NCBI GenBank assembly: GCA_014376785.1
Contig: JACMQW010000038.1
Coordinates: forward strand, 1-36,536
Direction: 5' to 3'
Source: Oligoflexia bacterium
GTDB lineage: Bacteria > Bdellovibrionota > UBA1018
Length of the DNA stretch: 36,536 bases
A program made the translations under genes and the position numbers. Shown here one piece after another: positions 1 to 36,536 of this stretch (within the stretch, counting starts at the first letter, position 1; each line of letters begins with the position of its first letter). The notes under the pieces were generated by a model, which did not search any database, was not told the DNA's origin, and saw only the letters and a list, made by a program, of their open reading frames with translations.

Positions 1-987
1 GGTCGGACACTAAACGGCGTTTGGATTGATTCAAATTTCTATGGTTCTGTTTTTAAGAGTTTATTATTAAATCCTGTAGATCCAGAACTTTTAGTGGTGG
101 CCGGCGTGATCCACTCGAGTGGTGCGGTAGACATTTTACCAGTTAATTATGTTCCGGAGGGAACAGTTTCCGATTCCGCTGCTGAAAATAATTCTAGAAT
201 TGTTCTGAGAAATGAAAACGGACAGGAGATTGGGTCCGCAACCTTCGATACGAACTATTCTACTGAGATCATCCCTTCTCGTGGCGCGTCCGTCACGACC
301 GAAATCTCTCCATTTGTTGTTAAGCTTCCTTATTCAGCCGATGTATCGGTCGTAGAAGTGGAAAGCCAAGGTAAGGTCGTTAAGACAATCCTACCAAATT
401 CGGCGCTTTTACTCGATACCATTAAGGCAATTGCAACGACGTCATATAAAAAATATCCCGAGATTTCTCGAAGGTTATTTCTGGCGTTCGCGGCAGAGAT
501 AGAAAAAATAAATACGAAGTGTATAAACACTACCTATAAGAAAAAGCCAATGCTTCGCGAGGAAGAGCGAATCGAAATGTGTAGAGAATTAAGAGCGACT
601 CTCACTTTAAATTTACGGGATGCGATCGCGAGGGACCTAAATGATTCTTTGAATAAGGCTGATCCGTTAGAATTAACGAAGAATGAAGCTCTCCAGAGGA
701 TAGATTCGGTGCTGCTTCGGTTAATTCCGAATCAGGTCGAGGAGGGTAATCAATCTCAGTATAAGTTACGTATTCTGCCGTATCGATTCGGTCGCAGAGA
801 TGAATCGATTTTAAAGATTCAGTCAGTTACCCAAGGGGTTAATGGAAAAGTTACATACAATAGCTCAGGATACGTGGAGTACATTCCGAATTCAAAACCC
901 GCTTCAGGCGATACGTTCACGGTTACAATTGCTAATAGCTGGGGAGCGAGTGTCCTAAAAACCGTAACTATTTCGCCGAGAAAATAA
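1..987 (+). CDS. 3' part of a large secreted/surface protein with C-terminal Ig/cadherin-like domain (partial)
   Basis: The reading frame is open from the first base of the window to the TAA at 985-987, giving 328 codons. The GTG at 94 is therefore probably internal, and the true start lies upstream of the window. The last ~50 residues (NGKVTYNSSGYVEYIP, then a GDTFTVTIANSWG stretch) have the pattern of tandem-95/cadherin-like bacterial Ig repeats found in large extracellular proteins. The middle contains a Lys/Glu/Arg-rich, probably helical stretch with two Cys. A membrane-protein gene follows after 1 bp, so the two are probably co-transcribed. The sequence is AT-richer than the centre of the window. 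A surface role is inferred only from the Ig-like tail, and the substrate or partner is unknown. Confidence 0.7.
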   Translation, partial: GRTLNGVWIDSNFYGSVFKSLLLNPVDPELLVVAGVIHSSGAVDILPVNYVPEGTVSDSAAENNSRIVLRNENGQEIGSATFDTNYSTEIIPSRGASVTTEISPFVVKLPYSADVSVVEVESQGKVVKTILPNSALLLDTIKAIATTSYKKYPEISRRLFLAFAAEIEKINTKCINTTYKKKPMLREEERIEMCRELRATLTLNLRDAIARDLNDSLNKADPLELTKNEALQRIDSVLLRLIPNQVEEGNQSQYKLRILPYRFGRRDESILKIQSVTQGVNGKVTYNSSGYVEYIPNSKPASGDTFTVTIANSWGASVLKTVTISPRK

Positions 988-988
988 A

Positions 989-1426
989 ATGTACAAAATT
1001 ATCTCAGATAACTTCATGCTTCGGTTTGTAATTTTGCTAGCCGTCATTTCATTTTCAATTTACTGCGTTCCAAATTGGGGGTTGCATGAAAATTTAACTC
1101 CAGATTCGCATTCGCACGTAGGATTGATGAAATCCGACGCAGTAACCAACGCGGTAATGTACAGTTTACCTATTAACTTATTAGGATTTTTCATCCGAAG
1201 GGCTTCGGTCGGCAAATGGTCGATATCGAACTTGAAGCGTGGATTTGCAGTTGAATCCGCATGCACTATTTTCTGTGTCGGCGCAATTCTGGTCTCTACC
1301 AGGAATTTTGGAGGCCCTCGGCTAGTTCTACCTTGGTATCCACTCCAACTTTCGGCGACGGGTATACATGCGGCGTTGGTTCTTTATGTGAATAACCGCC
1401 GTAGTGCTAAATCTTCCGACAGCTAA
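989..1426 (+). CDS. Small integral membrane protein, unknown function
   Basis: This 145-aa protein starts at an ATG 1 bp after the preceding stop codon, so it is probably translated from the same mRNA. It has several hydrophobic stretches: near residues 10-28, near 55-70, around 90-105 and around 120-135. This suggests three or four membrane segments joined by short polar loops. I recognise no family motif. Codon and base usage match the AT-rich upstream gene. It could assist or anchor the large secreted protein encoded just before it, but only adjacency supports that. The gene looks real because of the tight spacing and consistent hydrophobic pattern. Confidence 0.6.
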   Translation: MYKIISDNFMLRFVILLAVISFSIYCVPNWGLHENLTPDSHSHVGLMKSDAVTNAVMYSLPINLLGFFIRRASVGKWSISNLKRGFAVESACTIFCVGAILVSTRNFGGPRLVLPWYPLQLSATGIHAALVLYVNNRRSAKSSDS

Positions 1427-1769
1427 TATTGAATTTCTGATTATTCAAGCTGTTCGTCGTAATTCATCTGTGACAACGTAATCGGCCGTAGCTCTTAGGC
1501 GAAGCTGTCTGTCTTTTAAGTTTTATTTCAACTTCGAAATATCCCGTACCCTCAAAGCAACTCGATTAGCCTTGTAGGGTTCACAAGTCAGTTCAGTCTC
1601 ATGGCAGAAGAGGTTAGCTCACACCCAATAACAATTTCCTGAAATGTGTGTCATCCAGTCGGAAGATCGTGTGCGCTTCAGATCGCGACTAAGAAGTTTC
1701 ATAAATTTTATCTGGTTTTTTTGTTCTCGAAAAAAATTGAAGAAACTTTTGCATCGTCACGAGTGCGGA

Positions 1770-1824
1770 TGCCCTAAACAAAAAACCCGACTCGCAAAAC
1801 TGCGAATCGGGCCGGTTTGGTTGG
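1770..1824. repeat. Direct repeat copy 1: tRNA 3' tip plus terminator (att-like)
   Basis: This copy matches 5614-5670 in the same orientation, apart from two substitutions (1774 and 1812) and a 2-nt difference in an A run. Read on the minus strand it comprises the last seven bases of the tRNA-Gln (CCAACCA) followed by its terminator hairpin, but no tRNA body is present here. This is the layout expected of a distal attachment site, or of the scar of a lost tRNA copy. Confidence 0.75.
1780..1811 (-). terminator. Orphan intrinsic terminator (copy of the tRNA-Gln terminator)
   Basis: On the minus strand there is a 10-bp stem (1802-1811 pairing with 1786-1795, one G-U) with a 6-nt loop, followed by a run of six T. 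It is nearly identical to the terminator after tRNA-Gln at 5624-5657. No gene on the minus strand immediately upstream needs it, except possibly the gene unit ending at 2459. Confidence 0.7.
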
Positions 1825-2458
1825 TTTGATGAGTATCAAATAATTTCGGCCACTTACCGCGCCTTTTGTCCTATTGTAGGACAACTTTTCTTTTTTCCAA
1901 TGCCTATTTTTTTGGATCTCACTAACACCATCGAAATGATGCGAAATACGTTTTAAAATTTTGCGCAGCGGCTCAGCAATACTCGGTAACCCATGCAATG
2001 TTTTCTTGAACTAGGATAGGTCCATAGCCAAATTTGTAGCGCGGAAATTGTTTTGGATGAGCATTCAAACAAAGTTCTTTGTTTCCCCAAATCTTCGAGC
2101 AAGTGGCTTTATCATCTAAAGATGATGACATGTCTTTCAACGAAAGATGGTAAAGGTCTGTCGTCAACCTCTCCGATTTTTTATCTTTGCCGGGCCGAAA
2201 TAGTTGCTAATCTTCCGATCTTTTCTATTAGCCGCTAAGTGAGCAAAACAATCAGGTCCGTCGAGAAAGTAGTTTCAGAACAAGAGCATCAGCAACGCTA
2301 TTAGAACGACAAAGACACATTCTAAATCTCACTGGAGCTCAGATAATTTCAAATTGCGCCAAAGTTGAATTTCCTTAAAATAACTAGGAAACTCGCTTCA
2401 TTAGCGCAGGCTTTGGTCAGATAAGCGGGGAAAGTGGATCTACTTTAGGTCCTTGTAT

Positions 2459-3565
2459 TTACTTTGCTCCATCCAGTCGTTTCCACCATTCGAAGCGGGG
2501 TTGCTTTCCATGGTGCTCTCCTAATTCTTTCGGTTTGCACCCAGACAATTTGGTTGGAACGGACCCGATAAAGCGCTTGCCTGCAGTTGTTTTACCAATG
2601 AGAAAAAGTGACCGATCTAAGTTGCACTGCACGTCGAGGTCGGCGACTAAAAAAGTCAGTAGGAGATTTTTTGGGCGATTATGCCCGGAGTCGACTCGAG
2701 GATGGTGGATGCCTTCGAGAAATTCCTCCCAGACGGATTTTTCATCACCCGCGATATTTTCGAATTTTCCGGAAGTTACAACTTTTGAGGCCACTGGCTT
2801 TGCGTACCCAGGTCCGAACATCGCGTTCGGGATATCAATTTGCGTCGCATCGAATTCGCCAGAACTCAAAATCAGGACGGAAATTCTCCCAGTCGGTTTG
2901 GCTGGATTGATATCTCCGCAACGACCTTCTCCTCCCTCTTCGCGAGCGCGGATCCGTACCGTTGTTAAGTTAGGGTCCGAAGGCCCTGTTACTGATCCAG
3001 TCACTTGTCTCTGAATTTTAGGGAGTTCGAGATTCCAGCCTGGACAATCAGTTTCAGGTTCATCATTAGCGGCAGTACTTGTGGCGTACGGAAACTGTGT
3101 TTCTCCTTCAGCAAAAAATTGGACAAGTCCTGGAGGATGAGGGCTAGTGATTTCGAAACCGCTCACGGATTGTCCAGGCTTCAGGGAGTAGATATGAACT
3201 GGTAGTGAAGTGTCGTTAGTCACCTTATTCGCTTCCCGACTATCAATTCCGAAAGTATTCCAGAGTAGGAATGTAGGAGCCGATCCTAGTTCGACGAAGT
3301 CTGACCTCCAGTTGGCCGCGCTAATTGTGGAAACTGGCTTTTGCCCTAGATAGAGCCCGAAATAATCGATCGATAAAACCGAGTTAGGCCCGTTTTTCAA
3401 CATGTAGCGATACCGATACGTTTGTGATTTCTTATCGAATGTAACGGCTCCGGTTAGCATGGGATCGACTGCACTTTTGGGCGTTGGGCATGAATCCGCA
3501 ACCGCAACTCCGCCAGTTACGATCAAAGTGAAGACAATTGCTGACATTTTCGCTAAATTTCTCAT
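2459..3565 (-). CDS. Secreted protein with calcium-loop-poor 'FDAT…FGP' C-terminal domain, unknown role
   Basis: This 368-aa protein starts at an ATG with an AAGGAACG ribosome-binding site, 8 bp after the stop of the gene at 3574-4971, so the two form a unit. An N-terminal signal peptide (about residues 1-23, ending VAVADS) predicts export. Residues ~225-345 follow a pattern recurrent in bacterial extracellular proteins: a strand such as ISVLILSSGEFDAT, then FGPG, a loop, then a hydrophobic LLLTFLVAD strand and a final Gly/Cys strand. In the usual form the loop is Asp/Gly-rich (a DxNxDGxxDL-like motif). Here it is poor in those residues, so the domain may be degenerate. Four or more Cys suggest disulfides. 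The function is unknown. The neighbouring gene encodes a peptidase-like protein, so action on the envelope or on extracellular targets is possible. Confidence 0.65.
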   Translation of the reverse strand: MRNLAKMSAIVFTLIVTGGVAVADSCPTPKSAVDPMLTGAVTFDKKSQTYRYRYMLKNGPNSVLSIDYFGLYLGQKPVSTISAANWRSDFVELGSAPTFLLWNTFGIDSREANKVTNDTSLPVHIYSLKPGQSVSGFEITSPHPPGLVQFFAEGETQFPYATSTAANDEPETDCPGWNLELPKIQRQVTGSVTGPSDPNLTTVRIRAREEGGEGRCGDINPAKPTGRISVLILSSGEFDATQIDIPNAMFGPGYAKPVASKVVTSGKFENIAGDEKSVWEEFLEGIHHPRVDSGHNRPKNLLLTFLVADLDVQCNLDRSLFLIGKTTAGKRFIGSVPTKLSGCKPKELGEHHGKQPRFEWWKRLDGAK

Positions 3566-3573
3566 ATCGTTCC

Positions 3574-4971
3574 TTAATCCGCTAATTGAACATGCCAGTG
3601 ATTAGTGCCAGGGTTCGCCGGGGATTCCTTGAACACAGTAAATTCAAAGTTGCTTCGGCGCGCCGCAGAGGCAATTGCGTTTTTCTGACCTTGGGATAAT
3701 CCACTCAAACTAATATCCAATGTACGTCCGTTACGATGGCCGCAGTGAGGGGGATTCCAGTCCTTGTGAATATCGTACATTCCGCCCCATTTTAAGCTTG
3801 CTGCTTCGGATCGGATTCTCGGAATTGAAGTCGGAGCTAAGACATAGTTTGGTAAGGCCTCTGAAAAACTCTTAAGTCTGTCTGCCATATTCTTGCTGCC
3901 GTAAAAGCCTTGTGAGTGTGAAGCTTTTGGGTCTGCGCCGTTTATTATAACGTCGATAAACGCACTAGATAGTTCAACCCAATTATTGGAGTCCTGGGCC
4001 TGAACATCGACTGTAAATTTAACTGGATCAAGACGTTCGCCGCTAGGACCGAAACCGTTTACGGTCAAATTTACTTGGTGTGCAACATCTGGCGCTTCGT
4101 ACGTGAATTTACTTTTATCGTTTGGATTTAGCGTGACATCCCCGTTTGGAAGCTTCCCGTGGTCATGGCCGCCGTTGAAATCGCCTTCCGACACATTTAT
4201 TTCGTAACCGCAATCGGTACTGTACTCATTTGTCGAAATTTTCTCACATTTGACTTCAAAATTGCGGTTAGAAGGTCCAGAACCTTTTGCACAATGGGCG
4301 CTCGGATAGTCGTATTGAGACGGAAGAACAGACAGATTCTTGGCACTCGGGACGGCTGTACCATCTGCAAAAACCTCGATAATAAAATGAGGCGATTCTG
4401 GAGTGGGAGAGGGAATCGGAGTCGGAATTGGTGAGGGTTCTGGAACAGGATTGTTGATGTAGACTTCCGAAACGTTGACTGTAGATTCTCCAATCGTCCA
4501 TCGGCATTGCGCAGAAACGAAGTTTTCCACCCCTTGAGCATGAATGATATTGGTACCTGGATAAAGGTGGGTGGTAGTGCCGTATAATGCGCAAAGAACC
4601 GGCGTGCCGGTTAATCCGAGATTTAGATACAAATCATTTGAGTTAGCCGTGAATGTGAAGGAAGAAAAGTAAACTCCCAGATCAGAGATCGGGCCGATCC
4701 AAAAATCTATTCCAGAATTCGAAAAAAGTGGAGGTTGGCTCGTCCTCGTAGTGACATTGAGCTTCACGGAAGTCGTAGTGGGAAGGTTACCAGCATGAAG
4801 CTTTTCCGAATAAACTTTGTATGCAGTGGTTCCCGTTCCAGGCGTGATATTAACGCTGTCAGATATCCAGTCGCCGGGTGGAATCTCGAGCAATGCATAT
4901 GAAGGAGTTGTGTACGCAGCGAAGCAGAAGGAAAGAAAGAAAGTTTTAAGCACGGAACTTTTGATAGTCAT
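3574..4971 (-). CDS. Secreted protein with C-terminal LAS/M15-type zinc peptidase-like domain
   Basis: I start this gene at the ATG at 4971, behind a GGGGA site, which gives 465 aa. The frame is also open from a TTG four codons earlier. Residues 1-27 form a signal peptide. The N-terminal third is Thr/Ser-rich, and a Pro-rich linker (PSPIPTPIPSPTP) lies near residue 190. The C-terminus carries the hallmark zinc ligands of LAS metallopeptidases (M15, VanX/MepA type): HRNGRTLD (His412, Asp419) and NHWH near the C-terminus (His458/His460). Known LAS enzymes cut D-Ala-containing peptides in peptidoglycan, so a cell-wall hydrolase is likely. The central part resembles a beta-rich accessory region. 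It lies first in a two-gene unit inside the tRNA-linked accessory segment. Which ligand acts as general base is not certain. Confidence 0.75.
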   Translation of the reverse strand: MTIKSSVLKTFFLSFCFAAYTTPSYALLEIPPGDWISDSVNITPGTGTTAYKVYSEKLHAGNLPTTTSVKLNVTTRTSQPPLFSNSGIDFWIGPISDLGVYFSSFTFTANSNDLYLNLGLTGTPVLCALYGTTTHLYPGTNIIHAQGVENFVSAQCRWTIGESTVNVSEVYINNPVPEPSPIPTPIPSPTPESPHFIIEVFADGTAVPSAKNLSVLPSQYDYPSAHCAKGSGPSNRNFEVKCEKISTNEYSTDCGYEINVSEGDFNGGHDHGKLPNGDVTLNPNDKSKFTYEAPDVAHQVNLTVNGFGPSGERLDPVKFTVDVQAQDSNNWVELSSAFIDVIINGADPKASHSQGFYGSKNMADRLKSFSEALPNYVLAPTSIPRIRSEAASLKWGGMYDIHKDWNPPHCGHRNGRTLDISLSGLSQGQKNAIASAARRSNFEFTVFKESPANPGTNHWHVQLAD

Positions 4972-5613
4972 TGCATTCCCCAAACGTACTTAATTAATAC
5001 TCCGTTAAGAATAAATTAAAAACCGTGTTTTAATTGACGCATAGGTTTGGTTAATACGCGCTTGCTAGGTATGGGTTTAAACTAGAATCAATTTTTTTTC
5101 GGGAATAGGCACAGGGAGCGGATCGATGAGTTTGAAAGGCTCCAACCGAAGTTTTGATCAACGATCGAAATAAACCCGACCTAATGCGCCGATTGTGCGG
5201 CGACTTGTAAGTTTAGTTCCAAACTTTGTAGGAATGAATTTTTGGTCTTAAGGAAATTTCAAAAAAGTTTCTCAAATTCGAAGGGCTTCAGATGCTTGTG
5301 AAGCTAGCTTCGGCGAATGTGGGTCAAAGTACGATTAGCGGCTACTTTTTCAACGAATAAATTTTTTGAATGTTGCGCGCCTAGAGAAAGTGCGGCCCAG
5401 ATTCTGACAATCGAATCAATCAGCATTCGTGATGATGCTGCTGCTTCTGGTATTCTTTAGTTTAAAAGTTATTTTAGAGAATGAACTCCGCAGAGTTATT
5501 TCGATTATCCATGAAAAATTAATTCGATGTGAAATTCTAGTGCTCCACTTTTCCATCGAAACAAAACCGATCTTCAAACAATGGTTTCTCGCAGCCGCTT
5601 TGAAAAAAACATC
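4972..5613. other. Non-coding stretch upstream of the peptidase gene
   Basis: About 640 AT-rich bases lie between the peptidase start and the tRNA terminator repeat. The promoter of the minus-strand two-gene unit should lie within the first ~100 bases, but no clear -35/-10 pair stands out. The overlapping open frames at 5416-5742 and 5429-5728 read through the terminator hairpin and the tRNA, so I do not count them as genes. Confidence 0.5.
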
Positions 5614-5670
5614 TGCCTTAAACAAAAAAAACCCGACTCGCAAAACTGCGAATCGGGTCGGTTTGGTTGG
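5614..5670. repeat. Direct repeat copy 2: at the 3' end of tRNA-Gln (att-like)
   Basis: This is the partner of 1770-1824. It covers the terminator hairpin and the last seven bases of the intact tRNA-Gln. If the pair is attL/attR, the bounded segment (1825-5613) carries only the two secreted-protein genes and no recombinase. Confidence 0.75.
5624..5657 (-). terminator. Intrinsic terminator of tRNA-Gln
   Basis: On the minus strand, 5648-5657 (CCCGATTCGC) pairs with 5632-5641 (GCGAGTCGGG), with one G-U and a 6-nt loop, followed by eight T. It lies 6 nt past the encoded CCA of the tRNA. Confidence 0.9.
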
Positions 5671-5738
5671 GGTACTAGGATTCGAACCTAGGAATGCAGG
5701 AATCAAAATCCTGTGTCTTACCACTTGACGATACCCCA
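5664..5738 (-). tRNA. tRNA-Gln (anticodon TTG), CCA encoded
   Basis: Read on the minus strand, the acceptor arm TGGGGTA pairs perfectly with TACCCCA. The anticodon arm CAGGA/TCCTG encloses the loop TTTTGAT, giving anticodon TTG (Gln). The T arm CCTAG/CTAGG holds the GTTCGAATC loop. The discriminator base is A (5667), and CCA is encoded at 5666-5664. The gene is followed by its own terminator and preceded by a promoter. It marks the right edge of the accessory segment. Confidence 0.95.
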
Positions 5739-5760
5739 TCAAAACTTGCGTGAGCTTAAT

Positions 5761-5789
5761 GGAATAACAAAACTTCTGGGCGCTCGCAA
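5761..5789 (-). promoter_or_regulatory. Promoter for tRNA-Gln
   Basis: On the minus strand there is a -35 TTGCGA (5789-5784), exactly 17 bases of spacer and a -10 TATTCC (5766-5761). A start ~6-7 bases downstream would leave a ~16-nt leader before the tRNA. The match is by eye only. Confidence 0.5.
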
Positions 5790-5934
5790 CGACCGAGCCA
5801 CGACGAATTCAGAGATTCGACCCGAAAATGTCAGAAAAGGTGACGAATCGACCCTTTGAAGTCACTTAACGCGCAGCAAAAGCAGTGCGAACTGTCCTCA
5901 CCTTCAGTAATATGGCGTCCAGGAGCTTCCAACC

Positions 5935-6486
5935 ATGGCCCGTGCTACAAAGATTCCCGCAACGTGGGATTCGATTTTCTTTGCGACCCCCGAACAAAAA
6001 GTACTCCGCTATCTGCTGAGTTCCCGAGAAACGACCTACACTCTTCGAGTACTGGTTTCGAAACTCAAAGGGGTGAGGGGACTTGGTGGAATCCAAGGCC
6101 TTGAAAAAATTCTGACCGAACTCGAAGAGGCCGGACTCGTCCACTTCATCGACAACCGCCGCGCCATCCGCGTTTCTGATGAACATCCCGGAAACCAAAT
6201 CATGCGTCGACTCTGGGGCCTCTGTGAACTCGAGAGCCTCTACCTCCAACTCCAGCCGATCTCGTCGAAAGGCGTTCTGCTCAGCACTGCGCCCGCGGAA
6301 ATCAGTCTTTATGTCGTGACCGAACAACCCGAAGAAGTTCGGAAGCTCACCGAACAACATCCGATGGGAAAGCTCGCGTTGCTCACCCTCCAAACCCGTG
6401 ACCAGTTTGATGTCGCGGCGAAAAAAGACGTGAAGCTTTGGAACTCTCTGAACCAAGGTGTGTTGGTGTGGGGATCGAGCTGGTGA
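5935..6486 (+). CDS. Winged-helix protein with degenerate MNT-type nucleotidyltransferase domain
   Basis: This 183-aa protein starts at an ATG 8 bases after AGGAGC. Residues ~15-85 look like a winged helix: helices, then a LEKILTELEEAGLVHFIDNRRAIRVS wing of the ArsR/MarR sort. Residues ~108-182 align by eye to the nucleotidyltransferase half of HTH-MNT proteins (ISLYVVTEQPEEVRKL, HPMGKLALLTL, SLNQGVLVWGSS). The catalytic GSxxxG and SDxDL signature is absent: the stretch reads LLSTAPAEISLYVV. I infer a DNA-binding or scaffold protein with a dead enzyme fold, not an active transferase. Its stop overlaps the next gene's GTG start by 4 bp, and it heads the lgt-plsY-btu operon. Confidence 0.65.
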   Translation: MARATKIPATWDSIFFATPEQKVLRYLLSSRETTYTLRVLVSKLKGVRGLGGIQGLEKILTELEEAGLVHFIDNRRAIRVSDEHPGNQIMRRLWGLCELESLYLQLQPISSKGVLLSTAPAEISLYVVTEQPEEVRKLTEQHPMGKLALLTLQTRDQFDVAAKKDVKLWNSLNQGVLVWGSSW

Positions 6487-7001
6487 GTCGGGCCGCTCCG
6501 CGTTCTCGAACCGATGCACGTGGATATTACTTAAAATTTGATCTGGCGAAAGCGACCCTGGCAAACCTTCCCGAACTCGCAAAACAAGCGAAGTTAACCG
6601 GTGCGATCCGTGTCTGCACTATTTTCAGAACTCACGGCGCCTGGGACCGCATCGACCAGCTTCCAGCGACGTTTGTCGAAGAGCCGAATTGGCGAGTGAT
6701 TAAAATCCCTTCGATCGAGGGAACCGAGCTTTGGATCGTTCCCGAATCAAAGCAGTCGCAAGTCGAAATGAAGACCGGATTCGATAAGCCATCGGCTTCG
6801 CTTCTGACGATTCCGGGTAAAACGATGACGACGATTAAGCACCGTGACCCGCTTTTTCGGAATGAAGTGGTCTTCGCATGGAAAAAAGACGTCATCTGCA
6901 CTTCGCTGACCGGAGCGACACTCCTCAGTCCGACCGGTGACTGGACGTTGGAGCAATTAGAAAATTTGAAAGACCTCGGCAGCTTCGCTTTCGAGGATTA
7001 G
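6483..7001 (+). CDS. Conserved-looking protein of unknown function, coupled to the wHTH gene
   Basis: I choose the GTG at 6483, which overlaps the preceding stop by 4 bp (GTGA) with GGGGA eight bases upstream. The ATG at 6438 would force a 49-bp overlap. The product is 172 aa, soluble, with no signal peptide or membrane segment. Alternating hydrophobic strands (GYYLKFDL, GAIRVCTIF, NWRVIKIPS, TELWIVP, NEVVFAWKKDVICTS) suggest a mixed alpha/beta fold. I recognise no family. Tight coupling to the wHTH/pseudo-nucleotidyltransferase gene suggests the two products work together. Confidence 0.6.
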   Translation: MSRAAPRSRTDARGYYLKFDLAKATLANLPELAKQAKLTGAIRVCTIFRTHGAWDRIDQLPATFVEEPNWRVIKIPSIEGTELWIVPESKQSQVEMKTGFDKPSASLLTIPGKTMTTIKHRDPLFRNEVVFAWKKDVICTSLTGATLLSPTGDWTLEQLENLKDLGSFAFED

Positions 7002-7010
7002 GAGAGTGTC

Positions 7011-7784
7011 GTGCATCCGCTACTTTTTCACGTAGGATCCTGGCCCGTTCATACCTATGGATTTTTGATAGCACTCGGATTTGTCTGTGCAGTGCAGATC
7101 ATCCAATACCTCGCGAAAAAATCCTCACTCGATGCGGAGCGGGTCCAAGACCTAGTTTTCTCGACGCTCGTCGTAGGATTCATCGGCGCGCGCATCGTTT
7201 ATGTGCTGACTCGCTTTTCTTTTTTCACGGACCATCCAGCAGAAATTCTGAAAGTCTGGGAAGGCGGTCTCGTATTCTATGGGGGACCTCTGCTTGCGAT
7301 CCCTTATGTGGTTTGGTTTGCGAAACGTTACCGACTTCCGATTTGGCGACTAGGGGACGCTCTTTTGCCAGGCCTGACCGTGGCCCATGCTTTTGGAAGG
7401 CTGGGTTGTCTCGCGGCAGGTTGTTGTTACGGGAGGCCAACCGGAAACGATTACGGAATTATTCTAAATTCAGAACTCGTCGATCCCGAGTTCCGTGGGA
7501 TTCATCTCCATCCCACTCAGCTTTACGAATCCGCCGCTCTGTTCGTTCTCTTTGCCGCCCTTCTCCTGATTTTTCGACGACGAAAGTTTGAAGGGCAGGT
7601 CATGCTGACTTACTTCATGGCCTATCCGATTATCCGCAGTATCGTGGAACTCTACCGAGGCGACACCATTCGAGGTTTCGTCATCGATGGAGTCCTCTCC
7701 ACCTCGCAGTTTATTTCACTTCTGGTCTTCGTCGTCGCTTTTGCGGTTCTGATCTACCGACTCCGGGAGGTTCGTGATGAATGA
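7011..7784 (+). CDS. lgt: Phosphatidylglycerol-prolipoprotein diacylglyceryl transferase
   Basis: Lgt moves the diacylglyceryl group of phosphatidylglycerol onto the lipobox Cys of prolipoproteins in the inner membrane. The 257-aa product has the expected seven or so membrane segments. It carries the family signature HAFGRLGCLAAGCCYG (residues 125-140), the conserved GGLVFYGG loop (85-92) and the downstream HPTQLYE motif. The start is a GTG preceded by GGAG. It sits 9 bp after the unknown gene and overlaps plsY by 8 bp. Its job fits the lipoproteins seen elsewhere in the window. Confidence 0.95.
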   Translation: MHPLLFHVGSWPVHTYGFLIALGFVCAVQIIQYLAKKSSLDAERVQDLVFSTLVVGFIGARIVYVLTRFSFFTDHPAEILKVWEGGLVFYGGPLLAIPYVVWFAKRYRLPIWRLGDALLPGLTVAHAFGRLGCLAAGCCYGRPTGNDYGIILNSELVDPEFRGIHLHPTQLYESAALFVLFAALLLIFRRRKFEGQVMLTYFMAYPIIRSIVELYRGDTIRGFVIDGVLSTSQFISLLVFVVAFAVLIYRLREVRDE

Positions 7785-8394
7785 ATTCACAGAGAGCGCA
7801 GCGATGGTGGTTGCTGCTTTCCTCTTAGGATCGATTCCATTTGGGCTTCTCATTTCAAAGCTTTACGGCATAAATGATTTGCGTGAGCAGGGGAGCGGGA
7901 ACATCGGCGCAACGAACGTGAGTCGAGTTGTGGGTTTTTGGCCCGCAGGTTTTCTCACGTTTTTTTTGGATGCTCTAAAAGGTATTCTGATTTTACTGCC
8001 ACTCCGCTACCGATGGATACCCGAGGGTACACTTCCGGCTTCAACTCTGCTGCTTTGGACGCTCGGTTTATCTGCAGTGGTGGGTCATTGCTTTTCGCCT
8101 TGGTTGCATTTTAAAGGCGGGAAAGGGGTGGCCACGACTTTCGGAGTTATTTTCGCTCTCGCGCCCCTCAGTGGAGTGGTTGGCGGAATTGTTTTTGGAT
8201 TGGCAGCTTTTGCCACTCAGGTCGGTGCAGCCGGAAGTTTGCTCGGCCTTCTCGCTGCGATTGCGGTCTACCGACTTTTTTATCCTTTCGAACCTTCGAT
8301 GCTTATCTTTGCGCTCATGGTTTATCTCGCGATTTTTCGCCATGAAGAAAATCTTGACAGCCTCCTAAAAGAAGATGCGCGTGAGTCGGCTTAA
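7777..8394 (+). CDS. plsY: Glycerol-3-phosphate acyltransferase PlsY
   Basis: PlsY acylates sn-glycerol-3-phosphate from acyl-phosphate, the first membrane step of phospholipid synthesis. I start at the ATG at 7777, 7 bases after GGGAGG; a GTG one codon earlier is less likely. The product is 205 aa with multiple membrane segments and the three family motifs: GSIPFGLLISK, GSGNIGATNVSR, and GHCFSPWLHFKGGKGVAT (phosphate binding). The start overlaps the lgt stop by 8 bp, and the 3' end overlaps the next gene by 20 bp, so translation is probably coupled. Confidence 0.95.
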   Translation: MNEFTESAAMVVAAFLLGSIPFGLLISKLYGINDLREQGSGNIGATNVSRVVGFWPAGFLTFFLDALKGILILLPLRYRWIPEGTLPASTLLLWTLGLSAVVGHCFSPWLHFKGGKGVATTFGVIFALAPLSGVVGGIVFGLAAFATQVGAAGSLLGLLAAIAVYRLFYPFEPSMLIFALMVYLAIFRHEENLDSLLKEDARESA

Positions 8395-9277
8395 TTTCCT
8401 CTCGGCTCTGGCTCTCTGCTTAACGCACTCCTGGTTCATTCATTTCCCGAGTGCACTGGGTGAGGATCGCAGACCAGAGCGGGTGGTGACTCTCCTTCCC
8501 TCGATCGCAGAAATTGCACTCGAGGTCGGATTGCCTGAGGCGAACCTCGTCGGAGTTTCAGAATTCACTGATTTTCCTCCATCTTTAAAAAATAAAACAT
8601 CGATCGGTAATTATGCAAAGCCGAGCATAGAGCGAATCGTGGGGTTAGTTCCAGATCTCGTGGTGACGGACCGAGATTCCGCACAGCCCGTGAGTGAAAA
8701 ACTTGAGAAATTGAAATTTCGGGTACTCCGTGTGGGAACGGCATCCTTGAGCGACATTCGCCAGGCTTACCACTTGGTTGCAGATGCCCTGTTAAGAACC
8801 GAAGCAGGCAATGATGCCATCCACAGATTCGATCTAAAAATCGATGAAATTCGGCTGCGCGCGGAAACGAGGAAGAAAAAAGAGCCGCGCAAGGTGCGGG
8901 TGTTGCTCACCGTGAATGAGGAGCCACTCATCGTCGCCGGAGGAAAAAATTTTTTGGACGATGGTGTCGCACTCGTCGGCGCAGAAAATATTTACCACGA
9001 TTCAAATTCGGCTTACCCGCGAGTTTCGGTCGAGGATGTCATTAAACGGAATCCAGACGTGGTTTTACTCCTCGATTCTTCGACCGATCTTGTTCGCGCG
9101 GAACGGGCTAAGAAGCGATGGTTAAAAATTCCAGGGTTTAGACCCGCAAAAAACGCTCGAGTGGTCATTGTGAAATCCGATGCGCTGATTCGGCCCGGCC
9201 CTCGTTTTCCAAGTGGGCTGAGGGATCTGGAATCAGCTATTTACGGTCCCGAACCGATTCGGAAGCCCCATGAATAG
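8375..9277 (+). CDS. btuF: BtuF-like periplasmic binding protein (vitamin B12 / metal-chelate import)
   Basis: The 300-aa precursor has a signal peptide (residues 1-29, cleavage near SALG/ED). It belongs to the helical-backbone metal-receptor class, in which a long helix joins two lobes. The N-lobe reads RVVTLLPSIAEIALEVGL, then VGVSEFTDFPP and IERIVGLVPDLVV, the classic BtuF/FecB layout. The second lobe contains DVVLLLD and RPGPRFPSGL. The gene is followed, with overlaps, by a FecCD-type permease and an ATPase, so the three form one ABC importer. Vitamin B12 is the likeliest ligand given BtuF similarity; a siderophore or heme cannot be excluded. No cobalamin riboswitch is visible upstream, as expected for an internal operon gene. 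Confidence 0.8.
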   Translation: MRVSRLNFLSALALCLTHSWFIHFPSALGEDRRPERVVTLLPSIAEIALEVGLPEANLVGVSEFTDFPPSLKNKTSIGNYAKPSIERIVGLVPDLVVTDRDSAQPVSEKLEKLKFRVLRVGTASLSDIRQAYHLVADALLRTEAGNDAIHRFDLKIDEIRLRAETRKKKEPRKVRVLLTVNEEPLIVAGGKNFLDDGVALVGAENIYHDSNSAYPRVSVEDVIKRNPDVVLLLDSSTDLVRAERAKKRWLKIPGFRPAKNARVVIVKSDALIRPGPRFPSGLRDLESAIYGPEPIRKPHE

Positions 9278-10226
9278 ACGGAATGTTTTCAAAAAGACCG
9301 ATGTCGCATGGGGCGTTCTTTTTGTCGTCGCAGTGTTCGCATCTTTAGGCCTGGGAGCAACGCGTGGTCTTGAGTGGTCCCTCGTCAAAGAACTTCGACT
9401 GCCGCGGACGTTGCTCGCATTCGCTGTCGGCGCAGCTTTATCGATCGGGGGAACCATTCTCCAATCCCTGTTCAAAAATCCCCTCTGTGAGCCCTACACA
9501 CTGGGAGTTTCTTCGGGGGCGACTTTAGGCGCGGTAATCGGCAGCAGCTTAGGGTTGAACACGTTATTTTTCGGATTATCGCCGAGCGCGCTCGTCGGCG
9601 CTTTATTGTTTTCAGGAATTTTGTGGCTAGTTTCGCGGATGCGAAGGCTTTCGAGTTCAACCCTCCTTTTAGTCGGTATCATGCTTGGTTTCCTCGGATC
9701 GAGTTGGGTCGCCGTCTGGATGACGCTTGCAGATCCGGCCGGAATTCAGTCCGCTCTCGGTTGGCTGCTAGGAGACTTGTCTCGCGCCGAGACGACCAAC
9801 GCTCTCTTTATGAATGGTGCGGTTGCCCTCATCTTTCTCGGCGTCTACAGGGATCATCGCGGTTACGATGTTCTCTTGATGGGAGAAGAGGAAGCCGTTT
9901 CAGTCGGTCTGGATCTCCGTGCATTCCGAATCAAAACCATTCTCTGGACTTCTCTTTTAGTGTCCGTCGCGGTGAGTTTGGCCGGCATGATCGGATTTGT
10001 GGGCCTGATCGTTCCCCAACTGGTTCGACGTTCTGGAAGCGCTCTTCATCGGAGGGTCCTTCCACTTTCGGCATTGGTCGGTGGAACGGTCCTGATTATT
10101 GCGGACACGGTCTCGCGAACGATTGCGGCTCCCTACGAACTTCCCGTCGGAGTCGTCACTGCGATCGCCGGAGCGCCTTTTTTCATTGCTCTGCTTTTTT
10201 TCGGAAAGAGGAATCGTGAATCTTAA
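9270..10226 (+). CDS. FecCD/BtuC-family ABC importer permease
   Basis: This 318-aa inner-membrane protein has about nine or ten hydrophobic segments. Family landmarks are LRLPRTLLAFAVGAALSIGG near the N-terminus, then LQSLFKNPLCEPYTLGVSSG, and later GMIGFVGLIVPQLVRR, the loop that contacts the ATPase. The protein forms the transport channel for the substrate delivered by the upstream binding protein. The ATG overlaps the btuF-like stop by 8 bp, and the 3' end overlaps the ATPase start by 11 bp. Slightly short for BtuC (usually ~325-330 aa) but apparently complete. Confidence 0.9.
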   Translation: MNRRNVFKKTDVAWGVLFVVAVFASLGLGATRGLEWSLVKELRLPRTLLAFAVGAALSIGGTILQSLFKNPLCEPYTLGVSSGATLGAVIGSSLGLNTLFFGLSPSALVGALLFSGILWLVSRMRRLSSSTLLLVGIMLGFLGSSWVAVWMTLADPAGIQSALGWLLGDLSRAETTNALFMNGAVALIFLGVYRDHRGYDVLLMGEEEAVSVGLDLRAFRIKTILWTSLLVSVAVSLAGMIGFVGLIVPQLVRRSGSALHRRVLPLSALVGGTVLIIADTVSRTIAAPYELPVGVVTAIAGAPFFIALLFFGKRNRES

Positions 10227-10977
10227 ATTTTCTGATTTCGAACTCACTCGCGGAGATTCTGCTTTTTCAGATTTTAATTTGGAATTCCATGCGGGTGAGA
10301 TTACGGGAATCATTGGGCCAAACGGCGCGGGCAAATCGACACTTCTGAAAGCACTCATGGGAACGATCCCGTACAAAGGTTCTCTGAAAATCGGGAATCA
10401 AGTGCTCGAAAGGCTGACTCCCGCTCAGCGCTCACGCCTGGTGACTTACCTGGGCTCAGAAATCCAGACTGATTTTCCTCTGACGACTCTCGAGATGGTC
10501 TCGCTTGGCGATTACGCTTTAGAGGACGCATCCTCTTCTGAAGAACATCTAAGAAAAATTCGGGAATCCATGGAAGAGGTGGGCTGCTGGCAGTATAGGG
10601 ATCGCCTCTTTTCCGAACTTTCAAGTGGTGAGCGTCAGCGAGCCCATTTCGCTCGGGCGCTCAGCCAAGGACCAAAGTGGATCCTTCTAGATGAGTCCTT
10701 CTCTCGGTTGGATTTGCACCATCAATCGAAACTTTCGAGTCTACTCCGCACCTATTTGGGCCGGGGTTATTCGTTTGTTTTTGTTTCGCATGATCTGAAT
10801 TTCACAACCGACGTGGCCGATCGTTGCCTTTTTTTAAATCGGGGCCGCGCGGTGAGTTTTGGAAAAACGTCGGAAACAGTCACAGAAGCTGCGATTCGTG
10901 ACCTTTATCCGGAAGCAAGGTTCGTCCTTTTTCCTCATCCGGTGACAGGGGCTTTGAAAGTTCATTTCCGGGGATAG
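10216..10977 (+). CDS. ABC transporter ATPase (BtuD/FecE type)
   Basis: The frame is open further upstream (to 10099), but homology begins at the GTG at 10216, which has GAGG just before it and yields 253 aa. It shows Walker A GPNGAGKST (residues 34-42), the ABC signature LSSGERQR (135-142), Walker B ILLDES (156-161) and the switch His in SHD (192). The usual LDEP is LDES here, a minor variant. It powers the permease encoded immediately upstream. The gene ends 1 bp from the convergent RNase H gene. Confidence 0.9.
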   Translation: MNLKFSDFELTRGDSAFSDFNLEFHAGEITGIIGPNGAGKSTLLKALMGTIPYKGSLKIGNQVLERLTPAQRSRLVTYLGSEIQTDFPLTTLEMVSLGDYALEDASSSEEHLRKIRESMEEVGCWQYRDRLFSELSSGERQRAHFARALSQGPKWILLDESFSRLDLHHQSKLSSLLRTYLGRGYSFVFVSHDLNFTTDVADRCLFLNRGRAVSFGKTSETVTEAAIRDLYPEARFVLFPHPVTGALKVHFRG

Positions 10978-10978
10978 T

Positions 10979-11749
10979 TCATTCGGAAGCGTCTTTTTTC
11001 GCAAATCCCCATTCGCGAAGAATTTCGATCTCATTTCCTGGCGAGGCGGCTTTCTTAAACTTCGCTCCCGGGCGCCCCTTCACTCTCGCTTCGCAGCTCT
11101 TCCAGTCGGAGTGGCGTTCGAGGGCCCCATTCACGACGCTTAGGTAGGAGTGCGCGACCTTCTTTTCTTCTTTAGGTCGCATCTCTGGTAGGCCGGTGTC
11201 GGCGGGAACATCATGAATCGCGATTGCGTATTCTTTCAAACTTCCGCGGTAGAGAGGGGGTCGCCGACCGCTGGTGAATTCGCGCGCGATTTCATCACAG
11301 CGTTCGTTTCCGGGAGTTCCGATATGGCCGCGAACATAATGCCATTCAGGCTTTAATTTTCTCGCGGAAACGACCCGGACCAAATTTTTCCACAAGTCCT
11401 GATTTGCGACTTCTTTTCCTTGGGCGGTCTTCCAATCGCGTTTTCTCCAGCCCCAGACCCACTGTGTTATGCCGCGGATCACGTAAGTCGAATCGGTGTA
11501 CACGGAGACTTGGCCTTGGAAATCTCGAGCTGCCTCGAGTCCCTCGATCGTCGCCAGAAGCTCCATTTGATTGTTCGTGGTGGCGCGCGAACTTCCGCCC
11601 AGCTCGATGATCTTACCCTCGGGATGGGCTAAAACCGCACCCCATCCCCCGGGACCGGGATTACCCGAGCAAGCTCCGTCAGTAAAAATGACTAGGTTGT
11701 GTTCATGCCCGTTCACGAGGGTGTTCTCCGTTTTTGAATCATTTTTCAT
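10979..11749 (-). CDS. rnhA: Ribonuclease HI with extra C-terminal hybrid-binding-like domain
   Basis: RNase HI cuts the RNA strand of RNA-DNA hybrids. Residues ~17-160 are a normal catalytic domain: Asp24 in FTDGACSGNPGPGGWG, Glu63 in NNQMELLA, Asp86 in YTDSTYV, His142 and Asp152 in GHIGTPGNERCDEIA. The protein is 256 aa, about 100 longer than E. coli RnhA. The tail, residues ~200-248, has SYLSVVNG, then W-x2-C, then VKGRPGAKFKK. That is the pattern of the caulimovirus-VI/RNase H1 hybrid-binding domain, which in known RNase H1 proteins is N-terminal. The linker is charged and Pro-rich. The start ATG lacks a strong ribosome-binding site. Confidence 0.9.
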   Translation of the reverse strand: MKNDSKTENTLVNGHEHNLVIFTDGACSGNPGPGGWGAVLAHPEGKIIELGGSSRATTNNQMELLATIEGLEAARDFQGQVSVYTDSTYVIRGITQWVWGWRKRDWKTAQGKEVANQDLWKNLVRVVSARKLKPEWHYVRGHIGTPGNERCDEIAREFTSGRRPPLYRGSLKEYAIAIHDVPADTGLPEMRPKEEKKVAHSYLSVVNGALERHSDWKSCEARVKGRPGAKFKKAASPGNEIEILREWGFAKKDASE

Positions 11750-11796
11750 TCGTCGTCCGACTTTTTAAATCAACTATTCGCAGTCCGGCATCTTGT

Positions 11797-11847
11797 AAAC
11801 CGAGAAAACCTCGGTCAAGCTCGGGCTTGTCACAACAAGCTCCGGTT
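11797..11847. other. Cluster of competing inverted repeats between rnhA and the barrel gene
   Basis: This lies in the 219-bp divergent gap. ACCGAG/CTCGGT (11799-11804 with 11810-11815) and CAAGC/GCTTG (11816-11820 with 11825-11829) are perfect small stems. AACCGAG can instead pair with CTCCGGTT (11840-11847) with one bulge. The mutually exclusive pairings suggest a structured leader or operator, but no terminator T-run follows. Confidence 0.35.
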
Positions 11848-11968
11848 AGGAATAGTTTTGGCATCGCTCTCGAGCGGGACCAAGCAGACATTATCATGGA
11901 TTGTCTCGGGTCCCCATCGAACGTGAGGTTTATCAGCGTGGTGAATTTTGTTTAAAAATCGGCGGCTC

Positions 11969-13345
11969 ATGGTGAAGCAAAAGTGTCAGCAGATTCTTCT
12001 CTCGCAGAAATGCGTAGTTCTCTTCGCACTGATTTTATTCAGTTCGGTTTCGAATGAAGCGTCCGCTACAGGAATGGTGAAGCTCGAGTCGAATGGATTT
12101 CTACGCCGGTCGGTAGATCGTTCGGACAGTAGCTCGACGCTTTCACTGGGACCTCGGTTAGGGAGTCAGGGCGACTACCTTGAAACAAAACTCGATTTTG
12201 ATGCCATTGTCCAAATCACCGACACTAAAAACTTAAGTGTGGACCGGAGCGCTCTCGCATTCGAGTCCCAAAACGCTTACCTCGCGACTTCGAGGTCCGT
12301 CTTTTCAAAGCACCAGTTCACCTTAGGTCGTAGGATTTACGATTGGGCTAAATTTGATCAAGAATGGCAGTTTGGAGCCATTTCACCGCGCTTTATTTGG
12401 GACCCGACCCGCCCCCAAATCGTGGGTCTGACGGGCGTCTTTCATGCCTACGAGAATGAGCATTGGCGGTGGATGAACTATGCCTCTCCACTTTCCATCC
12501 CCGAGCGCGGATATCCCCTCAGAAACGAAAACGGAAAACTCCTTTCGTCTAATCCCTTCTATAATCCCTACTTTGATTCCGCGGTGATCGCGAAAAAGAA
12601 TATCCCGGTGCAGTACACCGTCGTCATGCCTCCGATCGGCGACTTGATCAAAAAATCCGGCGCAATGACCACAGTCCGTTACTCCACGAGTCCGAGCGGA
12701 CAAGGGTATTGGATCCAAGGAATGTACGGATTTTTGCCCATTCTCCAACCTAACCTCGCCGTAGAACCCACCTATCCACCTCCCTACTCGGCGATTGACG
12801 TTCGGGTGCATCCCGCGATCCAACGCCACCATCTGCTGATGTTAGAAACGGGCGTTCAGGAAAAGCAGTTTTCCCTTTGGGCTTCTGTGACGAAAGAAAA
12901 ACCAACTTCTCGCCCAGTTCCGAGCCTCTGGATTGCGACTCGATCTGAACCCGCCACGGTGCTCTCCGCCGGTGGAGACGTGTCACTGTTCGATGGGTGG
13001 AAATTAAAAGGGTCATATATTTACGTCAGTGAGAAGCGAACGGTAGTTGAGAATGTTAGTTTCACGGTCGATTTACCGGGCCGGTTTCCTTACCATCGCG
13101 CCGCGCGTGGATCGCTCGAGTACCAAGCAAACGAGCGAATGAACTATGCATTCAATCTGATCACCGACATCGAATACAAATCACAACTCATGAGCTTGGA
13201 CGTGACCTACGTCATCGCGACGGATGATCACGCGATTACCTTGAACGTGGGTAGTGATTTCTTCGCTTCAGCCACCGGGAAGGGGTACATCGGACAGTAC
13301 AAAGGGAATGACCGATTCCGCGGAGGCGTTGCCTATGCGTTTTAA
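11969..13345 (+). CDS. Probable outer-membrane beta-barrel protein, unknown family
   Basis: I start at the ATG at 11969; the frame is open from a TTG at 11948, and neither has a good ribosome-binding site. The ~458-aa precursor has a signal peptide (hydrophobic core CVVLFALILFSSVS, cleavage near EASA/TG). The mature part is rich in alternating polar/aromatic strands. It ends GGVAYAF with a C-terminal Phe, the usual barrel-assembly signal. Many Trp/Tyr residues (HWRWMNY, GYWIQGMYGF) would fit an aromatic girdle. I recognise no named family. Its stop codon overlaps the start of the EF-hand lipoprotein gene, so the two are translationally coupled and likely act together at the outer membrane. 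Confidence 0.7.
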   Translation: MVKQKCQQILLSQKCVVLFALILFSSVSNEASATGMVKLESNGFLRRSVDRSDSSSTLSLGPRLGSQGDYLETKLDFDAIVQITDTKNLSVDRSALAFESQNAYLATSRSVFSKHQFTLGRRIYDWAKFDQEWQFGAISPRFIWDPTRPQIVGLTGVFHAYENEHWRWMNYASPLSIPERGYPLRNENGKLLSSNPFYNPYFDSAVIAKKNIPVQYTVVMPPIGDLIKKSGAMTTVRYSTSPSGQGYWIQGMYGFLPILQPNLAVEPTYPPPYSAIDVRVHPAIQRHHLLMLETGVQEKQFSLWASVTKEKPTSRPVPSLWIATRSEPATVLSAGGDVSLFDGWKLKGSYIYVSEKRTVVENVSFTVDLPGRFPYHRAARGSLEYQANERMNYAFNLITDIEYKSQLMSLDVTYVIATDDHAITLNVGSDFFASATGKGYIGQYKGNDRFRGGVAYAF

Positions 13346-15638
13346 AGGGCGCGCTCTGCTTTCTCTCCTCGTTCCGCTCACCGTTGTTTCTTCCTGTGGT
13401 CAGCTTGGTTCTAAAAAAGCAGGTGAAAAGACGATTTTGCCCGGAAAAGACCAAGGTTGCTATGATCAGCTCGGTGACCGCGTGGCTCGCTTTTTCGACG
13501 GATCTATCGAAGCGAAAGAATGGAACGACTCTTTTGATTGTGTCCGCGACCAAGTGGCCTACTTCAAACGTTACGTTCGCGGCTCAACCCCCGAGGGTTA
13601 CAATCAAACCGACATCTCTCTCCTCGTTCGCCAACTTCTGATCACGAATCGACCGGTAACGGATTCGTTCATTGCTTCGATCTTCGACATCAAAGCATCT
13701 GTTTTCGGAGGTCGACCCGAGCTGATCGGAGTCGAGCAAATCGACGAGTTTGTCCGCTTCAGCGAACTACTCCGTCGTGAAACCACCGCTCTTTTGCCGT
13801 TTTTACAAGCACGCAAAAAGAGCCCGAGTAGCGCGAATATGCTTTCACTTGCGGATGGGTTAGACCGTTTCGGTCAGAATCTCAGCCGTTACTTTCTGAC
13901 TTTGCGGGGCTCAACCTCCGTAAATAAGACGTCCTTGCTCCCGTTTGTGCGTGAAATTCTCACGATGCACGGGGGGGATGCTTCGCTCGTCGACCGCTAC
14001 AGTGACGTCATTCGAAATCTGAAAGTGATTATCGCAGGTGGAAGTCCAGATTTCATAGAACCTGCAGCGTGGCCGACCTTAATCGCAGATGCTGCGGCGT
14101 TTGGCGGAGTCCTATTAGCTTATCACGATGAAAACGCAAAATCGTTTGCACAATCTGAAGAACAAGACGACTTCGAGCGACATTTGATTCTAAAGACTCG
14201 ACGACTCGTCGACCGAGTGGTTTCTCGACACGGTGATGGAATTCCACTCGGTCTTTTAGATCCCGTGATTGATACGTTTCCCACCGATTTCCTAACCCCT
14301 GAGAAACGAGCCGCATTAAAGCATGACCTTCGGCCACTGGTATTTCGTGGACTCAAAGGGGGTGTGGTTGAAAAATTAAATTCGGCTGCCGTAGCCACCG
14401 TGGTTGATTTGCTCGACCAAGGATACCGGGCACAAATTCATCTCAAGCGAATTTATCGGAGGTTGCCGAAAAAAGTCGGACCGGTTGAATTCGAAGCGGC
14501 TGCCCGGACGGATATGAGCTCCTTGGCATCGAGTCGTTCGCGATCAGAAGTAAACCGCCTTATTACGATCTCGAAAACTTTCATGGGTCTTTTTCCTGAA
14601 GACAGCGGAGAGATTATTTTTTTGCCGGGCGTTGCTTCCGCTCGCTCTCGGAATCACATGATTCGGATGTCGTGGTATAAAATCCTCGTCGACCACCTTC
14701 TTCCCATCTATGCGACCGGACCATTTGCCCTCGACGGTAAAAGATCTGCCAAAGTGGAAGACCTCACTTCTCTCGTAACGGATTACCTTCAGATCCTCCA
14801 GCAGTGGAAGATGGCTTATCCTATGGTCACGCCTGTGGAAATGGCTGTGAAACGATTCCTTGAAGGAAATATCTTCATGCCGAATTCGAATGGAAACGCC
14901 TATTTCGAAAATGCTGAAACCACTTATTATTTCGCATTTCTTTTTTCGTCATCGGCGTTCTCGCATCGAATCTTTCGCGAGGTCACTACATCTCGAAAAT
15001 TATGGAGCGCGTGCCCAATTACTGGAAAGGATGCCGTCGGCCAAGAGGCTGTCGATGCGTCCTGCTTCCGAAAGATTTATTTTTCGCATCCCGAGATCTT
15101 TTGGCCGAACTTACCGGCACTTCAGCATGATTTTCAGAAAATGACGGAATCCGAAAGGTTGAAGGTAGCTTACTCGATGGAGGCCGCTGGCCGTTTGCGC
15201 GGATATTCTGAAGATCCAATCGGGCCGTACGACACGGACTCCTTTGCCGCGATTACTTATTACGTCGAAGAAATGTTGCAAAGATTCGATTTGAACCACG
15301 ATCAGCTTCTAAACAAGAATGAGATTCTGGATGAAGCTTATCCGGTTCTTAAAATGAAACTCTCGGAACTAGCCGGAACTTCAAATGACCGAATTCTAAA
15401 AGGGATTCTCACTTTCATCATCCAGTACGGCGAAGTGCCTACATCGAATACACAGATTCTGGCGTGGTGTGCCCGAATGCCTTTTATCAATGTCACTGCT
15501 GACCGAGTTGCCGCATACAATGTGGTCGCTTTGCTTTCGGGATCGAGTCCGCCACTTCCGCAGCCAGAAGATGCGTTAGCTCCTCAGCAGGCGTCGCTTT
15601 GGTCGAAGGTTGGTAGGATGATGCGCGCGGCGTTTTGA
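13335..15638 (+). CDS. Large EF-hand lipoprotein, unknown function
   Basis: The chosen ATG (13335) lies 8 bases after GGAGG and overlaps the barrel gene by 11 bp. The frame is open upstream to 13254, but that part is shadow sequence. The 767-aa product starts with a lipoprotein signal ending VVSSC, so it should be lipidated by Lgt/Lsp. The mature protein is mostly helical and soluble. Residues 652-663 form a canonical EF-hand loop (Asp652, Asn654, Asp656, Asn660, Glu663) followed by hydrophobic residues, so calcium binding is likely. I recognise no enzymatic motif. Partnership with the upstream barrel is inferred from coupling. Confidence 0.75.
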   Translation: MRFKGRALLSLLVPLTVVSSCGQLGSKKAGEKTILPGKDQGCYDQLGDRVARFFDGSIEAKEWNDSFDCVRDQVAYFKRYVRGSTPEGYNQTDISLLVRQLLITNRPVTDSFIASIFDIKASVFGGRPELIGVEQIDEFVRFSELLRRETTALLPFLQARKKSPSSANMLSLADGLDRFGQNLSRYFLTLRGSTSVNKTSLLPFVREILTMHGGDASLVDRYSDVIRNLKVIIAGGSPDFIEPAAWPTLIADAAAFGGVLLAYHDENAKSFAQSEEQDDFERHLILKTRRLVDRVVSRHGDGIPLGLLDPVIDTFPTDFLTPEKRAALKHDLRPLVFRGLKGGVVEKLNSAAVATVVDLLDQGYRAQIHLKRIYRRLPKKVGPVEFEAAARTDMSSLASSRSRSEVNRLITISKTFMGLFPEDSGEIIFLPGVASARSRNHMIRMSWYKILVDHLLPIYATGPFALDGKRSAKVEDLTSLVTDYLQILQQWKMAYPMVTPVEMAVKRFLEGNIFMPNSNGNAYFENAETTYYFAFLFSSSAFSHRIFREVTTSRKLWSACPITGKDAVGQEAVDASCFRKIYFSHPEIFWPNLPALQHDFQKMTESERLKVAYSMEAAGRLRGYSEDPIGPYDTDSFAAITYYVEEMLQRFDLNHDQLLNKNEILDEAYPVLKMKLSELAGTSNDRILKGILTFIIQYGEVPTSNTQILAWCARMPFINVTADRVAAYNVVALLSGSSPPLPQPEDALAPQQASLWSKVGRMMRAAF

Positions 15639-15656
15639 GAAACGAGTCCATTGAAA

Positions 15657-16763
15657 TCAGAGAAACTCTTCTCCAAGAATCCGAGTTTTTTCTGCAGAGT
15701 TTGATTCTAAATATTGCCGAAGTTTTTTCAGATCCCGAACTCCTTTGCCATCGCTGCCCCCTCGGGTAGCAAAGAAGCCAGAAAATCGAAAGTCTTCTTC
15801 AGTCCAGAAAAGTTCCGCTTCTCCGAACCTACCTGCTCGACCCACTCGTCCAAAAGATTGCATTAAGCTCAGCAAGGAGTAAGGAATCGAAGCTAAGGTC
15901 ACCCAACTGAGGTGGGGATAATCCATTCCCATCCCAAAAGCATTCGTAGCCACGATCGAGGGTGGGACGGGTAGGTCTCGATCGATGCATTCTAGTTTTC
16001 TCTCAATGTTGCGTCTTTCTTCATCGCTCATTCCAGCATGGTACGGCATAAGCGATTTTCCGAGTGGTTCGAGAAGGTTTCGGTACCTCGCCACATTGTT
16101 CCGGGTTCCTACGAAAAGAATTCCGGCGGACGATTTTTCTAGGACGCTCGAGCGGACCGCTTCGATGCGCTCGGGCGCTAGAATCCTTTTTTCATGAATC
16201 TGGAGGTTTCCTGGCAGAGCGAATGTTCCTTCACAAATCCAGTTTCCCGGAATGCTCTGACGTAGACTTTCCAGAGTCGCGCGCGGAAAAGTCGCGCTCA
16301 TCCACAACGTCCTTTTCGCTTCCAAAGACTGAATAAACGAAATCAAATTGCCGTATGCAGGTCGGAAATGATCGCCCCAATCGGAAATGCAATGCGCTTC
16401 ATCGACCGCGATGAGAGTGGGTCGCCAGCTTTTAATGGCTCTCTTCCGACACTCCATCATCGCTGCTTCAGGACTCGTGATCCAAACGCGGGGAGAGGGG
16501 CAGGTCTCCATCGTTTTGCGGCCGAGTGACGCCCGGATGGGGATGCCCGCTTTAATGAAGCGGTTTACTTGTTGCCGACCGAGAGCGACGAGCGGAGTGA
16601 GCAATAGAATGCGTTCCTCCTCACATTCTGCAAGTCGCTCGATCACGACTCCTTTGCCCGCTCCAGTGGGAGCGGTAAGCGCCAAGTGGATTTCATTTCG
16701 CGAAAGAATTGCCAGGGCGTTTTTTTGAAAAGTGAATAGGACTCGTCGTTCGGTGGAGGGCAT
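15657..16763 (-). CDS. Short RecQ-like DEAH-box helicase with atypical Walker A
   Basis: This 368-aa superfamily-2 helicase core has no RQC or HRDC domain, so it is far shorter than RecQ (~600 aa). Motif I reads APTGAGKG (residues 31-38): a Gly stands where Ser/Thr normally binds Mg2+. Motif II with the RecQ aromatic loop is DEAHCISDWGDHFRP (121-135), motif III SATF (156-159), motif V VATNAFGMGMDYP (271-283) and motif VI QSFGRVGRAGR (302-312). A good AGAGGA ribosome-binding site precedes the ATG. The gene converges on the lipoprotein gene across 18 bp and follows the UPF0104 gene after 40 bp. It probably unwinds DNA in repair, but ATP hydrolysis needs checking. Confidence 0.85.
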   Translation of the reverse strand: MPSTERRVLFTFQKNALAILSRNEIHLALTAPTGAGKGVVIERLAECEEERILLLTPLVALGRQQVNRFIKAGIPIRASLGRKTMETCPSPRVWITSPEAAMMECRKRAIKSWRPTLIAVDEAHCISDWGDHFRPAYGNLISFIQSLEAKRTLWMSATFPRATLESLRQSIPGNWICEGTFALPGNLQIHEKRILAPERIEAVRSSVLEKSSAGILFVGTRNNVARYRNLLEPLGKSLMPYHAGMSDEERRNIERKLECIDRDLPVPPSIVATNAFGMGMDYPHLSWVTLASIPYSLLSLMQSFGRVGRAGRFGEAELFWTEEDFRFSGFFATRGGSDGKGVRDLKKLRQYLESNSAEKTRILGEEFL

Positions 16764-16803
16764 TTGTTCCTCTCTTCACCGAACGAGCCAACCTTCGAAA
16801 TGA

Positions 16804-17829
16804 TTAGACTAGCGGACTAGGTTCGCCTTTTTTAAACTTCAGATAGACTAGTCCGCCCACTGCTCCGATACAGAGTTGGATTAAGACAAAGTAGCTGAAG
16901 ATGTCGGCTCCTCGGTCGGAACCTAAGAGATGATAAAAGAAGCTAAAGGCTGCGTGGCCCGTCCCGACACCACCTGGAAGCACTGGAACCGCCGTGACTA
17001 AGAGGCCAAGCGGAGTAACCACGAGTAAGCCATTCGCCGGAATTTGCCATTCTCCGAGAGCACGCGCAAAACACAGGCAAGCATAAGCAGACAGCGATTG
17101 GATGAGAAACGCTACGAGAAAGGCTCTCACCACGAGGCGACGTTCCGAATGGTACACGCGAACGCCGAGATAAATGCGGACGAGAGATCCGAATTTCGCA
17201 TTCCGCCGCTCAAACGCTTGAAGGAACTGGAGCACCGGATCAGCATTTTCGTGCATGAGAAAAAGGTAAGCATAGAACACTACCACCGCGGCACCGGAGG
17301 TCATCACGAATGCTTTTACCCCCGCTAAGATCGGAGAACCGATGAAATGTCGCATCTCTAAAAGAAGAGCAGTCACGGATACTGCGACGAGCGCAGTGAG
17401 TCCGACAAGGCGATCAAACAGGATACTCCCGAAGGCGCGACCGCGGTTACCCGGTGATTCATGCGCGATGTAAAAGGCTTTCACAAAGTCTCCGCTAACC
17501 GCTCCCGGCAAGGCGACGTTGAAAAAATTTCCGATAAACTGGAGCTGAAGCAGTCGTGAATTTCGGATCTTAATTCCTTGGGCTCGGAGGAGAATGCCCC
17601 AACGAAAGGCAGCGAGAAAAGCAGAGAGAAGGAGGCAAAAGACTCCAACCAGAATCTGGGGCCAATTTTTCAACCCACCCATGAAGGCACTGACGGAAAT
17701 CAGATTCTTTTTCGCCAGCCACCAAAATACCAGTACGACGAAGAGTACTTTCAAAACATTCAGCGAGAGGGAACGGAGGCTGACCGTCTTACCTAAAATA
17801 TTTAACTGGGTTCCTGTGTTTCCGCTCAT
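16804..17829 (-). CDS. UPF0104/lysylphosphatidylglycerol-synthase-type membrane protein (flippase-like)
   Basis: This 341-aa inner-membrane protein has about eight hydrophobic segments. It carries the family features seen in the MprF-flippase/AglD/YbhN group: an N-terminal FRWGILLRAQG stretch, FIGNFFNVALPGAVSGDFVKAFY, and a SILFDRLVGL motif, followed by a C-terminal TAVPVLPGGVGTGHAAF stretch. Such proteins are thought to help move lipids or lipid-linked sugars. It starts 3 bp after the glutamine amidotransferase gene and sits among envelope glycosyltransferases, which fits a lipid/LPS role. Substrate unknown. Confidence 0.85.
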   Translation of the reverse strand: MSGNTGTQLNILGKTVSLRSLSLNVLKVLFVVLVFWWLAKKNLISVSAFMGGLKNWPQILVGVFCLLLSAFLAAFRWGILLRAQGIKIRNSRLLQLQFIGNFFNVALPGAVSGDFVKAFYIAHESPGNRGRAFGSILFDRLVGLTALVAVSVTALLLEMRHFIGSPILAGVKAFVMTSGAAVVVFYAYLFLMHENADPVLQFLQAFERRNAKFGSLVRIYLGVRVYHSERRLVVRAFLVAFLIQSLSAYACLCFARALGEWQIPANGLLVVTPLGLLVTAVPVLPGGVGTGHAAFSFFYHLLGSDRGADIFSYFVLIQLCIGAVGGLVYLKFKKGEPSPLV

Positions 17830-17832
17830 TCC

Positions 17833-18519
17833 TTATTTTTCCTCAAAGAAATTTTCAAAAATTTTTTCGCCGACTGAAGGGTCGTAAAGCTTTGCGCTTT
17901 CACTCGCGCGAGAAATCCACCTGGCCGATTTCCCTTTTTTCCATGCAAGAATTGTTTTTTCGGCGCTCGAGAGGTCTTTTTCTGGATGGAATTGGATTCC
18001 ATACACTGGGCGCCCTTCCATTTGGCAAGCTTGGATCGAACAATCAGGCGATGATGCGATTCGTTTCATTCCAGGTACCAGCCGCGTGACTTCCTCGAAA
18101 TGAGATGAGAAAGAAAAAAAACGGGAGGGCAACCCTCTGAAAAGCGGTGCGTCCCCGATCACTTCAATTTCCGTCCACCCAAATTCTCCTGTTGCGGAAC
18201 GAGCTAAACTTTCCGCTCCTCCGATGACACGGTTTAATGCTTGGTGTCCGTAACAAATGCCCAGTATTGGTTTACCGGCATCGAGGGCCTGGCGAATGAG
18301 TAAATCTAAATTTGAAATCCAGCTGCCCGTTTCCAGGCAACTCGTCCGTGATCCGGAAAGAATGAGTCGATCATAGCCTAGGATGTTTCCGGGGAGGTCA
18401 TCATGGGGCGCACGGCGGACAAAAGCAGATCGTTCCTTCGACCGAGTGACAAAGGAGCAGAGGTTCGATGCGCCCCAAGAATCAACATCGAGCGTATTAT
18501 CAATGATGAGAGTTTTCAT
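17833..18519 (-). CDS. Class I glutamine amidotransferase (GMP-synthase-like)
   Basis: I use the ATG at 18519, 5 bases after GGGAG; a GTG two codons upstream is possible. The 228-aa protein is a lone GATase domain: nucleophile Cys89 in GICYGHQ, with His178 and Glu180 in IQFHPEKD. Family members hydrolyse glutamine to feed ammonia to a partner, or act on gamma-glutamyl compounds. No synthetase partner is fused. It overlaps the WaaE-like gene by 20 bp and precedes the UPF0104 gene by 3 bp, so it is embedded in an envelope-glycan operon. An aminosugar-related role is possible but unproven. Confidence 0.85.
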   Translation of the reverse strand: MKTLIIDNTLDVDSWGASNLCSFVTRSKERSAFVRRAPHDDLPGNILGYDRLILSGSRTSCLETGSWISNLDLLIRQALDAGKPILGICYGHQALNRVIGGAESLARSATGEFGWTEIEVIGDAPLFRGLPSRFFSFSSHFEEVTRLVPGMKRIASSPDCSIQACQMEGRPVYGIQFHPEKDLSSAEKTILAWKKGKSARWISRASESAKLYDPSVGEKIFENFFEEK

Positions 18520-19282
18520 TCCCACTCCCTTTTTCTTCGAAAAAGTAAGCGTACTTTAAAAAGATACTATGGGCGGCATTCACTGCAATGATGAACCCGG
18601 CAATACCGTCGCGGTAGCCCTTTTTTAGAAGGTAAGTTTCCAAAAATTTTCCAACAGGTTTATAAATCAGACGTAAAGTGCTTTTTCTGACTCCCCGTTT
18701 CCGGAGCACCTCCGAGCCGAGATGAGAAAACCGGATATTAGTCGCGACTTGATCGCGAATGTCTCGAAAGGGGTAGTGGAGCAAGTCATGACGAAGTGAT
18801 CCGACCTGACCGCGGACTTGCCACTCTTCATGCACGTCCGGCTCGGTCCAGTTTGAATGGCTCCGCTGCGCTAGCCGAACCAGTCGATTAGGATACCATC
18901 CCCCGTGCCGGATCCATCGGCCGAGGTAACGACTTAACCTCGGCATGTGGAATCCTCGCACGCCCTCTTCAGTCGCTCGGTCTAGGGCTTGCTGAATTTC
19001 TACCCCGAGTTCTGGGCTCACCTCTTCGTCCGAATCGATGTTTAAAATCCAATCATGGGAGGCCTGGGACTGCGCAAAGTTCTTCTGCTCACCATAGCCC
19101 CGCCAAGGATTCGTTAAAACTCGAGCTCCTAATCGCCGAGCAAGTTGGGTGGTTTGGTCCGTGGAGCCAGAATCGACTACCAAAATTTCTTGCGCGAAAC
19201 CGCGAACGCTTTCAATCGCGCGAGTGATGTTCTTTTCTTCGTTGAGTGTGATGATCGTCACACTCAGGGGAGGGCGCGGCAT
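18500..19282 (-). CDS. GT2 glycosyltransferase, WaaE/LPS-core type
   Basis: The 260-aa protein begins with the GT-A fold SVTIITLNEEKNITRAIESV, followed by ILVVDSGSTDQT and a DxD-type NIDSDEEVS metal/sugar-nucleotide site. The later FHMPRLSRYLGRWIRHGGWYPNRLVRL stretch is typical of WaaE (KdtX), an LPS inner-core beta-1,4-glucosyltransferase. It is paralogous to the gene at 23257-24066. Divergent from ugd with only 46 bp between the starts, so their promoters must overlap or extend into coding sequence. Confidence 0.85.
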   Translation of the reverse strand: MPRPPLSVTIITLNEEKNITRAIESVRGFAQEILVVDSGSTDQTTQLARRLGARVLTNPWRGYGEQKNFAQSQASHDWILNIDSDEEVSPELGVEIQQALDRATEEGVRGFHMPRLSRYLGRWIRHGGWYPNRLVRLAQRSHSNWTEPDVHEEWQVRGQVGSLRHDLLHYPFRDIRDQVATNIRFSHLGSEVLRKRGVRKSTLRLIYKPVGKFLETYLLKKGYRDGIAGFIIAVNAAHSIFLKYAYFFEEKGSGNENSHH

Positions 19283-19328
19283 TTAAAAACGCTAGCATAA
19301 AGGTCCGATATTTGGGAAAAAAGGTCAT

Positions 19329-20681
19329 ATGCGCGTTGCAGTAATTGGTACAGGGTACGTCGGTTTAGTTGCAGGAGCTTGTTTTGCGGACAGTGGAAAT
19401 TCTGTCGTTTGCATGGACATCGATCCGAAGAAGGTCGAAATGCTCAAGCGAGGAGAAATCCCTATCTACGAACCTGGCCTCGAAGATCTGGTGAAGCGGG
19501 GAAATCGTGAGGGGCGCCTCTCGTTCACGACTTCATTCGATGAAGCGGTTCCGTCGGCTGAGATTATCTTTCTTGCGGTCGGTACGCCTCCGTTACCGGA
19601 TGGCTCTCCCAACACGAAATACCTAGAGTCAGCGGCGCGGGAAATCGGACGCAGTTTGGAAAAGGCACCGGCCTCCGAATCGAAAATTATCGTGAACAAA
19701 TCGACCGTGCCGATCGGTTCCCACCGCGTGGTTGCTGAATGGATCAGCGCCGAAACTTCTCGTCCGTTCGAAGTGGTGAGTAATCCTGAATTCCTAAAAG
19801 AGGGATCGGCCGTCGATGATTTTTTCAAGCCTGACCGGGTGGTCATCGGGACCGAAAACCTCGAAGCCTTTAAGAAAATGGCCGATCTCTACGCCCCCTT
19901 TGTTCGCCAGGGCAACCCGATTATCCACATGGACACGGTTTCTGCAGAAATTACGAAGTACGCTTGTAATGCATTTCTTGCGACTCGAATTACTTTCATG
20001 AATGAGTTGTCTCGGCTTTGCGAAGCGACGGGTGGAGACATCGAAGAAGTGCGAAAGGGTATGGCAACGGATATTCGCATTGGAAAACATTTTTTATACG
20101 CAGGTCTCGGATACGGCGGCTCTTGTTTTCCGAAAGATGTGAAAGCATTGATTTCGACGGGGGATCGCTACGAAACTCCGCTTGAAATTGTCGCGGCCGT
20201 CGATGCTGCAAATACCAAACAAAAATTGCGGTTGATCGAGGCGATGACCCGTTACTACGGGGGGGCCCTATCCGGTAGGACATTTGCAATGTGGGGTCTC
20301 GCTTTCAAACCAAATACCGATGACCTCCGAGAAGCCCCGGCGCTTGAAATGGTGAACGCATTGATCGAGGCGGGAGCTTCGGTTCGCGTGTTTGATCCGG
20401 TTGCGATGCCGAATGCTAAGAAATATTTCCGGGAAAAACTCGGGTCCCGACTCACTTCGGTCCATTTTTCAACCTCATCTTACGACGCGGTTGCGGACGC
20501 TGACGCCATGATTTTAGCGACGGAATGGAATGAATTTAGGCACCCTGACTGGAAGCAGGTTCACTTGGCGATGAAGCATCCACTCATCTTCGATGGCCGG
20601 AACATTTTCGATCCCGATAAGCTCACCGCACTCGGATTCAAATATTTCGGGATCGGTCGGGGCAAGCACGCGGTCACTTAG
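19329..20681 (+). CDS. ugd: UDP-glucose 6-dehydrogenase
   Basis: Ugd oxidises UDP-glucose twice, with NAD+, to UDP-glucuronate, a precursor for acidic surface sugars. The 450-aa product shows the N-terminal NAD site VIGTGYVGL (residues 5-13), the NPEFLKEG motif (152-159) and catalytic Cys266 in GYGGSCFPKD, plus a C-terminal UDP-binding domain. An AAGG site precedes the ATG. It is the only plus-strand gene in this glycan cluster, and its stop overlaps the convergent GT gene by 4 bp. It implies that uronic acid occurs in this organism's LPS core or capsule. Confidence 0.95.
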   Translation: MRVAVIGTGYVGLVAGACFADSGNSVVCMDIDPKKVEMLKRGEIPIYEPGLEDLVKRGNREGRLSFTTSFDEAVPSAEIIFLAVGTPPLPDGSPNTKYLESAAREIGRSLEKAPASESKIIVNKSTVPIGSHRVVAEWISAETSRPFEVVSNPEFLKEGSAVDDFFKPDRVVIGTENLEAFKKMADLYAPFVRQGNPIIHMDTVSAEITKYACNAFLATRITFMNELSRLCEATGGDIEEVRKGMATDIRIGKHFLYAGLGYGGSCFPKDVKALISTGDRYETPLEIVAAVDAANTKQKLRLIEAMTRYYGGALSGRTFAMWGLAFKPNTDDLREAPALEMVNALIEAGASVRVFDPVAMPNAKKYFREKLGSRLTSVHFSTSSYDAVADADAMILATEWNEFRHPDWKQVHLAMKHPLIFDGRNIFDPDKLTALGFKYFGIGRGKHAVT

Positions 20682-21529
20682 TTTCGTACGGAAATTCCTG
20701 ATCGGTCGCCACCCTCGATTCCGCGGTCTGCGCGAATGCGTTTAGTGTGCCGTGCTTCCTCGAGAAGGGTTTCGTTTGCGGGAGTGAATCCGCGGCGCTC
20801 GTGCCAGACATGAAATTGAAGCGCTAGCCCTTTTAAGGACCGAATGCTGAGTCCCAGATTCCGCATTCTAATTTCGACGTCCGTGTCTTCACGGCCGTAG
20901 CCTTCATAAGCCTCATTGAATCCATTGATGGCAAAAAGGTCTTCCCGGAACGCGGAGAAATTACAGCCCTTCAAATCGTCAATTTGCTCGAGGTTCAGAA
21001 TTTTTCTGAGAGGCTTAAACGTTCCCCATCTCAGGGTGCGATTAAAGTTCGTCGTTTTTCCGAATACTTGATCACGGAGGATACGAAGGGATGGTCGATC
21101 GAAAATTCCGGAACGAACGTCAGCCAAAGTCAGTCCGTGGCTCACGGCTTCAGAAAGCTCAACCCTGCGGCCTGCGCCGTAAGTCCCATTTCGACGGGTC
21201 ACCCAGTGATCGGAAATAAAATCTCGGTGTGGAACACAGTCAGCATCAAGAAAAACGATGAGTTCCCCGCGAGAGCGGCGAATTCCCTCGTTGAGCAGCC
21301 GACACTTTCTAAAACCTTGGTTTTCCTGCCAAAGGTGAACAAAATCCTGTGTGAAATGAGGAGCGAAGTTTCGAACAACGCGTGCGGTTTCTTCTCCACT
21401 CCCGTCGTCACAGAGGAGTATTTCAAAATTTTTAAAACTTTGCCGATCCAAAGCCGTCAGAACCATTTCAAGGTGTTTTGGCATCTCATACGTGGCCAGA
21501 AGAACCGTTACATGAGGCAGTGGATTCAC
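20678..21529 (-). CDS. GT2 glycosyltransferase with galactosyltransferase-type C-terminal motif
   Basis: The 283-aa GT-A protein has VTVLLATYEMPKHLEMVLTAL, FEILLCDDGS and the metal site VFLDADCVPH. It also has a C-terminal GYGREDTDVEIRMRNLG motif typical of the beta-1,4-galactosyltransferase C-terminal (Glyco_transf_7C) class. It is the last gene of the five-gene minus-strand operon and overlaps the previous gene's stop by 4 bp (ATGA). Donor and acceptor are unknown; a role in LPS core or another surface glycan is inferred from its neighbours. Confidence 0.85.
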   Translation of the reverse strand: MNPLPHVTVLLATYEMPKHLEMVLTALDRQSFKNFEILLCDDGSGEETARVVRNFAPHFTQDFVHLWQENQGFRKCRLLNEGIRRSRGELIVFLDADCVPHRDFISDHWVTRRNGTYGAGRRVELSEAVSHGLTLADVRSGIFDRPSLRILRDQVFGKTTNFNRTLRWGTFKPLRKILNLEQIDDLKGCNFSAFREDLFAINGFNEAYEGYGREDTDVEIRMRNLGLSIRSLKGLALQFHVWHERRGFTPANETLLEEARHTKRIRADRGIEGGDRSGISVRN

Positions 21530-22431
21530 CGGACCCTCCGATAACTTCGGTATTCGAAAAATCTCTTACCACTGAACCGTTCGATCGTATCGAGCAAGAT
21601 TTTTTTTGCGTCCGAAAATTCCCATTCCAAACGAGATTCCGCTAAATTCCAGCTCCAAGCTTTCGTCCGGATACGCGCAAGCATCACGGATGGATGAGAC
21701 CCTCTGAACGGGTAGAGACCCCATATTTTTTTATAGCGGTAGTTGTCTCCGGTCGCAGGCTCTTTCGCGCCGGACTTCGCGACGCCGTGATAGAGGCTGT
21801 CCATGAAGAAAGTTTTTTCCTTCATCACTTCGGGTGGACGAACCCAGCCGTAATGATAAATCTTCGCTCCGGAATGTGCGACTCGTGGTTTTTCTCCCGA
21901 AGGGAGTCGAAAGCTTTGGGCGTCCCCGATGCTTCGTGCGCCAGAAGATCGCTTTATCGCGCGAACTTCTCTTCGGTATGCACTTCGAGAGTGACGAAAA
22001 ACATCAAAAGATCCGTAAAAATGGATGTAATCGAAAAGCAATCCATCGACTGCGTTGTCTCCTTGAAACCTCTGGAAGGCCTCGCGGATGTGGGGGTAGT
22101 CTGATTCATGAATCACTTCGTCCGCCTGGAGGTAAACACACCATTCTCCTGAACACCGCTCAAGGGCGAGATTTGTTTGTTCAGAAAGAATTTGCCCGCC
22201 CTTGCGTTTCTCGGGATCATCTAGCGGCCAATGACTTTCGAAAAGAACAACTTTGCCGTTTCCTTCGTCTGCCGCGAATTTTTTTATTCGTTCGAGGGTT
22301 TCGTCTTCGCCGATGCCGACGTTAATGACGAGTTCGTCTACTATGGGTAAAAGCGATCGAAGAGATTCCAGGTAGGGGTAGTCGAATTTCGAACCGTGTC
22401 GAACGAGCGTGAAGCCCGAAACTTTATTCAA
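21526..22431 (-). CDS. Divergent GT2-like glycosyltransferase
   Basis: The 301-aa product has a GT2-like start (GFTLVRHGSKFDYPYLESLRS), a GEDETLERI helix and a LQADEVIHESD stretch, where ADE takes the place of the usual DxD. The C-terminal half contains charged and aromatic residues (YHYGWVRPPEVM) common in this uncharacterised group. It lies within the operon, overlapping upstream by 8 bp and downstream by 4 bp. Without a strict DxD, the metal requirement is uncertain. Confidence 0.7.
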   Translation of the reverse strand: MNKVSGFTLVRHGSKFDYPYLESLRSLLPIVDELVINVGIGEDETLERIKKFAADEGNGKVVLFESHWPLDDPEKRKGGQILSEQTNLALERCSGEWCVYLQADEVIHESDYPHIREAFQRFQGDNAVDGLLFDYIHFYGSFDVFRHSRSAYRREVRAIKRSSGARSIGDAQSFRLPSGEKPRVAHSGAKIYHYGWVRPPEVMKEKTFFMDSLYHGVAKSGAKEPATGDNYRYKKIWGLYPFRGSHPSVMLARIRTKAWSWNLAESRLEWEFSDAKKILLDTIERFSGKRFFEYRSYRRVR

Positions 22432-23260
22432 CGGATTCCTCCTTCTGCCCGTGGCAATCTGAGGGAGGGCTCACGGATTCCGGATAAGAAAGGAGAAGCG
22501 CGTCTGGGACCGAAGCCGGAGAGTTCGGACTGAGGTCCCCGGTAAACCGGAGAAACGAACGCTCGCCGCTTTCTAAGGGCGCTGTAGAAATACCGCCCGA
22601 AAATTTCGATTGGAGAACGAGGGGAGTCGGTTTTAAGGCAACCACCACTCCCATGTGTCCCTTTTTCCCGAGAACACCTTCACTTCTGGGATAAACAACG
22701 ATGTCTCCCAAATCGAGATCGCGCTCATTTTCTAACTTTCGAAAACTCTTAATCGCAGATTTCCAGACGCAAAACTTCAAATCAATCGGCGTATCGGATG
22801 CGTTTTGTTTGCGAAAATAAGCTTCCGGATCACCAGACTTCACGGCTTGAGAGAGGTGAATCCAATGCCTCGTCTTTAGGAAGGGTATATTCGCTCCCAG
22901 CATTTGGTAGAAACGATGAACAAAATTTGAACAGTCGGATCCGAGCAGGAATGAGATGAGCTTTAATCCACGGTGGTAGGGATCCGCGAATAGAATGTAG
23001 CCGTGGTAATTTTCGCGGTCGGGAGTGGGTTTTTTCCCATAACGCTGCCAGTAATGGGTCAGTCCGGTATCCAGAAGTGAACGCTCGAGCTCAGTCTTCG
23101 GCGGAAAAAAAAACTCGGCAGGCCTGGGCGACATTCGTTCGACTCTCGCCGAAAGCGAAAGCTTCGCGTCACTGGCTTCTCCCAGAATGGACGAGCAGCT
23201 GAGTCCCGCTAAAATGAGGGCGAGGCAGGCGCGCGTGAAGTTCGGGAATGGCGAATTCAT
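22424..23260 (-). CDS. Secreted NlpC/P60-like (papain-fold) protein in a glycosyltransferase operon
   Basis: The 278-aa precursor has an N-terminal signal (hydrophobic ACLALILAGLSC…). A lipobox is not convincing, because the -3 position before Cys22 is Gly. The catalytic pattern fits an NlpC/P60 or DUF1175-like cysteine amidase: Cys110 in LLGSDCSNFV, His202 in KKGHMGVVVAL, with the GDIVVYPRSEG strand just before. Known relatives cut peptidoglycan peptides or amide-linked acyl groups. It overlaps its neighbours by 4 and 8 bp, so it is co-translated with sugar transferases. That placement suggests a role in envelope glycan trimming or attachment. Confidence 0.7.
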   Translation of the reverse strand: MNSPFPNFTRACLALILAGLSCSSILGEASDAKLSLSARVERMSPRPAEFFFPPKTELERSLLDTGLTHYWQRYGKKPTPDRENYHGYILFADPYHRGLKLISFLLGSDCSNFVHRFYQMLGANIPFLKTRHWIHLSQAVKSGDPEAYFRKQNASDTPIDLKFCVWKSAIKSFRKLENERDLDLGDIVVYPRSEGVLGKKGHMGVVVALKPTPLVLQSKFSGGISTAPLESGERSFLRFTGDLSPNSPASVPDALLLSYPESVSPPSDCHGQKEESVE

Positions 23261-24066
23261 CGTGTTTCAGCCTCGCGCTCAGCTTTTGTTTGGATCTGCC
23301 ACATTTTTAAATGGCGAACTGCTCTCGAGACGCCTTCTAAAATCGAAATCACCAGTCCATGCATCCCGTCGCGGTAGGATTTATAATAGAAGTAATTTTT
23401 TAAAAACATCGCGGGGCCGGTAAAAATCATGCGAAAAGCGTTCGTACGTTGACCGGCGGCGATTCGATTCGCCGCTTCAATCGTCGTGTACTTATTCATT
23501 TTTGCCAGAAATTTATCGGGATGAAAGTCGGGGGCGTGGGAAAGGGGTTCGTGAATCCTCAGTGGTTCGGTTGGATATTTCGGATACTCATGAATTTCGT
23601 TTATGAAGCGAATGCCAGACTTTTTAAAAAAACGGTCTTGATAACTGGGATTCCAAACGCCGTAGTGAATCGGACGGCCGAGAAAATATTCCTGACGTCG
23701 GACTTTCCAATAAGGGTGTGGATTTTCTTCGGCGAGAATCGACCGAATTTTTTCTTTCAAGCTAACCGAACACTCTTCATCCGCATCGACACAAAGTACC
23801 CAGTCGTGTGTAGCCTGATCCAACGCAAAGTTTCTTTGGTTTTTGAATCCGTCCCAGGACCTTTCAAACCAGCGAATTTGATTTTTCCATGGAGCAGTCG
23901 GATCAAGAGCAATTTGTTTTGTACGGTCTTCGCTCAGGCCATCCACTACGACGATTTCATCGCACCAGGTGAGGGAAGTGAGACTGCGTGAAATGTAGGC
24001 TTCTTCGTTGAGGGTGATCAAGACCGCCGATATTTTTCGACGCTCTCTTGCGGGCTGCTTTGTCAT
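23257..24066 (-). CDS. GT2 glycosyltransferase, WaaE-like (paralogue of 18500-19282)
   Basis: The correct start is the ATG at 24066, which overlaps the upstream stop as ATGA; the open frame before it is shadow. The 269-aa protein has ISAVLITLNEEAYISRSL, IVVVDGLSEDRT, the metal site CVDADEECS and a long basic C-terminal tail with FLKNYFYYKSYRDG. It resembles LPS-core WaaE and the other GT2 gene in this window, so two such transferases probably add successive core sugars. Confidence 0.85.
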   Translation of the reverse strand: MTKQPARERRKISAVLITLNEEAYISRSLTSLTWCDEIVVVDGLSEDRTKQIALDPTAPWKNQIRWFERSWDGFKNQRNFALDQATHDWVLCVDADEECSVSLKEKIRSILAEENPHPYWKVRRQEYFLGRPIHYGVWNPSYQDRFFKKSGIRFINEIHEYPKYPTEPLRIHEPLSHAPDFHPDKFLAKMNKYTTIEAANRIAAGQRTNAFRMIFTGPAMFLKNYFYYKSYRDGMHGLVISILEGVSRAVRHLKMWQIQTKAEREAETR

Positions 24067-25190
24067 ACAACGTGCAGACCGTTTCCACTCGCCATCCGCT
24101 CCACCGTGCGGAAAACATCGTCTTCGGCGAGCCCGCGCATGCACCGGTGTTCTTCTTTCACGCAGACATTCAGGGCGCACCAGGGCCGAAATCCAGGATC
24201 CTGATCATTTCTACAGGGCAGCCCCTCGATGTAATGAATGGCATGGTTAAACTGCGGATAGGGGTGCCATTCGAAAGGATCTTCCGGGCCGAAAAGGGTC
24301 AGTGTTTTAGTCCCGACTGCGACTGCGAGGTGTTTCGGGCCGGAGTCATTTCCGACGAAGAGTTGCGAGCATTTTAAGAGCGAAGCAAGTAAGCGAAGTG
24401 GAGGAGAAACTTCCGCCAAAATCCGCGCTCGGACTGCTTTTCTGGCTGCAGGGTCTTCGTACCATTCGATTAATTTACGATCCACGGCTGCGAAAAATTC
24501 ACGCGCGACCGCAATTTCGGTTCTTGAGTGGAAGACAATGACCGATCCTCGGAATTCATCGCACCACCGAATAGCGAGCCCCGCAAAACGGTCGATGGGC
24601 CAACCTTTAGTGGGTCTGCTGGCGCCAATTCCTAACGCGAGGACTGGACCATAGAGGCCCATTTGTTCGATGCGATGTTTCCCACGGACGATTTCTTCTT
24701 CTTCGAGGTGGACTGAAGGCATTCTACCGGAAGGGATGCTGATTCCCAAAGCGCGCACCGTATCCATGTCGCGCTCGATGATTGGTTTTAAAACACCTTT
24801 TCCCTCGATCACCACCGTCGAGTAACGGTTTTTATCTTTATGGCCGTGGAAGTGAATCGAACGATTTTTTGCACCCACTGCATAGGCGAGTGCAGAACTC
24901 GAAGGTGAGGCGTGAAAATTTACAACAGTATCGTAGTGCTCTTTACGGAGCGAGATCGCAAGTCGAGCAATCGCTTTCGCTCGAGAGGCGGCGCCACTAT
25001 GTCGAACGTAACCGATCACTTTATCGACCGCCGGTTGCTTTTCTAGCAGAGGGGCCCAGGCTTCGGTCACGACGACGTGAATCTCAGCGTCGGGATAGGC
25101 TTTTCGCAGCTCTCTAAGAGGCGCGGTCATCAATACCGTGTCACCGAGAGCGCGAAGCTTAATGGCGAGAATCTTCCGAGGAGAGAACAT
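24063..25190 (-). CDS. GT9 heptosyltransferase-family glycosyltransferase
   Basis: I start at the ATG at 25190 (375 aa; the product begins MFSPRKILAIKLRALGD). The longer frame to 25283 would contain the terminator hairpin of the neighbouring gene. The N-domain has the family start KLRALGDTVLMTAPLRELR. The C-domain has FVGNDSGPKHLAVAVGT and LFGPEDPFEW, the donor-sugar site of WaaC/WaaF/WaaQ enzymes. The Cys-rich C-terminal stretch (PCRNDQDPGFRPWCALNVCV) is common in this family. Such enzymes add heptose to Kdo in the LPS inner core. First gene of the operon. Confidence 0.9.
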   Translation of the reverse strand: MFSPRKILAIKLRALGDTVLMTAPLRELRKAYPDAEIHVVVTEAWAPLLEKQPAVDKVIGYVRHSGAASRAKAIARLAISLRKEHYDTVVNFHASPSSSALAYAVGAKNRSIHFHGHKDKNRYSTVVIEGKGVLKPIIERDMDTVRALGISIPSGRMPSVHLEEEEIVRGKHRIEQMGLYGPVLALGIGASRPTKGWPIDRFAGLAIRWCDEFRGSVIVFHSRTEIAVAREFFAAVDRKLIEWYEDPAARKAVRARILAEVSPPLRLLASLLKCSQLFVGNDSGPKHLAVAVGTKTLTLFGPEDPFEWHPYPQFNHAIHYIEGLPCRNDQDPGFRPWCALNVCVKEEHRCMRGLAEDDVFRTVERMASGNGLHVV

Positions 25191-25220
25191 CTGGAGTCTT
25201 GATTCTCGCACGGGAGGCGG

Positions 25221-25270
25221 AAAAGAAAAACCCCCGATCCTTCGCGATACGCGCTGAATCAGGGGTTTTC
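25221..25270 (-). terminator. Intrinsic terminator after the small secreted protein gene
   Basis: On the minus strand GAAAACCCCTGAT (25270-25258) pairs with ATCGGGGGTTTTTC (25238-25225, one bulge) and a T-rich tail (TTTTTCTTTTCC) follows. It separates the gene at 25307 from the GT9 operon. Confidence 0.85.
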
Positions 25271-25306
25271 TTAAACTAGACAATCCGCCATAAAGACGGA
25301 AAAGGC

Positions 25307-25528
25307 TTAGTTGTGAGCTGGAGCAACTGGAGCTGCGTCGTGAGCAGCTGGAGCAGTAGCGTCAGCAGCTGGAGCCACTTCAGTGGTTTCTTTGGACTTC
25401 ATTTTGGATTTTTTCACAGCATGCTTGCCATGAGCTTCAGTCGTATGGGTGGTGGTGGATTCCATTTTTTCTGCAGCGAAAGCAGAGATAGCAGCAAGGG
25501 ATGCAAGAACAACAAGTGCGGATTTCAT
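25307..25528 (-). CDS. Small secreted Ala/Pro/His-rich protein
   Basis: This 73-aa protein begins with a clean signal peptide (MKSALVVLASLAAISAFA, residues 1-18), leaving ~55 residues. The mature part has a Thr/His stretch (STTTHTTEAHGKH), a Lys/Ser basic block (AVKKSKMKSKETTE) and an Ala/Pro repeat tail (APAADATAPAAHDAAPVAP). It is low complexity and probably disordered in the periplasm. AAGGAG lies 5 bases before the ATG. It has its own promoter, a stable 5'-end hairpin and a strong terminator, so it is likely highly expressed. Related acid-shock or coat-like proteins are possible; the role is unknown. Confidence 0.75.
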   Translation of the reverse strand: MKSALVVLASLAAISAFAAEKMESTTTHTTEAHGKHAVKKSKMKSKETTEVAPAADATAPAAHDAAPVAPAHN

Positions 25529-25543
25529 GTGAGCTCCTTAGAG

Positions 25544-25568
25544 TTTAAAAGCCATTGTGGCTCTTAAA
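25544..25568 (-). promoter_or_regulatory. 5'-end stem-loop in the leader of the small secreted protein mRNA
   Basis: On the minus strand, TTTAAGAGCCA, a CAA loop and TGGCTTTTAAA form an 11-bp stem with a single G-U. With the promoter at 25600-25572, transcription should start at the base of this stem. The ribosome-binding site follows ~6 nt after the stem. Such 5'-terminal stems are known to stabilise mRNAs such as ompA. Confidence 0.6.
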
Positions 25569-25571
25569 ATA

Positions 25572-25600
25572 AGAGTACGCCTCACATTAGCCGCTGGCAA
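25572..25600 (-). promoter_or_regulatory. Sigma-70-type promoter of the small secreted protein gene
   Basis: On the minus strand: -35 TTGCCA (25600-25595), a 17-base spacer, -10 TACTCT (25577-25572). The expected start falls at about 25566. Confidence 0.6.
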
Positions 25601-25756
25601 TAAAAATCAATCATTTCATGGAGTTGTGGGTTTTTGCACCAATCTAATTTGACACTGATGCAAGTTGCGACAGTCGAGGGAGTGGGCGCGGTTTTGCGAT
25701 TTCCCAGAAAAGCGGGAGGTATCAACCACTTCGAGCGTTCACGGCCTCGGGAGGAT

Positions 25757-26437
25757 TCAATCGCCGAATTTCGAGTCGAACGAATAGATGTGTTTCACAT
25801 CAATGTGCTGGAAGCGTAGGTGGCGTAATTTCATGGCCGAAAGCTGAAGGATGAGCTTCGTTTGGCGAGATTTATCCTGGTAGCGGACCTTTTTCACTTC
25901 GCCGAGGATGAACGATTCCATTTCGATCGGATGAAAGCAGAATCCCTTCGAGAATTCATACTTTCCTTTGAAGGGAACGAGCCGGGCCTCGAAGAGATCT
26001 CCATGCGCGAAACCCTGATGGATGTCGGTTTCAACGACCACGTAGGACTTTTTAGAAAAAAGATCGGCCACCCGAAGGCCGCCACTGAACCATCCTCTTC
26101 GTTGCATGCGAAAGATCGAGTGCACGGTCGAGCAAAAATCTCGGTAGATCGTGAGTTCTTCGGTTCCGAAATTTTCTTTATTTTTCCGGTAGTAGAGTTT
26201 GATCGGTGAAAGGTCCACGCCGGGAAGGTCGCGGTCAAAAATGAACCAGTCCATAAAAATGGACATGCGCTGGTCATACTCGGGGTCATCTTCGTAAACG
26301 ATTCCCGCCTTTTCGAAGAACTCTTGCTTCGCTGCGTAGACTTCGCGGTAATACTCTCCCGTCGTGAATTCTTCGACTACGGGGTCGAGGTAACGTTGGA
26401 TCTGCGAGGGAAGGTGTTTCGATGCGGATGCGCTCAT
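25757..26437 (-). CDS. Conserved-looking soluble protein, unknown function
   Basis: The 226-aa protein lies 6 bp after carA and is the last gene of the lepA-pyr operon. It has no signal peptide or membrane segment. The N-terminal half is helical with acidic/aromatic motifs (YEDDPEYDQRMSIFMDWFIFDRDLP). The C-terminal half reads as beta-strands (KSYVVVETDIHQGFAHGDLFEARLVPF, then KVRYQDKSRQTKLILQLS). I recognise no family. The position suggests constitutive expression with housekeeping genes rather than a pyrimidine role. Confidence 0.7.
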   Translation of the reverse strand: MSASASKHLPSQIQRYLDPVVEEFTTGEYYREVYAAKQEFFEKAGIVYEDDPEYDQRMSIFMDWFIFDRDLPGVDLSPIKLYYRKNKENFGTEELTIYRDFCSTVHSIFRMQRRGWFSGGLRVADLFSKKSYVVVETDIHQGFAHGDLFEARLVPFKGKYEFSKGFCFHPIEMESFILGEVKKVRYQDKSRQTKLILQLSAMKLRHLRFQHIDVKHIYSFDSKFGD

Positions 26438-26443
26438 GGACGT

Positions 26444-27682
26444 TTATATTCCTTCCATCAGAGCGATAAAGCGATCGAAAAGGACGCGAGAGTCATGAGG
26501 TCCCGGACAAGATTCTGGGTGGTACTGCACCGAAAACGCGCGCGCTCCGGTGACATCGACACCCGCGACCGTTTGGTCATTCAAATGTCGGTGGGTTACT
26601 GACATCCCAGCCGGAAGCGTTTTTTCCTCCACCGCATAACCGTGATTCTGAGAAGTGATCTCGACTCGGCCACTGGCGATTTCGAGCACGGGCTGGTTAC
26701 CTCCCCGATGGCCGAATTTCATTTTATAAGTTTTTGCGCCTTGAGCGAGGGAGAGAATCTGATGTCCCATACAAACCCCAAACAATGGCACTTTCCCGAC
26801 CATTTCTCGCACGGTCGCTGAGGCATAGGGTGCAGCTGCCGGATCTCCCGGACCATTCGTGAGAAAGACTCCGTCCGGCTTCCGCGCTAAAATTTCTTTC
26901 GCAGAAGTGGTGGCCGGAACGACTTCCAGATCGCATCCGAGGGCATGAAGTGACCTGAGAAGATTCCATTTGGTGCCGAAGTCGAGAACGACGACTTTGT
27001 GGCGCTTTTTAGGTGCGGCGCTTTCCCCATTAAAAGTGGGTACGACCCGTTCCCCGATTTTCGTCGATTTTTGCAGGGACGCTTTCGGGTGGGGCCAGAG
27101 GTAGGTTTCTTTCGTGGTGACTTCGCCGATGAGGTCTCGGCCTTCGAATGCGGGCAGAGCAGCGAGGAGTTCTTTCGCACGATTTCTCTCTGCTGCGGGC
27201 AGCACCACTCCACGGACCACGCCGCTCGAACGCAGATGCCGTGTGAGGGCTCGCGTGTCGATGCCATGCAAACCCGGTATTCCGGCTTCTTTTAAGTACG
27301 CATCCAGTTCTGAGAGGGACCTCCAGCTTGAAGCCGTTTCCGAAATTTCATGAACCACAAAACCCGCGCACCAAGGATGGGCGCTTTCGGGGTCGTCCGT
27401 GTTCACTCCGGTATTTCCGATGTGAGGAACGGTCATGCAGATGATCTGTCCGTAGTAAGAAGGGTCAGTCAGAATTTCTTGGTAACCGGTGAGAGAAGTA
27501 TTGAAAACGACCTCTCCATATCCCCGGTCCCGCGCCAAACCCGTCGTTTTCTGAGCGGCCAAAATCGAATCGCCGGTCACCGCTGCTCCGAAAAGCGTTC
27601 CAGTAAATGCGATGCCATCGGGATGTTCCCGGTCCTCGATGACTAAGACACCGGGGAGATTAGCCTCATGGGATGAATTCAT
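26444..27682 (-). CDS. carA: Carbamoyl-phosphate synthase small (glutaminase) subunit
   Basis: CarA supplies ammonia from glutamine to CarB for carbamoyl phosphate, used in pyrimidine and arginine synthesis. The 412-aa product has the N-terminal domain (GYGEVVFNTSLTGYQEILTDPSY; PHIGNTGVN), then a GATase domain with nucleophile Cys304 in FGVCMGHQ, His388 and Glu390 in VQYHPE, plus ITSQNHGYAV. It is slightly longer than usual (~380) owing to a charged insert near residues 195-228. It starts 2 bp after pyrC. The large subunit carB is not in the window. Confidence 0.95.
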   Translation of the reverse strand: MNSSHEANLPGVLVIEDREHPDGIAFTGTLFGAAVTGDSILAAQKTTGLARDRGYGEVVFNTSLTGYQEILTDPSYYGQIICMTVPHIGNTGVNTDDPESAHPWCAGFVVHEISETASSWRSLSELDAYLKEAGIPGLHGIDTRALTRHLRSSGVVRGVVLPAAERNRAKELLAALPAFEGRDLIGEVTTKETYLWPHPKASLQKSTKIGERVVPTFNGESAAPKKRHKVVVLDFGTKWNLLRSLHALGCDLEVVPATTSAKEILARKPDGVFLTNGPGDPAAAPYASATVREMVGKVPLFGVCMGHQILSLAQGAKTYKMKFGHRGGNQPVLEIASGRVEITSQNHGYAVEEKTLPAGMSVTHRHLNDQTVAGVDVTGARAFSVQYHPESCPGPHDSRVLFDRFIALMEGI

Positions 27683-27684
27683 TT

Positions 27685-29019
27685 CTATTCGACCTCCGAA
27701 AATTTCGCGACACCGTTCACTAGAGTGAGAAGCACTTTACCACGGAGTTTCCCACCAAAAAAAGGCGAGTTCGCGGATTTCGAATGGTTCATCTCAGGAG
27801 TAAAACTCCATTCTCGTTTTGGATCTAAGAGCGTGAGATCCGCCGGAGCACCGATGCGAAGAGTTCCCAAAGCGAGGTTTAAAAGTTTCGCGGGTGCAAC
27901 CGTGAAGGATTCGACCCACCGATCAAGCGACACGATTCCTTTATTTACCAACTCGAACGTCACTGGAACCGCCGTCTGAAGTCCGATGATGCCGTTTGAG
28001 GCTTCAGAAAATTCCACCGCTTTATCGATTAAACTGTGCGGGGCGTGGTCAGTGGCGATCGCATCAATAAGTCCCGTTTTCACACCATCGATCAACGCTT
28101 CGACGTCTTTCTCGGTGCGGAGAGGGGGGGACATTTTATAACTCGTATCGTACGCCCTCATGCATTCTTCCGTGAGAGTGAGGTGGTGAGGACTCGCTTC
28201 GGCAGTGATCGGCAGCCCGTCTTGTTTTGCGCGGCGGATGTGTTCGAGACCAATTGCAGTCGAAATATGCTGGATGTGGACAGGACAGCGGGTGAGTCTC
28301 GTGAGCGCCACTTCGCGAGCGATCATGATTTCTTCGGCGGCAGCTGGAATTCCTCGCAGCCCAAGTTCGTTTGAAAGAGCGCTTTCGTTCATCACGCCTT
28401 TTCCAACCAAGTTTGCGTCTTCCGCATGAGAGATGACCGGAATGCCGAAAGCTTTCGCGTAATCCATCGCTTTTCGCATGAGGTAGGAGTTCATCACGGG
28501 CATGCCGTCGTCGCTAATCGCAACGGCTCCTTCGCGAACCATCCCACCGATTTCGGCGAGTTCTTCGCCTTTGAGACCTTTCGTGACTGCCCCTACGATG
28601 TGAACTTTGCATGCGGCAACCGCTTTTGCTTTTTCACGGATATAGGCCGTGACGTAAGGGGTGTCGTTGACTGGGTTCGTATTCGCCATGCATGCAATCG
28701 AGGAAAACCCCCCGGCGGCTGCAGCTCGAGTTCCGGTTTCGATGGATTCTTTGTATTCGAGTCCAGGCTCACGAAGGTGAACGTGAAGATCGATCAAGCC
28801 GGGCATCGCAATGAAACCTTTTCCCTCGATCACCCACATCCCAGGGAGCTTCGGAATGGCCCCCGGCTTTTCGATCGCACGGATCTTTCCATCATCGACC
28901 CAGAGATCTCCTTCGAAATTTAAGCGATTTGCCGGATCGACGATCCTAGCACCGCGGATCAGGATGCTGCCGGAATTCTCAGAGAGTCCACCTGGAGATT
29001 TGATTTGAGCGTTCTTCAT
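27685..29019 (-). CDS. pyrC: Dihydroorotase (type I)
   Basis: PyrC closes carbamoyl-aspartate to dihydroorotate. I prefer the ATG at 29019 (444 aa, 4 bp after the pyrB stop); ATGs at 29037 and 29058 would overlap pyrB and have no better ribosome-binding site. Metal ligands are visible: HVHLRE (His79, His81), the conserved PGLEYKE, SHAED, the HIQHIS stretch, and ATDHAPHS near residue 320. The leader before residue 17 is a non-conserved extension. Co-transcribed with pyrB and carA. Confidence 0.95.
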   Translation of the reverse strand: MKNAQIKSPGGLSENSGSILIRGARIVDPANRLNFEGDLWVDDGKIRAIEKPGAIPKLPGMWVIEGKGFIAMPGLIDLHVHLREPGLEYKESIETGTRAAAAGGFSSIACMANTNPVNDTPYVTAYIREKAKAVAACKVHIVGAVTKGLKGEELAEIGGMVREGAVAISDDGMPVMNSYLMRKAMDYAKAFGIPVISHAEDANLVGKGVMNESALSNELGLRGIPAAAEEIMIAREVALTRLTRCPVHIQHISTAIGLEHIRRAKQDGLPITAEASPHHLTLTEECMRAYDTSYKMSPPLRTEKDVEALIDGVKTGLIDAIATDHAPHSLIDKAVEFSEASNGIIGLQTAVPVTFELVNKGIVSLDRWVESFTVAPAKLLNLALGTLRIGAPADLTLLDPKREWSFTPEMNHSKSANSPFFGGKLRGKVLLTLVNGVAKFSEVE

Positions 29020-29023
29020 GAGG

Positions 29024-29983
29024 TTATCCGTTTCCATTCGTCGCGAGCCATTTTTCAAGTTTTGGCCGGTCGACGAGCGTAGCTAAAACGGCCATTCGGA
29101 CGAGCACTCCGTTAAAAACTTGGTCGAGAATCACGGAGCGTGGACCGTCTGCGACTTCCGTATCGAGTTCCACACCTCGGTTCACCGGCCCGGGATGAAG
29201 GATGATGCAACCCGGTTTTAGCAAAGCTGCCCTTTCCAGAGAGAGTCCCCAGAAAGCCGAATATTCGGAGAGGGATGGGATCTGCATTCGGTTCTGGCGT
29301 TCGAGTTGGATTCGCAGGCACATCACGACATCCGCATCACCGAGTAATTCCTCTGGTCGATAAGCATAATCGACACCCAGCGTTTCAGGAGAAGGGGGAA
29401 GCAAGGTCGGGGGAGCGCAAACCGCAACCGAGGCCCCCATTTTTCTCAGGAGATGAATATTTGAGCGGGCAACCCGCGAATGAGCAATGTCGCCCATGAT
29501 GACCACGCGTTTTCCGGCGACCGTGCCGAGTTTTTCTTCCATGGTGTAAAGATCGAGCAGACCTTGGGTGGGGTGTTCATGAAATCCGTCTCCCGCATTG
29601 ATAACGGGTACGGAAACATTCTTCGAGAGAAAGTGCGGAGACCCCGCCGAAGAGTGGCGCACCACAATGGCGTGCGGGCCCATCGCTTCGATGTTCTTTG
29701 CGGTATCGATCAACGTCTCGCCCTTCGTAACCGAAGAAGTGGATGCCGCGAAGTTCATCGCGCCTGCTCCGAGCTGTCGAATCGCGACATCAAAGCTCAT
29801 GCGAGTGCGCGTCGAGTTTTCGAAAAAGAGATTCACGATCGTTTTTCCGGTCAGGATGGGAAGTGAAGCCGAACGTCCGGCTTCTTTCTCGCGCTTCAGT
29901 GCCGGTGCCATTTTTTTTGCAGCGTTGAGGAGGAAGCGTATTTCTTCAGGGCTTAAGTCGGCGGCCGCTAATAAGTGCTTCAT
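29024..29983 (-). CDS. pyrB: Aspartate carbamoyltransferase catalytic chain
   Basis: PyrB joins carbamoyl phosphate and aspartate. The 319-aa protein has the carbamoyl-phosphate loop STRTR (57-61) in FFENSTRTRMSF, HPTQGLLDL (137-145), and a C-terminal HPGPVNRGVEL aspartate-site motif. A good AAGGAG site precedes the ATG by 9 bases. There is no pyrI regulatory-chain gene next to it; pyrC follows, as in many bacteria where PyrB and PyrC associate. It lies 15 bp downstream of the lepB homologue. Confidence 0.95.
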   Translation of the reverse strand: MKHLLAAADLSPEEIRFLLNAAKKMAPALKREKEAGRSASLPILTGKTIVNLFFENSTRTRMSFDVAIRQLGAGAMNFAASTSSVTKGETLIDTAKNIEAMGPHAIVVRHSSAGSPHFLSKNVSVPVINAGDGFHEHPTQGLLDLYTMEEKLGTVAGKRVVIMGDIAHSRVARSNIHLLRKMGASVAVCAPPTLLPPSPETLGVDYAYRPEELLGDADVVMCLRIQLERQNRMQIPSLSEYSAFWGLSLERAALLKPGCIILHPGPVNRGVELDTEVADGPRSVILDQVFNGVLVRMAVLATLVDRPKLEKWLATNGNG

Positions 29984-29998
29984 CCGGAATGCTCCTTC

Positions 29999-30691
29999 TT
30001 ACTGGATCTTTTTAAAAATTCGATTGAAACGAATGCGAGAAAACCAGTCTCCCCCGGTATTGGGATTTCCAGGGGATTGGATGGAGAGCCAAACAAATTC
30101 AGCTCGGCCCCGAAGCGATGAGTAGGGAACCAGGCCAGCGGCTCGGAGTCTTCGGCCGTCTGCCGGCATGGATCTTAAATCGCCCGCAACGAAAACCTGA
30201 TTCGCTGGTACCGTGATGGTTTTTTCCGTCGTGAGTATAGGGGGGTCGAAGCAGACGGTGTAAGACGTGTGAGAGGGGAGAGTTTCGGTTGCGCAGAGAT
30301 CGTTCAAATTCCGAATATCGGTTTGTTTCCGGCCATTCAAAATGAGCGCGCCTTTTTCGATCGAGACCGTATCTCCGGGAAGAGCGAGCACGCGCTTGAT
30401 GTAATCGCGTCCGAGTTCTTCTGGGAACTCTAAGACAACCACGTCTCCGTAATTCGGATTTTTCGCTTTTAGACGGCTAGAGTTCCAAGGTAGCCGAAAT
30501 CCATAGGCGAATTTTGAAACAAAGAGAGTGTCGCCCGGTTCGACTGCGGGTTGCATGGCCCGGGAAGGCATTCGGTAGGCCTCGATAAGAAAAAACCGGA
30601 TGAAGAGCGCGACCAGTACCGAGCCGCAAATCGCCAAGCTGTAATCCCGAAAAATTTTCCGGGCTTCCCGTTGAGCTCTTTTCCGTGTCAA
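29999..30691 (-). CDS. lepB: Signal peptidase I homologue lacking the catalytic Ser (probable pseudoenzyme)
   Basis: The 230-aa protein (TTG start at 30691, AAAGGA 10 bases upstream) has one N-terminal membrane segment (residues ~18-36) and the signal peptidase I box layout. Box B reads MPSRAMQPAVEPGD (41-54): the position of the nucleophile in the usual PSxSM motif is Ala45, codon GCC. The general base Lys99 in DYIKRVLALPGD is kept. Box E, usually GDNRDNSxDSR, reads GDLRSMPADGRR (170-181) and is also altered. The gene sits in the canonical lepA-lepB order. I infer loss of peptidase activity; a single sequence error (G for T) could explain Ala45 but not box E. Confidence 0.85.
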   Translation of the reverse strand: MTRKRAQREARKIFRDYSLAICGSVLVALFIRFFLIEAYRMPSRAMQPAVEPGDTLFVSKFAYGFRLPWNSSRLKAKNPNYGDVVVLEFPEELGRDYIKRVLALPGDTVSIEKGALILNGRKQTDIRNLNDLCATETLPSHTSYTVCFDPPILTTEKTITVPANQVFVAGDLRSMPADGRRLRAAGLVPYSSLRGRAEFVWLSIQSPGNPNTGGDWFSRIRFNRIFKKIQ

Positions 30692-30720
30692 CGTCCTTAT
30701 GTCCTTTCCGTCTCTCCCGT

Positions 30721-32517
30721 TTAGTCGACTTTTAAAACCGCGAGGAAAGCTTCCTGCGGAATTTCGACCGATCCAATTTGTTTCATTCGTTTCTTACCCT
30801 CTTTTTGCTTTTCGAGGAGTTTGCGCTTGCGGGAAATATCTCCGCCGTAACATTTCGCGGTCACGTTCTTACGAAGGGCCGAGATGCTTTCGCGTGCAAC
30901 GACCTTTGCACCGATTGCGGCCTGAATCGCGATATCAAACATTTGGCGGTCGATGAGCTCTTTCATTTTCTTAACGAGGTCACGTCCACGGCTCGCCGCT
31001 TTTTCTCGGTGAATGATCAGCGAGAGCGCATCGACATTATCCCCGTTAATCAAGACATCCAGTTTCACCAGATCTGCCGCACGGTATTCGGACAACTCGT
31101 AATCCATCGATGCGTAACCCTTCGTCGCGGATTTGAGTTTGTCGAAGAAATCGAAAACCATTTCATTCAAGGGCAGATCGTAAAGGAGCGTCACGCGATC
31201 TTTCGTGATGTAGTCCATTTTTTGCTGGTGCCCGCGGCGATCGTTCAAAATCTGCATGACCGCGCCTACGTAGTCTGCCGGCATGTGTACGGTGATTTTG
31301 ATAAAGGGTTCTTCGATGAGTTCGATCTTCGTGTGATCTGGGAGCTTCGATGGATTATCTACCATGAGTACTTCGCCGTCGGTCTTCGTGACTTTATAGA
31401 TCACGGATGGCGCGGTGGTGATTAAGTTCAGGTTGTATTCGCGTTCGAGCCGCTCCTGAACCACGTCCATGTGAAGGAGACCGAGAAATCCGCAACGGAA
31501 ACCGAAACCGAGTGCGGTCGAAGTTTCGGGTTCGAAGGTAATCGCGGAATCGTTCAAACGAAGTTTTTCGAGCGATTCTTTCAGATCAATATACTGGTCC
31601 GCATCGATCGGATAGACGCCACAAAACACCATCGGCTTTGCTTCTTTAAATCCACCGAGCGCTTCTTTCGCCGGGTGGTTTGCGTCCATGATCGTGTCGC
31701 CGACTTTCATGTCGCGTACGTCGCGAATTCCGCAAACGATGGCCACTACCTCACCGGAGTTTACTTCGGTGACGTCTTTAAATTTAGGCGTGAAGATACC
31801 GAGCCGTTGGACTTCGAAATTTTTCTTCGCGTGGGCTAAGTAAATTTTCGAACCTTTTTTAATTTTGCCTTCGAATACGCGCGCGAGTGCGATCACGCCT
31901 TGGTACGAATCATACCAACTATCGAAGATCAGTGCGCGGAGAGGTTCGTCGTCCGCATCTTTCGGTGCGGGGAAATATTTGACGACGGCTTCTAAAATGT
32001 CGTCGATTCCAATTCCGGTTTTAGCGGAACAGAGGACAGAGCGCGTGGTATCCACCACCCCGATGACTTCATCGATTTCAGCTTTAGCGCGCTCCACGTC
32101 GGCGGAAGGTAAATCGATTTTATTAATCGCGGGGAAGACTTCGAGGTTGTTCTCGAGAGCCATGAAGACGTTTGCCAGGGTTTGGGCCTCAACGCCTTGG
32201 GAGGCATCGACGACGAGAATGGCGCCTTCGCAGGCGGCGAGGGAGCGAGAGACTTCGTAAGTGAAGTCGACGTGGCCTGGAGTATCGATCAAGTTCAAGA
32301 TGTAGGTCTGACCATCTTTCGCCTTGTAATTCAGGCGAGCGGACTGGGCCTTGATCGTGATGCCCCGTTCTCGCTCGATGTCCATACTGTCAAGCAACTG
32401 GGCTTCCATTTGGCGGGCGGTAACGGTCCCGGTCCGTTCGAGGAGCCGATCGGCTAACGTCGACTTTCCGTGATCGATGTGGGCAATGATACAAAAATTT
32501 CGGATATTTTTAGACAT
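30721..32517 (-). CDS. lepA: Elongation factor 4 (back-translocating GTPase LepA)
   Basis: LepA is a ribosome-associated GTPase that can back-translocate tRNAs under stress. The 598-aa protein has normal length. GTPase motifs are AHIDHGKST (13-21), the switch [17 protein letters not shown] and NKIDLP. The LepA-specific C-terminal domain follows ([21 protein letters not shown]…). It ends 29 bp before the lepB homologue, the order found in E. coli and many bacteria. A small membrane-protein gene lies 30 bp upstream. Confidence 0.97.
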
Positions 32518-32547
32518 GGTTGGACTTTTACTCGGTTACCAAACCCA

Positions 32548-32706
32548 CTACCGATAAGCCATTTTTAAGATGTAGAGAACAACGAGCGGGAAGACGATCA
32601 CGAGCGAGAATCCGCCTTCGCCTGAGGCGATTTCCCAAAGCAATGGAACTTTGTAGGGCTTTTTTTCAGGTGTTTCTGCCGGGGATTCATTGGTTGACTT
32701 TTTCAT
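32548..32706 (-). CDS. Small single-span membrane protein upstream of lepA
   Basis: I start at the ATG at 32706, closely preceded by GGAGAAGTGGA; the longer frame to 32766 runs over the divergent methyltransferase start. The product is 52 aa: a charged, Pro/Lys-rich N-terminal half (KKSTNESPAETPEKKPYK) and one C-terminal membrane span (FSLVIVFPLVVLYILKM). The ribosome-binding site, composition and position 30 bp before lepA support a real gene at the head of the operon. Function unknown. Confidence 0.55.
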   Translation of the reverse strand: MKKSTNESPAETPEKKPYKVPLLWEIASGEGGFSLVIVFPLVVLYILKMAYR

Positions 32707-32742
32707 TCCACTTCTCCATAAGGACCGCTGATTGGTGCATTT

Positions 32743-33969
32743 ATGGATCTTACCGGAAATTCCCAAAAAATTTTAAACGGACTTCAAGTGCTCGATCTTT
32801 CTCGTGGGGGCAATGGAGTTGCTCGACAAGATTTGGGGGGTGAGCCGCCTACGCAGCGCGTTGTGTTCATTCCCCTGTCGATGCCGGGAGATGTGGTCTC
32901 GGTCCGAGTGGTGAAGGAAGAAAAACGATTCGCCACGGCCGAAATCGTGAAGATCGAAACGCCTGCAGGGGGGAGACTTTCTCCTCCGTGCTCGGTTTTT
33001 GGAGTTTGTGGGGGTTGTACTTGGCAGCACGTTCCTTATGCCCTTCAGTGGAAGACGAAGCGTGACGGCATCATTCAAGCACTGTCTCGCACCGGCGTCA
33101 TTCCTCGCGGTGAAAATCCTCCGCCGATGCGAGAGTTTCAAGCAGAGAAACACTATGGCTATCGAAATCGTATTCAGCTGCGAGCCCGAATGCTTCCCGA
33201 TGGTTCGGAAGCGACGCTGGGCTACTTTGCTCGAGGGTCGAAAACCCTAGTGGACGTGCCTCGCTGCGAAATTGCGCGAGAAGAATTGAACGGACTCCTT
33301 CCTGAAATCCGTAAAGAGTCCACGGAACGACTGAAAAAGAAAAATTCGGTCGGTGAAAAAGATCCGGAATTGAAAATCGAACTCGAAGTGATGCCGGATG
33401 GAACGACGCGAAAGTCTTGGAACGCGCGCACAGGTGTCCTCGGTTTCCGTCAAGTGAACGACGATCAGAACGAAAATCTGCTTGCGTTTGTGCGCGAAAA
33501 TTTGAGCAAGGGCGCACACCTCCTCGACCTCTTCGGGGGAGCCGGAAATTTTTCGCTCGGAGATGCCGACCGATACGTGCAAGTGGATTGCGTCGATGTC
33601 GGTTCTCCGGAAGGCGGATCTCCAGACCAACCGTCGAATTATAAATTTTACCCAGCGGATGTGGCGAAGTGGCTTGGTCGACGTCAGAGTGAAAAAATGA
33701 GCGGCTCCTTTCGCCCTCGCGCTCCGCTCGAAGCGATTCTCGATCCACCGAGAGAAGGTTTTGGCGACGCTGCTGCGCGAATCGTAACTTCGCTCGATGC
33801 ACTCGGAGTCGGTCGAATCATCGCGATCGGGTGCGACGCCGATTCATGGGCGAAAGACGTCGCAAAGCTGGTGCAGGCCGGGTGGAAAATCACGCAACTC
33901 GCGGCATTCGATCTTTTTCCGCAGACGCCGCATGTGGAAGCGGTCGCAGTTTTAGAGCGGGCGGACTAA
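32743..33969 (+). CDS. RumA/TrmA-type RNA (uracil-5)-methyltransferase, Fe-S containing
   Basis: The 408-aa protein starts with a TRAM-like domain (LDLSRGGNGVAR; PGDVVSVRVVKEE). An Fe-S site follows: Cys83, Cys89 and Cys92 in CSVFGVCGGC, with Cys175 in VPRCEIA. The SAM domain has LDLFGGAGNFSL (261-272), the DPPREG motif (334-339), catalytic Cys364 in AIGCDADSW and the general-base Glu in PHVEAVAVLER. The family usually reads SCNP or SCDP at the catalytic Cys; CDAD here is a variant. Relatives methylate U1939/U747 of 23S rRNA or tRNA U54; which target applies cannot be told from sequence. Ribosome-binding site weak. Confidence 0.9.
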   Translation: MDLTGNSQKILNGLQVLDLSRGGNGVARQDLGGEPPTQRVVFIPLSMPGDVVSVRVVKEEKRFATAEIVKIETPAGGRLSPPCSVFGVCGGCTWQHVPYALQWKTKRDGIIQALSRTGVIPRGENPPPMREFQAEKHYGYRNRIQLRARMLPDGSEATLGYFARGSKTLVDVPRCEIAREELNGLLPEIRKESTERLKKKNSVGEKDPELKIELEVMPDGTTRKSWNARTGVLGFRQVNDDQNENLLAFVRENLSKGAHLLDLFGGAGNFSLGDADRYVQVDCVDVGSPEGGSPDQPSNYKFYPADVAKWLGRRQSEKMSGSFRPRAPLEAILDPPREGFGDAAARIVTSLDALGVGRIIAIGCDADSWAKDVAKLVQAGWKITQLAAFDLFPQTPHVEAVAVLERAD

Positions 33970-33994
33970 CCGCCGGTTGCGATTGGCTGCGGTT
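33968..33994. terminator. Possible shared terminator between convergent genes
   Basis: AACCGC (33968-33973) pairs with GCGGTT (33989-33994) at the methyltransferase stop codon, and AACCG/CGGTT forms a small inner palindrome. No clear T-run follows, so this is a weak call. Confidence 0.25.
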
Positions 33995-33995
33995 C

Positions 33996-34685
33996 TTAGT
34001 CGTCTTTGCCAATAAACTGTTTCTGAATGCGCTCAGAGCCGGAGTCCGCAGGTTTACCGAACCAAAGAAGAAGAATTTTGTGGAAGGTGCCCGGTTCCAT
34101 GGCGGAGGTCTGGAGTTCGCCTTTGCCGTTCTCGAAGCGGAACATCTCGTCACCACCTGTAGTTTTTTCGAGAACGATCGTCGTCGTTTCTCCGTCCTTC
34201 ATCCCGCCGGATTTCTCAATCGCCGTGAAGAGAGGTTTCATCGCTTCTGCTTTCACATCGACTTCATTGGCTTCCAAGGCTTCGACGAAAGCGTCATGCA
34301 TCCGCTTCGCGTTCACATCCCGGAGAAAAGTCATCGTGATCGCCACGACTGGCTGCACCGATAGGGTGGTGAGGGCATTTGCGACACTGGCCGGTGGAGT
34401 GGACAGACCGGGAGTTGTGAAGAACTGGCCGACGTAAACTTTTGCCCAAAACAAGGCGACCTTCTTTTTTCGAAGACCTTGGACATAGGGTTTCAACACA
34501 ACTTTTTTACCCGCGACATCCAGCGTGACTTCTTTCGCAAGTTTCACGTCGTGGATTTCTTTTGTACCTGTGACTTGCTCCAGAATTTTCGCATTCACGG
34601 GTGAAGAAAATAATGAGAGCGCCACGCCTGAGAGGGTCAGAAAAAGGAGAGGGTTTCGGAAAGCGCGAGAATTTTGACGTGACAT
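33996..34685 (-). CDS. Periplasmic chalcone-isomerase-like protein
   Basis: The 229-aa precursor has a signal peptide (residues ~1-32, ending PVNA). The mature protein has the chalcone isomerase-like fold pattern: LVVLKPYVQGLRKKKVALFWAKVYVGQFF (start around residue 62), IEKSGGMKDGETTTIVLE, and the C-terminal LLLWFGKPADSGSERIQKQF, equivalent to the IWLGxxPADxxL motif. Bacterial relatives are mostly of unknown function and may bind fatty acids; the plant catalytic residues are not recognisable here. It is transcribed away from the pilF-like gene across 63 bp. Confidence 0.8.
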   Translation of the reverse strand: MSRQNSRAFRNPLLFLTLSGVALSLFSSPVNAKILEQVTGTKEIHDVKLAKEVTLDVAGKKVVLKPYVQGLRKKKVALFWAKVYVGQFFTTPGLSTPPASVANALTTLSVQPVVAITMTFLRDVNAKRMHDAFVEALEANEVDVKAEAMKPLFTAIEKSGGMKDGETTTIVLEKTTGGDEMFRFENGKGELQTSAMEPGTFHKILLLWFGKPADSGSERIQKQFIGKDD

Positions 34686-34748
34686 GATTTTTCCTTTTTG
34701 TTTCTAAGGTTTGACACTCTGAGCGATAACGAATTACTCTCAGGAGAA

Positions 34749-35579
34749 ATGTTTCTTACTCGATTGGCAAGCTTGATTCGCAGTTCCCTTCCACTGTCTC
34801 TCTTCGTCGTCACCTCAATGTTGGGGATATCTCTTTCTGGTTGCTCGAGTTCGCCGAGCCGGTCTGCGGATGGGACCGAAGTGGTGGAACCGAAATCACC
34901 ACGCGAGCGAGCCCAGCTCCTGATCGAAGCTGCAAATGGATCTTTGCTCGAGAATGATCCGATCGGCTCTCTTCAGTTTCTGGAGCGAGCGGAAAAACTC
35001 GATCCGAAATACGCTCCGATCTACCACGCCAAGGCCCTCGCATTTTCGGTCCGGAAGGATTTTCCCGCTGCCCTTACGGAGATGAAGAAGGCGGTCGATC
35101 TCGATCCTGAGAATCCTTTCGCGTTGAACACTTACGGGAAGTTCTTGCTCGATGCAGGTCGATTGGATGAAGCGGAGGCTCCACTTTCGAAGGCGGGTGC
35201 GAACCCGGTTTTTCGTGAAGCCTATAAGGCGAACTCGAATCTCGGTATTCTTTATTACCGGAAGAGTGATTTTGACCGGTCGGAAAAGTCTTTTCAAAAA
35301 GCGATTAACGACGATGCCGCGAATTCATGCATTGCATACTACTACCTCGGGCACATCGCGGTTCGGCGCAACCAATTGCCGGACGCTGAAAAATTTTACG
35401 AGCGTGCAACCCAAAAACAATGCGCGGCCTTCGCCGATGCGCATTTGGCGCTGGGGATGATGTATGAGCGACGTAAAAAAACGGAAGAAGCTCGTAAGAA
35501 ATACCTCGAATTGAAACAGAACTTCCCCGACTCGAAGGCCAGCGAATCCGCTATGGAACGACTGAAGCACCTTCCTTAG
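34749..35579 (+). CDS. pilF: PilF/PilW-like TPR lipoprotein
   Basis: The ATG at 34749 follows AGGAG with a short 2-base spacer and gives 276 aa; the frame is open to 34698 but not supported upstream. The lipoprotein signal ends GISLSGC. About five TPR units follow, with typical AxxxxxLDPxxAPxxxxxA/NPFALNTYGKFLLDAGRLDEA spacing. The frequent proteobacterial gene order is rlmN-pilF-rodZ-ispG; here the next gene is a rodZ homologue, which supports assigning PilF, the pilotin that helps the PilQ secretin reach the outer membrane. Other TPR lipoprotein roles are possible. Confidence 0.75.
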   Translation: MFLTRLASLIRSSLPLSLFVVTSMLGISLSGCSSSPSRSADGTEVVEPKSPRERAQLLIEAANGSLLENDPIGSLQFLERAEKLDPKYAPIYHAKALAFSVRKDFPAALTEMKKAVDLDPENPFALNTYGKFLLDAGRLDEAEAPLSKAGANPVFREAYKANSNLGILYYRKSDFDRSEKSFQKAINDDAANSCIAYYYLGHIAVRRNQLPDAEKFYERATQKQCAAFADAHLALGMMYERRKKTEEARKKYLELKQNFPDSKASESAMERLKHLP

Positions 35580-35586
35580 GAATTCC

Positions 35587-36536
35587 ATGAGTGACGAACG
35601 CAAAAGTAGTCTAGGCGAGTTTCTTAAGTCCGAACGTGAAAAACGGGGGCTCACGATCGAGCAAACTGCTTCGGCCACGAAAATCGGATTGAAAGTGCTT
35701 CGGCAGTTGGAAGCGGACCAGTATGCGGATCTACCCGCCCTCCCGTTTGTTCGCGGGTTCGTTCGCAACTATGGAAAATTTTTAAGCCTAGACGGCGACA
35801 AGCTTCTCACTGAGTACGCAAGCTTTTTGGAGGAGCACTCGCGTGAACGTCCAAAGCGAGATGCCGGACACAGCGGCTATGCATTTGAACGTCCCGAAGG
35901 AGAGCAGAGTCGTAAGATTCTCTGGGGCGTGATGGCGGGGATGCTTTTTTTTGGCGGAGTGGTCGTTTTTGTTTTCAAGCCGTCTCTGAAGCATAAGCAC
36001 CACGGCCATGTGGATAAGTTAAAAGCAGGCTCGGGCCAAGGGGACGAATCAATGGAGGGAGTCGTGATTCCTTCTCCCTCTGGGATTCCATCGGGAACCC
36101 CGTCTGGTGCACCCAGTCCGCTGGTTTCACCTTTGCCGATTGTGAGTGCTACTCCTTCTGTGAGTCCTACTGTGGGTGCGACCGTCAGCGCAGTAGTTCA
36201 TGCTACCGCGACCCCCGAAGTCTCGCCTTCGCACACTCCCGTATTTGTTCCCCCTAAGGTACCGTTGGTAATTGCTCCACCTGAAGATGTGAAGCCAAGT
36301 AAAACGCCGGCCCCCGAAGCGACCCCGATCCCGTCTCGCCTTCCCACACCGAGTCCGGTCAGTTCCGCTTCCTCCGTTCCGGCTGACGTAAAGCCAACCG
36401 AGGCAAATGCGATAGAAGCGGATCTCCTCGCTGACAAACTCCAATCCGGTGCAAACTACCCCGTGAAGGAAGTGAAGTACCGGCTCATTTTCCGGACGAA
36501 AGCGGACGCATGGGTGCGTTACCGTTGCGATGAAAA
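35587..36536 (+). CDS. rodZ: RodZ-like cell-shape protein (3' end missing)
   Basis: The frame opens at an ATG 7 bp after the preceding stop, with AGGA upstream, and is still open at the last base: 316 codons are seen. Residues ~8-80 form the HTH of RodZ (GEFLKSEREKRGLTIEQTA; LPALPFVRGFVRNYGKFL). A single membrane span lies at about 111-130. A long Pro/Ser/Thr-rich linker of the PSPSGIPSGTPSG kind occupies 155-270. The C-terminal DUF4115 domain begins (YRLIFRTKADAWVRY) and is cut by the window edge. RodZ links MreB to the membrane. Position after a PilF-like gene matches the usual order. Confidence 0.9.
   Translation, partial: MSDERKSSLGEFLKSEREKRGLTIEQTASATKIGLKVLRQLEADQYADLPALPFVRGFVRNYGKFLSLDGDKLLTEYASFLEEHSRERPKRDAGHSGYAFERPEGEQSRKILWGVMAGMLFFGGVVVFVFKPSLKHKHHGHVDKLKAGSGQGDESMEGVVIPSPSGIPSGTPSGAPSPLVSPLPIVSATPSVSPTVGATVSAVVHATATPEVSPSHTPVFVPPKVPLVIAPPEDVKPSKTPAPEATPIPSRLPTPSPVSSASSVPADVKPTEANAIEADLLADKLQSGANYPVKEVKYRLIFRTKADAWVRYRCDE

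What the first reader, a model, noticed from the sequence alone, without database searches (positions are those of the whole stretch)
30541..30600. Signal peptidase I homologue with Ala in place of the catalytic Ser, in the lepA-lepB position
Box B reads MPSRAMQP, where family enzymes have PSxSMxP; the nucleophile position is a GCC (Ala45) codon. Lys99 is kept, but box E (GDLRSMPADGRR, 170-181) also departs from GDNRDNSxDSR. Two independent departures make simple sequencing error unlikely. The gene still sits in the conserved lepA-lepB order inside a housekeeping operon. A dead signal peptidase with intact fold could be a regulator or chaperone of exported precursors, similar in kind to the inactive SpsA partner of SpsB in S. 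aureus.
Basis: partly seen in the sequence, partly recalled or inferred. Interest (0 to 1): 0.7.

Follow-up and report, generated by a model that had tools for sequence, protein, structure and literature searches.

The report
Conserved dead signal peptidase paralogue
The window's signal peptidase-like gene really has lost its catalytic serine, and related bacteria keep the same disabled copy in the same operon beside intact signal peptidases, so it is probably a long-lived non-cutting binding protein rather than a damaged gene or a sequencing error.

Summary
Confirmed. Window 29999-30691 (-) encodes a 230-aa peptidase S26 (type I signal peptidase) protein with PSRAM at box B: Ala45 (GCC, 30557-30559) replaces the nucleophile, Lys99 is kept, and box E is broken. 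The genome has two intact LepBs in tandem on another contig, so export need not depend on this gene. Ala45 is fixed in the genus (3/3) and commonest in the family (22/30). The gene lies in the slot lepA-[S26]-pyrB-pyrC-carA across the class, except in family f5. None of 39 class members has Ser + Lys + intact box E; all 57 canonical proteins in the same tree do. In other Bdellovibrionota the lepA-pyrB interval holds one to three tandem S26 genes, and the pyrB-proximal copy has repeatedly lost Ser, although Bdellovibrio-like genomes keep an intact one. The proteins are under purifying selection (dN/dS 0.13-0.28 where measurable), keep binding-cleft residues, and the family gained a Cys133/Cys147 pair. 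AlphaFold (pLDDT 93) gives an intact fold. Best reading: a conserved pseudo-signal-peptidase that binds export precursors without cleaving them, like streptococcal SipA but in a Gram-negative phylum and a housekeeping operon. The function itself is inferred.

The parts
29999..30691 (-). Pseudo-signal-peptidase gene (230 aa, peptidase S26 / PF10502), TTG start, 29 bp after the lepA stop and 15 bp before the pyrB start
30587..30685 (-). N-terminal helix (residues 3-35) that would be the single membrane anchor
   Evidence: AlphaFold2/DSSP; hydrophobic sequence SLAICGSVLVALFIRFFLI
30548..30571 (-). Box B, MPSRAMQP (residues 41-48); Pro, Met and Pro kept, nucleophile lost
30557..30559 (-). Nucleophile codon GCC = Ala45 (Ser90 in E. 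coli literature numbering)
30395..30397 (-). Lys99 (general base, Lys145 in E. coli literature numbering), retained here; Arg in 7 of 30 family members
30293..30295 (-). Cys133, conserved in 27 of 30 family P copies, absent from the 19 canonical copies of the class compared; faces Cys147 in a predicted hairpin
30251..30253 (-). Cys147, partner of Cys133
30149..30184 (-). Degenerate box E, GDLRSMPADGRR (residues 170-181); the family signature is D-x-R-[S/T]
30721..32517 (-). lepA, upstream operon neighbour
29024..29983 (-). pyrB, downstream operon neighbour
27685..29058 (-). pyrC, downstream operon neighbour
26444..27682 (-). carA, downstream operon neighbour

Best explanation
The gene encodes a conserved, membrane-anchored pseudo-signal-peptidase, the pyrB-proximal paralogue of LepB ('P copy'). 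Shown here: it has the type I signal peptidase fold (predicted) and a preserved substrate-binding strand, but no nucleophile and no intact box E; its family is under purifying selection; it sits in a conserved operon slot; and canonical LepBs are present elsewhere in the genome. Inferred: it is anchored by one N-terminal helix with its domain in the periplasm, where Cys133-Cys147 would form a cross-strand disulphide. It probably binds Ala-X-Ala type regions of signal peptides or signal anchors without cutting them, and so acts as a holder, escort or selectivity factor for a subset of exported proteins. I put about 0.93 on 'conserved and catalytically dead as a signal peptidase' and about 0.45 on 'binds export precursors in the old cleft'.
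For: Motifs and codon. Two intact LepBs in the same genome. Slot lepA-S26-pyrB-pyrC-carA, or part of it, in almost all family genomes with a readable locus and in other families of the class. None of 39 class P copies has Ser + Lys + box E D[SG]R, against 57 of 57 canonical rows. dN/dS 0.17 for a close pair lacking both Ser and Lys (Ala/Arg), 0.23-0.28 for the two parts of another, 0.13-0.16 in the genus with dS near saturation. Residues kept (nearly) throughout both P copies and canonical LepBs: Pro42, Met46, Pro48, Gly53, Asp54, Lys60, Gly82, Arg100, Asp171, Arg173, Trp201; features gained in the family: Cys133/Cys147 in 27/30, Ser/Thr174 in 30/30 where the class's canonical LepBs have Asp. 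AlphaFold2 pLDDT 93.4, pTM 0.87; strands 133-137 and 143-147 place the two Cys opposite each other. Foldseek: E. coli LepB first, E 1e-12; inactive SipA 4n31 also matched. Where Lys is lost, the neighbouring box E Gly is usually lost too (13 of 16, against 10 of 45 with Lys), as expected when the steric constraint described for Gly272/Lys145 (PMC4049620) is released.
Against: No direct evidence of binding, partners, expression or phenotype. Five of 30 family members and three others in the class have Ser at the site, so the nucleophile was lost several times or occasionally regained. P copies evolve faster than the main LepB (63% against 83% identity between G000 and G001), although no faster than the second canonical copy (65%). 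One family of the class (f5) has no S26 gene at lepA, so the gene is not essential to the lineage.
Confidence: 0.6

Rival explanations
1. Decaying duplicate: after tandem duplication the third copy is no longer needed and is drifting towards a pseudogene, held in place by the operon.
For: The active site was lost many times with different residues (Ala, Thr, Val, Phe, Asp, Arg, Asn, Leu). Some lineages have short or badly eroded copies (L122, L123, L170, L171, L204) or none at the locus (f5, and G103).
Against: Open frames in nearly all lineages, purifying selection, 27/30 conserved new cysteines, and invariant residues away from the old active site.
Confidence: 0.12
2. Regulatory subunit: the P copy forms a complex with the active LepB pair and changes its activity or substrate choice, as non-catalytic subunits do in the eukaryotic signal peptidase complex.
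For: Dead and active S26 proteins coexist in one genome; in other families active and dead copies are adjacent in one tandem array.
Against: In the window's genome the dead and active copies are on different contigs, and no interaction was tested; families lacking a P copy keep canonical LepB.
Confidence: 0.2
3. Still a protease, using another nucleophile (for example Ser/Thr174 or Ser43) with the retained Lys99.
For: Lys99 is kept in 23 of 30 family members and Ser/Thr174 in 30 of 30.
Against: Lys is Arg in 7 of 30 members that still keep Ser/Thr174; Ser43 is replaced by Asn, Thr, Gly or Val in 10 of 30; box E, which positions Lys, is broken.
Confidence: 0.06

Closest known systems
SipA of Streptococcus pyogenes (signal peptidase-like pilus assembly factor, PDB 4n31)
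   Same: Type I signal peptidase fold, single N-terminal anchor, catalytic apparatus lost, cleft kept; no detectable peptidase activity for SipA (PMC4049620). Matched in Foldseek at E 5e-6.
   Different: SipA has Asp/Gly at the dyad and lies in a pilus gene cluster of a Gram-positive; this one keeps Lys, has Ala, lies in lepA-pyrB-pyrC-carA of a Gram-negative phylum, and has a Cys pair. By sequence SipA is a weak relative (E 2e-8 to the P profile); LepB is far closer (E 3e-44).
SpsA of Staphylococcus aureus
   Same: Inactive type I signal peptidase homologue alongside an active enzyme, SpsB (PMC12445088).
   Different: Reported as dispensable and lacking two conserved catalytic residues; lineage differs. 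SpsA sequence was not compared here.
LepB (signal peptidase I), canonical E. coli type
   Same: Fold, Pfam family, box B frame, Lys, D-x-R of box E; best PDB matches.
   Different: Nucleophile Ser and the S278/D280 part of box E absent; forms a separate clade from canonical LepBs.
pyrB-proximal third LepB copy of Bdellovibrio-like genomes (G118 and relatives)
   Same: Same operon slot; grouped with the window's clade in the trees.
   Different: Keeps PTGSM, Lys and GDNRDASDDSR, so looks active.

Membership tests
Peptidase S26 / type I signal peptidase (as a protein family) | Match to the family profile over the whole domain | tested here: met
   PF10502 119.8 bits against cut-off 22.9; TIGR02227 116.7 against 47
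Peptidase S26 / type I signal peptidase (as a protein family) | Signal peptidase fold | tested here: met
   AlphaFold2 pLDDT 93.4; E. coli LepB first in PDB, E 1e-12
Active signal peptidase I | Nucleophile Ser in box B | tested here: not met
   Ala45, GCC codon
Active signal peptidase I | General base Lys in box D | tested here: met
   Lys99
Active signal peptidase I | Box E GDNRDxSxDSR | tested here: not met
   GDLRSMPADGRR
Active signal peptidase I | Cleavage of pre-proteins | not testable with these tools
   needs an assay
SipA-type inactive signal peptidase | Catalytic dyad lost while cleft residues are kept | tested here: inconclusive
   Ser lost, cleft residues kept; Lys kept in the window copy but lost in 7 of 30 relatives
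SipA-type inactive signal peptidase | Encoded in a sortase pilus cluster | tested here: not met
   lepA-pyrB-pyrC-carA operon
SipA-type inactive signal peptidase | Non-catalytic assembly role | not testable with these tools
   needs genetics

The most novel reading that the evidence does not exclude
An ancient signal peptidase paralogue of Bdellovibrionota has been turned, many times independently, into a non-cutting signal-peptide receptor in a fixed operon slot, making it a general export factor in Gram-negative bacteria that has gone unseen because pipelines name it signal peptidase I.
Probability: 0.3. Interest if true: 0.75.

Novelty: new variant of a known kind. Interest (0 to 1): 0.5.

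Why it matters
The inactive type I signal peptidases found in the paper searches are from Gram-positives (SipA, SpsA). This is a conserved lineage in a Gram-negative phylum, with natural series from intact to Ser-less to Ser- and Lys-less copies in one operon slot, which lets one ask what a signal peptidase fold does once cleavage is no longer selected. It also warns that family profiles (TIGR02227, PF10502) pass such proteins as active enzymes.

Tried and rejected
Sequencing error or single-genome mutation: rejected by three genus assemblies and the family survey. The organism's only lepB: rejected, two intact copies. Alternative nucleophile: unlikely from conservation. Duplication within the class: the full-tree AU test did not finish; on a reduced 43-row set, grouping the class P copies with the class's canonical LepBs fits worse by 18.7 log units but is not formally rejected (p-AU 0.09), while P copies of the class and of the arrays group together with 97% SH-aLRT. 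In the full 123-row tree the edge between all P-side proteins and canonical LepBs has only 58/78 support, so a single ancient origin is likely rather than proven. A genome-contig scan with the P profile found only 17 loci, 14 of whose records carry Bdellovibrionota names. Paper searches for Bdellovibrio signal peptidases or other Gram-negative inactive LepBs found nothing relevant.

Full report
What was checked. The ORF at window 29999-30691 (-) reads as described: MPSRAMQP with Ala45 encoded by GCC at 30557-30559, Lys99 present, box E GDLRSMPADGRR. Pfam and NCBIfam both accept it as a signal peptidase I, well over their cut-offs. The gene starts 29 bp after the lepA stop and ends 15 bp before pyrB, followed by pyrC and carA on the same strand, so it is probably co-transcribed with them (inference).

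The organism and its other signal peptidases. Relatives that could be named are Bdellovibrionota. The window's genome (3.22 Mb, 96.6% complete) holds three S26 proteins: this one and a tandem pair on contig 2 with PSGSM, YIKR and GDNRDFSxDSR. So the cell has intact LepB, and the window gene can lose activity without loss of export.

Survey of the class (58 held genomes). The slot after lepA holds an S26 gene in nearly every family f1 genome with a readable locus, and pyrB-pyrC-carA follow in most. In 30 aligned family members the nucleophile site is Ala 22, Ser 5, Thr 2, Val 1. Family f2 has Phe, f4 and f6 have Val, f3 has Ser with a broken box E, f7 has Ser without the Lys in a 172-aa protein, f8 has Ala without the Lys. 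Family f5 has no S26 gene at lepA but a second, mostly intact LepB elsewhere. Of the 39 class P copies in the tree none has Ser, Lys and the D[SG]R of box E together; all 57 canonical rows do.

Survey of the phylum. In some other families the lepA-pyrB interval holds one to three tandem S26 genes; in others (f12, f14, f15, f16) none was seen there. The first and second copies of arrays are canonical. The pyrB-proximal copy is intact in Bdellovibrio-like genomes (PTGSM, YVKR, GDNRDASDDSR) but has Thr, Ala, Asp, Arg, Asn or Leu at the nucleophile in several lineages, sometimes without Lys. One genome, G118, has 3,782,950 bases, which from memory equals B. bacteriovorus HD100. In trees the class's P copies group with the array P copies (97% SH-aLRT in the 43-row tree; weaker, 58/78, in the 123-row tree that also includes divergent single copies). 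If losses are irreversible, 18 losses of Ser, 8 of Lys and 11 of box E are needed on that tree; unordered parsimony gives 12, 8 and 8 changes (the two box E tests differ slightly in how they read the motif). Some of these depend on poorly supported branches.

Is it selected? dN/dS (Nei-Gojobori) is 0.17 for G028/G032, whose P copies lack both Ser and Lys; 0.23 and 0.28 for the two parts of G011/G029; and 0.13-0.16 within the genus, where dS is close to saturation. Residues shared with canonical LepB around the binding strand and in the fold stay fixed, and the family has gained features that the canonical copies of the class do not have: Cys133 and Cys147 in 27 of 30, Ser/Thr174 in 30 of 30. 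Loss of Lys goes with loss of the neighbouring box E Gly (13 of 16 against 10 of 45; Fisher p 5e-5, not corrected for relatedness), consistent with the reported clash between Lys145 and any side chain at Gly272 (PMC4049620).

How it probably works. The fold, the anchor and the P-S-x-x-M-x-P strand that, from knowledge of the E. coli enzyme, lines the substrate pockets are kept while the chemistry is gone. The simplest reading is binding without cleavage, as proposed for SipA (PMC4049620). Which precursors are bound, and whether active LepB is a partner, is unknown.

Novelty. Inactive signal peptidases are known in Gram-positives. A conserved, recurrently inactivated lineage in Bdellovibrionota was not found in the papers searched, which cover only open-licence PubMed Central. 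I file it as a new variant of a known kind.

Noticed in passing
L204 (G070) 326-772; L171 (G095) 1811-2320; L170 (G083) 1098-1625: Strongly eroded pyrB-proximal S26 copies (149-176 aa open frames) that have lost most motifs, possible late stages of the same process.
   Followed up: partly
L128-L133, L153-L158 (family f5): Second LepB with PTRSM and GDNRDDTRDSR away from lepA in a family that has no S26 gene at lepA; one member (L133) has Thr at the nucleophile.
   Followed up: partly
L043 (G008) 2670-3674: Another S26 protein with VPESSGMLP at box B (an extra residue puts Gly at the aligned nucleophile position) and an otherwise intact box E.
   Followed up: no
L050 (G016) 867-1520: P copy with a six-residue insertion inside box B (IPSTPSTTPYTMAP).
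   Followed up: no
L059 (G025) 823-3073: About 2.2 kb separates lepA from the P copy, and pyrB is not found downstream in the fetched stretch.
   Followed up: no
G007:C109:5637-7393: lepA is split into two frames next to the P copy, and a second lepA match exists on contig C112; frameshift, assembly error or duplication.
   Followed up: no
window 13254-15638 (+) and 2459-4983 (-): Large ORFs (794, 368 and 469 aa) without any Pfam match at E 0.001.
   Followed up: no
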